Source of the DNA: a virus
IMG/VR virus record: IMGVR_UViG_3300047409_000639
Location: 1-36,846 of that record
Direction: 5' to 3' (one strand)
DNA length: 36,846 bases
Shown: positions 1 through 36,846 of the stretch, in pieces
How positions within the stretch are numbered: position 1 is the first letter of the stretch
How the letters are laid out: every line of letters begins with the position of its first letter
The notes under the pieces: model-generated
The model's input: only the letters and a program-made list of their open reading frames with translations
What the model was told of the DNA's origin: nothing
Databases searched by the model: none
Made by a program: the position numbers and the translations under genes

Positions 1-516
1 TCTCATGAACGGTTTGTACACGGTGTGTTCTCTCGAAAACGCGGTGCGATTCTCGTAGAACCCATTGGCCACGAACACAGGGATGTAGTCCGACCACGTG
101 TCGCCAGGTGTCGCCGACAGCAAAATCCAGTGGTTCCTCTTCGCAATCTTCAGGAAACTCTTCACCCATGTGCCACTGCCCACCAGTCTCTGCTCGTCGA
201 AGATGAAGAACGCCCCTTCGACGTCCTTGTACTTCTCCATGTTATTCCAGCTGTCCACAGTCAGAACCCCCGCCACGGATGCCTCGGGGGTTTGCCCAAC
301 GCCAAAGAGCGCGCCTTCGCCGAGCCATGTAAGTGAATCCCTTACCTTGGCTGTTGTGATGACGTACACGTCCTTGGGGTCTTCTCTTAGCATGTAGTAC
401 GCCATTGCGACACGAGATTTCCCCGTGCCCACGCCACCCCACAAAATGCACCCGTTGTGCATCTTGTCCAGTGCTTCTTCCTGATGCGGCCTGAGGTCCG
501 CGTCCACGGCTCTCAT
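1..516 (-). CDS. SNF2-like DNA helicase, N-terminal part (cut by window edge)
   Basis: The reading frame starts at ATG 516 and is still open at base 1, so only the first 172 residues are present. Visible helicase motifs are a Q-like segment [12 protein letters not shown] (residues 8-19), Walker A GGVGTGKS (27-34), a DEAD-type Walker B FDEQR (106-110) and motif [14 protein letters not shown] (134-144). This order matches the N-terminal RecA lobe of SNF2/DEXX helicases that phages often carry next to their polymerase genes. It probably remodels or unwinds DNA during replication or recombination. The start overlaps the stop of the upstream Cys-rich gene by ATGA, which suggests translational coupling. 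The substrate cannot be read from the sequence. Confident as a helicase, less so on subfamily. Confidence 0.85.
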
Positions 517-743
517 CTAAATCCAAAACCTCCATAAAAACCGGAGCCAAAGGCTGAATGATCATGCGTCTGGTCAGGATAGTGACCGTAATCTCGGTCA
601 AAGTCGTAAGGGTTGTAACCATACGGGCAAGCTTCATGTCCGCACCTTGTGCATTTCGCTGCAGGGCATGACTTGAAACAACCGCACTTGAAACAGTGCA
701 CCCAGTTCAAGTTCCGCCCCCAATGTCTAGGAAAAACTGACAT
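513..743 (-). CDS. Cysteine-rich zinc-ribbon-like small protein
   Basis: A 76-residue protein with an N-terminal cluster [19 protein letters not shown] (residues 14-32), whose CxxC pairs are spaced like a zinc-binding knuckle or ribbon. It is followed by a Tyr/Asp/His-rich and Gly/Phe-rich tail. It overlaps the helicase start by ATGA, so it may act with the helicase or bind nucleic acid, but this is inference from position. The start is uncertain: ATG 743 has no clear Shine-Dalgarno and sits just after a 9-bp stem, while a longer GTG start at 839 also lacks one. The zinc-binding reading rests only on cysteine spacing. Confidence 0.6.
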
Positions 744-857
744 GGCATGTAGGGCGCCCAAGCCGCAAAGGAAGCTCAGACGCCCTACACACGCGGGTTC
801 ACAAACGCTCGAATTGAGCGGATGAACGACCGTCCTCACATTGGACGACCGGTACTG
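744..857 (-). other. Structured intergenic leader with three hairpins
   Basis: This 114-base gap holds three consecutive potential hairpins on the transcribed strand. The first is CGTCC/GGACG (843-847 with 831-835), the second CGCTC/GAGCG (816-820 with 806-810), and the third a perfect 9-bp stem TGTAGGGCG/CGCCCTACA (781-789 with 748-756) around a 24-base loop. There is no T-run after the last stem, so it is not a standard terminator. It ends 4 bases before the proposed ATG of the Cys-rich gene and may affect translation or message stability. This was folded by eye only. Confidence 0.4.
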
Positions 858-1229
858 CTAGCTCGCGCGGGCTGAGACCCCACTTGCGCGAGCGTCCTCG
901 ACCGCCTGCTCAACCGAACGGTTGTCGGGAGCCGGGTCGAAGCTGTTACGGAAAGCACCTTCCGTATAAACCTTGTAGCCCTGGTAATCCGAGTACAGGA
1001 CCCAGTCGCCGACGAACGCCTTCGTCTGACGCTCTCGCTGAGGGTTGATCACGCGGACCTTGATGAACTTGGTCTTGACCTCACGCAGCTGCGAGAGATC
1101 CTTGCTCACCACCCCATCGCCGCGCACGATGCTCCCCTGGCACCATGCCGCCACCTCGACGAAGTTGTCCTCCGTCACCCGGATGGCCTCGACGTAGATC
1201 GGCTTGCGCTTGTACTTTTCGGTCTGCAT
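858..1229 (-). CDS. Conserved phage protein, unknown function
   Basis: A 123-residue soluble protein. The sequence resembles a recurrent phage family with an N-terminal KRKPIYVEAIRVTEDN segment (8-23), a central FIKVRV strand and the block RQTKAFVGDWVLYSDYQGYK (67-86). The C-terminal about 25 residues are polar and probably flexible. Alternating hydrophobic residues suggest a small beta-rich domain. Start ATG 1229 follows AAGGAACC, a usable Shine-Dalgarno. It sits just downstream of a tiny membrane protein and the possible ssDNA-binding gene, at the replication end of the window. I do not recognise a biochemical role. Confidence 0.75.
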   Translation of the reverse strand: MQTEKYKRKPIYVEAIRVTEDNFVEVAAWCQGSIVRGDGVVSKDLSQLREVKTKFIKVRVINPQRERQTKAFVGDWVLYSDYQGYKVYTEGAFRNSFDPAPDNRSVEQAVEDARASGVSARAS

Positions 1230-1237
1230 GGTTCCTT

Positions 1238-1339
1238 TCAGTAATCGTCATCCCGTCTGGCCCTCTTGCCCAGCTCGTAGCCGAACAAGATGACCAGCAG
1301 GATGAGAATGACGATGATGCAAACGCCGAACAGCGTCAC
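1238..1339 (-). CDS. Tiny single-pass membrane protein (33 aa)
   Basis: GTG 1339 overlaps the stop of the upstream gene as GTGA and the frame runs 33 residues to 1238. Residues 3-21 are almost entirely hydrophobic (FGVCIIVILILLVILFGY), followed by ELGKRARRDDDY. This is one membrane span with a positively charged cytoplasmic tail by the positive-inside rule. The Shine-Dalgarno-like GGGAG lies 8 bases upstream. The role is unknown; small phage membrane peptides of this type can affect the host envelope or anchor replication factors, but nothing here decides it. Confidence 0.65.
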   Translation of the reverse strand: MTLFGVCIIVILILLVILFGYELGKRARRDDDY

Positions 1340-1815
1340 TCGGCGTCTCCCTGATTCCCCAGCGCCCCGTACTTCAGCTCGAGGGCGTCCTCCATGATCG
1401 TGACGTACATGGTCTTGACGTACGCCTTGATCCCCGACTTGCCCGACACCTCCCAGAAGTGGGGGCGCACGATGAGGTCGACGTTCGTGATGTCCGCCCA
1501 GTCGAGCATCTCGACCTGGCGCTCCTCGATCTGTTCCCGGCCCCGCGAGGTGACGATGACGATCCGAGGCGGGAAGACGTCGAACCGGCATGCCACCGGC
1601 AGCCACGGCGTGTCCCCCTCCTCCTCGAACTCCGGACGGGCCTCCAGGTGCTTGACGGGCCATCCGTCGTTGGCCATCGCCTGGGCCGTCTTCTCGTCCA
1701 GGATGACGCCGAAGGTGCGCGTCCCCTCCTTGTTGTACAGCCCCTCCTCCCCCCTGAAGTTCCTGAAGATGATGCGCACGCCCTCCATGAGGACGGTGTT
1801 GTCCTGCTGCGGCAT
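1336..1815 (-). CDS. Conserved phage protein, possible ssDNA-binding protein
   Basis: A 159-residue protein starting at ATG 1815, two bases after the end of the large upstream replication gene. The N-terminal block VRIIFRNFRGEEGLYNKEGT (13-32) followed by RTFGVILD is characteristic of a phage family that I recall being annotated as ssDNA-binding or replication-associated. Beta strands dominate the middle (DVFPPRIVIVTS and VDLIVRPHFWEV) and an acidic C-terminus ends in GDAE, as seen in several SSB-like proteins. Placement directly after the helicase-primase-polymerase gene fits a role in replication. The function is inferred from family memory and context, not from a catalytic motif. Confidence 0.55.
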   Translation of the reverse strand: MPQQDNTVLMEGVRIIFRNFRGEEGLYNKEGTRTFGVILDEKTAQAMANDGWPVKHLEARPEFEEEGDTPWLPVACRFDVFPPRIVIVTSRGREQIEERQVEMLDWADITNVDLIVRPHFWEVSGKSGIKAYVKTMYVTIMEDALELKYGALGNQGDAE

Positions 1816-1817
1816 AA

Positions 1818-4800
1818 CTACTCCTTATCGAATTGCGCGATTGAGGTCTCTGCGTCTCGCTTCAACTTCTCGAAGTACGACATGTCGATCTGCAGGTCAT
1901 CCATCTTCTCGGCGATCTCTGCGTCGATCCACAGATAACCCTTTGTCCCGGAGACATGGTGGTACTTCCCCTCGTTCATCCGGTACAGTACTCCACCGCC
2001 CGATGAAACAGGTACAAACCTGCCAGTCCGGCCAAGATGGCGCATGTTACGGAAATCCCGAGAATCCTCAGGAACACTTTCCATGTCAAGGTACATCGTC
2101 CCCTTTGTGACGTTCTTCTTCTCACAGAAGTCGTCGAACACGTGCGGCTCGTGTGAGAAGAGCTCCTTGAACACGTAGGGATGCTGGAATTGAGCGCCCG
2201 TAGCGGACCACTCGTCTCCCTTACGAGTCACGAAGACTGCGTCATTGACAAGGATGAACTCATCGTACGTTGCCTCATGCTCGAAGTCGTACCCGTACTT
2301 CTTGCCGTACTCGATGACGAAATCGATGACGTCCTGATCAGCGCCAGGGATCTTCACCGAATCCGTCTTGATGTGAGCGACGGTGTAGCCCCCCTTCCAG
2401 AGCTGGTGCTTCAGATCGATCATGAAGAGAGCTCCGCGCTTGGCCACGATGTTGTCGCGGTTGCGCAGATCCCGGAAGGGGTTGTCGAACTTGGCCGACG
2501 TCAGACCGTAGACGATGTTGATGGCGATCTTCAGGGCGTAGGCGAGAGTATCCGCAACGTCCTCATCTCCCAGATAGGGTGTGAGTCTTCCATCGAACAT
2601 CTGGCGAGCAGTATCGAAGTCGCGCCTTTTGACTGCAACACGCGCAAGCATGAGATCGTGGAATCTCTGGGTGTAGGGGCCGAAAAGATTGAGATGTACG
2701 ATACTTGCGGGGTGCATAGACGCAACGTCCAGCAACGCGACGTCATGATAATGCCCAGGCTCGGCATACACGTACCCCCCTTCGCCGGGCTCTTCGTCTC
2801 GGTAGAAGGATGCCCCGCTGTCGAAGACGTAGCCGGGGAACTCCTTACTGAGGTCGGTGTACTCGAACTTCTTGTGCGGGAACTTGTCGTCCCCGAAGAT
2901 GATCTTGGCGGTATGACGCTGAGTCGTGTCATTGACCGTGAGCCCACTGAGCTCGGCCAAGATCTGACGGGCCACGAAGTCGCCCTTGCGATCCTCGAAC
3001 ACCGCCTCTGTCGCCTTGACGTCGTTGACGCAATAGGCCACCACCCGAGGCCAGTCCGACTCATCGACCGGCTCATCCCATGGCAAGTCCAGCTCCATGT
3101 GATGGATACCAAGGTCGATCTCGAACTCCTTCAGCCCCTGGCGCTTCGTGCTGAAGTCCCAGATGTCGGCGTACGACAGACTGTAGGCCGCCGCGAAGGT
3201 GGCGTTCTTGTTGTTGTCGACGATCATCTTCTGCGACAGCTTGTACAAGGCCTCAGTGGTGTAGCCCTGACTGGCCGCATAGAGGATGTGGTTGTCGTAA
3301 CGACGGTTGTAGAACCCGACGAGCTTCATCTTGAAGAGCTCCTGCACCTCGTGGGCGCTCGGGTTCACCATCTTCACGACTTCGTCGGAACCTTGGTACT
3401 TCCAACAGATGACAAAGAGGTTGGAGTAGACTTCGACGTCGAAGAAAGCAAGACGAGAATCACCAACCTCTGCCGATGCGTCACTTGTCACCTCCTCCTC
3501 TGACGCGAACTTCATCTGCTGCACCATCTCCAAGCTGGTCTTGGATTGGTGAGTGGAGTTGATAGCGAAAGCCATGATGCGTGAGCGCATGTCCGTGACG
3601 TCGTATTTCATACCGGACTCATACGCCTCTTCGAGGATGTGATGAATGAAATCCACCGAAGGCTTCGTGCCTGGGTGGACCTCCTTCCTCAAGTTTCTCT
3701 CGATCAGCTGACGTAGACCGCGCTCACTCTTGATTGTCTTGTCTGCGAGAACTTTCGCCTCCTTCTGCTTCAGGGGAAGCCCAGACGAAATGTGCGCGAT
3801 CTCGACGTTGTTGCACCGAGAGAGCTTCCGCCTCAGCGAACTGTTACCGGTGTAGACCTTTACTTCTATACCGGGGGCATAAGCCACATCAAGGCTTCCC
3901 ACATCTCCATCGTAGAAGTAGTGGAGGTGGATTCCTTTTCCGGACTTGGAGTACTCGGCGTAGGTGGCGGGCCAAGCACTGGCGGCTTCGAGGTTTCTTT
4001 CGAGGGCTTTGTGGCCATTGAGATCCTTCAGGTCGAAATCAATACAGATGAGATTGTCAGGCACCTTGACCCAGTGCAGCTCCCGCGTGTCAATGTCTGA
4101 AAGTGTGGTCTTCACGTTCGACCACCGCTTTGCGGGAGACTCATCCTCTCCAGCCAACTGGGCCGGATAGGCTGCCAATACCTCATCCAAGAGGGACGTA
4201 TCTTCTTCCATCACAAGGGAGAACACCACACCCGACTCGTCCTTCAGCGGCTGCTTGAACTTGTCGGCGACAAACCCCTTGTAGTAGCTGCGAACCTGAT
4301 CTCCGTTCTCGAGTCGAGCTCGATCCTGGAACTCGTCGAAGTAGTTCCGCAGTTCCTCGCGCATCTTGTACATCGGCAACGGGCGCTCGATGCCTGTCTC
4401 CTGGCAGAATTCCTTATACATTGGGTAGGCCTGAGACAAATATGTGAAATTCTGCTTCTTGAAGACGTCGTAGTACGCCTCGATGAAGTTGAAGAAGATG
4501 TCTGTCTGGAGCATCATCTCGAACGGGCGGTAGCCGCTGTAGTAATTGCGACCCAATGTCTGGTACACCTCAAGGCAGTGATGCGCAATTGCCCCGAGCT
4601 CGAAGTTGATCCTGTCCATCAGCGTGTGATAGTGATTCGTGGGAATCACCACGCCGGTGGGATGGACGTCGATCAGCCTGCGGATGATCCCGGACTTGGC
4701 GTCCGAGATCTTCACCGGCTGATTGGTGCCCATGAACAGCATCGCGTTCACTCGCGCCGTGTAACCTGACTTGTACTTCTCGTTGATCAGCATGTCCTCG

Positions 4801-5546
4801 TGAGCGATGATCGAGTTCAATCGAGTGTTGTCGTCGATCCTGCTCAAGTCACCGTCATGCTGAATCGCCACCAGGGGGTTACCCTTGAACACCTCGGTAG
4901 CGAAGGTAGCATTCGAGCTGCCCAGTGCTCTTCCATCGAAAGATGTAGTATAGCCCTGGAAGACCCGCTCGATAATATTGAGAACGGTTGACTTTCCTGT
5001 TCCCGCAGATCCGTAGAAGACCAAGAATTTCTGGATCTTCTTCGAATCGCCCGCTATAACGGATCCGATCGCCCACTCGATCTTCTCTCTTTCCGAAGGG
5101 GCGTACAAGGTGCTGACCAGCTCATCCCACGCGGTGATCTCACCCGGCTCTATCGCGTAAGGAAGACGACGAGACACGTAGTCTCGCTTCTTCACTTCTG
5201 TGTTGGCGAAGACGATCTTGTTGTTCAACGGCTGGTGATTGTCCTCGACCAACTTCATGTGATTCTGAAACCGGTTCCATGAGTTGGTTCCGGCGTATCT
5301 CATGAAGCTGATGGAGCACGGAGCTTCCTTCTCCCGTGAGAACTTCTTGGCAAAGTCCTCCAACTCCGCGTCCACCAGCCTCGGCACGTCATACGAATCC
5401 TGGGACCAGAGACCTGTCTCCTCATCCCAGATGGCGTAGAAGGACTTCCCCCTGACCATGAGGTCCTTGGAATGCTCCACGATGAAGTCGGGGTAGACTA
5501 CAATCCCTTCCTTCGTGTTCTTGGTAGCAATCCGATAGAAGTCCAT
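1818..5546 (-). CDS. SF3 helicase - primase (AEP-like) - family B DNA polymerase fusion
   Basis: A single 1242-residue frame from ATG 5546. Residues about 165-300 are a D5/P4-type superfamily 3 helicase: Walker A GSAGTGKS (179-186), acidic motif near AIQHDGD (227-233) and motif C FMGTNQP (271-277). Residues about 490-600 look like an archaeo-eukaryotic primase core: ICIDFD (500-505) and SKSGKGIHLHY (533-543). Residues about 700-1160 are a family B polymerase with exonuclease motifs FFDVEVYSN (701-709), GFYNRRYDN (744-752) and YCVND (838-842), then motif A DVASMHP (939-945), motif B KIAINIVYG (1006-1014) and motif C KTDS (1060-1063). It would unwind, prime and copy phage DNA. Catalytic residues appear intact in all three parts. 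Helicase and polymerase calls are firm; the primase call is by motif shape. Confidence 0.9.
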   Translation of the reverse strand: MDFYRIATKNTKEGIVVYPDFIVEHSKDLMVRGKSFYAIWDEETGLWSQDSYDVPRLVDAELEDFAKKFSREKEAPCSISFMRYAGTNSWNRFQNHMKLVEDNHQPLNNKIVFANTEVKKRDYVSRRLPYAIEPGEITAWDELVSTLYAPSEREKIEWAIGSVIAGDSKKIQKFLVFYGSAGTGKSTVLNIIERVFQGYTTSFDGRALGSSNATFATEVFKGNPLVAIQHDGDLSRIDDNTRLNSIIAHEDMLINEKYKSGYTARVNAMLFMGTNQPVKISDAKSGIIRRLIDVHPTGVVIPTNHYHTLMDRINFELGAIAHHCLEVYQTLGRNYYSGYRPFEMMLQTDIFFNFIEAYYDVFKKQNFTYLSQAYPMYKEFCQETGIERPLPMYKMREELRNYFDEFQDRARLENGDQVRSYYKGFVADKFKQPLKDESGVVFSLVMEEDTSLLDEVLAAYPAQLAGEDESPAKRWSNVKTTLSDIDTRELHWVKVPDNLICIDFDLKDLNGHKALERNLEAASAWPATYAEYSKSGKGIHLHYFYDGDVGSLDVAYAPGIEVKVYTGNSSLRRKLSRCNNVEIAHISSGLPLKQKEAKVLADKTIKSERGLRQLIERNLRKEVHPGTKPSVDFIHHILEEAYESGMKYDVTDMRSRIMAFAINSTHQSKTSLEMVQQMKFASEEEVTSDASAEVGDSRLAFFDVEVYSNLFVICWKYQGSDEVVKMVNPSAHEVQELFKMKLVGFYNRRYDNHILYAASQGYTTEALYKLSQKMIVDNNKNATFAAAYSLSYADIWDFSTKRQGLKEFEIDLGIHHMELDLPWDEPVDESDWPRVVAYCVNDVKATEAVFEDRKGDFVARQILAELSGLTVNDTTQRHTAKIIFGDDKFPHKKFEYTDLSKEFPGYVFDSGASFYRDEEPGEGGYVYAEPGHYHDVALLDVASMHPASIVHLNLFGPYTQRFHDLMLARVAVKRRDFDTARQMFDGRLTPYLGDEDVADTLAYALKIAINIVYGLTSAKFDNPFRDLRNRDNIVAKRGALFMIDLKHQLWKGGYTVAHIKTDSVKIPGADQDVIDFVIEYGKKYGYDFEHEATYDEFILVNDAVFVTRKGDEWSATGAQFQHPYVFKELFSHEPHVFDDFCEKKNVTKGTMYLDMESVPEDSRDFRNMRHLGRTGRFVPVSSGGGVLYRMNEGKYHHVSGTKGYLWIDAEIAEKMDDLQIDMSYFEKLKRDAETSIAQFDKE

Positions 5547-5557
5547 ACCCCTCCTTT

Positions 5558-6085
5558 CTACATGGGATGTTGTTCGGCAATCCAGTCAGACATCTGATAC
5601 CAGATTTCGATCTTCCTCTGGTCTCGATCCGGCCAGGCGAGAGGAAAGAAGCCGCCCTGACCGTTGGGCTCGTAATGACGCCAGATCAAGGTGTCGAGGA
5701 TATCGTCGACTTCTTCCCTCTGTTTCGTGGTCAACCGACCACGGTACTTGTCCAACCCCAAATGCTCGAACAGCACCCAGGCCCATCGGCTGGCTTGCCC
5801 GTTCATCTGGAACTCCAGACGACGCGAGAGAGCCACGACCACTTCCAGTACGGAAATATGGGTCATCCGCAAGACATGCAGCATCGACGGATCATACTTC
5901 TCGTACAGGAATTCGATCCGCAGATCGCCACCATCCGACAGACGGTTGTCATCGTTGGCGACGAACCAGACGAACTCCTTCTGATGCAGGAGGCTGCACA
6001 GCGGGTGAATGTCGTTCACTTCCGGGCCGCCTATCTGCAGGGTCAGCCAGCCGAGATACTCGTGGCGGATCGCACTATCCGTCAT
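5558..6085 (-). CDS. Conserved phage protein, unknown function
   Basis: A 175-residue protein from ATG 6085, whose start overlaps the end of the upstream membrane-protein gene by 11 bases. The blocks LHQKEFVWFVANDDNR (33-48), LEVVVALSRRLEF and FEHLGLDKY belong to a family common in phages of Gram-positive hosts; the members I recall have no assigned function. The sequence is mainly helical, has no membrane segment and is rich in Trp (for example RWAWVLF and EIWYQMSDW). It lies just upstream of the replication fusion gene with 11 bases between them, so the two are probably co-transcribed. Confidence 0.75.
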   Translation of the reverse strand: MTDSAIRHEYLGWLTLQIGGPEVNDIHPLCSLLHQKEFVWFVANDDNRLSDGGDLRIEFLYEKYDPSMLHVLRMTHISVLEVVVALSRRLEFQMNGQASRWAWVLFEHLGLDKYRGRLTTKQREEVDDILDTLIWRHYEPNGQGGFFPLAWPDRDQRKIEIWYQMSDWIAEQHPM

Positions 6086-6791
6086 CGTCGAATCGCAGTT
6101 TCCTGCGTCTCGTAGCCGAGTGCTCGATGGTCGGGTCCTCCTCCAACCCGAGGATCTTCTTCGCGTAGTGATCTCTGTCGAGGATGATCTCGTAGTCCGT
6201 CTGCAACTTGGTGTTGCGCACGTAGACGAGATGCGGATCGTTCGATCCGTGCCCGAACAGAGTCAGACTGTCCTCACCGACGACACCATCGCGAACTGTG
6301 TCCGGGATGATCTCTTCCGTCTCATCGATGAGAATGTCATCGCCCTCGAAATACGTGAGGGTGATCTGATGAGAGTACTCGGATTGCTCGAACTCCTCGA
6401 GATGGATCACGAACGGATGCTCGGGTGTCCGGTTGGACATCTCCCGATCGTAGTTCCACGGCGGAAGTGGAGGCCGGTCGAAGATGTTCTTCGTTTCCGG
6501 CTCTTCCTCGTCTTCGTCCTCCTCTGGCTCGACGGTCTTTTGATAGCCCAGATCCTTCATCACCTCTTCGAGATGAGGCTTGGGCTGCCGAGAGAGCTCC
6601 TCCTGGAACCGGACGAGCTCCATCTCCTTCGCGCGATAGTGATCCTTGACGTCCTGGATCTCCTTATCCGCGATCATGTTGTACTTCAGCTTGAGCTTCT
6701 GCCCCATACCAAAGTACATGCCTGCAGCCCCGACTCCACACCCCACGATGAAGCCGAGGCCGATCCCTTGTCCGAGGCTCAGTCTTGCCAC
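6075..6791 (-). CDS. Membrane-anchored conserved phage protein
   Basis: A 238-residue protein from GTG 6791. Residues 6-28 (LGQGIGLGFIVGCGVGAAGMYFG) form one glycine-rich N-terminal membrane span. A charged helical stretch follows to about residue 70, then an acidic linker EPEEDEDEEEPETK (88-101). A C-terminal domain contains ITLTYFEGDDILID and LTLFGHGSNDPHLVYVRN, a block found repeatedly in phage proteins of unknown function. The protein likely sits at the cytoplasmic membrane with its large domain on one side. Its start lies 13 bases inside the upstream DUF6353-like gene, so the two are translationally coupled and may act together. Confidence 0.7.
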   Translation of the reverse strand: MARLSLGQGIGLGFIVGCGVGAAGMYFGMGQKLKLKYNMIADKEIQDVKDHYRAKEMELVRFQEELSRQPKPHLEEVMKDLGYQKTVEPEEDEDEEEPETKNIFDRPPLPPWNYDREMSNRTPEHPFVIHLEEFEQSEYSHQITLTYFEGDDILIDETEEIIPDTVRDGVVGEDSLTLFGHGSNDPHLVYVRNTKLQTDYEIILDRDHYAKKILGLEEDPTIEHSATRRRKLRFDDDG

Positions 6792-7681
6792 TTGACCTTG
6801 TCCTCTGTGATCAGGTGGTAGACCACACCGTCGACGTTGAAGTCGAGCAGAATAGCCCCTTCGCGGCCGTTGACGAAGTCGATCGCGTTCTGATCTTCCC
6901 GGTTGAAGATGCCGAAGTCGATGAAGTCGTCACCGTTCCCCAGCACCCAGCCGCAGACCGCCCCCGCCTTGGTCCGATCCATCCCCAGCGAGTCGTAAAC
7001 CTCGTTGAGGAACACGTGACCTCGAGCACGCAGCATGTGGTTGGCGTACGTCTGCTGGCACTTCAGGAAGTACATGTTGTACTCCGCCTGCGGTGACCAG
7101 TTCTTGTTCAGCTGGTCGAAGAACTTGGAGTAGATCGACGGCTCGTCGAACGACACCCGGGCAACTTCCTTCTTGCGCCCGGTCTTCTCGTCCTCGATCT
7201 CCACCTTCTGCGACCCGTAGCGGAAGTCCCGATCGTCCGCCTCGCCGTACTTGGCGACCACACGCTCCCGGTATTTCTGGAAGCCCTTGTCGAGGGCCAC
7301 GTACGCCGCCGTCAGGGCTGCGTTGCGCTGCTCGAGGATGTTGTGCGACTTGGTCAGCATCCCGATGCCCGCCACACCCAGAAGGATGGAGGGACCGTAG
7401 AGCTTGCCGATGCTGACGACTGAGCGCGTGTAGATGATCGTCTTGTCGCGCTGACGATCGTCCTCCGAGTACTCCCGATGCTCAAGGCTGTTGGCGATCT
7501 TGAGATCGTTCTGCGTCGTCTCGAGAACTTCCTCGAGCTTGAGGGTGGCGCGACACGCAAGAACCGTGCTGCCCACCATGCTGGCCACACCCGCAACGAA
7601 GAGAAGCCGTGGTGAGCTCTTCTCCACCTTGAGCATGGTCCGTCCCGCTTGCTGCGAGAGACCATCCGGAAGGAACCTCAT
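6779..7681 (-). CDS. DUF6353-like membrane protein, copy 1
   Basis: A 300-residue protein from ATG 7681, overlapping the previous stop as ATGA. Residues about 24-44 (PRLLFVAGVASMVGSTVLAC) and about 93-110 (LYGPSILLGVAGIGML) are membrane spans. Between and after them are charged helices, including RNAALTAAYVALDKGFQKY (119-137), the signature I associate with the DUF6353 phage family. The C-terminal half is soluble. A shorter paralogue lies at 10001-10783 with the same architecture. The function of the family is unknown. Codon third positions here are strongly G/C, which may indicate good expression. Confidence 0.7.
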   Translation of the reverse strand: MRFLPDGLSQQAGRTMLKVEKSSPRLLFVAGVASMVGSTVLACRATLKLEEVLETTQNDLKIANSLEHREYSEDDRQRDKTIIYTRSVVSIGKLYGPSILLGVAGIGMLTKSHNILEQRNAALTAAYVALDKGFQKYRERVVAKYGEADDRDFRYGSQKVEIEDEKTGRKKEVARVSFDEPSIYSKFFDQLNKNWSPQAEYNMYFLKCQQTYANHMLRARGHVFLNEVYDSLGMDRTKAGAVCGWVLGNGDDFIDFGIFNREDQNAIDFVNGREGAILLDFNVDGVVYHLITEDKVKWQD

Positions 7682-7857
7682 CTTCTTTCTGCTTTCAATC
7701 GAAGTTGCATTTCGGTCGCGCCGTGCTCACGGACCTTTTCGATCTTTGCCATGTAGATGGCATAGACCTGTTCATCGGACATGGCCTCTACCCGAGCAGC
7801 CCATCTTGTCCCCGGGTAGAAGCCACGCACGATCTCGCGGCGGGTGTTCTTGTCCAT
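7678..7857 (-). CDS. Small basic conserved phage protein (59 aa)
   Basis: ATG 7857 overlaps the upstream stop as TGATG and the frame gives 59 residues. The sequence begins MDKNTRREIVRGFYPG, has WAARVEAMSDEQVYAIYMAK (19-38) and ends in a basic helix. No membrane segment or cysteine is seen. The family looks like the short proteins that often follow the conserved gene at 7857-8498 in related phages. A longer in-frame start upstream would run into the previous gene and lacks a ribosome site, so I chose the short form. Role unknown. Confidence 0.7.
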   Translation of the reverse strand: MDKNTRREIVRGFYPGTRWAARVEAMSDEQVYAIYMAKIEKVREHGATEMQLRLKAERR

Positions 7858-8498
7858 CAGCCCAGTGGGATCGGCTCCGGCAGATCGAGGAGGTAGTCTC
7901 CGGCACGTGTGCGTGAGACTCCCGATCCTCTCAAGTCCGTCCAGCCCCACTTCTGATCCGTGTGACTCGCCGCGATGCCGGTGAGCTCGTACAGATCTGC
8001 GACCGATGCGCTGTCGTACCTGCTCAGCAGATCGAACATGCGATCGATGACCTCCTCTGCTTCTGACCGCGACTGCAGGACGATCTCGTCGAAGTCGTGC
8101 CGGGCACGGGCTCGACGACTGATCATGGCCGGAGGCGGCCTGTCACTCGCGGGGGACCTGTACTGCTGGTTGTACTGGATGTTCGGTCCGTACGGGTTCG
8201 GTCCCCGCATCGCCGAACGCCGCCTGGTCTCACCGAAGACGAGCCGCTCGATGCCCTGAGCACCCGCCTCGACCAGCATGTCCTTGGCAGCCGGGACGAG
8301 CACGCTGAAGACCACGAAATGGAATGAACCCTTCATGTCCCCACCGAAGAACGTCTCCTGGAACCGACGACCCAAGGGCTTCTTGCGTCGCTTCACTTCG
8401 CCGGTGACAACCGGATCGACCTTCTTCTCCTGCTTGACCTCACCAAGGTCCGGCTCTACGCGGGACTTCATGGTGTTGGTCGGGAATTCACTCTCCAT
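7857..8498 (-). CDS. Conserved phage protein with hydrophobic helix and C-terminal domain
   Basis: A 213-residue protein from ATG 8498, preceded by AAGGAGA. A basic linker leads to GRRFQETFFGGDMKG (43-57), a hydrophobic stretch SFHFVVFSVLVPAAKDML (58-75), a Tyr/Pro/Asn-rich low-complexity section (about 95-120) and a conserved C-terminal domain with HDFDEIVLQSRSEAEEVIDR, VADLYELTG and KWGWTDLRGSGVSR. This family is widespread in Firmicute and actinobacterial phages and elements, to my knowledge without a proven function. The arrangement suggests membrane association plus a small protein-binding domain. It is the first gene after the terminator at 8516-8552. Confidence 0.75.
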   Translation of the reverse strand: MESEFPTNTMKSRVEPDLGEVKQEKKVDPVVTGEVKRRKKPLGRRFQETFFGGDMKGSFHFVVFSVLVPAAKDMLVEAGAQGIERLVFGETRRRSAMRGPNPYGPNIQYNQQYRSPASDRPPPAMISRRARARHDFDEIVLQSRSEAEEVIDRMFDLLSRYDSASVADLYELTGIAASHTDQKWGWTDLRGSGVSRTRAGDYLLDLPEPIPLG

Positions 8499-8515
8499 AA
8501 ATATGTCTCCTTGGA

Positions 8516-8552
8516 CAAAAAGAAAAACTTAGAATCCATGTAGGATTCTAAG
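8516..8552 (-). terminator. Rho-independent terminator
   Basis: On the transcribed strand a perfect 10-bp stem CTTAGAATCC / GGATTCTAAG (8543-8552 with 8528-8537) with a 5-base loop is followed by TTTTTCTTTTTG. It lies directly after the stop of the gene at 8560-8814. This is the cleanest terminator in the window and closes the transcription unit that starts at the element at 8831-8867. Confidence 0.85.
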
Positions 8553-8559
8553 CTTGGGA

Positions 8560-8814
8560 CTACGACTCGTTCTTCCGGTTCTTCCAGTTCGACTTGAGCG
8601 TCGAAAGCTTGGCGGCTGCCTTCACGACCAGCGGGTCAGTGATCTTGTCGGTCTGATTGGCGACCAGGTGGCCGACGACGATACCGGTGCAAGTAGCAGT
8701 GATTGAATCATGCTCCAGCTCCGTGTTATCGGCGATCAGCGTCTGGGTCCTTTCGGCGACGTTCATCATGACGATGGTGTGGACAACCTTCTGGGCGATC
8801 TTGACGTGGGTCAT
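8560..8814 (-). CDS. Small phage protein of the repeated-promoter set (84 aa)
   Basis: An 84-residue protein from ATG 8814, with CAGGAGATTCAG in front as ribosome site. It begins MTHVKIAQKVVHTIVMMNVAERTQ and has a mildly hydrophobic centre (ITATCTGIVVGHLVANQ, 38-54) and a basic C-terminus. It is not similar in sequence to the other micro-genes, but it has the same setting: its own copy of the conserved upstream element (8831-8867) and its own terminator (8516-8552), making it a one-gene transcription unit inside a larger operon. Function unknown. Confidence 0.7.
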   Translation of the reverse strand: MTHVKIAQKVVHTIVMMNVAERTQTLIADNTELEHDSITATCTGIVVGHLVANQTDKITDPLVVKAAAKLSTLKSNWKNRKNES

Positions 8815-8830
8815 CTGAATCTCCTGAATA

Positions 8831-8867
8831 GTAGTGGGGTCTCATTACATGGCGTGTTTTTTTCGCG
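8831..8867 (-). promoter_or_regulatory. Conserved upstream element, copy 1 (candidate promoter)
   Basis: The transcribed strand reads CGCG, an A-rich run, CACGCCA, then TGTAATGAGACCC and CACTAC. Five other copies exist at 12066-13375, each upstream of a small gene or a short non-coding unit. TGTAAT would be a plausible -10 hexamer, while no standard -35 is conserved. This copy is enclosed in an inverted repeat (GGGTCTC/GAGACCC extended by AGTGGG and CACTACTATT) that reaches the stop codon of the gene at 8883. Confidence 0.6.
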
Positions 8868-8882
8868 AGACCCCGCCCACTA

Positions 8883-9452
8883 TTACGTCTTGATGATCCA
8901 GCCGTTCTTGACCTTGGCGAGCAGCTCCTGGTCGTTCATCTCCTCCGCCTCGGCCTTGGTGATGACCTTCTCCTCCGTGGGGGTCACCACACTGCGTGCC
9001 TGACCGTACGAGCCGTCCGGCACCTGCTCGCGCAGAAGCGGAGCGTCCGGTGCGGTCTTGGTGCGCGCCTCGATCTTCTTCGCCACGTCGTCGAGCCCCT
9101 CGGGCATGATCGAATTGAAGAAGGTGGCGGCGAAGTCCTCGTCGCTGATCAGCTCGATGAGGAGCACCGAGTAGGCGTTGGACTGCCGGAACTCGTTGAG
9201 GATCTCCTCGTTGCGGAGGAACTGCTTGCCGTTCTCCGAGACCTTGCCGACGGAGCGGTTGATGAGGGTCTTGAAAACGCCCATGACCACGGCCCCGTCC
9301 GTCGTCTCCGTGATCTTCGCCAGGAGGGCTGACATGCCGCCCGGCGTCTCCGCCTCGATCTCCATGAGATCCGCGGGAGACAGGTTGAACGTGAAGAGGT
9401 CGGTGACTTCGTTGCCGTTGAAGTCCTTGTACGTGATGTTCTTCTTCAGCAC
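8883..9452 (-). CDS. Conserved phage protein resembling tail-chaperone-like family
   Basis: A 189-residue protein. The likely start is GTG 9452, preceded by AAGGAGAACAAGTA and overlapping the upstream stop by one base (TAGTG). The N-terminus KKNITYKDFNGNEVTDLFTF followed by NLSPADLMEIE and a helical core FLRNEEILNEFRQSNAYSVL is a family often found in actinobacterial and Firmicute phages, in places annotated as a tail assembly chaperone. Here it lies far from the tail genes among membrane proteins, and a better chaperone candidate exists at 25894-26433. It may be a paralogue or have a different role. The C-terminus after about residue 150 is polar. Confidence 0.65.
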   Translation of the reverse strand: MLKKNITYKDFNGNEVTDLFTFNLSPADLMEIEAETPGGMSALLAKITETTDGAVVMGVFKTLINRSVGKVSENGKQFLRNEEILNEFRQSNAYSVLLIELISDEDFAATFFNSIMPEGLDDVAKKIEARTKTAPDAPLLREQVPDGSYGQARSVVTPTEEKVITKAEAEEMNDQELLAKVKNGWIIKT

Positions 9453-9655
9453 TACTTGTTCTCCTTGATCTGGAAGACGCAGTACTTGTGCGCGGTCAGG
9501 GGCGGGTCGGTCATGAAACGAACCTCGCCCATGTCCCATCCACGGTAGGCGGCGCCATCGAGTGATGACGCCTCCCGACGAGCGCGCAATTCAGCGATCG
9601 CTGCGCTCTCGTCATCCGTGAACAGGACGTACCTGCGAGTAACCGGTGAGGTCAT
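9452..9655 (-). CDS. Small conserved protein (67 aa), unknown
   Basis: ATG 9655 overlaps the upstream stop as ATGA. The 67 residues start MTSPVTRRYVLFTDDESAA and end FMTDPPLTAHKYCVFQIKEN. A beta-strand-rich start and end around a helix (AAIAELRARREASS) suggest a small folded domain. No motif is recognised. Gene order and overlaps on both sides place it in one operon with the membrane protein at 9652-9906 and the protein at 8883-9452. Confidence 0.65.
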   Translation of the reverse strand: MTSPVTRRYVLFTDDESAAIAELRARREASSLDGAAYRGWDMGEVRFMTDPPLTAHKYCVFQIKENK

Positions 9656-9906
9656 CCGCGGACTGCCGCCTCCTCCACCTGCTCGGCGACCTCCTCGACC
9701 TTCTGGGCGCCCTTGATGACAAGCGGGCGGAAGTACAGCTTGCGGCCGATGATCACGCCGAGCGCGACGCCGGTGGCGGCGATGGCGACCCGCTGGACCA
9801 GCGGGGACATGGTGACGTCGACGCCCAGAGCGGGCTTGGAGCCGTTGAGGTTGACCTCCTCGGCCGTGCCGTCGACGATGCGATCGGACAGGGACTCGTT
9901 GTGCAT
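9652..9906 (-). CDS. Small single-pass membrane protein (84 aa)
   Basis: ATG 9906 follows AAGGAGCAGTA. The first 30 residues are polar; a span at about 36-54 (LVQRVAIAATGVALGVIIG) crosses the membrane, then basic RKLYFR and a coiled acidic helix VEEVAEQVEEAAV near the end. The topology resembles an anchored helical adaptor. Its 5' leader carries the compact RNA structure at 9939-9998. Function unknown. Confidence 0.7.
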   Translation of the reverse strand: MHNESLSDRIVDGTAEEVNLNGSKPALGVDVTMSPLVQRVAIAATGVALGVIIGRKLYFRPLVIKGAQKVEEVAEQVEEAAVRG

Positions 9907-9938
9907 TACTGCTCCTTCTTGATTGAATGAAATATGAT

Positions 9939-9998
9939 GCCGGGATTTCTTCCACAGGCTCCCGGCGGGCCTGCGGGTAGACACTTCTACCCTGGAAG
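9939..9998 (-). ncRNA. Predicted three-way-junction pseudoknot RNA element
   Basis: The 94-base gap between two genes can fold almost without unpaired bases. Stem 1 is CUUCCA (9998-9993) with UGGAAG (9954-9949). Stem 2 is GGGUAG (9992-9987) with CUACCC (9980-9975), loop of 6. Stem 3 is CAGGC (9973-9969) with GCCUG (9959-9955), loop of 9. Seven bases of the stem 3 loop, GCCGGGA (9966-9960), are a perfect complement of UCCCGGC (9945-9939) just downstream, giving a pseudoknot. No U-run follows, so it is not a terminator. It begins 3 bases after one stop codon and ends 32 bases before the next ATG. Folded by eye. Confidence 0.6.
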
Positions 9999-10000
9999 GC

Positions 10001-10783
10001 TTAGTACAGCTTGCTGTAGTCCTGCGTCGGCCCGACCACGTAGTCGAGCACCATGCAAGGACGGTTGTCCGACGACAGAGTTGCCGAGAACACGACCTCG
10101 AGAAGGTTATTGGTGTTCCAGCCCACTTCATCCGAGTGTCGCGTCGGTGCCAGCCCGATGTGCTCGTAGAAAGAACTCAAGCTGGCGTACATGTGATGGA
10201 TGATGTCGTAGTTGACCTTGTTCTCGGCCTGCCGAATCGTCTCCATCGAACTCTGGAAATATCGTCCAGAGATGTTGTCCTTGCACAGCACGTCGCCGTT
10301 GCCGGTGATGATGACCTGCTTGTTCTCGACCGGGTCACGATTGACGCGGTCCTGGGCGATCTCATCACGAATCGCCTGTTCCTTCTTCTCTCCCAGACGC
10401 TCGACGACCTTCTCCTTGTACTCCTGGAAGGAGCGCTCGGAGATTCCATAGGCGGCAGCCAGAGCTGCGGCCTTCTTCTGGTCGATCCGGTTGGCCGTGA
10501 TGATCGAAGCGATCGTCAGGCCCCCCATGCCCATCGGCGGAATGAGTTCCGGCCAGATCAACCGCACCTTCGTTTTGACGTCGAAATCGACCTCGTCGTG
10601 ATCCGGGTGCTCGTTGAAGAAGGCGTCAGCCTCCTCCTGGAGGATCTCGGATGCCTTGAATCCGGCCCGGAACGACAGCACGGCCGTTGAGACGGTGCCC
10701 ACTACGCCGACAGCGGTCAGGAGAACGGACTTGTTCTCATGCGCGTACCGCTGGGCGTCCCTCCACATCTCACTGATGTTCAC
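10001..10783 (-). CDS. DUF6353-like membrane protein, copy 2
   Basis: A 260-residue protein from GTG 10783, overlapping the upstream gene by 14 bases. A first span LLTAVGVVGTVSTAVLSFRAG (21-41), then an acidic loop EEADAFFNEHPDHDEVDFD, a second hydrophobic segment LIPPMGMGGLTIASIITA (about 80-97) and the helix AAALAAAYGISERSFQEYKE (105-124) match the DUF6353 pattern also seen at 6779-7681. The C-terminal domain is soluble. The two copies differ in sequence outside these regions, so the duplication is old or the genes came separately. Function unknown, probably at the cytoplasmic membrane. Confidence 0.7.
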   Translation of the reverse strand: MNISEMWRDAQRYAHENKSVLLTAVGVVGTVSTAVLSFRAGFKASEILQEEADAFFNEHPDHDEVDFDVKTKVRLIWPELIPPMGMGGLTIASIITANRIDQKKAAALAAAYGISERSFQEYKEKVVERLGEKKEQAIRDEIAQDRVNRDPVENKQVIITGNGDVLCKDNISGRYFQSSMETIRQAENKVNYDIIHHMYASLSSFYEHIGLAPTRHSDEVGWNTNNLLEVVFSATLSSDNRPCMVLDYVVGPTQDYSKLY

Positions 10784-10982
10784 TATCGTTCTTCTCCTTC
10801 ACAGGCCACCGAAATATGGGCGCATCCTCACCGAAGATCTTGCGATCGTCATCGGTGCATATACGCCCCTGTTGAAGCTGGTCCTCCGCGGGATGACCGA
10901 ATGCCCAATTCAGGGCCTTCCAGATCGCCGTGAAGAATGCGACAACGCACAAGAAATATGCGATGAACACGAGCCAGTGCAT
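10770..10982 (-). CDS. Small membrane protein (70 aa)
   Basis: ATG 10982 immediately follows the upstream stop (TAAATG). Residues 2-24 (HWLVFIAYFLCVVAFFTAIWKAL) form one aromatic-rich membrane span. The rest is soluble, with CTDDDRKIFGEDAPIFRWPV near the end, a short tail with acidic and aromatic residues. It overlaps the DUF6353-like gene by 14 bases, so co-translation is likely. No known family recognised. Confidence 0.7.
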   Translation of the reverse strand: MHWLVFIAYFLCVVAFFTAIWKALNWAFGHPAEDQLQQGRICTDDDRKIFGEDAPIFRWPVKEKNDSEHQ

Positions 10983-11342
10983 TTACACCTTCTTGAGGAA
11001 GACGGCGCGGGTGACTCCCATCATCGACATACGGAACCGCAGCCGATGGTTGCGATACACGAACTGCTTGGTCTTGTCCTGCGAGCCGAACAGAGCAGCA
11101 TCCAGCGCTTCGGTATCGGCCTTGGAGATGATGACCGGACTGCCGTATCCGAACGTGCCCTTCCAGTACAGCGCCGTGTCACCGTCGGCGTGCAGGTTGA
11201 TCACGATTTGCTTGTTCTTGATCTGAGCGACGAACGTTCCGTCGTCAGACTTCCAGGTCCCCTCGTAGCCTCGTGCCTCCGCAGTGCCACAAGCGGTGAG
11301 CATGGCAGCAAAGAGGGCGACAACAAAAATGATGCGTACCAC
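10983..11342 (-). CDS. Secreted lipoprotein
   Basis: A 119-residue protein from GTG 11342, with AAGGAGCACATC upstream. The N-terminus MVRIIFVVALFAAMLTAC is a type II signal peptide: a basic residue, a hydrophobic core and lipobox LTAC with the lipidated Cys at 18. The mature part is beta-rich (YEGTWKSDDGTFVAQIKNKQ, ALYWKGTFGYGSP) and ends with basic residues. It should be exported and anchored on the outer face of the cytoplasmic membrane. Phage lipoproteins of other systems (for example T5 Llp and TP-J34 Ltp) block superinfection; a similar role is possible here but unproven. Confidence 0.8.
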   Translation of the reverse strand: MVRIIFVVALFAAMLTACGTAEARGYEGTWKSDDGTFVAQIKNKQIVINLHADGDTALYWKGTFGYGSPVIISKADTEALDAALFGSQDKTKQFVYRNHRLRFRMSMMGVTRAVFLKKV

Positions 11343-11357
11343 GATGTGCTCCTTGAT

Positions 11358-11630
11358 TTAGGTTGGTCTTCTGCGAATCCTGACGGGTCTCCGTCCCCAT
11401 TGCCGAGCCTTCCAGCATGTCGAGACCCAGAAATCGAGTTGCGAACAGCAACCGATGTGATCGCGAACGACCCACTCCTTACGGCGAGTGGGGCTGTTGC
11501 TCACGATCAGATGCGTGCCGAGCGGATAGCTGTTGGAAGCCACCGACCCGGCACGTGTGTACGTCCCATCGCTCATCGTGCCTGTGACACAGTAAGCAGT
11601 GGAAATAACGGCAATCATGCGGACGAACAT
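11358..11630 (-). CDS. 3D-domain (double-psi beta-barrel) protein
   Basis: A 90-residue protein from ATG 11630, preceded by AAGGGAGCATC. The sequence STAYCVTGTMSDGTYTRAG (9-27), SNSYPLGTHLIVSN and VVRDHIGCCSQLDFWVSTC fits the 3D/RlpA-like barrel found in lytic transglycosylases and resuscitation-type proteins; the conserved Asp residues appear in MSDG, VRDH and QLDFW. It ends in a very basic WGRRPVRIRRRPT. Such domains cut or bind peptidoglycan. There is only a weak N-terminal hydrophobic stretch, so export is uncertain. It might help lysis or local wall opening. Confidence 0.75.
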   Translation of the reverse strand: MFVRMIAVISTAYCVTGTMSDGTYTRAGSVASNSYPLGTHLIVSNSPTRRKEWVVRDHIGCCSQLDFWVSTCWKARQWGRRPVRIRRRPT

Positions 11631-11641
11631 GATGCTCCCTT

Positions 11642-11779
11642 CTATCGCTTGCGAAACCAGCTTCGGGCGATGGACGCAAAGCACAGCGCCCAGATGACGT
11701 TGACGACCGAGTCGTCGATCTTCAGGTGGACGTTGACATCGACGTCACCCTTGATGTGCTCGGGGACAAGACCGCTCAT
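11642..11779 (-). CDS. Micro-protein with C-terminal hydrophobic helix (45 aa)
   Basis: ATG 11779 overlaps the upstream stop as ATGA and gives 45 residues. The first half is polar (HIKGDVDVNVHLKIDD), the second is a short hydrophobic helix VVNVIWALCFASIARSWF followed by RKR. It may insert in the membrane by its C-terminus. Coding support comes from the tight overlap with the upstream gene and the start of the next gene 11 bases further. Function unknown. Confidence 0.6.
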   Translation of the reverse strand: MSGLVPEHIKGDVDVNVHLKIDDSVVNVIWALCFASIARSWFRKR

Positions 11780-11955
11780 CGGCGAGCAGCCTTGATGCGA
11801 CGGTCGACGTCCTTGGCGTACGCTCGCGAGCCCTTGGACTCGCCGTGCGCCTTGATCAGCTTGGCGCCCGCGGTCATGAGACCGGAGGCGATGGCCAGGG
11901 CCAGCAGGGGGTTCTGCTCGGCCTGGGCCTGCAGGTTGGCGAGGAACTTGTCCAC
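11776..11955 (-). CDS. Small protein with hydrophobic helix (59 aa)
   Basis: GTG 11955 preceded by AAGGAGTAGACC. The product starts MDKFLANLQAQAEQNPLLAL, has a moderately hydrophobic stretch ALAIASGLMTAGAKLI (19-34) and a basic C-terminus DVDRRIKAARR. Third codon positions are nearly all G/C, which supports coding. Upstream it has a 170-base leader holding a terminator-like hairpin (11975-12011) and the conserved element copy 2. Function unknown. Confidence 0.65.
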   Translation of the reverse strand: MDKFLANLQAQAEQNPLLALAIASGLMTAGAKLIKAHGESKGSRAYAKDVDRRIKAARR

Positions 11956-11974
11956 GGTCTACTCCTTGATTGAG

Positions 11975-12011
11975 GACAGAAAAAAAGAGAAGGTCTGCAA
12001 GGAGCGTCGAA
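11975..12011 (-). terminator. Terminator-like hairpin in leader
   Basis: On the transcribed strand TCTGCAAGAG, a 7-base loop and CTCCTTGCAGA pair with one bulged base, followed by CCTTCTCTTTTTTTC. It lies between the conserved element at 12066-12093 and the gene starting at 11955, so it would end a short transcript of roughly 90 bases or act as an attenuator. The T-run begins 7 bases after the stem, which weakens it. Confidence 0.6.
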
Positions 12012-12065
12012 CTCTTGCAGAACTGGTTGCATCTAAGCAACTACATTCGTGTCACAGTACTTCCT
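12012..12065 (-). other. Gene-free short unit after element copy 2
   Basis: Between element copy 2 and the hairpin at 11975-12011 there is no ORF of meaningful length. A Shine-Dalgarno-like AGAAGGAA is followed by GTG and a stop after four codons, and a small hairpin GTTGC/GCAAC lies at about 12026-12041. In neighbouring cassettes this position holds a gene, so this is either a short RNA or a cassette that lost its gene. Confidence 0.4.
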
Positions 12066-12093
12066 TCTCATTACATGCCATGAATTTTTCGCG
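12066..12093 (-). promoter_or_regulatory. Conserved upstream element, copy 2
   Basis: The transcribed strand reads CGCGAAAAATTCATGGCA then TGTAATGAGA. It matches the other five copies over the CGCG, A-rich and TGTAATGAGA parts but lacks the final CCC. It follows directly on the terminator at 12096-12124. Confidence 0.55.
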
Positions 12094-12095
12094 AG

Positions 12096-12124
12096 GTAAA
12101 AGGAAAACCCGTGTGGGTTCTCCT
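12096..12124 (-). terminator. Hairpin terminator after 48-aa gene
   Basis: Stem AGGAGAACCC / GGGTTTTCCT with loop ACAC (12115-12124 with 12101-12110) and one mismatch, followed by TTTTACC. The same 24 bases recur in the terminator at 12625-12657, so the two are a repeated module. Confidence 0.7.
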
Positions 12125-12128
12125 CTTG

Positions 12129-12275
12129 TTACCAGGTCTTGCCTTCGCGGGAAATGCGGTCAGCAACCTCAACGAAACGGCGCTGGTCGGCGAAGCGCTG
12201 CTCCAGGCGAAGCTGGGTAAGCTTGTCCTGAAACTTGCGCTCCTTGCGGGCGGCGACGATGTTCTTGATGGTCAT
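12129..12275 (-). CDS. Basic helical micro-protein (48 aa)
   Basis: ATG 12275 begins a 48-residue protein MTIKNIVAARKERKFQDKLT.. rich in Arg, Lys and Gln, ending SREGKTW. It is probably a single helix or helical hairpin that could bind nucleic acid or a protein partner. It sits alone between conserved element copy 3 and a hairpin terminator, which with strong G/C third positions (GCC, CGC, AAG, CAG) supports real coding. The ribosome site GAGAAAGAGA is weak. No known family. Confidence 0.65.
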   Translation of the reverse strand: MTIKNIVAARKERKFQDKLTQLRLEQRFADQRRFVEVADRISREGKTW

Positions 12276-12298
12276 TGAAATCTCTTTCTCATTTGGGT

Positions 12299-12334
12299 GT
12301 AGTGGGTCTCATTACATGACGTGTTTTTTTCGCG
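12299..12334 (-). promoter_or_regulatory. Conserved upstream element, copy 3
   Basis: The transcribed strand reads CGCGAAAAAAACACGTCA then TGTAATGAGACCC and ACTAC, differing from copy 1 at a single base over the core. It lies 24 bases upstream of the ATG at 12275 and directly after the terminator of the preceding gene. Confidence 0.6.
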
Positions 12335-12363
12335 AAAACTGAAAGCCCGTGATGGGCTCTCAG
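12335..12363 (-). terminator. Hairpin terminator after 68-aa gene
   Basis: Stem CTGAGAGCCC / GGGCTTTCAG (12354-12363 with 12339-12348) with a 5-base loop and one mismatch, followed by TTTTCG. It abuts the stop codon at 12365 and runs straight into element copy 3. Confidence 0.65.
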
Positions 12364-12364
12364 C

Positions 12365-12571
12365 TTACGAGTTCAACTCCTCGAAGTATTCGGGGTTGAA
12401 GAACTCCATCGGGTCGATGCCCTTCTCCTCCATGAAGTCACTCCACTGCTTCGCGGCCATGTAGTTCAGTCGGGCCATCACGATGAGTGTGGCTCCGGCG
12501 GCGTACTTGGCGCGGTTGCGGTGAATGTGGTTCTTGGCGGAGACGGCGTTCTTCTTGACGGTGCTCAACAT
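12365..12571 (-). CDS. Small membrane-associated protein (68 aa)
   Basis: ATG 12571 follows AAAGGAATTCACA. The 68 residues start basic (MLSTVKKNAVSAKNHIHRNR), contain a short hydrophobic stretch KYAAGATLIVMARLNYMA (22-39) and end acidic (DPMEFFNPEYFEELNS). The pattern suggests a single membrane contact with a charged tail. It is a one-gene unit with its own upstream element (12591-12624) and terminator. No family recognised. Confidence 0.7.
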   Translation of the reverse strand: MLSTVKKNAVSAKNHIHRNRAKYAAGATLIVMARLNYMAAKQWSDFMEEKGIDPMEFFNPEYFEELNS

Positions 12572-12590
12572 TGTGAATTCCTTTCGGATG

Positions 12591-12624
12591 GTGGGGTCTC
12601 ATTACATGGCATGAAAATATCGCG
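12591..12624 (-). promoter_or_regulatory. Conserved upstream element, copy 4
   Basis: The transcribed strand reads CGCGATATTTTCATGCCA then TGTAATGAGACCCCAC. The A-run is replaced by ATATTTT but spacing is kept. It is 20 bases upstream of the ATG at 12571 and follows the terminator at 12625-12657 without gap. Confidence 0.6.
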
Positions 12625-12657
12625 AAAGGAAAAAGGAAAACCCGTGTGGGTTCTCCT
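12625..12657 (-). terminator. Hairpin terminator after 71-aa gene
   Basis: The same AGGAGAACCC / GGGTTTTCCT hairpin as at 12096-12124, here (12648-12657 with 12634-12643) followed by TTTTCCTTTCGCG. Its repetition next to another cassette suggests spread of whole promoter-gene-terminator units or recombination between them. Confidence 0.7.
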
Positions 12658-12679
12658 CTGGACGACTATGGGATTGGTG

Positions 12680-12895
12680 CTAGCGGCGGAACATCTCGAG
12701 AATTTCTCGGACGGCCTCGGCGACGATCTCGTCCTTCGTCTTCTCCTGCGGGGCGGGCTCATCCAGCAGCGACTTCAGTTCCTTGATGGTCTTGAAGTGC
12801 TCCTGACGGCGACGCTCGTCGCGGGTGAAGCGAAGGTCACGAAGCTCGCTTTCGATTTGCCGATTGATTCGGTCGATGTTGTCTTCGGAAAGCAT
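12680..12895 (-). CDS. Helical coiled-coil protein (71 aa)
   Basis: ATG 12895 follows CAAGGAGACAAA, a strong ribosome site. The 71 residues are highly charged and helical (NIDRINRQIESELRDLRFTR, EHFKTIKELKSLLDE), then a short Pro-containing linker and a second helix EIVAEAVREILEMFRR. Heptad-like hydrophobic spacing suggests a coiled coil. There is no membrane span. A one-gene unit with element copy 5 and its own terminator. Function unknown. Confidence 0.7.
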   Translation of the reverse strand: MLSEDNIDRINRQIESELRDLRFTRDERRRQEHFKTIKELKSLLDEPAPQEKTKDEIVAEAVREILEMFRR

Positions 12896-12906
12896 TTTGT
12901 CTCCTT

Positions 12907-12942
12907 GTAGTGGGTCTCATTACAAGGCGTGTTTTTTACGCG
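12907..12942 (-). promoter_or_regulatory. Conserved upstream element, copy 5
   Basis: The transcribed strand reads CGCGTAAAAAACACGCCT then TGTAATGAGACCC and ACTAC. It lies 12 bases upstream of the ATG at 12895, so the ribosome site CAAGGAGA starts right after it. If the TGTAAT is a -10 box the transcript leader would be very short. Confidence 0.6.
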
Positions 12943-12952
12943 ACTTTGAGCC

Positions 12953-12976
12953 AAAATTTCCCCGCGGGATTTTTTC
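12953..12976. repeat. AT/GC palindrome between cassettes
   Basis: The + strand reads AAAATTTCCCC GCGGG ATTTTTT, an imperfect inverted repeat with an A-run on one side and a T-run on the other. It could act as a bidirectional terminator or be the remnant of a second hairpin after the terminator at 12982-13018. The stem is short and imperfect. Confidence 0.35.
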
Positions 12977-12981
12977 AGGAG

Positions 12982-13018
12982 ACAAAAAATATAGGCCATG
13001 TATTTCTACACGGCCCAT
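12982..13018 (-). terminator. Rho-independent terminator after 97-aa gene
   Basis: The transcribed strand forms ATGGGCCGTGTA / TACATGGCCTAT (13007-13018 with 12991-13002) with loop GAAA and two mismatches, followed by ATTTTTTG. It sits 15 bases after the stop at 13034. Confidence 0.7.
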
Positions 13019-13033
13019 ATCATGATGTCTACT

Positions 13034-13327
13034 TCAGCGCTTGTATGTCTTCGGCGTGGGAACGAAGTTCATCGCCTTCGACGTGATGACGTTGACGTTC
13101 TCGTGGCGGATGATGAGGATGATGCCGACGATGTGGGCAGCAACCGAGAGCATGGTGTCGGAGCTTGCGCGATCGGGCTTTTCTTCTTGCCTGATCTTCT
13201 GCAGCTTCGACAGCCGCTCTAGGGCTGCGCCGTACTTGTCGGAATCGATCTCCATATCTTGCATCTTGAGAACGAGTCTCGAAATCTCGGTGTCGATGTA
13301 CGTGTTCTTCTTCGGTGCGAATGACAT
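13034..13327 (-). CDS. Small membrane-associated protein (97 aa)
   Basis: ATG 13327 follows AAGGAGACAGAA. An N-terminal charged helical part (YIDTEISRLVLKMQDMEID, ALERLSKLQKIRQEE) precedes a hydrophobic segment MLSVAAHIVGIILIIRH (59-75) and a basic end. This could be a tail-anchored membrane protein with a cytoplasmic coiled coil. It heads the micro-gene array and has its own element (copy 6) and terminator. No family recognised. Confidence 0.7.
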   Translation of the reverse strand: MSFAPKKNTYIDTEISRLVLKMQDMEIDSDKYGAALERLSKLQKIRQEEKPDRASSDTMLSVAAHIVGIILIIRHENVNVITSKAMNFVPTPKTYKR

Positions 13328-13340
13328 TTCTGTCTCCTTA

Positions 13341-13375
13341 GTAGGGGTCTCATTATAAGCGATGTTTCCACCGCG
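13341..13375 (-). promoter_or_regulatory. Conserved upstream element, copy 6 (most divergent)
   Basis: The transcribed strand reads CGCGGTGGAAACATCGCT then TATAATGAGACCCCTAC. Here the box is a perfect TATAAT, which supports the reading of TGTAAT in the other copies as a -10 hexamer. The element lies in a larger inverted repeat: CTCCTTAGTAG and GTCTCAT arms on one side and ATGAGAC and CTACTAAGGAG on the other, the far arm lying in the last codons of the holin gene. Confidence 0.6.
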
Positions 13376-13385
13376 AATATGAGAC

Positions 13386-13721
13386 CTACGCTACTAAGGA
13401 GTCTCCCACCTTGAAACGCGCCTCCGACATGTTCTTCAGCTCAGCCGGATCCGTGTTCAGGTTCAAGGTGTAGGTCAGCTTGTTGTCGACCTCGGTGACG
13501 CCGATCGTGCCGTCGAATTTGGCGTCGCTCTTGTTGTATTGGGTCGACGAGATCTGCAGCACCACGCCTAGGAATGTGTCCACCACGACAATGGTGCCCA
13601 CGACCTCCTGCGCGGCGGGAAGGCCCCAGATCTGGGCAAGAGTGAAATATGCGGTGCCCAGCGCGGGAAACACCACAAGCGCGCAGTACTTCAGTACGTC
13701 GTACAGCTTCCCTGTGATCAA
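13386..13721 (-). CDS. Holin, r1t-like family
   Basis: A 111-residue protein. The start is TTG 13721, with AGGGGAG 8 bases upstream. Two hydrophobic segments, YCALVVFPALGTAYFTLAQI (12-31) and VVGTIVVVDTFLGVVLQI (40-57), flank IWGLPAAQE, a combination typical of phage r1t-type holins. Residues 60-111 are soluble and continue beyond the usual holin length, with NKLTYTLNLNTDPAEL. It should form holes in the membrane and time lysis. It lies after the collagen-like gene. No endolysin gene adjoins it. Confidence 0.85.
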   Translation of the reverse strand: MITGKLYDVLKYCALVVFPALGTAYFTLAQIWGLPAAQEVVGTIVVVDTFLGVVLQISSTQYNKSDAKFDGTIGVTEVDNKLTYTLNLNTDPAELKNMSEARFKVGDSLVA

Positions 13722-13737
13722 ATGCGATCACTCCCCT

Positions 13738-14130
13738 CTATTTGTCCTCGATACAGGTGAATATGGTCGTCTGCCCGCCAGGATGGTTGATGATCAGCTT
13801 GCCGTTCACGAATCCTGGAGGACAAGTCACTCCGCCTGGATCCCCCTTCGGTCCTGGGGGTCCGGCGGGTCCTGTAGCCCCTGCTGGTCCTACGTCACCG
13901 GTTGCGCCCTTCTCTCCCTTGGCGCCGGTGTCGCCTTTCGGCCCTGCGGGTCCAGCCGGTCCAGCAGGACCCGGATCTCCCTTCTCACCCACTCCCACGT
14001 CGATCGTCACGACCTTGACAGGGGTCTGAGCGTCGGCATTGATGGCTTGACTGGTGAAATATCCGCCAGCCGCAGTAGCACTCAACGCCGCAACCGTCAA
14101 GAGAATGCTAGCCTTGCCCGGGGGGATCAT
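13738..14130 (-). CDS. Membrane-anchored collagen-like protein
   Basis: A 130-residue protein from ATG 14130, with GGAGCAAA upstream. Residues 7-30 are a signal anchor or uncleaved signal peptide. Residues 48-98 are 17 uninterrupted Gly-X-Y triplets, rich in GPA, GPK, GEK and GDP, which would form a collagen-like triple helix. The C-terminal part has two Cys (103 and 126) around a small domain [12 protein letters not shown]. The protein is probably trimeric, with the helix outside the membrane. It is placed in the lysis cassette between a coiled-coil membrane protein and the holin. Tail fibres often carry collagen repeats, but a membrane anchor points elsewhere. Confidence 0.8.
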
Positions 14131-14341
14131 TTTGCTCCATCCTCAGCTTGTGAAGCTCTGCCGAAAGCTCTTCGGCCTCTTTGCGCGCTGCTAGTAGTTG
14201 TTCGTGTGTTTCCTGCTCGGCTTTGCGTTCAGCCGCTTTGCGCCCCATACGATGTCCTGCAGCGGCGAGAAAAACACCAGCAAGGGAGCAAAATGCCGCT
14301 ATCAAACCGAATATCGTGGGGTCTGAAGTAGCCAGAGTCAT
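14108..14341 (-). CDS. Small membrane protein with coiled coil (77 aa)
   Basis: ATG 14341 overlaps the upstream stop as ATGA. One membrane span [21 protein letters not shown] (9-29) is followed by a long charged helix [17 protein letters not shown].. to the end. This architecture, an N-terminal anchor with a coiled coil, is that of i-spanin-like or holin-accessory proteins, though spanins are not expected in hosts without a Gram-negative type outer membrane. It overlaps the start of the collagen-like gene by 23 bases. The role is inferred from the neighbouring holin. Confidence 0.7.
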
Positions 14342-14751
14342 TCTTGTGCGCGTCTATCTGGCCCGTTGTATTGCGCAATATCGTGCTTCTTCTTATCCTC
14401 CTCTGACGCTGTCCTGTCGGTTGACCGAATGGGAATGTCGAAGACGTATCCCTGCTTTATGGGCAGGCGGTCGATAGCGTGCATAGCACGTTCGGCAATC
14501 CCGTTTCCTCCCAGTTCCACATACGGCGTGTACAGATACTGCTGGAAATCCTGGTACTCATCCTTCGAGATCCAGCCTCGCTCTTCGTACTTGAAAGCGA
14601 GATAGAGGATCTTCTCATGGGCCAAGCCCATCAAAAGACGAGTATTGGCTCGTCTGCGTTCGTCCTGCGATCGCAAATATCGCCAGAACCCTGCCCCTGA
14701 AGCCAGGAATGCTGCTCCTGCTGTGATAAGCACCTGGACCGCTGGCTCCAT
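14338..14751 (-). CDS. Membrane-anchored conserved phage protein (137 aa)
   Basis: ATG 14751 follows GGGGGTGAAGT. An N-terminal span VQVLITAGAAFLASGAGFW (6-24) is followed by a basic region and a cytoplasmic domain with LLMGLAHEKILYLAFKYEER (39-58), WISKDEYQDFQQYLYTPY and LGGNGIAERAMHAID. I recall this domain from small proteins near the holin in Gram-positive phages, without known activity. The gene starts the lysis cassette right after the Gp37-like tail gene. Confidence 0.7.
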   Translation of the reverse strand: MEPAVQVLITAGAAFLASGAGFWRYLRSQDERRRANTRLLMGLAHEKILYLAFKYEERGWISKDEYQDFQQYLYTPYVELGGNGIAERAMHAIDRLPIKQGYVFDIPIRSTDRTASEEDKKKHDIAQYNGPDRRAQE

Positions 14752-14762
14752 ACTTCACCCCC

Positions 14763-15878
14763 TTAGTCGATTACGGAAATCGTCGGGTATCCCCGCTCCC
14801 CCGTAGCATCCTGAGAGCGAATATACTCAGTAATCCGTGCCCTTTGCAGCAGGCCGCTAAATGACTGAAGTTCGACGATGTCTCCCAATCCGTAATCCTT
14901 ACCGTATTGGAAAGGCGCTTGCGGCACAACTTCACCATCCACTACCTTGGTGTAGTTGTTGTTGGCCAAAGCATCCTTGGCCCGCTGGTTCAGGACTTGA
15001 ATGAGAACTGCCGCGGAGCCACCGACTTTGTCGGTTGTGAGGTCGTCGGCGAAGACGAGGAGCGTGCGACGCTTGAACCCCATAGACGTAGCTGATTCGG
15101 TGTCGGCATACGCGACGCCTGACTGAGTGACTCCCGCGACTGGATTCGATGGCGCGAAGGCGTATGCGACATTCTTGTACCCCGAAATCGATCGAAGTTC
15201 CTTGAGGTTGGTCAGCGTGTCCTCGAACGGAGTGAACCGAACTCGAGCATTGGCCGACTGTCCACTTGTGCGATCCTTCCCCTTGTACGTCTTGAAGCCG
15301 AGGAAATATCCCGCCGGAGACGAACTCTCGAGATACATCTGCATCCCGACCTGATATGTGTCCGCGATCTGGACCAGAGCGTCGTATAGGGGCCCGTACG
15401 GCACTGCCAGCTGGACTGCTGTGCCAGAACCGTCCATGTCCATGACTTGCAGCCCCGGAATGATCTGTCGAGGGCCGTCCACGCCGTAATTCGAGTTGAT
15501 CGTGTACGGACCGGTCACGCACATGTCATTGACGATGAACCCCATCGCCAAGCCAGGCTGCAGATTGATGTTGTAGTATCGATCTGCGTGATTGGCCGAA
15601 TATCGGATCACTCGCTGGTTGAGAAACTGGGTGATGCTCGGCCCAGTCAGCTTGAGCTGGCTCTTTTCGATCAGAGCACTCTCGACCAACATGACTTCCT
15701 TGGTCCCGTTCAAAGCCAAGAACGTTCCCTCAGGGACCTTGGAGATGTTCTCCTTGGTCAGCGGCATGACCAGCGAAACGTCTCCCGCTTTGGTGTACCG
15801 CTCAGTCCAGACGATCGAGATGAAGTTGTCGACGACGTCCTTCCGGAGGAAGTTCTCGTCCAAGGTGTAAATATCCAC
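14763..15878 (-). CDS. Tail protein, ReqiPepy6 Gp37-like family
   Basis: A 371-residue protein from GTG 15878, preceded by GGAGGGCTCTAG. The N-terminus MDIYTLDENFLRKDVVDNFI, IVWTERYTKAGDVSLVMP and VEKSQLKLTGPSITQFLNQR-like segments match the siphovirus ReqiPepy6 Gp37-like family, part of the baseplate or tail-tip hub of phages of Gram-positive hosts. It would follow the distal tail protein and form the hub (Tal-like). The later half has regular beta-strand patterns. The place after Dit and before the lysis genes agrees with usual siphovirus order. It contains no visible peptidase domain. Confidence 0.85.
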   Translation of the reverse strand: MDIYTLDENFLRKDVVDNFISIVWTERYTKAGDVSLVMPLTKENISKVPEGTFLALNGTKEVMLVESALIEKSQLKLTGPSITQFLNQRVIRYSANHADRYYNINLQPGLAMGFIVNDMCVTGPYTINSNYGVDGPRQIIPGLQVMDMDGSGTAVQLAVPYGPLYDALVQIADTYQVGMQMYLESSSPAGYFLGFKTYKGKDRTSGQSANARVRFTPFEDTLTNLKELRSISGYKNVAYAFAPSNPVAGVTQSGVAYADTESATSMGFKRRTLLVFADDLTTDKVGGSAAVLIQVLNQRAKDALANNNYTKVVDGEVVPQAPFQYGKDYGLGDIVELQSFSGLLQRARITEYIRSQDATGERGYPTISVID

Positions 15879-16724
15879 CTAGAGCCCTCCGAATCTCGTG
15901 TAGTACGAGAGCTCCCAGTTCTGGCCCACCACAGCCGTAAGCACGGCCAGGTTGTTCACACCGGGATAGAGCCTCGGCCAAACGGCATCCACAGCCACGT
16001 CGTTCAGGTAGTTCGTGATCGCCGCGGTGGCCAGTGTGACGCTGCGCACGTACTTCGCGCCCATGATCGAGCTCATCTCCCAGCGCACGTCAGGCGTGAT
16101 GTTGCCCTTGGCCAGGAACGTCTGCGGAGCACCCTCACCGGTGAGATTTACCTGGATGGTGGCCTCACCCGGAGAGCCAACTGCCTGGTTGATCTTGAGG
16201 AGGATCCCGGTAGAGACCGATCCAGCGTAGTCGATCTCGGTCAAGGCGCTGCCATCGTTCGTCAAGCCCGTAAATATGGATGGCGCGACAGCAATGAAGT
16301 CCGGACGAGGGCAGATGATCGACACCTGCATCTGCGGGGTCTTGCTGAAGATGTTCGGCTTGACGTCCTCGACGTAGCCTTCGATCCTCACTGTCGGATA
16401 AATATCGCTGTGAAACCGCAGCTCCACCAGCAGCTTGGGCATGAAGTAGTTGTAGAGGAGCTGACGAAGTTCCTCCGGAGTCTGAATCTTCCAATCGGGG
16501 TTGAGTCCGATCGTCAGAACGATGTTGCGCTTGCCCACGTTCGCACCGACGTACGCTTCTCCGTCGAATGCGCCGTACAGACTGGTGGTGATCGCTGCCT
16601 TGACAGGCTCCAGGCCCTGAATATCCAGAACCTGGATAGGGTCGCTGCCTGCGACACCATCCTCATCGAGAGGCAGTGTTGGCGCTAGCGACCGCAGACC
16701 CAGCACTTCCATCTTCGTCAACAC
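15879..16724 (-). CDS. Distal tail protein (Dit-like)
   Basis: About 281 residues. The first possible GTG (16733) overlaps the strong ribosome site AAAGGAGG itself, so GTG 16724, eight bases after it, is the likelier start. The sequence has VLGLRSLAPTLPLDED near the N-terminus, GKRNIVLTIGLNPDWKIQ and MPKLLVELRFHSDIYPTVRI, typical of phage tail-family Dit proteins with an N-terminal tube-like domain, followed by a beta-rich C-terminal half. Dit forms the hexameric ring at the tail end to which hub and fibres attach. It sits between tape measure and the Gp37-like gene as expected. Confidence 0.85.
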   Translation of the reverse strand: MLTKMEVLGLRSLAPTLPLDEDGVAGSDPIQVLDIQGLEPVKAAITTSLYGAFDGEAYVGANVGKRNIVLTIGLNPDWKIQTPEELRQLLYNYFMPKLLVELRFHSDIYPTVRIEGYVEDVKPNIFSKTPQMQVSIICPRPDFIAVAPSIFTGLTNDGSALTEIDYAGSVSTGILLKINQAVGSPGEATIQVNLTGEGAPQTFLAKGNITPDVRWEMSSIMGAKYVRSVTLATAAITNYLNDVAVDAVWPRLYPGVNNLAVLTAVVGQNWELSYYTRFGGL

Positions 16725-16748
16725 TGCGCTCACCTCCTTTCAGAATAT

Positions 16749-16801
16749 GGAGAGCCCTGCGAAAGCCGAGGGGCTGGGAGGACAGACCTCCACAGGGCTC
16801 C
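16749..16801 (-). other. Structured intergenic RNA between tape measure and Dit genes
   Basis: The transcribed strand can form a three-way junction. The outer stem is AGCCCUG (16799-16793) with CAGGGCU (16759-16753), extended by GG/CC after a bulge. Hairpin a is GGAGG/CCUCC (16791-16787 with 16781-16777, loop 5). Hairpin b is AGCC/GGCU (16775-16772 with 16767-16764, loop 4). No U-run follows. The ribosome site of the Dit gene lies 13 bases downstream. By-eye folding; it resembles the architecture at 9939-9998 but not its sequence. Confidence 0.45.
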
Positions 16802-16806
16802 CCGCG

Positions 16807-19800
16807 TCAGAGACCAAGCGCGCTCTTGGCCTGTGACAGCTGGTTGTTGGTTTGACGGTAGATCTCTGCTTCGGACAGTGCCTCAGGCGAGTAGTTGTTC
16901 TGCTCGAACTTGAACACCTTGGCCCCTGTTTCAGGGTCAACGGTTCCGTCGGGCTGAGCACCCTGAGTCGCGCTGATAGCCGCTGCCGAACCGAACGAGA
17001 CAGCAGCCTGGATGGGAACGACATTGGTCATGTCGCTCAACTGCTTGGCATCCTTCGTGACCTGTGTCAAATCCAACACGGGTGTGATCGTCGGATTCAC
17101 GTCCATGTCGACCAGATCCGGCACAGCCGAGAGCGTGTTCTTGAGTGTGTCGAGCATGACATTGCCCGCATCCTCGAGAGAGTCCCTCACGACCATATGG
17201 CTCTGATCGATGCCCATAGCCACGCCTTCCATGATCGGAACACCGATTTCTTCAGCAGTCATCTTGGACGGCGACCCAATATGAAGCTTCTTCTTCACCT
17301 TATTGAGCGCGCCCTTGATCTTGTTGAAGACGTTGTTGATGAATCCTGTCATGTCGAAGCCCAGGACACCACTGGTGATACCGCTCATGAGAGCTACAGC
17401 AATGCCGCGACCCTCTGCACCTACCTTCGAGGCGTTATCTTCCAGCCACTTCCGAATGCCTTGAAGAACGTGGAGAAGGGCGTTGCCGCCCGCTGTGGCC
17501 AAATCGACCGCTGCATCGGCCAGACCCGAAATGAGCTTGGTAGCTACTTCGGTGCCCTTATCAACGACCTTGCCGATGTTGTTACCGATACCGGTGATGA
17601 TGCGATTGATCATCGCTGCACCACGGTCGATGATGTTGTCGATACTGTTCCCGATGCCGGTGATGAAGTGAGCAATCATGCTCGAGCCTGCACTGACGAT
17701 GCGACTGACGTTGGCAGCGATCCCTCCGGCCAACTCGATCACAATATCCGCGGCAGCGGTGACTACGCGACTGATGTTGTTGGAAATTCCCCGGAGGAAA
17801 TTCAGCAGGATGTTGAATCCCGCTGTCAGGATCCGAGGATATGCAGCCGCGACGGCATTGAGGAACTTGACTACAATGTCGGCGACCTGATCGACTACTT
17901 CGCCGATATGATCGTCGATACCCTTGAGTAGGGCTTGCAGCAGCTTCCAGCCCGCATCGATGATCGCTGGCGCGTTGGCGGCCAACGTAGTGAGAACGGC
18001 TGTGATGAGGACTGTGGCTGCTTGAGCGAACTTGGGAGCCAACTTGATGATGGCGTCCAGGACCAGAGTGAGAATCTGGACCATGGCGTTCACTACCTGC
18101 GGAGCCAACTTGACGATTTCGGCCACGATCTGGATCAACCCCTTGACGAAGTTGATGACCATCTGTGGCATCGCCATGATCAGCGCCGTCATAGCGGTGA
18201 GGAACACGGCCAGACCCTTCGCTCCCGAACCAGCCAGGATCTGAATCCCACTGGCCAAGAGCTTCACTCCAGCGCCAACTGCCAGCACACCCACGCCAAA
18301 TATGGCTAGAGCGGCTCCCAGCAGAATCAGCCCCGGAGCTGCAACGGCCCCTGCGATGGATATGGCGACCAGAGAGAGGGCAATGACACCCAAACCCTTG
18401 GCGATCGTGCCAAAGCTCATCGTGCCGAGAATGCCCAACACCGGGACAAACACGGCCAGAGCGGTAGCAGCGACCATCAGGGCGGCTGCACCCGGCAGAG
18501 CCACGATCATGGCCGTGAGGCCGACCGCCATGACGAGGAGAGCAGCACCGATGCCGATGATGCCCTTGGCCAGCGTCGAAATATCCATGCTTCCCATGAG
18601 CTTGATCGCGCCAGCGACACCGGTCAGCCCGATGCCCACGAGAATAAGACCCGCTGCCGTCAGCGGAAGAGTGGGCGGCATGGTGTCCATGGCCAAACCG
18701 ATGACGACCAGAGCCGCAGCGATCCCGCCGATGCCCTTGGCCATGTCCAGCAGCTTCATGGAGGCGAATATCTTGACCGCCCCGGCCAGGACTGTCAGGC
18801 CTGTGGCCAGGAGGATCAGTCCCGGACCGGTAAGGATGAGCGATGCAGGCAAAGCTTCGGCCGCCAAGCCAATGGCGACGATTCCACCCGCGGCGCCCAG
18901 AAGGCCCTTGGCCAACTCCTCCCAACTCATCGTGGCAAACACCTTCAACGCCACAGCCATGATGTTGAGAGCAACACCGAGAGCGATCAGACCCACAGAG
19001 GCAACCGTCAAACTGACGGCCGAGCCCTTGAGGAGCTGAGCACCCGCTGAGACGACAACGAGCAAGCCGCCAATGGCGACCAAACCCTTGGCGATGCCTT
19101 GCCAGTCGAGCTTGGACAGCACGACCATGGCGATCGACAGAACGTCGATAGCCGTTGCGATGAGGATGAGCGAGGCCGCCAGGATCGGAAGCTTGGCGAT
19201 AGTCGCCGTACCACCGATCTTGTTGAGGGCAGCCAGTGCACCGACCAGCAACAGCAGACCGGTTGTGATGGCGGTCATCGACGAGGCGAGCCTTGACGGA
19301 TCGACAAACGACAGCGCCAGCACTGAGGCCGACAAGAGCCCCACCGCTGCTGCGATCTGCAACAGTGTGTTGGCCTTGACGTTCTGCTGCATGGTCTTCA
19401 GCGAACCAGTGAGCACGTCGAACGACTCGGAGATGTTCTTGAGCACTCCACCGCCAATGTCGACGTTGAGTCCTCCGCCCAGCGCCTTCTTGATGGTCAG
19501 GAAGATGCCTGCGATGAGACCCGTCTGGATGACGGTGAACACCGAGTCGAAATTCTGGTTGTTGAGCGCATCCGCAATCGTCTTGCCGATGTTCCCCAGA
19601 GCCGTAGCCAGAGCATCGACGATCGGCTTGGCTATCTTTCCGACCTCTCCGAGGATGGCGAGGAACGCCTCCCAGGCCGCAGTAGCCGCCTCGACTGCTT
19701 TGGTGGCAGGCTTGAGGCCTTCCGACATCCCGCTCAGAGACTTGGCTGCTCCGGAGGTCTTGTCCCCACCACCGAAGAGACCGGCCAGAGCTCCTGTCAG

Positions 19801-21618
19801 CTTGCCGATGAGGGTAAGCGGCACACCAAGCACATCTCCCAGTCCAGCGAAGAACGTCTTGATCTTGTCGCCCTTCTTGAGCCACTCATCGAGCTTGACA
19901 ATGAGTCCACCGAGCTTCGCTGTGAAATCGAGAATTCCACCGGAGCCATCTCCGACCGCACCGAACAGATGACCGAGTGCAGTGAAGACTCCCCCGAGGA
20001 TTTGCTTGCCGATGTCGAGAATGGCGAACAAACCCTTGAAGGTTCCCTTGAGCTTCTCTGCTGTATCTGGTCCTATTTTGACAGACTCCATGAAGTCACG
20101 GAATCTCTTCGTCATGTCGGCCAGCTCAGCACCCGTGGTCGGCGGGAAGATCTCGTGCCAGGCATCTCGGAGCGGAGCGATGATGGTTCCGAGTCCCTTG
20201 AAGCCTGCCTTGAAGCCCTCGATGAGATCGGTGCGACCCCCGAGCTCCTTCCACTTGGCCAGAACTTCGTTACGAGCGTTGGCGTTGTCGTTGATGAACC
20301 CGTTCAGGGCATTCGACATCCCGGTGAAGAGCTTCTTGGCCTCGCCGAAATCGCCGAAGATGGTCTGGAACGTCTGCGACCACCCTGAACCGATGGTCTC
20401 TTTGGCCACATCGAAGACCTGACCGAGGGTCTTGACGTTGGTAGCGGCCTCCTGGGCCGACTTGGCCGTCGCCTGGATGGCCTTGATCTCCTGATCGGAG
20501 AATCCCTTGGCCTTGAGCTGGGCATCCGTCATGTCGCCCGTGAACTGCTTGAGCGTCTCGGTCAGAACGTCTGACGTCAGCCAGGACTGCTCGCCCGGCT
20601 TGGCCATGATCGACTCTCGGAACGACTGTCCGTCGATCGAAACGTTCTTCATCGGTCCCTTGAGGGCGACCGCGCCGTCCTTGAGCTTGCCCATGTTGGA
20701 CGCTGTGGTGGCCAGCGCCCTCTGGAACGCCGAGCCACCCATACCGGCGTTGACGACCGAGTTCCAGTCCTGCAGACCGACCTTCCCCGACGCGATGGCC
20801 TGGGAAAGCTGGTACATCGCCGTCGAAGCCTGCTCAGCACTCGAGCCCGAGAGGGCCGCCAGGTTGGCGATGCCCTTGATAGACTGTGTCGACGTCTTCA
20901 GATCCACACCAGCAGCCGTGAAGGTGCCGATGTTCTTCGCCATCTGGCTGAAGTTGTAGATCGTCTTGTCGGAGTACTTGTTCAGGTCAAGGAGCGCCTT
21001 GTTGACGTCCTTGAGAGTGGCTCCTGACTGCTGGGTGTTCGCCAGGATGGTCTGAATGGAGTTCAGGTTGGTGGAGTACTCCTCCAACCCACCCTTGATC
21101 GGCGAGAAGAGGTTGCTAGCGATCTTCTTGCCCTGAATAGCAGCCTGACTGGCAACGTTACCCAGGGCGACGGAGGCTGCGCCCTGAATGACGCTGAAGC
21201 CCTTGGCTGCTCCAGCAATCGCTTCGTGCAGACCGGTGAAGCGGACCTGACCAGACGACTTCTCGATCTCGGAGAAGCCCTCAGCTGCTTCCGGAAAGTG
21301 GAACTTCCCCCGGAGCTTGTCGATCGCACCACTGATACCGGTGAGACCGACCTTGCCTGAGTCCTTCTCGATCTCCGAGAAGCCCTGCCCTGCTTCAGGA
21401 AAGTGGAACTTCCCCTTGATCTTGTCGATGACGCCGGACAGCCCACCGAGGGTGACCTTGTTGGCCTCCTTCTCGATGTTGCCCAAACTGTTTGTCGATC
21501 CGATTCCGCTGAGTGCTGAGTTGAGTTTGGTGATGTCAGCCAGGGCCGACGAAACGCCGCTCGAGAACTTGGTGCTCTCGAAACTCATTGCTACGACTTT
21601 GTCGTCCGTCGTTGCCAC
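16807..21618 (-). CDS. Tape measure protein
   Basis: A 1603-residue protein from GTG 21618 (TAGTG overlap with the upstream stop). The N-terminal region has a 35-residue repeat (48-116), then the tape-measure domain with EEYSTNLNSIQTILANTQQS and TIYNFSQMAKNIGTFTAAGV. Residues about 720-1130 hold a long series of hydrophobic repeats of roughly 50 residues (AKGLLGAAGGIVAIGLA, MAKGIGGIAAALVVIGLA, LAKGIIGIGAALLVMAVGL). The C-terminal part has repeated ITGIGNSI-like helices and ends with LHIGSPSKMTAEEIG. No lysozyme or peptidase domain is seen. Using about 0.15 nm per residue, known from lambda-type phages, the tail would be about 240 nm. Confidence 0.93.
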   Translation of the reverse strand: MATTDDKVVAMSFESTKFSSGVSSALADITKLNSALSGIGSTNSLGNIEKEANKVTLGGLSGVIDKIKGKFHFPEAGQGFSEIEKDSGKVGLTGISGAIDKLRGKFHFPEAAEGFSEIEKSSGQVRFTGLHEAIAGAAKGFSVIQGAASVALGNVASQAAIQGKKIASNLFSPIKGGLEEYSTNLNSIQTILANTQQSGATLKDVNKALLDLNKYSDKTIYNFSQMAKNIGTFTAAGVDLKTSTQSIKGIANLAALSGSSAEQASTAMYQLSQAIASGKVGLQDWNSVVNAGMGGSAFQRALATTASNMGKLKDGAVALKGPMKNVSIDGQSFRESIMAKPGEQSWLTSDVLTETLKQFTGDMTDAQLKAKGFSDQEIKAIQATAKSAQEAATNVKTLGQVFDVAKETIGSGWSQTFQTIFGDFGEAKKLFTGMSNALNGFINDNANARNEVLAKWKELGGRTDLIEGFKAGFKGLGTIIAPLRDAWHEIFPPTTGAELADMTKRFRDFMESVKIGPDTAEKLKGTFKGLFAILDIGKQILGGVFTALGHLFGAVGDGSGGILDFTAKLGGLIVKLDEWLKKGDKIKTFFAGLGDVLGVPLTLIGKLTGALAGLFGGGDKTSGAAKSLSGMSEGLKPATKAVEAATAAWEAFLAILGEVGKIAKPIVDALATALGNIGKTIADALNNQNFDSVFTVIQTGLIAGIFLTIKKALGGGLNVDIGGGVLKNISESFDVLTGSLKTMQQNVKANTLLQIAAAVGLLSASVLALSFVDPSRLASSMTAITTGLLLLVGALAALNKIGGTATIAKLPILAASLILIATAIDVLSIAMVVLSKLDWQGIAKGLVAIGGLLVVVSAGAQLLKGSAVSLTVASVGLIALGVALNIMAVALKVFATMSWEELAKGLLGAAGGIVAIGLAAEALPASLILTGPGLILLATGLTVLAGAVKIFASMKLLDMAKGIGGIAAALVVIGLAMDTMPPTLPLTAAGLILVGIGLTGVAGAIKLMGSMDISTLAKGIIGIGAALLVMAVGLTAMIVALPGAAALMVAATALAVFVPVLGILGTMSFGTIAKGLGVIALSLVAISIAGAVAAPGLILLGAALAIFGVGVLAVGAGVKLLASGIQILAGSGAKGLAVFLTAMTALIMAMPQMVINFVKGLIQIVAEIVKLAPQVVNAMVQILTLVLDAIIKLAPKFAQAATVLITAVLTTLAANAPAIIDAGWKLLQALLKGIDDHIGEVVDQVADIVVKFLNAVAAAYPRILTAGFNILLNFLRGISNNISRVVTAAADIVIELAGGIAANVSRIVSAGSSMIAHFITGIGNSIDNIIDRGAAMINRIITGIGNNIGKVVDKGTEVATKLISGLADAAVDLATAGGNALLHVLQGIRKWLEDNASKVGAEGRGIAVALMSGITSGVLGFDMTGFINNVFNKIKGALNKVKKKLHIGSPSKMTAEEIGVPIMEGVAMGIDQSHMVVRDSLEDAGNVMLDTLKNTLSAVPDLVDMDVNPTITPVLDLTQVTKDAKQLSDMTNVVPIQAAVSFGSAAAISATQGAQPDGTVDPETGAKVFKFEQNNYSPEALSEAEIYRQTNNQLSQAKSALGL

Positions 21619-21995
21619 TAACCGTTCACCACCTTTGTCATCTCGGCGTCGATTTGCTCAAATATGGGACGAATGGCGGGCATGATGTAGTCCCGCCCCT
21701 GCACATAGCCCCCTTGCCGGGTGCCATGGCCATACTGGAGGATGATCGCGACATTCACTCCGTTGTTCTCATGGCTATTACGCCAGCGGATCGAGTAGTA
21801 CCCAGATCTTTGCACTATCTCGTAGTACCAAGACCGTCCGGTTTCTCCCGATTCCGCTGGCGTTGCCGCGGCCAATGCTGCTACTCCGGCCGCTCCAAAC
21901 TTCTCCAGCGTGGCGAACAGGTTGCCCTCGGACATCTTCTTGAGGTAGGCGGTGGTGAGATCCCAGTTACCCTTCTGCGCGACGTAAAGGGGCAT
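21618..21995 (-). CDS. Tail component, HK97 gp10-like
   Basis: A 125-residue protein from ATG 21995 (TAATG overlap with the upstream stop). It contains WDLTTAYLKKMSEGNLFATL, PAESGETGRSWYYEIV and the block LQYGHGTRQGGYVQGRDYIM (87-106), a signature of a tail-completion-like family common near tape measure genes in phages of Gram-positive hosts. It is likely a small structural or assembly factor of the tail. Usual gp10-like proteins lie before the tail tube gene; here the gene lies after the fibre genes, so the exact role is uncertain. Confidence 0.65.
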   Translation of the reverse strand: MPLYVAQKGNWDLTTAYLKKMSEGNLFATLEKFGAAGVAALAAATPAESGETGRSWYYEIVQRSGYYSIRWRNSHENNGVNVAIILQYGHGTRQGGYVQGRDYIMPAIRPIFEQIDAEMTKVVNG

Positions 21996-22873
21996 TACAG
22001 CGCAGTGGTGAGGAGAATGAAGGCGGCTCCGTCGGCTCCCTTGACTCGAGTGCCCATGGAGCTGCCGTACGTAGAGGGAAGGGAGTTCAGCGGAGTTGCT
22101 CGAGCTCCACCGGCACCACCAGGCACGATGTTTGCGGCGCCAGAATCACCCGTATCAGCTGAGGGACTTGATCCCGCGGCATAGACCGAAGTGTCTCCAG
22201 AATCGAACGAGCCTCGTCCTCCTGCAGTAGCAGCATTGGCGGTGACACCGAGATATGTTCCGACGCCACCGGCTCCTCCGCCGCCTCCCTTACCGACCAC
22301 TCCGTCCCAGGTTCCATCCGCTCCAGCTGTGCCAAGAGTTCCCGGTCCAGTGGCTGACGGAGTACCAGCAACGCCACCGACGGCACCTCCTCCGGCGAGA
22401 ACACGATCCCCAATGCCGCCATCACCACCGTTTGCCTGCGTGGTGACGGTTACGGAGTTGGATGCGACCTTCTTACCGCCTTTTCCGCCGGAGGCACGCG
22501 CGGTGTTGGTGTTGAATGACGACGATCCACCATCGACACCGTCTGTCGTAAGCGCTGGATCAGAGACGTGATCAGCACCGGGACCACCTCCAACACCAAT
22601 AACCACGGGGCAAGAAGGAGGCAGATCAGCCAACACACCGCGTACGCGATGAAGTCCCCCTCCTCCACCGGCTCCTCCGTAGCTGCGGATCTGGGTTCCC
22701 GTGTTTCCCGTCTTGATGCCGCCACCTGTACCTCCTCCGGCGCCGATCACCATGACATCGAAGTTGGTGTAACCCATGTCGATGTACTGCTGCGGAGTGA
22801 ACGGGACTCCATTCAGCAGTTTGACGGTCAACGGAGGTGGCCGTGTGATGCTTCCGGCGAGTTCGAGTCGCAT
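21995..22873 (-). CDS. Glycine-rich minor tail or fibre protein
   Basis: A 292-residue protein from ATG 22873. After an N-terminal part (LELAGSITRPPPLTVKLLNG, YTNFDVMVIGAGGG) the sequence is dominated by Gly-rich loops such as GGAGGGGG, GGKGGKK, GGDGGIGD and GGGGGAGG, ending in VKGADGAAFILLTTAL. This is the pattern of Gly-rich receptor-binding tips such as polyglycine II sandwich domains of phage fibres. It probably forms a distal part of a fibre or adhesin that touches the host surface. Direct evidence is composition and position. Confidence 0.75.
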   Translation of the reverse strand: MRLELAGSITRPPPLTVKLLNGVPFTPQQYIDMGYTNFDVMVIGAGGGTGGGIKTGNTGTQIRSYGGAGGGGGLHRVRGVLADLPPSCPVVIGVGGGPGADHVSDPALTTDGVDGGSSSFNTNTARASGGKGGKKVASNSVTVTTQANGGDGGIGDRVLAGGGAVGGVAGTPSATGPGTLGTAGADGTWDGVVGKGGGGGAGGVGTYLGVTANAATAGGRGSFDSGDTSVYAAGSSPSADTGDSGAANIVPGGAGGARATPLNSLPSTYGSSMGTRVKGADGAAFILLTTAL

Positions 22874-23028
22874 TACTCCCCTTCCTTTTCTGCCTCCTCG
22901 TTCTCACGCGCGACCATCTCTGCGGTGAGACGGACACGCTCTGCTTCCTCCTCAGGATCAACGATCTGAGGTTCCATGGTGACGAGTTCGATGGGCTCGA
23001 GCTCGAGTTCTTCCGGTTCCTCGGTCAT
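22873..23028 (-). CDS. Very acidic micro-protein (51 aa)
   Basis: ATG 23028 overlaps the upstream stop region and the frame runs 51 residues to TAA, which overlaps the next ATG as TAATG. The sequence MTEEPEELELEPIELVTMEP is extremely acidic, followed by a helical stretch with EEEAERVRLTAEMVAREN. It is probably disordered with one helix. Tight overlap at both ends supports expression as part of the tail operon. It may be an assembly partner of the fibre genes. No family recognised. Confidence 0.65.
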   Translation of the reverse strand: MTEEPEELELEPIELVTMEPQIVDPEEEAERVRLTAEMVARENEEAEKEGE

Positions 23029-23312
23029 TGCTGGATCCCTACCGCGGTGAAAGAGAAACCCGAGTCTTGCGCTACGGACGGAGATGCGACAGTGCCAGCA
23101 TTGACGGTGAAGATCCTCTCGCTAAACGCGGAAACAACGCCGTATCCTGCGTACATCGTGATCGTCGCGCCGAGCAGTTTGAACCCTGAGTCGAAAATGA
23201 CGTTGTATGTGCCGACACCGGTTCGCTGAGCGGTAAAACCAGTGCCTTCTTCGACTGCCCCGCCACTGTTCACACGACCAGAGATGATTTCCGGGTTCCG
23301 TCGACGCCTCAT
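23025..23312 (-). CDS. Small beta-rich tail-fibre-associated protein
   Basis: A 95-residue protein from ATG 23312, overlapping the LamG gene stop as ATGA. A basic start MRRRRNPEIISGRVNSGG leads into GTGFTAQRTGVGTYNVIFDS and alternating hydrophobic residues up to SGFSFTAVGIQQ. The GVGTYNV-type strand pattern is frequent in trimeric fibre and C1q/TNF-like tip domains. It may be a fibre-tip module encoded as a separate polypeptide. Function inferred from fold hints and neighbours. Confidence 0.65.
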   Translation of the reverse strand: MRRRRNPEIISGRVNSGGAVEEGTGFTAQRTGVGTYNVIFDSGFKLLGATITMYAGYGVVSAFSERIFTVNAGTVASPSVAQDSGFSFTAVGIQQ

Positions 23313-25072
23313 GCCGCCACCGCCAAATCAATCGATTCGTTGGTTTCGATTGAATCAAAGATGCCGAGAAGACGACCACTTTCCATCGTCTCGATGTGGT
23401 CGGAAGCGTCCTTGGGGCTCGACGCTAGAGCTTGTGAACTGACGTTGTACAGAGAACGCACTTGTTCTGATGTGAGTGCTCCTGCGTACACGAACGCACC
23501 GTCGATTGTTCCCATGTACGGGGAACTTCCGTCCGGTCCCGCTCCGATCCGGAAACGGTTTGCGCCAGCCAATGTGATCGAGATCATGCCGGTAGACCCG
23601 ATAATGACTTTGCCGTCCAGATAGACCTTCCGCTTGACTCCATCAGCGGCTGCGGAGTCCTCGACGACACAAATATGATGCCATGTGCCATCAAGAACGT
23701 ATGAACCGGTCAGAACGTCGCCGCCATTGGCTGAAACAATCCCTCCGGTCGAGTTGATATACAGACGAACATCGTTTGTACCCACTGTTCCGTAGCCGAG
23801 GATCACACAGCCAGCAGCTGCCGTGCCCGCCGTCTTGAACCATGCCCCGTACGATCGCGGAGTGAGTGCCGAAGGAAGACCGGCATCGGTTCCCTGCAGT
23901 CCGGTATGAGCCGTCGTGTTGACGAACAAATATGCGTTCTGAGCAGCACCGTCCGCTCCGGCCACCGGGATCTGGATCGGCGTGTTCGTCAACGCAAGAG
24001 GCACGCCGTTCGAACCCTGATCGGTAAGTGCTCCGCCTGTGAAGTTGTACAGACGAGACGGCTGAGACGGGAAATCCGTGGTCTGCAGAGTGGCGCCACG
24101 ACGTCTGCGCTGGATCGCGAGCTGAACACTCTTCGGGACGCTGCCCAAAGCGTGTGGGATACTCGCACAGTACAGATTCCTCACCTGATCGTCGGAGAGA
24201 ATATCCGACGTGACGAACGCTTCGTCGACCCGACCGAAGAACGGAAGAATTCCAGCGGTAACGCTGTCAGCAGCATCAGCACCGATATTCATCGGTGAAG
24301 ATCCGGCGAAGATCAGGGTTCCAATGGTGATGTAGCCCTCGAGAGACCCGTCCACATAGACCTTGAGTCGCGAGCCGTCCTGAACGCAGACACCAAAGTG
24401 CCAACGGTCGTCATCACACAAAGAAATGCCCTGCACCTGCACCTGATCGCTGCCAGAGCTGCTGTAGAACGCCTGGAGATTGCCGTTGGACGTGACCAGC
24501 ATTCCCCATGCGCTCTGAGCTGCGATTCCGTACTTCGCGAGTGGGATCTGATTCGTGGCCTTCTTGGCCGTTCGGAACCAGCAGCCCCATGTGCCAGTAC
24601 GAATACGGAATGGATCGGCCGCACCCGTATCGACGATATACAGAGCTTGTCCTGTCGAACCAGCAAACACAGCCGAGGTTGACGCGATGCCGTTGATACC
24701 CACCCCAAGAGGAACCGACCCCTTGTTGACCAGCGAGCGTCCGTTGCCGGATGAATCGTTGAAATTCGACAGATTCCACAGACCGATGGGAGCGCTCAGA
24801 CCCAAAGCTGTGAAATCTGACAGATTGAGCTGACGTCCAGCCCTGATCTGGTTGGAAACGCCGACGTCCGGAACCACGAGCCCACTGACGACAGACAGTG
24901 CCGATCCCATCGGTCCTGCCGGACCAACCGGACCACGCACGTTGCCCGCGTTGATCAGCGAGCCATCCTTACGCGTAAGGAAGAGAGAGTCGCCTGACAC
25001 ATCCCCGTCAACCACCGAGGCTGCTTCGATCTCGAGCATGCGCTCGGCGGTAAGACCTGTGATTGTTGCCAT
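23309..25072 (-). CDS. LamG-domain minor tail protein (adhesin)
   Basis: A 587-residue protein from ATG 25072, with AGGAGGTGAAGT upstream. After an N-terminal attachment part with VRGPVGPAGPMG (44-55) there are two concanavalin/LamG-like domains. The first has GTWGCWFRTAKKATNQIPLA and RWHFGVCVQDGSRLKVYVDG; the second has RSYGAWFKTAGTAAAGCVIL, GTWHHICVVEDSAA and RKVYLDGKVI. Both end with QVRNLY or QVRSLY. Such domains bind sugars or glycans, so this is a strong receptor-binding candidate. The two domains look like an internal duplication. It lies unusually upstream of the tape measure gene. Confidence 0.85.
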   Translation of the reverse strand: MATITGLTAERMLEIEAASVVDGDVSGDSLFLTRKDGSLINAGNVRGPVGPAGPMGSALSVVSGLVVPDVGVSNQIRAGRQLNLSDFTALGLSAPIGLWNLSNFNDSSGNGRSLVNKGSVPLGVGINGIASTSAVFAGSTGQALYIVDTGAADPFRIRTGTWGCWFRTAKKATNQIPLAKYGIAAQSAWGMLVTSNGNLQAFYSSSGSDQVQVQGISLCDDDRWHFGVCVQDGSRLKVYVDGSLEGYITIGTLIFAGSSPMNIGADAADSVTAGILPFFGRVDEAFVTSDILSDDQVRNLYCASIPHALGSVPKSVQLAIQRRRRGATLQTTDFPSQPSRLYNFTGGALTDQGSNGVPLALTNTPIQIPVAGADGAAQNAYLFVNTTAHTGLQGTDAGLPSALTPRSYGAWFKTAGTAAAGCVILGYGTVGTNDVRLYINSTGGIVSANGGDVLTGSYVLDGTWHHICVVEDSAAADGVKRKVYLDGKVIIGSTGMISITLAGANRFRIGAGPDGSSPYMGTIDGAFVYAGALTSEQVRSLYNVSSQALASSPKDASDHIETMESGRLLGIFDSIETNESIDLAVAA

Positions 25073-25085
25073 ACTTCACCTCCTC

Positions 25086-25883
25086 CTAAGGATTGGTAGT
25101 GGTCACGGTGTAGGTATCCGTATCCAGATACGTCGCATCCGCGTTGACGATCGTGAATCGAGTCGGCGAATCCATCGTGATGTACTGATCGGCCTGATCG
25201 ATAGCCGTCCAGGTGCCATCACCGTTGTCAACGATGACCAACGAGCCGAACTGCTCCATCAGATGAGTGATCTCATCGAACGAAGGCATCCTCGGATTGG
25301 TGTTGACCGTTCCGTAGAGAATACTTTCGATGTTCGCCAGCACAGCAGGATCAGCCGTGCGGGAGTCGATGGAAATATGAAGCGTCGGTCGGTTCCCCGA
25401 ACTCATCGGTGGGGTTCCGTTGAGAACCCACCCGAACTCGAGTGGCTGGACTTGCTCTGAGATCGACTGATGGCTGCTCTGATCCGGAACCGCCAGCAGA
25501 TTGTACAGAATATGAAGCTTGTAGGCGTAGTCTGTGCCTTCCAGATCGTTACCGATCCGCGTTCTGTACGAAAGGTCAAACATCTTAGGCATCTGCTGGT
25601 AGTAATGCATACCAGGAGCCACCTCTTCGATGCCGACAACCTCCTCGAGCTCATCCGGATAGGTGAACGCCGTGACCTTTCCAGCGAAATCACCCGGAAT
25701 CACTCGGTGGAGATACTTCACCCCGTCGAGGTAGAACGGAGCGTTCTCTGAATCGGATCCAGCTTCGACAGATCGCAAGCCGTTCCATGCTGCCGTACGA
25801 CCGTCCCGCAGATAAACGACTCCGTGATCGACTCCGGTCTCGTAGAGGCGTTCACCGACCTGATCCCACTCAAGTATTGCCAA
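25086..25883 (-). CDS. Major tail protein paralogue (second tail tube protein)
   Basis: A 265-residue protein. The start is TTG 25883 after AGGAGGTGAACG. It aligns over its length with the major tail protein at 26458-27336: LEWDQVGERLYETGVDHGVV versus LTWDQVGERTFETGVDHGVL, FTYPDELEE versus FTYPDEFAE, and YRTRIGNDLEGTDYAYKLH versus YRTRLGNDTEGTDHGYKLH. The C-terminal domain is different. Third codon positions are less G/C-biased than in the other copy, which fits lower expression. It may be a minor tube component or an adaptor for the fibre proteins encoded next. Confidence 0.8.
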   Translation of the reverse strand: MAILEWDQVGERLYETGVDHGVVYLRDGRTAAWNGLRSVEAGSDSENAPFYLDGVKYLHRVIPGDFAGKVTAFTYPDELEEVVGIEEVAPGMHYYQQMPKMFDLSYRTRIGNDLEGTDYAYKLHILYNLLAVPDQSSHQSISEQVQPLEFGWVLNGTPPMSSGNRPTLHISIDSRTADPAVLANIESILYGTVNTNPRMPSFDEITHLMEQFGSLVIVDNGDGTWTAIDQADQYITMDSPTRFTIVNADATYLDTDTYTVTTTNP

Positions 25884-25893
25884 CGTTCACCTC

Positions 25894-26433
25894 CTAACCC
25901 TTGGTTCCGAGTCGTGCCTTACGCTGAGCGTTGAGGTCCCTGTTTCTCTGAGCCAATTCGGCGCGGCTCATCTTCTTCGGCTTGGACTGCTTGATGTTGC
26001 AGACCCTGATCAACGTGAAGAGACGATTGAGATGCCAGGTCTCGCACGTGAACGGGATGTTGAACGCGGTCATCCAGTAGTAGATGAGTTCCGCCGTGAT
26101 CACATCCTTCGTCTGCGGCGCTCCCGGTGCATCATGAAACCAGGTGGCCGTCATCTTCGCGTTGATGTACTTGTTGATGTCGTCGACGTTCTGGTCAGAG
26201 AGTTTGAGAAACAAATCCTCTGGGTATTCGCCCGTCAACATGCACTCGATGTAACTGAGAGTCTCTTCGGTCGTCTTATCCTCTTTGCTGAGGAAAGGCT
26301 TCTCGTGGATTGACTCCCATTTTGACAACGAGACCAGAGAGTGCTCGAGTCGGACCAATGTCCCACCACTCATGGCAAACTCTTGCGATGAATTGTCGAA
26401 CACTTCGACAGCTCCGACTCTGATTTCAAGCAC
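25894..26433 (-). CDS. Tail assembly chaperone
   Basis: A 179-residue protein from GTG 26433, with GGAGG eight bases upstream. The segment LVRLEHSLVSLSKWESIHEK (27-46) followed by PFLSKEDKTTEETLSYIECM is the signature of a tail assembly chaperone family in phages of Gram-positive hosts. The C-terminus is basic (KPKKMSRAELAQRNRDLNAQ). It would bind the tape measure protein before tube polymerisation. Many such genes use a programmed frameshift to a second form; I see no clear slippery heptamer near its 3' end and no overlapping second frame. Confidence 0.8.
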   Translation of the reverse strand: MLEIRVGAVEVFDNSSQEFAMSGGTLVRLEHSLVSLSKWESIHEKPFLSKEDKTTEETLSYIECMLTGEYPEDLFLKLSDQNVDDINKYINAKMTATWFHDAPGAPQTKDVITAELIYYWMTAFNIPFTCETWHLNRLFTLIRVCNIKQSKPKKMSRAELAQRNRDLNAQRKARLGTKG

Positions 26434-26457
26434 TCTCTGGTCCTCCTTCTCGAACGA

Positions 26458-27336
26458 CTAGTAGTCGAACGTCCAGTCGTCGTCGCCCTCGACCACGTGC
26501 CCGGCAGTGGCATGGGCCTGGACGTTGGAGCTCTGCCCCGTGGTCATCGCGGGCTGAGCGCCCGGCGACGCGTCCTGATCGTTGACCGTCCACGTCACGC
26601 CGGTGACGGTCGGGAGGGTCACGACGTGGGTGGCCGGGTTGTACGACGGGGCGTTGGCCCCGGTCAGCCGGACCGGAGCGTTGGCGCCGCCGAACAGAGA
26701 GATGACCTCGGCGGGAAGCGGCAGACGGGCATCGACCGATGCCGACCCGTAGAGGATGTCCTCGAGATCGGACAGGTCGGACGCGTCGACCGTGGTGGAG
26801 TCGATCGTCATGAGAGCCGTCGGCTTGTAGCCCGCCACCGGCACCGGGCTGGTCGTCACCTCCCACGAGAACGAGATCGCCTCGGGCGAGTCGTTGATGG
26901 TGCCGTAGGCCTTCTCCGACGGAGCGGCCTGGGCGCCGTAGACGAGGTGGAGCTTGTAGCCGTGATCGGTGCCTTCGGTGTCGTTGCCGAGCCGCGTCCG
27001 GTAGCAGAGACCGAACTGCTTGCGTCCCTGCTGGCCGAGCGTGACACCCGGCGACGGAACCGCCGTGCCGTCGCACTCCGCGAACTCGTCCGGGTAGGTG
27101 AAGGCCTCGATCGTCGCGCCGAACTCCTCGGCCGAGATGAGGTTCAGGTACTTGATGTTGTCCGCGTACTGCGGCGAGGACTCCGCGCCCGACGGCGACT
27201 CGGTGACGGTCGTCAGACCGTTCCAGGCCACGCCATCCTCGTACGCACCCGAAGCGTCGGGGAGATAGAGGACGCCGTGATCGACGCCGGTCTCGAAGGT
27301 CCGCTCGCCGACCTGATCCCAGGTCAGTGATGCCAT
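26458..27336 (-). CDS. Major tail tube protein with C-terminal Ig-like module
   Basis: A 292-residue protein from ATG 27336. The N-terminal about 220 residues are the tail tube fold (shared with the paralogue at 25086-25883). After residue about 228 follows an Ig-like module: NAPSYNPATHVVTLPTVTGV, TWTVNDQDASPGAQ and ATAGHVVEGDDDWTFDY. The same module type ends the major capsid protein at 27959-29920. Third codon positions are very G/C-rich, as in the capsid gene, consistent with high expression. It sits between the terminator-like protein and the chaperone as in standard siphovirus order. Confidence 0.9.
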   Translation of the reverse strand: MASLTWDQVGERTFETGVDHGVLYLPDASGAYEDGVAWNGLTTVTESPSGAESSPQYADNIKYLNLISAEEFGATIEAFTYPDEFAECDGTAVPSPGVTLGQQGRKQFGLCYRTRLGNDTEGTDHGYKLHLVYGAQAAPSEKAYGTINDSPEAISFSWEVTTSPVPVAGYKPTALMTIDSTTVDASDLSDLEDILYGSASVDARLPLPAEVISLFGGANAPVRLTGANAPSYNPATHVVTLPTVTGVTWTVNDQDASPGAQPAMTTGQSSNVQAHATAGHVVEGDDDWTFDY

Positions 27337-27339
27337 GTT

Positions 27340-27645
27340 CTACGTTCCTTTCCAGTACAAGTTGTACACATCGTGGTTGAGATCGTCAGCAGCGAAGTAC
27401 CGATTGAATCGGCAATACTGAAACCTCGCTACCAATCCGGGGATGATGCTGTCCGGGTCTCGATCGATGACCGTCACTTCGTACTGAGGAATCCCCAGCA
27501 TCAACTCGTTGTCCGCCCACTCCTCGTACTTCGCGTTACGTCGGTAGACGATGCACGGATACACCATCTGAATGTTCGATGGCGGCTGGAAGTAGACGTT
27601 CGGACAGATGACTTCAAGGGCTTCCTGCAGCTGCGCGCGGGCCAT
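27340..27645 (-). CDS. Tail completion or terminator protein
   Basis: A 101-residue protein from ATG 27645, with GGGGGAGGTGTACA upstream. It contains LQEALEVICPNVYFQPPSNI, YPCIVYRRNAKYEEWADNEL and VTVIDRDPDSIIPGL, typical of small tail-terminator or neck proteins (gpU-like fold) encoded directly before the tail tube gene. The start lies within the preceding gene by 32 bases. Family assignment is by pattern and position. Confidence 0.75.
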   Translation of the reverse strand: MARAQLQEALEVICPNVYFQPPSNIQMVYPCIVYRRNAKYEEWADNELMLGIPQYEVTVIDRDPDSIIPGLVARFQYCRFNRYFAADDLNHDVYNLYWKGT

Positions 27646-27952
27646 TGTACACCTCCCCCAAACGCAAGATGAGGCGGGGAAACTGAACCTCGACTTCCGT
27701 CACGGTCCAAGCAACCCCACCCCATTCCACAAAGCGGATGGCGAAGTAATTCTCGTTGGCATGCGCATCAGCAACGATGCTGATCGAGTTTGTGACACCG
27801 ACGTCCCTGTTCACCTTCTCTGCTTCGGAGAGACGGCGCGCATCACGAACCACGTCCCCGTAATACGAGAGCTCGGTGATCACTTCGGTGTAGACGCCAG
27901 GCGCAGTTTCCTCCTGGCTACCGAACCCGACCAAGCCAAAGAACCTCGCCAT
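27614..27952 (-). CDS. Head closure / head-tail joining protein
   Basis: A 112-residue protein from ATG 27952, six bases after the end of the capsid gene. MARFFGLVGFGSQEETAPGV, ITELSYYGDVVRDARRL and NSISIVADAHANENYFAIRF are typical of the small neck proteins found between major capsid and tail terminator genes. Beta-strand-rich throughout. It probably closes the portal channel or links it to the tail. Exact equivalent (gp16 or gp17 type) cannot be decided. Confidence 0.7.
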   Translation of the reverse strand: MARFFGLVGFGSQEETAPGVYTEVITELSYYGDVVRDARRLSEAEKVNRDVGVTNSISIVADAHANENYFAIRFVEWGGVAWTVTEVEVQFPRLILRLGEVYNGPRAAAGSP

Positions 27953-27958
27953 TGGCGA

Positions 27959-29920
27959 CTACGGACGGTTCGAGAAGGTCCAGCTGTCCTGCTGGTTCGT
28001 CTCGAAGTAGTTGCCAGCCGTCGGGTTGGCCTGGATCGTCAGCGACGTGCCGTCGGGGACGTTGACCGTGGAGCCCTGCGCCGTGGTGGCGCCGGTGTCC
28101 GTGCGCGAGTACGTCACGCCGGTCTGGGTCGGGATCGTGATGTCACCCGACGTCTCGTCGTACGTAGGCGCGGTCGGAACGCGCAGCGTGTCGCTGGCGC
28201 CGACCTTCTTGACGTTGACGGCCGACCGGATCTTGGTCAGCGCACCCGAGAGCCGGGTCTCGATCAGGTACTTGTACTGGTTGTAGTCGATGTCGAAGTC
28301 GTCGAACATCGAGACGTCGCCGCCCCGATCCGCGCCGACCGTGTAGTCGGTCAGGTTGACGATGATGCCGACCAGATCGACCTCGCCCTCCATGACCTCG
28401 ACGGCGACGATGGACGCGACGCCCATCTCCGCGGCCAGCTCGGACGCGGTGCGCCACAGCCGCCGCTGCATGCCGTCCTTCGCGAGCAGGGCCGACGTGA
28501 TCCACGCCTGGGTGGTGTAGAACGTCGGCGAGCCGGACCCCTTGTAGAAGACCATGTTGCGCATGACGGCCTCGACCTGCTCGACCGGCGTCGCGTCGGA
28601 CTGGACGAACACCGTCGCGGCGTACAGGTCGTGATCGTTGGCGATGGAGCGGATGCCCGCGCCCTCGCTCGCTCCGGACGGGTCCTTGATCTTGTCCTCG
28701 TCGTCGACCGCACGGCCGTCGCCGATCAGGATCGCGCGCGCGAGCTCCTCCTCGAGCATGAGGCGCATCTCGGCCTTCATCCAGGCCACGACGTCGAAGT
28801 CGGTGATGTCGACGATGTCGTCGCGATCCAGCTTCTGCTTCTTGTAGATCGTCGCGGGCGAGGTCGACCGCGTGGAGACGCTGAAGTACTCCTCCTTCTT
28901 GAAGGAGCCCTTGATGTAGCCCCGCGCCCTGGCCTCGTCGAACGTGATGTCGGCGACGAAGTTCTTGACGCGGCTGAACGGCGAGTGGCGGGTCCCGTTG
29001 ATGACGGACTTGACCCACTCCATCCGCCGAGAGTCGAACTCCGGCTGGGCGGACACCGCTCGGGCATCCGGGAACAGGATGTCGAGGTTGTCGATGCCGT
29101 GCTGGAGCGCGTAGTGCTCGACCGCTTCCTTCAGGGATCCGCGACGGGATGCGTCCTCGACGATGCCCCTGATGGCGTCGTGGCTGAGGTGCTGCCGCTC
29201 CTGCGTCTCCTTGCCGGTCTTCTCGCGCTCCGCCTCGAAAGCGTTGCGGCTCATGTGACGGGTCTCCTTCTCGTCGTCGGTGGTGGTAGTGGCGGATTGA
29301 GCCGCCGCGCTGCCGGTGTCCTCCTTGGCGGACTCGAGAGCGGCGCCGACCATGTAGTGGACGACCTCCTTCTGCTCGGCCGTCATGGAGTCGTAAACGT
29401 CCTGCACGGTCGACTCGTTGTCGTCCGTCTTGGTGGCGCTGCCCTTGTCCTCGTGCTCCAGCTCGAGACCGGTGTGGATGATGGCCTCGTCGTCGAGACG
29501 GACCTGCTCCTCGCCGTGCTGAAGAACGATGTTGTCGATGAAGGCGCCGGGGTTGGCACCCGCCAGAACCAGCGACACCTCTCGGATGACGCCGTGCATG
29601 ACCGCCTGGGCCTTCTCGAGAAGACCGTTGGCGTAGATGGAGAGCGACTTGATGTCGTCGTGCTCGATGAGCTGCTTGGCGTTCTGGGCCCGCTCGGTCT
29701 CGTTGAAGAAACCGAACCCGTACACGCCATCGTCCCGGTGCTCGAGCTCGAAGTGGCCGAGCACGTTCGCGGGATCGTCGTGATTGTGCTGCCACACCAT
29801 CGGAACCTGGGTCCCGTCCTGGTGCTTGAAGGCCTCGGCGGTGATCGTGCGACCGTCGGAGCACTTGATGCCGAACTTCGTGACGTAGCCACTGAAGTCG
29901 GCCTTCGTCTTCACTGCCAT
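27959..29920 (-). CDS. Fused capsid maturation protease and major capsid protein
   Basis: A 653-residue protein from ATG 29920. Residues about 1-135 are an HK97-type prohead protease: VPMVWQHNHDDPANVLGHFE (39-58, His 45) and KSLSIYANG (91-99, Ser 94), with SLVLAGANPGAFID after it. Residues about 136-270 are acidic and helical, as in a scaffold delta domain. The HK97-fold capsid protein follows (FDSRRMEWVKSVINGTRHS, FSVSTRSTSPATIYKK, TTQAWITSALL). Residues about 585-653 form an Ig-like C-terminal module (APTYDETSGDITIPTQTGV, TAGNYFETNQQDSWTF), shared with the tail tube protein. Very G/C-rich third positions suggest high expression. Fusion of protease and capsid protein is known in some phages. 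Confidence 0.92.
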   Translation of the reverse strand: MAVKTKADFSGYVTKFGIKCSDGRTITAEAFKHQDGTQVPMVWQHNHDDPANVLGHFELEHRDDGVYGFGFFNETERAQNAKQLIEHDDIKSLSIYANGLLEKAQAVMHGVIREVSLVLAGANPGAFIDNIVLQHGEEQVRLDDEAIIHTGLELEHEDKGSATKTDDNESTVQDVYDSMTAEQKEVVHYMVGAALESAKEDTGSAAAQSATTTTDDEKETRHMSRNAFEAEREKTGKETQERQHLSHDAIRGIVEDASRRGSLKEAVEHYALQHGIDNLDILFPDARAVSAQPEFDSRRMEWVKSVINGTRHSPFSRVKNFVADITFDEARARGYIKGSFKKEEYFSVSTRSTSPATIYKKQKLDRDDIVDITDFDVVAWMKAEMRLMLEEELARAILIGDGRAVDDEDKIKDPSGASEGAGIRSIANDHDLYAATVFVQSDATPVEQVEAVMRNMVFYKGSGSPTFYTTQAWITSALLAKDGMQRRLWRTASELAAEMGVASIVAVEVMEGEVDLVGIIVNLTDYTVGADRGGDVSMFDDFDIDYNQYKYLIETRLSGALTKIRSAVNVKKVGASDTLRVPTAPTYDETSGDITIPTQTGVTYSRTDTGATTAQGSTVNVPDGTSLTIQANPTAGNYFETNQQDSWTFSNRP

Positions 29921-29954
29921 TTTGACAGTCCTTTCGTGGTCTTTACTTCGTGGC

Positions 29955-30527
29955 TTACGCCAGTGCCTTCAGCTTGGCTTGAGCAGTGGCGAGTTCCTGC
30001 TTCGCCGCGTCGACCTGCTTCTTCAGGCTATCGACCTTGCTCGAGGTCGAAGAATCTCCCTTGCTGTCTCCTCCTCCCGCCTTGGATCGAGCTGCTTTGG
30101 CCTTGGTCTTGAGTTCGGTCTTGTGACTCTCGCGGTACTTCTTTGCTTCGCGAGCGTCCTTCGACTTCTCAGCTGCCGTCGGCTTCTTCTTGGCGTCAGA
30201 CTCCGACTTCTTGGCCGCGGCCATCGCGTCCTTGAGCTTCTTGTTCAGATCTGAGAGCTTGGCCTGCGCCGCAGCAACCTTCTTCTGAGCGTAAGCCTTC
30301 AGCTCTTTCTTCTGCTGAGGGTTCAGATCCTTGACCTGGGTATGGGCAGGCTTGGCCGCCTTCTTGCCAAACTGCCCTCGAGAACCGAGACCAGCCATCG
30401 CTGGCGGCGGAGCAGCACCCGCTTTCCGACCCTTCAGCTTCCTCGTCCGAAGGTAGTACTCGTGAGCCTTCTTCGGATCATAGGGAGCTGAAGCGTGCAT
30501 GAGGATCGTGCCGTCAGGCAGCCTCAT
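29955..30527 (-). CDS. Lysine/alanine-rich coiled-coil protein, scaffold-like
   Basis: A 190-residue protein from ATG 30527, with GGAGGTGCCCA upstream and a 14-base overlap with the portal gene. It begins MRLPDGTILMHASAPYDPKK and contains YDPKKAHEYYLRTRKLKGRK (16-35), a motif that I have seen in other phage head-operon proteins. The rest is Lys, Ala and Ser-rich with coiled coils (QKKVAAAQAKLSDLNKKLKD, and near the end VDSLKKQVDAAKQELATAQA). Between portal and capsid genes, it fits a scaffold or internal head protein. The function is inferred from position and composition. Confidence 0.7.
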   Translation of the reverse strand: MRLPDGTILMHASAPYDPKKAHEYYLRTRKLKGRKAGAAPPPAMAGLGSRGQFGKKAAKPAHTQVKDLNPQQKKELKAYAQKKVAAAQAKLSDLNKKLKDAMAAAKKSESDAKKKPTAAEKSKDAREAKKYRESHKTELKTKAKAARSKAGGGDSKGDSSTSSKVDSLKKQVDAAKQELATAQAKLKALA

Positions 30528-31803
30528 TGGGCACCTCCAGAGTGTCGAATGCCGCGGCCGCATCGAACGGCTGCTCATCGCCTGCCACAGGAAGCCCGGT
30601 ATCAGCCTGCGGCATGTTGCTGTTGATGAGCTGATCAGCCTTCGGCTCAGCGGAAGGCTTCCAACCCACGAGCTGGCGGATCTCGTTCGAGGATGCGATC
30701 TCGTTACGAGTGAACTTGTCGGCCACGTCTGCGATGCCACCCTCGCCGCCGATCGGCATGAGCTTGAACGGCTCGCGGAAGTACATGACCGTCTGCTTCT
30801 GAGAACGAGCGGTCTTGGTCAGGAAGGTTCTCCGCATTGCTTCGACGACTGCATCGAGAACCGGCTCGATCGTGCGGTTGTAGTAGTTCAGCATGGTCTT
30901 CTCGTCCGCGGTGCCGTTCATGACCTCAGGCGTCAGACCCAGCTGCACGTAGAGAAGCTCGGTGAGCGACTGAACCTGTGTGAGAAGGTTGTTCTCAGCC
31001 GGACGATTGAGCTGAGTGATCTTCTCGGTGCCATCGGTGTAGGCGATCCCGTACTGAGAACCCTTGAGCTGAAACTCGATGTCCTGACGACGCTGCTCTG
31101 CCTGTTGCCGACGCGCCTCGGACTTGATCACGTAGGGAAGCTGGATGATAAGATCGAGCTTGCCCGAGGCTGACAGCTCATCTGCCGTATCGAGAAGGTT
31201 GAGTTTGCGAACGAGACGCTGAAGCGTGGAGTTCATCTCGTTCATCACCGCGTAGAGAGGGTTCTCGATGATGGCCGTTGTCTGCTTGGGAACGGTGATC
31301 TCCTCCCGCTCCCCGGTCTTCTCGTTGAAGACATTGACTCGCACGTGATACGGATACCACGTGACGATCTGACCGATTCTCAATGTCTTGATGTCGAAGC
31401 CGCCAGAGGTCTCAGGACTGATCGTCGTGTCGATGGGCACGATGGCGCAAGTGCCTTGCTCGAACAGAGTCATGGCGATGTCCTGACGAAACATCCGTGC
31501 CGCCTGATCGACATTCGCCTCGGTGGTGAGGCAGTAATTGAGACCGCTGTCGATGTCCTCCACGTATCGCTCGTCCTGATCGACGCGAACGTGACGAATC
31601 CGAACTGACGCCACGTCAATGCCGAGACGGTTGTAGATCGAGGAGATGATCGATCGCTCGTTCGACACATAGATGACTGGGCGGTCGGGTCGACGCCCGA
31701 AACTAGCACCGAAGTACTCCGTGAACGGCTGAGTCTGACGTCGCTGCTCCGCACCCGTGAATGCGTTCCACGCGTGTCGCAACCTTTGACCAAATGTTGC
31801 CAT
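30514..31803 (-). CDS. Portal protein
   Basis: A 429-residue protein from ATG 31803. Segments such as PVIYVSNERSIISSIYNRLG, AMTLFEQGTCAIVPIDT, YPYHVRVNVFNEKTGE and VQSLTELLYVQLGLTPEVMN match the HK97-like portal family. The C-terminus is acidic and Ala-rich (EQPFDAAAAFDTLEVPNEAA). The portal forms the dodecameric ring through which DNA enters and leaves. It directly follows the large terminase gene with 15 bases between them, as is typical. Confidence 0.92.
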   Translation of the reverse strand: MATFGQRLRHAWNAFTGAEQRRQTQPFTEYFGASFGRRPDRPVIYVSNERSIISSIYNRLGIDVASVRIRHVRVDQDERYVEDIDSGLNYCLTTEANVDQAARMFRQDIAMTLFEQGTCAIVPIDTTISPETSGGFDIKTLRIGQIVTWYPYHVRVNVFNEKTGEREEITVPKQTTAIIENPLYAVMNEMNSTLQRLVRKLNLLDTADELSASGKLDLIIQLPYVIKSEARRQQAEQRRQDIEFQLKGSQYGIAYTDGTEKITQLNRPAENNLLTQVQSLTELLYVQLGLTPEVMNGTADEKTMLNYYNRTIEPVLDAVVEAMRRTFLTKTARSQKQTVMYFREPFKLMPIGGEGGIADVADKFTRNEIASSNEIRQLVGWKPSAEPKADQLINSNMPQADTGLPVAGDEQPFDAAAAFDTLEVPNEAA

Positions 31804-31818
31804 CGCCTCACCTCCTTT

Positions 31819-33564
31819 CTATTCGAACGCGTCCTTATTGGCCTTGTAAGCCACGTAAGCATCCATCATGGCTGCGACATTGTCGATCTTCTCGTCCTGT
31901 CGCTTCTTCAAGAGCTTACGATTGCCGTTCGTGTCCTCCATTGTGATCGAGTTACCCATAGACCAGGACATGAGGCTCTCGTCGAAGATGAGCACACGAT
32001 CTTCACTCAACTTCTTGAGCTCACCAAGCGGAACGGACTCGGTCTTGGCCCCCTGAATAACCTTCTCGATACCGAAGGGACCGTTCTCAGCTTCCCAACG
32101 CGCGACGAATTCCTTGGCGTTGTACGGATCGAAGCCGAATGTGCGAACGTCGTACTCACAGGCAATGATGTGCGCATCAAGATCGTCGTACACCTGCATG
32201 ATGTCCAGCACCGTCCCAGGCATAACATGCAGCGAGCCCTCGTTGATGAACTCGTCGTACTTGATCCGAGCGGCTCCGGGAAGAAGCATCAGGGTGCGTT
32301 CGGTGATGTAACTGCGAACCTTGACGCCGAACTTCTCAAAGCTCAGCGGGAAGAGGAACGTGAACGCACAGAAGTCATCACCCTGCGAAAGGTCAGCACC
32401 CAGAGAACAAGGCATACTCCAGAAGGTCTTCTGACGATGAGGGATTGTCTCCTCGTAAGTGAAGAAATACGTGTATCCCTCCATCGGAATACCAAATCTC
32501 TTGGCGAGGATGTCATTTCGAGATGCAGGGGCCTTTTCAGCCCTCTCCACATCAAGATGGTAAGTCTCATACGAAATGGTCATCCCCAGATTCGGATTGG
32601 CCTTTCGCCACATGGCCGGATCGTTGACTTCCTCGATCTCATCCAGCTTGTAGTGCCAAATGGAGACATGCGGCGCCTGATACTCGCCCTTGAGGATGTC
32701 AGCCAGCTCCATCTTGATGGTATCGCCCGATCCGTTTCGGACAGTACCCTCAGAACTAGTGGCGATGATCAGGTAATCCTCCAGCTTTGATGCGCCCTGC
32801 TCGACCGCACCGACAACATCTTCACGAATGTCACCGGACAACCATTCATCAATCGTGCTGATCTTCGGACGAAGACCTTGCAGCTTGTTGATGGCCATTG
32901 GTCGAATCTCGAGAAGGCTTCCGGTGAGAAAGTTCTCGATTCCCTTCTTTGTGGAAGCAAGCTTCACGCGTAGCGCGCGCGAGCCCGTGGTATTCTGCAA
33001 AGATCCCTCGGTGAGGAACTTGAACAGAGGTCCACGCGCGCGCGTGATCGCAGTACGAATCGGAGATATGACCTCATCTGCCTGCTTCATCGTCGGCGCA
33101 GTTGTGATCTGGTGCGTCGTCGACGTGTCAACGTTGAGGAAATAGCTCTGAATAAGGGAAGCGTACATCGACTTGGCAGCCCCTCGAGCAACGATGAGGT
33201 ACTGTTTCGTCGTCAAACGCTTCTTGATCGTCCGATTCTCGTAATGCCCGCCATGTAGATCCTTGGATGGGACGTACACACTTCGCTCAACGAAGTAATA
33301 CCACCCAAAAATCTGCTCTGCCCACAACTTGAAGACCGGCAGAAGGTGAAGATCACGCCCATCTGTCAGCGTGAGCTCGTTCTCACAGAAGAGAATGAAC
33401 CCTTCAACTGCCTGATCGTCGTAGAAGATGTTCGGGTTCGCGATTAGCGCATCGATCCGATTCATCTCCATCGAGATCTCTCGGTTCACCGGCATTTCAC
33501 CGCGAAGAACAGCATCTCGGAATTGTCCGTAATATCGCGGTGTTGCGGTGCTCGATAGCGCCAT
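31819..33564 (-). CDS. terL: Terminase large subunit
   Basis: A 581-residue protein. I place the start at ATG 33564, five bases after AAGGAGG; the GTG two codons earlier lies inside that site. The ATPase half has an atypical Walker A YLIVARGAAKS (122-132) and Walker B KISTIDE (234-240). The nuclease half has SLGADLSQGDD (387-397) and late acidic residues in GFDPYNA and KIDNVAAMMDAY. It powers and cuts DNA during packaging. The ARGAAKS loop has Ala where many relatives have Gly or Asn, but lysine and serine are present. Confidence 0.95.
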   Translation of the reverse strand: MALSSTATPRYYGQFRDAVLRGEMPVNREISMEMNRIDALIANPNIFYDDQAVEGFILFCENELTLTDGRDLHLLPVFKLWAEQIFGWYYFVERSVYVPSKDLHGGHYENRTIKKRLTTKQYLIVARGAAKSMYASLIQSYFLNVDTSTTHQITTAPTMKQADEVISPIRTAITRARGPLFKFLTEGSLQNTTGSRALRVKLASTKKGIENFLTGSLLEIRPMAINKLQGLRPKISTIDEWLSGDIREDVVGAVEQGASKLEDYLIIATSSEGTVRNGSGDTIKMELADILKGEYQAPHVSIWHYKLDEIEEVNDPAMWRKANPNLGMTISYETYHLDVERAEKAPASRNDILAKRFGIPMEGYTYFFTYEETIPHRQKTFWSMPCSLGADLSQGDDFCAFTFLFPLSFEKFGVKVRSYITERTLMLLPGAARIKYDEFINEGSLHVMPGTVLDIMQVYDDLDAHIIACEYDVRTFGFDPYNAKEFVARWEAENGPFGIEKVIQGAKTESVPLGELKKLSEDRVLIFDESLMSWSMGNSITMEDTNGNRKLLKKRQDEKIDNVAAMMDAYVAYKANKDAFE

Positions 33565-33574
33565 TTTCACCTCC

Positions 33575-34000
33575 TTACTTGAACCCGGCCTTCTTCATGC
33601 CTGCCGAAACGGCCTGAGTGGCCGCATAGTCCGCTGCTCGCTGCGCCTGGTTCTGTCCAGTCTTGATCAGGAGATTGGCAACGAACTTCTTGGCCGGGGA
33701 GCTCTGCTTGGTCGTCGCCTGCTTGAAGTTGGACTCCAAGTTCATGCGCGTGACCGCCGCTTGGATCTCGTCGTTGCTCAGCGACTGAACTCCCGACTTC
33801 TTGGCCTTCTGCTTGACGATCGCCTTGTTGATCGCCTCTTCGCTGGGAGGATGACCTTCTCCGCCCTTGGCCTTGAGCTTCCCCTTGTCGATGCTGACCG
33901 TGACCTCGTTGGGCGAGCCGATGTCCTTGCGCCGGACGCCCCAGCGCATACCCTTGATGCCATGGTGTTCGAGAAGACCTTCTACCGTAACATCAGTCAC
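33575..34000 (-). CDS. HHGxKGxxWGVR-motif protein, possible internal head protein
   Basis: A 141-residue protein from GTG 34000, overlapping the upstream stop as GTGA. Right after a short leader it has LLEHHGIKGMRWGVRRK (9-25), a motif recurrent at the ends of phage head-operon proteins. The rest is Lys/Ala/Gln-rich and helical (EEAINKAIVKQKAKKSG, AAVTRMNLESNFKQATTKQS). The next gene upstream carries the same motif. This sharing suggests a docking or sorting tag. No enzymatic domain is seen. Confidence 0.7.
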   Translation of the reverse strand: MTDVTVEGLLEHHGIKGMRWGVRRKDIGSPNEVTVSIDKGKLKAKGGEGHPPSEEAINKAIVKQKAKKSGVQSLSNDEIQAAVTRMNLESNFKQATTKQSSPAKKFVANLLIKTGQNQAQRAADYAATQAVSAGMKKAGFK

Positions 34001-34938
34001 GATTTCGCCGCCTTTCTCTTCTTCTGGGCCCTCTCAACGAGCTTCCGACTCGCAACGTTTCCACCAGCTGCGCCAGCTGCGGCAGCGGTGCCCAGTCCGG
34101 GAATACCAACAGCGATGAGACCGAGAACGACCTTCTCGCCCTTCGTCATGCGAAGAGCGGTGAGTCGATCTGGATGATTGAGGAAGACCTCGTTCAGTTG
34201 CTGGTAATCCTTCTTGGCCTGCGTCCGAGTTTCCTTGTCTCGAGCTGTGACGCTCTTGGTGAACGCGCGATTCGCCTCCGCTGCTCGGGCGTTCTGCTTC
34301 GCTCGAGCAACCGTGACATCGCTCGAAGACGGCTTGCCCTTCTTGCGAACACCCCACTTCTGACCCTTGACGCCATGATGAAAGAGCTCGGCGACAACCC
34401 GTTCGCCATCATTCGCCATGGCCAGAGATGGCGCATCATCCCATTGGGGACGAGGATGCTCGACGAGCTGGTATTCCGGCCCTTCGAAGTCTCCGAACCA
34501 CACGCCGATCTTGTCGAACTGCACGTACTGCGTCCCCATCGGATCCCAGTCGTCCTTGTTAGCCGGGGTGTCGGGATAACCGAGAGTCAGATGGGGAGTC
34601 CACTTCTGATGCTGCGGGATGGCCTCGTAGGCCGTCCGGATCTCAGGGTTGTTGATGAGATCCATGCGGAACATCTCGACTTGCCACGGAACATCGACGA
34701 AGAAGAGGACGTCCGCTTCATCGGGGCCCAAAAAGCCCCGGTGGTCGACGCGCAGGTTGAACGGATCGAGCGTCTTGGTGGCGAGGTTCTCGACGAAGGC
34801 CGAGATCTTGGCCACGTTCGGATTGGTCAGTGCATCGCCGAGAAAGCACAACGTCATGTGCGGCTTCTTCTCGCTCGACACCTGCCAAACGTCATCGTCA
34901 TGCTGTGGGATGGCCACGATGACGAGGTTGCTAGCCAC
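33997..34938 (-). CDS. 2H phosphoesterase (LigT-like) with HHGVKG motif and membrane helix
   Basis: A 313-residue protein from GTG 34938. Residues 1-165 form a 2H phosphoesterase or 2'-5' RNA ligase-like domain: two His-x-Thr motifs PHMTLCFLG (26-34) and PHLTLGYPD (115-123) in the right spacing. Then follows a tail with FHHGVKGQKWGVRKK (186-200), a charged helix and a hydrophobic stretch VVLGLIAVGIPGLGTAAAAG (about 264-283). 2H enzymes cut 2'-5' or cyclic nucleotide phosphodiester bonds; phage Acb1 of this superfamily destroys CBASS signals. Location in the head operon is unusual for a soluble enzyme. Confidence 0.82.
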   Translation of the reverse strand: MASNLVIVAIPQHDDDVWQVSSEKKPHMTLCFLGDALTNPNVAKISAFVENLATKTLDPFNLRVDHRGFLGPDEADVLFFVDVPWQVEMFRMDLINNPEIRTAYEAIPQHQKWTPHLTLGYPDTPANKDDWDPMGTQYVQFDKIGVWFGDFEGPEYQLVEHPRPQWDDAPSLAMANDGERVVAELFHHGVKGQKWGVRKKGKPSSSDVTVARAKQNARAAEANRAFTKSVTARDKETRTQAKKDYQQLNEVFLNHPDRLTALRMTKGEKVVLGLIAVGIPGLGTAAAAGAAGGNVASRKLVERAQKKRKAAKS

Positions 34939-35311
34939 TGTTTACCACCCCCGTTGTCGGATCGATCCAGTGTGCGTACTCACGGAGGACGCTGATGCGC
35001 CACTCGTACTCCTGCAGCTGCTCCTTCATGGACGTGAGTACGAACGAAACCGTCGGCGGATCGAAGAGCAGACGGACTCGGAGGAAGACGTAGGTCTTGC
35101 AGGCGTTGACGATGGAGATATCGCCTTGGATGAAGTCGTCCCACTCGAGGGTGTCGTCCTCGATGGCGAAACCATCGCTGGGACCCACCCCCAACTGGTA
35201 GAGGGTGGAGAATGCCGTGTTGATATGGGTGATGATGTCCAGATCGAACGCGGTGTAGTCTTCAGCGAGCCCGAGGATCTTCTTCGTGCTCTTGAGGATG
35301 CTCGTTTCCAT
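34931..35311 (-). CDS. Head-tail connector protein
   Basis: A 126-residue protein from ATG 35311, with GGGGGTGGAGT upstream. It has ILKSTKKILGLAEDYTAFDL (5-24), ITHINTAFSTLYQLGVGP and TYVFLRVRLLFDPPTVSFVL, typical of phage gp6-like or related head-tail connector proteins in phages of Gram-positive hosts. All-helical, as expected. In most genomes this gene lies after the capsid gene, while here it lies upstream of terminase, an unusual position. It overlaps the next gene by 8 bases. Confidence 0.75.
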   Translation of the reverse strand: METSILKSTKKILGLAEDYTAFDLDIITHINTAFSTLYQLGVGPSDGFAIEDDTLEWDDFIQGDISIVNACKTYVFLRVRLLFDPPTVSFVLTSMKEQLQEYEWRISVLREYAHWIDPTTGVVNSG

Positions 35312-35336
35312 ACTCCACCCCCTTCCAGGGCGTCCG

Positions 35337-35837
35337 TCAGATGTAGCGGCGGCTCATCCGTCGATCGGAGCGGTAGTCAAGCCCGAGAATGTACGGGCCG
35401 CCCTCCGAACCGTGCGAGAACACTCGTCCGCCACCGATGTAGATGGCGACGTGGGACGGAATGCCGCCACCCTGGTTGCCGTAGAAGATGCAGTCCCCGA
35501 CCTTCAGGTTCTTGTCGTGGACCACAGCCTTGCCGCGGGTGTACATCGTTCCCGTGTAGCCCGCCTGCCAGTTCTGGCCATTGACCAGATCGCGAACGCC
35601 GTAAGTGCGATGAATTGCATCCCACAGCATCCACGTTGAAGAGCTCGAACAGTCGCTGTGACTAGGGTACTGACCTTTCGTCACCGTGAGCTTCTTGTTG
35701 ATCCCTTCCCAGCGGTTGGCCGACTGGGAATAGTGGATCGCGCCGGTGTGACGCATCATGTTGCGGGCCGAGGCAACGATCAGCTTGCGCGCGTGCGCGG
35801 CATGATCGTCCGAAAGGCCGGAAACGCGTGCGCTCAC
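35337..35837 (-). CDS. NlpC/P60 peptidase
   Basis: A 166-residue protein from GTG 35837 (GTGA overlap with the acidic gene). It carries the NlpC/P60 catalytic pattern: SDCSSSSTWMLWDAI (61-75, Cys 63), PSHVAIYIGGGRVFSH (127-142, His 129) and a following polar residue. The N-terminal part (HARKLIVASARNMM) is helical. Such enzymes cut gamma-D-Glu peptide bonds in peptidoglycan. No signal peptide or wall-binding domain is visible, so it may be an endolysin acting with the holin or a virion-associated wall-opening enzyme, as suggested by its place among head genes. Confidence 0.85.
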   Translation of the reverse strand: MSARVSGLSDDHAAHARKLIVASARNMMRHTGAIHYSQSANRWEGINKKLTVTKGQYPSHSDCSSSSTWMLWDAIHRTYGVRDLVNGQNWQAGYTGTMYTRGKAVVHDKNLKVGDCIFYGNQGGGIPSHVAIYIGGGRVFSHGSEGGPYILGLDYRSDRRMSRRYI

Positions 35838-36004
35838 TCCTTCACCTCCGGATCCGGCTGATCGTCCTCGTCGGGCAGGTCCGGAGCGGCCGAGGCCTGC
35901 TGCTCGAGGTCGTCATCGAGGGTCTCGTCACCCGGATCGTTGGCATCCGGTGCGAGATCGTCGTCCGGAACCTCCGGATCGACGCCAAGGTCCTCTGCGT
36001 CCAT
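35834..36004 (-). CDS. Very acidic small protein (56 aa)
   Basis: ATG 36004 follows GGGAGGACAG, a better ribosome site than that of the longer in-frame start. The 56 residues are almost all Asp, Glu, Pro and Ala (MDAEDLGVDPEVPDDDLAPD, EDDQPDPEVKE) and are certainly disordered. Acidic small proteins can mask DNA-binding surfaces or assist assembly. Here it lies between the HNH gene and the peptidase gene, overlapping the latter. Function unknown. Confidence 0.65.
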   Translation of the reverse strand: MDAEDLGVDPEVPDDDLAPDANDPGDETLDDDLEQQASAAPDLPDEDDQPDPEVKE

Positions 36005-36023
36005 CTGTCCTCCCTTGTTTGGG

Positions 36024-36437
36024 TTACCAAAGCTTGGTGTCCCCCGGCTGTCGGGGAACAAAAGTTCGATACGGTCGATGCCCATTGCCGTAATGGATCG
36101 CGTTGTGCGTCCTTATGGTCGTGGTTATCAGGAATTCAGGGTCGAGCAGCCACTCGGTTTGGTCTGAAATATCGCTCACCATGATGGGATTCATGTGATG
36201 AACGAGAAGATCAGTGCCTATCTCGTAGCCCGGAATGCCGAGATCACAGCCCTCGTCTCGGACAATAACCTCGTTTCGGACCCATCGCCACTCTCTCGAG
36301 CGGTAAAAACCCTGATTGATCCACCGATCGAACCCAAATGTGCTTTCACCCACAAATCCCTTGAGGGACAAGTAGTCAAAGCGTTCCTCAAACGTTTCCA
36401 GCCTTCGAAGCTCGGAATATCGCCTAATCCTCGACAT
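36024..36437 (-). CDS. HNH endonuclease (terminase-associated)
   Basis: A 137-residue protein from ATG 36437, which overlaps the upstream gene by 14 bases. The C-terminal half has the HNH pattern: VIVRDEGCDLG, LLVHHMNPI (with the paired His) and a final THNAIHYG with Asn and His. The N-terminal part (RIRRYSELRRLETFEERFDY) is helical. HNH proteins next to terminase genes help cut cos ends in several phages. The product is therefore probably part of the packaging machinery rather than a homing enzyme, consistent with its place before the terminase. Confidence 0.88.
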   Translation of the reverse strand: MSRIRRYSELRRLETFEERFDYLSLKGFVGESTFGFDRWINQGFYRSREWRWVRNEVIVRDEGCDLGIPGYEIGTDLLVHHMNPIMVSDISDQTEWLLDPEFLITTTIRTHNAIHYGNGHRPYRTFVPRQPGDTKLW

Positions 36438-36771
36438 CTTCAGCCTCGAGCGGCTCAACGCCCTGATACGCGCGCATTGCGTCGATTGCCTTGCCGTACA
36501 GCTCCTCAACCCGCTTAGCGGACTCGAGGGACTCGCGCTTGACCTTCAGGAGCTCGTTCTCGTGAGCAATCCGCTGCTGTTCGAGCTGCTCACGAGATGA
36601 ACCGAGCTTCAAGAAGTGCGTGATGACCTGAGACGAGGCAACTCCCTCCTGGATTTGCCGTTCGGCGAGATCGATGGCCTGAGAAACCACCTCCTGCTCT
36701 CGTGCTTCAGGAGTAGTCGCAGGCCGTCGCGACTTTCGGGCGCTTTGTTCTGCTCTTCGCCGCGAAGCCAA
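36424..36771 (-). CDS. Helical protein, small terminase subunit candidate
   Basis: About 115 residues from TTG 36771, placed five bases after AAAGGAGA; a GTG five codons upstream overlaps that site. The protein is basic at the N-terminus (SRRRAEQSARKSRRPATTPE) and helical after it (VVSQAIDLAERQIQEG, SSREQLEQQRIAHENELLKV), ending in an acidic tail. This composition, its location as first gene of the packaging module and the HNH gene behind it fit a DNA-recognising small terminase. No clear helix-turn-helix motif is recognised, so the call is by position. Confidence 0.6.
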   Translation of the reverse strand: MASRRRAEQSARKSRRPATTPEAREQEVVSQAIDLAERQIQEGVASSQVITHFLKLGSSREQLEQQRIAHENELLKVKRESLESAKRVEELYGKAIDAMRAYQGVEPLEAEDVED

Positions 36772-36786
36772 TGACTCTCCTTTCAC

Positions 36787-36846
36787 TTCCCGAGAGTTTC
36801 AACCCACTTTGTTCCTGGAAAATCGACCCCCGGGGCATTTTTAGGT
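36787..36846. other. Gene-free window end, possible packaging-site region
   Basis: The last 60 bases have no ORF of their own. They contain the palindromic GC-rich block CCCCCGGGGC at about 36827-36836 beside AT-rich runs (AAAATCG and ATTTTTAGG). GC-rich blocks directly upstream of small terminase and HNH genes are frequent at cos ends. Only position and composition support this reading. Confidence 0.35.

Follow-up and report, generated by a model that had tools for sequence, protein, structure and literature searches.

HelPrimPolB proteins are a group named in a 2020 survey of family B DNA polymerases (PolB), which describes their motif C and KxY motif as strongly unlike those of other PolBs and notes that fusion of the members to an SF3 helicase and a PrimPol had already been demonstrated (PMC7544198). 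GP55 of Lactococcus phage 1706, encoded by orf55 of EU081845 (L009; Fremauxvirus), was purified in 2025 and displayed helicase, RNA primase, polymerase and 3′-5′ exonuclease activities (PMC12205980). In that report, the helicase was UTP/dTTP-dependent, the RNA primase recognized 5′-CCAAC-3′ as a strong site, priming required the aHD, and the protein copied ssM13 de novo. Only RNA primers were made, and deletion or mutation of PolB abolished the polymerase activity. GP55 was mostly a dimer, and its primase and polymerase could also cooperate in trans (PMC12205980).

The 36,846-base stretch of DNA analysed here, hereafter the window, is a virus record classed linear and therefore possibly a fragment. 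An open frame of 1242 codons on its minus strand (1818..5546; ATG start, stop codon at 1818-1820) almost certainly specifies the main DNA replicase of the phage itself, a HelPrimPolB of the GP55 type. The extent of this uninterrupted frame was as originally predicted, with the strand now added. A strong Shine-Dalgarno-like run stood before the start (AAAGGAGGGGT-ATG), and third-position G+C stayed at 0.69-0.82 over nine successive blocks, without a break at the domain joints. The PHROG family phrog_4210 (‘DNA polymerase’) covered residues 1-1240 with profile positions 1-1279 of 1304 at 1895.9 bits, a full-length profile match far beyond chance. The neighbouring ORF of the same orientation, which starts just beyond the replicase stop (1336..1815, minus strand), encodes a predicted phage ssDNA-binding protein (Pfam PF24083, 6.4e-55; phrog_4787), and the large terminase, portal, head protease, major tail protein, tape measure and holin genes are oriented likewise. 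Elsewhere in the window, two phrog_2645 genes (major tail protein family) lie near each other at 25086-25883 and 26458-27336, and two phrog_2152 genes, from a family of unknown function, at 6779-7681 and 10001-10783, the first also matching Pfam DUF6353. An 834-aa open frame on the plus strand (27608-30112), antisense to the head maturation protease gene (27959-29920, minus strand), is probably a shadow of G+C-rich coding.

A tblastn search of 50,697 phage records, in which a phage present in both GenBank and RefSeq is counted twice, gave a match of some kind in 420 records, and in 252 a place spanned at least 80% of the protein; sub-queries with the helicase plus AEP, the PolB and the AEP plus aHD parts reached the same coverage in 252, 252 and 253 records, respectively. 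The homologues came from phages of Arthrobacter, Gordonia, Streptomyces, Lactococcus, Curtobacterium, Rhodococcus, Microbacterium and Faecalibacterium, as well as from human-associated contigs. A single open frame of at least 1150 aa with the same domain order was present at 83/83 viral-contig loci, which comprised three loci from one search and the best 80 of at least 592 from a second, the latter biased to near relatives. The tested catalytic positions were invariant across these loci except for D231, K1006 and Y648. Thirteen named phage records carried a single annotated CDS of 1235-1348 aa, again in this order. The annotations given to this architecture vary: putative helicase, helicase/polymerase, DNA polymerase, DNA primase/polymerase and hypothetical protein. 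The 15-row alignment used below (A1) contained the window protein, 13 hand-picked matching phage records and one viral contig; the AEP plus aHD alignment (A2) held 74 of the 83 viral-contig loci at under 85% mutual identity, and hand-thinning left 51 of those 74 in the PolB alignment (A3) and 38 in the helicase alignment (A4).

The N-terminal region and SF3 helicase span residues 1-440 (4227..5546, minus strand). Pfam DUF5906 matched residues 177-290 (9.7e-12), and a Pox_D5-like match at residues 352-409 was below the Pfam cut-off. The Walker A motif GSAGTGKS (residues 179-186; 4989..5012, minus strand) and FMGTNQP at 271-277 were located exactly as first quoted, as were the primase and exonuclease motifs given below. 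The helicase profile built from the 15-row alignment matched the solved chain 7ola (‘DNA primase’) over profile positions 154-436 (E 2.2e-12) as well as the primase chain 6k9e, which we take to be the NrS-1 primase entry (E 6.2e-5). K185, N275, R289 and R290 were kept in 83/83 viral-contig loci and D231 in 81/83, with E in the other two; from the alignment, D231 was assigned as the putative Walker B acid, N275 as sensor 1, and R289/R290 as the arginine finger. The helicase evidence comes from sequence profiles and alignment, and the predicted structures cover residues 436-700 and 690-1242.

At the other end of the chain, residues 697-1242 (1821..3458, minus strand) form a family B DNA polymerase with a 3′-5′ exonuclease, as indicated by AlphaFold2, Foldseek and hmmsearch. 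The exonuclease motifs FDVE (702-705) and YCVND (838-842) were followed by DVASMHP at 940-946, KIAINIVYG at 1006-1014 and KTDS at 1060-1063, and the catalytic positions were D703, E705, D751 and D842 together with D940, K1006, Y1013 and D1062. The AlphaFold2 model of residues 690-1242, built with 52 sequences (pLDDT 90.8, pTM 0.84), gave 234 Foldseek matches in the PDB at E ≤ 0.001, and the 50 listed among them were family B polymerases, including 9N, E. coli Pol II, Pol alpha and KOD. Structure alignment of this model reached Z 17.0 (rmsd 5.9, 461 aligned), with chains of the herpesvirus helicase-primase complex in 2/50 rows, and hmmsearch with the PolB profile found Pol II at E 3.1e-7. The exonuclease residues D703 and E705 and the motif A residue D940 were kept in 83/83 viral-contig loci, and K1006 in 81/83 with R in the other two. 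Motif C was KTDS in all rows of the 15-row alignment (15/15), its K1060 being present in 83/83 loci.

Between these parts, residues 449-595 (3762..4202, minus strand) correspond to an AEP (PriS-like) primase catalytic core containing ICIDFD (500-505) and SKSGKGIHLHY (533-543). The AlphaFold2 model of residues 436-700, built with 75 sequences, had a pLDDT of 89.7 and a pTM of 0.66, and 10/10 of its Foldseek matches at E ≤ 0.001 were AEP primase-polymerases (phage NrS-1 and the ORF904/pRN1 group). VIA-align to the NrS-1 primase-polymerase gave Z 9.6 and rmsd 3.5 over 141 aligned residues, model residues 14-160 being residues 449-595 of the window protein. The predicted structure therefore places an AEP primase fold in the replicase, and its match to the NrS-1 and ORF904 primase-polymerases bore out the primase fold on which the original prediction had staked its reading. 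Eight AEP residues (D503, D505, H540, H542, E561, K563, R572 and R573) were kept in 83/83 viral-contig loci. Pfam Prim-Pol (PF09250) scored 13.7 bits at residues 496-545, under its cut-off of 22.8, so the region does not count as PF09250 despite its AEP fold. Searching the PDB by sequence with the AEP profile found no AEP, for which reason structural comparison was used; the top rows were N-myristoyltransferases at E ≥ 0.37, which we took as chance matches. Five helices after the core, extending to about residue 681, correspond by alignment and model to the aHD of GP55 (all-helical domain, residues 596-681; 3504..3761, minus strand), and in structure alignment these helices matched unrelated helical chains only, at Z 5.5 or less. 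Y648 was Y in 73 and F in 10 of the 83 viral-contig loci and F660 was kept in 83/83; in the 15-row alignment, Y648 was replaced by F in one row (L007) and F660 by R in another (L017).

Profiles, folds and conserved residues agreed in supporting the predicted helicase, primase and proofreading PolB in one chain, in that order. A sequencing or assembly error fusing two or three separate genes might be suspected in a virus record of 36,846 bases that is possibly a fragment, yet its probability is negligible: the one frame and the same order recurred in 83/83 loci and 13 named phage records, the region around residues 600-700, singled out earlier for such a check, contained no frameshift, and the at least 80% coverage in 252/50,697 phage records led us to reject this artefact. 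It is likewise extremely unlikely that the AEP is inactive and that the protein is a helicase-polymerase using host-made primers. The weak Prim-Pol score and the sequence search of the PDB that returned no AEP would fit such a degenerate primase, but the eight residues conserved in all 83 loci and the fold match to active AEPs disfavour it, and GP55, which carries the same residues, makes RNA primers (PMC12205980).

The best fold match being the NrS-1 primase-polymerase, the AEP could alternatively be a true primase-polymerase that makes DNA itself, as in NrS-1, with the PolB secondary. This reading is very unlikely, since GP55 makes RNA primers only and loses its polymerase activity without a functional PolB (PMC12205980). 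The preferred reading remains a GP55-type replicase in which the AEP primes and the PolB synthesizes.

The replicase gene of Bifidobacterium phage BitterVaud1 (L018, 2663-7293) was the only split copy among the phage records opened. The break falls after the exonuclease and before polymerase motif A: phrog_4210 positions 1-949 are matched by gene 50 (959 aa) and positions 953-1288 by gene 52 (368 aa), and the two are separated by a 213-aa gene of unknown family. This 213-aa gene matched neither Pfam nor PHROG and did not turn up in any other phage record, and a suspected intron at the split gave no Rfam match at the gathering threshold in L018. The split copy offers a test for the family, namely whether the replicase still works as two chains.

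From its homology with GP55, we infer the enzymatic activities, NTP preferences, oligomeric state and in vivo role of the window protein. Its N-terminal SF3 domain would keep protein chains together and unwind the duplex ahead, and the AEP core with the helical aHD would prime the single strand with short RNAs. The C-terminal PolB would take the primer over, extend it with proofreading and, with help from the helicase, displace the downstream strand, while the ssDNA-binding protein from the adjoining gene would coat the exposed strand. Priming and extension on circular ssDNA, suggested as an assay along with the original prediction, have already been shown for the homologue GP55 (PMC12205980). 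A one-chain protein might also have the fixed stoichiometry supposed earlier, a suggestion to be set against the mainly dimeric state and trans cooperation described there for GP55 (PMC12205980).

Among the systems compared, the NrS-1 primase-polymerase shares with the window protein the AEP fold (Z 9.6), and its helicase part was hit by the helicase profile (6k9e). Its primase comes first and its helicase second, and it is not known to have a PolB domain. Listeria phage P40, one example of the functions in separate genes, encodes a PolB and a helicase of the DUF5906 type in the two adjoining genes gp31 and gp32; the N-terminal AEP-like motifs of this helicase were identified by eye, and the primase part precedes the helicase, whereas the window protein is one chain with the helicase first. 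The ReqiPepy6 lead of the original prediction was right: gp072 of Rhodococcus phage ReqiPepy6 was a full-length homologue, with 62% identity to the window protein. Full-length homologues were also encoded by genes annotated ‘DNA primase/polymerase’ in phages of Gordonia, Arthrobacter, Streptomyces, Curtobacterium and Microbacterium, and identity in these aligned rows ranged from 62% (ReqiPepy6) to 52% (Curtobacterium AddiRose). The GenBank note for gp072 reads ‘Two domains, N-terminal (COG3378 C-terminal primase domain) and C-terminal (COG0417, PolB)’, listing two domains rather than three, and the ‘primase/polymerase’ records that we opened mention no helicase.

GP55 (1317 aa) and the window protein (1242 aa) are 41% identical and alike in their four domains and the order of these. 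The GP55 residues K189, D509, Y655, F667, D712, E714 and D949, all studied by mutation (PMC12205980), aligned with K185, D505, Y648, F660, D703, E705 and D940 of the window protein and were identical at 7/7 positions. The two proteins differ in Walker B, which is PML-IDADSD in GP55 and PLVAIQHDGD in the window protein (residues 224-233; window 4848-4877). The latter segment was exact in 70/83 viral-contig loci, with Q229 in 82/83; the GP55, P118, CHPC971 and saliva phage D_HF5_2C segments were one residue shorter (I-D-x-D-(S/T)-D), and the Correa, Damascus and 29632 rows had D at the Q229 position without the one-residue deletion. Because Walker B is one residue longer (A-I-Q-H-D-G-D versus I-D-A-D-S-D or similar), the helicase of the window protein's clade may, as a tentative possibility, use a nucleotide other than the UTP/dTTP of GP55. 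With only 41% identity and a differing Walker B, UTP/dTTP dependence and such details may not carry over, and the variants offer a family-wide test of whether helicase nucleotide use tracks them.

A new architecture was rejected, since HelPrimPolB was named in 2020 (PMC7544198) and GP55 assayed in 2025 (PMC12205980). With SF3 helicase, AEP and PolB following one another in one chain, the window protein fits the HelPrimPolB definition, a PolB whose N terminus is fused to an SF3 helicase and a PrimPol (PMC7544198), with no known difference from the group. It is an ordinary addition to the already known HelPrimPolB/GP55-type family, a family characterized by a position in the EpsilonN-like clade of the PolB tree. 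The family gains another relative, nearest to actinophage proteins, in which all mapped residues of the GP55 mutation study are kept across deep divergence.

Follow-up and report, generated by a model that had tools for sequence, protein, structure and literature searches.

Few structured cis-acting RNAs have been described in the operons of tailed phages. Three-way junctions in which a loop pairs with the sequence on the 3' side to form a pseudoknot are the topology of the glutamine (glnA/Downstream-peptide) riboswitches. Among viral RNAs, the flaviviral xrRNAs require their 5'-end nucleotides to be paired with the junction, forming a ring (PMC5760640). In phages, a pseudoknot in the leader of T4 gene 32 nucleates the repression of its own cistron, and a 2010 review regarded the T4-type gene 32 leader as perhaps the only viral pseudoknot in translational autoregulation (PMC3014915). 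The phage putRNA consists of two stem-loops near a promoter; its structural description mentions no pseudoknot (PMC9378689).

Here we consider a knotted RNA of about 60 nt on the minus strand, at 9998-9939, of a 36,846-base uncultured virus record, the whole of which constitutes the window analyzed. Inspection of the sequence recovered every feature that the initial annotation had placed here, all on the minus strand: the four perfect helices within 60 bases (6, 6 and 5 bp plus a 7-bp pseudoknot), each of which was confirmed; the single unpaired junction base, G9974; the 94-nt gap from the stop codon of the DUF6353 gene (10001-10003) to the next ATG (9906-9904); and the two flanking membrane-protein genes, the downstream one being an 84-aa ORF with one hydrophobic stretch. 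We refer to the latter as HNESL after the conserved N-terminus of its product, which has no match in PHROG or Pfam. The parts of the locus are:

10001-10783, minus strand: upstream gene for a DUF6353 phage membrane protein (PF19880, E 8e-77)
9998-9993 / 9954-9949, minus strand: P1, CUUCCA / UGGAAG, 6 bp; CUUCC of the 5' strand is identical in all three members of the family described below
9992-9975, minus strand: P2 hairpin (the variable arm), GGGUAG-AAGUGU-CUACCC, with strands 9992-9987 / 9980-9975, 6 bp
9974, minus strand: junction base G, the sole unpaired base of the junction
9973-9969 / 9959-9955, minus strand: P3, CAGGC / GCCUG, 5 bp
9968-9967, minus strand: loop CC, 5' of the pseudoknot strand; 5 nt longer in L120
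9966-9960, minus strand: pseudoknot 5' strand GCCGGGA, in the P3 loop, pairing with 9945-9939
9948-9946, minus strand: linker AAA, identical in all three members though the first pattern scan did not fix it
9945-9939, minus strand: pseudoknot 3' strand UCCCGGC, 3' of P1, 7 bp
9907-9938, minus strand: A+U-rich leader, 69% A+T, with the Shine-Dalgarno AAGGAG at 9917-9912
9652-9906, minus strand: downstream HNESL gene for an 84-aa small membrane protein, accompanied by the RNA

In this arrangement two bases lead from the 5-bp P3 over the 7-bp helix, no base separates the pseudoknot 5' strand from the 3' strand of P3, and P1 and the AAA linker then follow; in our own judgement this strand geometry is that of a normal H-type pseudoknot.

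Homologues of this RNA were sought by pattern. The first scan, which specified only the pseudoknot strands and the 3' strand of P1, returned 32 contigs, 30 of which are chance matches. The other two, L120 and L124 (the same contigs as L186 and L187, respectively), are true homologues, which also carry the unrequired GCAGGC, GCCTG and AAA, as well as a correctly placed upstream CTTCC. A second scan built on P3 recovered the same two and one chance contig; L017 and L132 were discarded as chance pattern matches and L021 as a spurious protein match. The family thus comprises three members (the window, L120 and L124), all of them uncultured and from a single phage clade. The 41 core bases (P1 5' strand, P3, pseudoknot and AAA linker) are identical without exception across the three. 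In colinear coding regions the members are about 65-79% identical to each other, and the fourfold-degenerate sites of the genes flanking the element and of the large replication gene differ by 41-71%, a range that covers only genes of sure frame (one low value, at ORF 1238-1663, suggests a misassigned frame for that ORF). Outside genes, no three-way identity is longer than the 28-nt stretch GCCGGGAGCCTGTGGAAGAAATCCCGGC. The sequence of P2 is unrelated among the three members, and in L120 there is a 5-nt insertion in the P3 loop. Compensatory base changes, which the initial annotation had named as potential support, are absent: P1, P3 and the pseudoknot are invariant save for one closing pair of P1, and covariation can lend no support because the helices do not vary.

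Such preservation of sequence, beyond what pairing alone would call for, could be viewed as that of a DNA-level site (an operator, or a recombination or packaging site) or of a conserved short peptide rather than of an RNA, and one frame of the window core does read RPAGSLWKKSR. However, none of the frames through the core survives the 5-nt insertion in L120, which eliminates coding conservation; the conserved block coincides with the exact pairing partners (98% of cells paired versus 33-50% when the block is slid); and the block directly precedes a leader with a Shine-Dalgarno sequence. We therefore hold a DNA site or peptide to be improbable. Readthrough of the upstream stop codon was also rejected upon reading the sequences by eye, as the frame is open in the window and closed in both homologues: in L124 it soon meets a UAG (GGA UAG before GCAGGC), and that of L120 closes too.

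The assertion in the initial annotation that these helices are unlikely to have come together by chance holds up. The full descriptor, with perfect helices of 6/6/5/7 bp, was not matched anywhere in 127 Mb of second-order Markov sequence, in which a relaxed 5/5/5/5 descriptor found 28; by our extrapolation, a window would be expected to hold the full descriptor about 1e-4 times at most. As the topology was freely chosen by the reader, this estimate is weakened, and it is the homologues that furnish independent confirmation and settle the point. Chance folding in GC-rich intergenic DNA might draw support from the nested fold of 10010-9930, whose z-score of -3.05 versus dinucleotide shuffles is modest by itself, but in the face of the lack of full-descriptor matches and of the intact core in two homologues, which already refute it, we assign it next to no probability. 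The P2 hairpin has a z-score of -3.8 in the window and is no better than shuffles in both homologues. Comparing the same element in the three members, a rough estimate with an assumed pseudoknot penalty yields approximately -31.7, -28.0 and -28.0 kcal/mol for the pseudoknot versus -28.7, -26.1 and -25.7 kcal/mol for the best nested fold, and the knot would thus be favored in all three. With other segment boundaries that include some flank, the best nested fold is a simple hairpin of the pseudoknot strands, which is compatible with the full knot, the two not being mutually exclusive. The predicted structure hence draws on the improbable fold, the match between the conserved block and the pairing strands, and this rough comparison of energies.

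The genomic context ties the RNA to the gene that follows it. In all three members it begins 1-3 nt past the upstream stop codon, and in L120 and L124 the gene order 3' of it is an HNESL homologue (41-42% identity), the RYVLFTDDE gene and a tail-assembly chaperone. All three contigs carry both the RNA and the HNESL gene, and L002 and L023/L024 from the same clade have neither. In L124, a gene for a 217-aa collagen-like protein (L187 15378-16031) lies exactly between the DUF6353 gene and the RNA, which indicates that the RNA belongs with the downstream gene. Further, over 90 loci that carry a DUF6353 relative have no such RNA 3' of the gene; many of these have short gaps and several have a promoter-like motif. 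The minus strand of the window carries the terminase, portal, protease, tape-measure and tail-chaperone genes, with the HNESL cistron downstream of the tail genes. Among named phages, the nearest relatives of the DUF6353 protein come from Gordonia phages (48%), a sequence affinity that makes an actinobacterial host likely. Several other aspects of these genomes deserve mention. The window encodes two divergent DUF6353 paralogues in one phage (6779-7681 and 10001-10783). At 1818-5546 it encodes a 1242-aa protein with a DUF5906 domain, the C-terminal part of which looks primase/polymerase-like by eye, making it possibly a replication fusion protein. At 9482-9450, where the RYVLFTDDE stop and the tail-chaperone start overlap, all three phages share a 33-nt identity that might be longer than codon constraint needs.

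Taken together, the case for the existence of a conserved RNA is strong and that for its function moderate; at the level of sequence, it is established that the RNA exists, is conserved and is linked to the HNESL gene, and we regard 9998-9939 as very probably a conserved RNA element that functions within the downstream leader.

The statement that the structure is not a terminator is borne out, as no minus-strand terminator was called here and the sequence after the stem is AAAUCCCGGC; the combination of a GC hairpin with a U-run that marks intrinsic terminators is absent from the RNA site. A terminator-like hairpin occurs further downstream at 8555-8525. The terminator-like hairpin AGGAGAACCCACACGGGTTTTCCTTTT is present in two copies in the window (12657-12628 and 12124-12098) and is identical in L186. 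A promoter within the leader was rejected, there being no convincing -35/-10 elements, and the promoter-like motif of the phage group is missing from this gap. This motif, TCGCGnAAAAAnACAnGnCnTGTAATGAGACCC, has six copies on the minus strand of the window ahead of short genes (8868, 12094, 12335, 12625, 12943 and 13376), and is also seen in L186, L187 and the gap after DUF6353 of phages L039, L077, L089 and L099. These signals bear on the possibility of put-like antitermination, wherein the RNA would act on the transcribing RNA polymerase and affect downstream terminators. Its invariant sequence, the tolerance of distance and the terminator-like hairpin at 8555-8525 would be in keeping with this, but the nearest promoter-like motif lies about 2 kb upstream of the RNA and there is no match in Rfam, and we give this mechanism little credence.

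With respect to novelty, the earlier remark that no described phage RNA with this sequence was known is upheld by the absence of the element from Rfam families, named phages and sampled bacterial genomes. In Rfam 15 no family scored above its gathering threshold, and the few matches at E up to 10 were weak, unconvincing and nowhere near those thresholds. Against named phages, blastn queries made of the 98-nt gap or of the 36-nt core gave chance matches only. A pattern scan of GTDB, covering 84,980 bacterial and archaeal species at one genome apiece, gave 46 matches, none with both P1 and the pseudoknot, and a model search of 396 actinobacterial genomes, run without a positive control, recovered none. 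Covariance-model matches in Gordonia phage Kenosha (inside gp38) and in Halopolyspora (which reads as coding) were judged to be chance. This has implications for a further alternative, namely a ligand-binding riboswitch with a pocket at the pseudoknot or junction for a metabolite or ion and control over the downstream gene. The leader position, the invariant core and the three-way junction with its loop-to-3' pseudoknot would all accommodate such a role. Yet, beyond the lack of an Rfam family at gathering score, nearly all of the junction is paired, a 5-nt insertion is tolerated in the loop over the pseudoknot, the expression platform is not conserved, and the gene concerned codes for a phage membrane protein that is non-metabolic, all of which render a riboswitch improbable.

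The proposal that the element regulates the downstream message fares best among the general roles because the RNA goes with the downstream gene, and it is for the mechanism that we infer more than is observed. That three helices should be fixed base by base on both strands points to a partner that reads the sequence itself, a protein being the simplest candidate. Accordingly worded as a model, a three-way junction locked by the 7-bp pseudoknot between a loop and the 3' flank would serve as the leader of the HNESL cistron and act in cis on its message. An invariant face made up of P1, P3, the pseudoknot and AAA would be recognized sequence-specifically, a protein of the phage or the host being the likeliest partner, with P2 and the insertion-tolerant loop pointing away from the contact face. 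Binding might then set the translation or stability of the downstream message via the A+U-rich leader, by analogy with repression from the T4 gene 32 pseudoknot. The leader has an A+T content of 61% in L124; in L120 the A+T-rich part is kept near the Shine-Dalgarno sequence despite an inserted palindrome, and the distance from the RNA to that sequence is about 90 nt greater, a change with which any direct effect on the ribosome-binding site would have to be compatible. The insert itself (L186 2409-2505), some 90 nt long and imperfectly palindromic, separates the RNA from the HNESL start codon and folds into a long hairpin. The HNESL protein is no obvious RNA-binding protein. We judge this explanation as a whole, that of a conserved structured RNA of the HNESL leader bound sequence-specifically and acting on the downstream message, to have about an even chance of being right, and offer the protein-bound operator as its mechanism more tentatively.

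The main rival to such an operator is a nuclease barrier, in which the fold would halt an exonuclease working 5'-3' (in actinobacteria, RNase J), or mark a processing site, enabling HNESL and the cistrons following it to outlive the upstream message; this would be xrRNA-like in action but not necessarily in ancestry. The topology is that of flaviviral xrRNAs, namely a three-way junction plus a pseudoknot from L3 to the downstream sequence, and the bacterial RNase J1 is blocked by an xrRNA in vitro (PMC5760640). The start of the RNA immediately past the upstream stop codon in every member would fit a barrier, as would the fact that several relatives have a promoter-like motif where the RNA would be, as though the downstream gene had to be expressed on its own. 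On the other hand, the complete invariance of the helix sequences exceeds what a mechanical block needs, and in the window the junction, with its single unpaired G, cannot accommodate the pairs between the 5' end and the junction that make the ring. Thus, of the xrRNA-type design advanced in the initial annotation, the three-way junction with its loop-to-3' pseudoknot stands and the ring pairing falls; by that test the element is not an xrRNA, though it could still act as a block. We see a nuclease barrier as possible but doubtful, and its more specific form, an xrRNA-like phage RNA of independent origin that blocks RNase J or marks processing so that the downstream cistrons outlive the upstream message, as unlikely. 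Were a nuclease block to prove true, it would provide a bacterial-virus counterpart of the flaviviral xrRNAs. More generally, a 60-nt element with an exactly defined core that is absent from Rfam presents a ready test of two strategies in DNA phages: xrRNA-like knots that counter host nucleases, or operators of the pseudoknot type that control small membrane proteins.

Finally, the element can be placed relative to the known systems. It shares with the flaviviral xrRNAs the strand order P1-P2-P3, the pairing of the P3 loop just 3' of P1 and a length of about 60 nt, but in the window it is devoid of 5'-end/junction pairs and of ring-defining junction nucleotides, and it sits in the leader of a DNA phage operon. 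With the glutamine riboswitches it has in common the leader position and the topology, but it differs in giving no match to their Rfam covariance models (glnA, Downstream-peptide) and in having no extended unpaired junction for a binding site. Like the HK022 putRNA, it would be a cis-acting phage RNA, of around 70 nt in that case, whereas putRNA is a pair of stem-loops near early promoters that acts on RNA polymerase (PMC9378689). The layout is closest to that of the gene 32 leaders of T4, T2 and RB69: in both, a pseudoknot in a phage mRNA precedes an A+U-rich leader, unstructured and containing the ribosome-binding site, before the start codon, and in both some relatives have the pseudoknot and others do not (PMC3014915). 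The two differ in that the gene here specifies a small membrane protein (HNESL) rather than the ssDNA-binding gp32, and in that the pseudoknot here is built into a three-way junction, with the UUAA repeats being absent.
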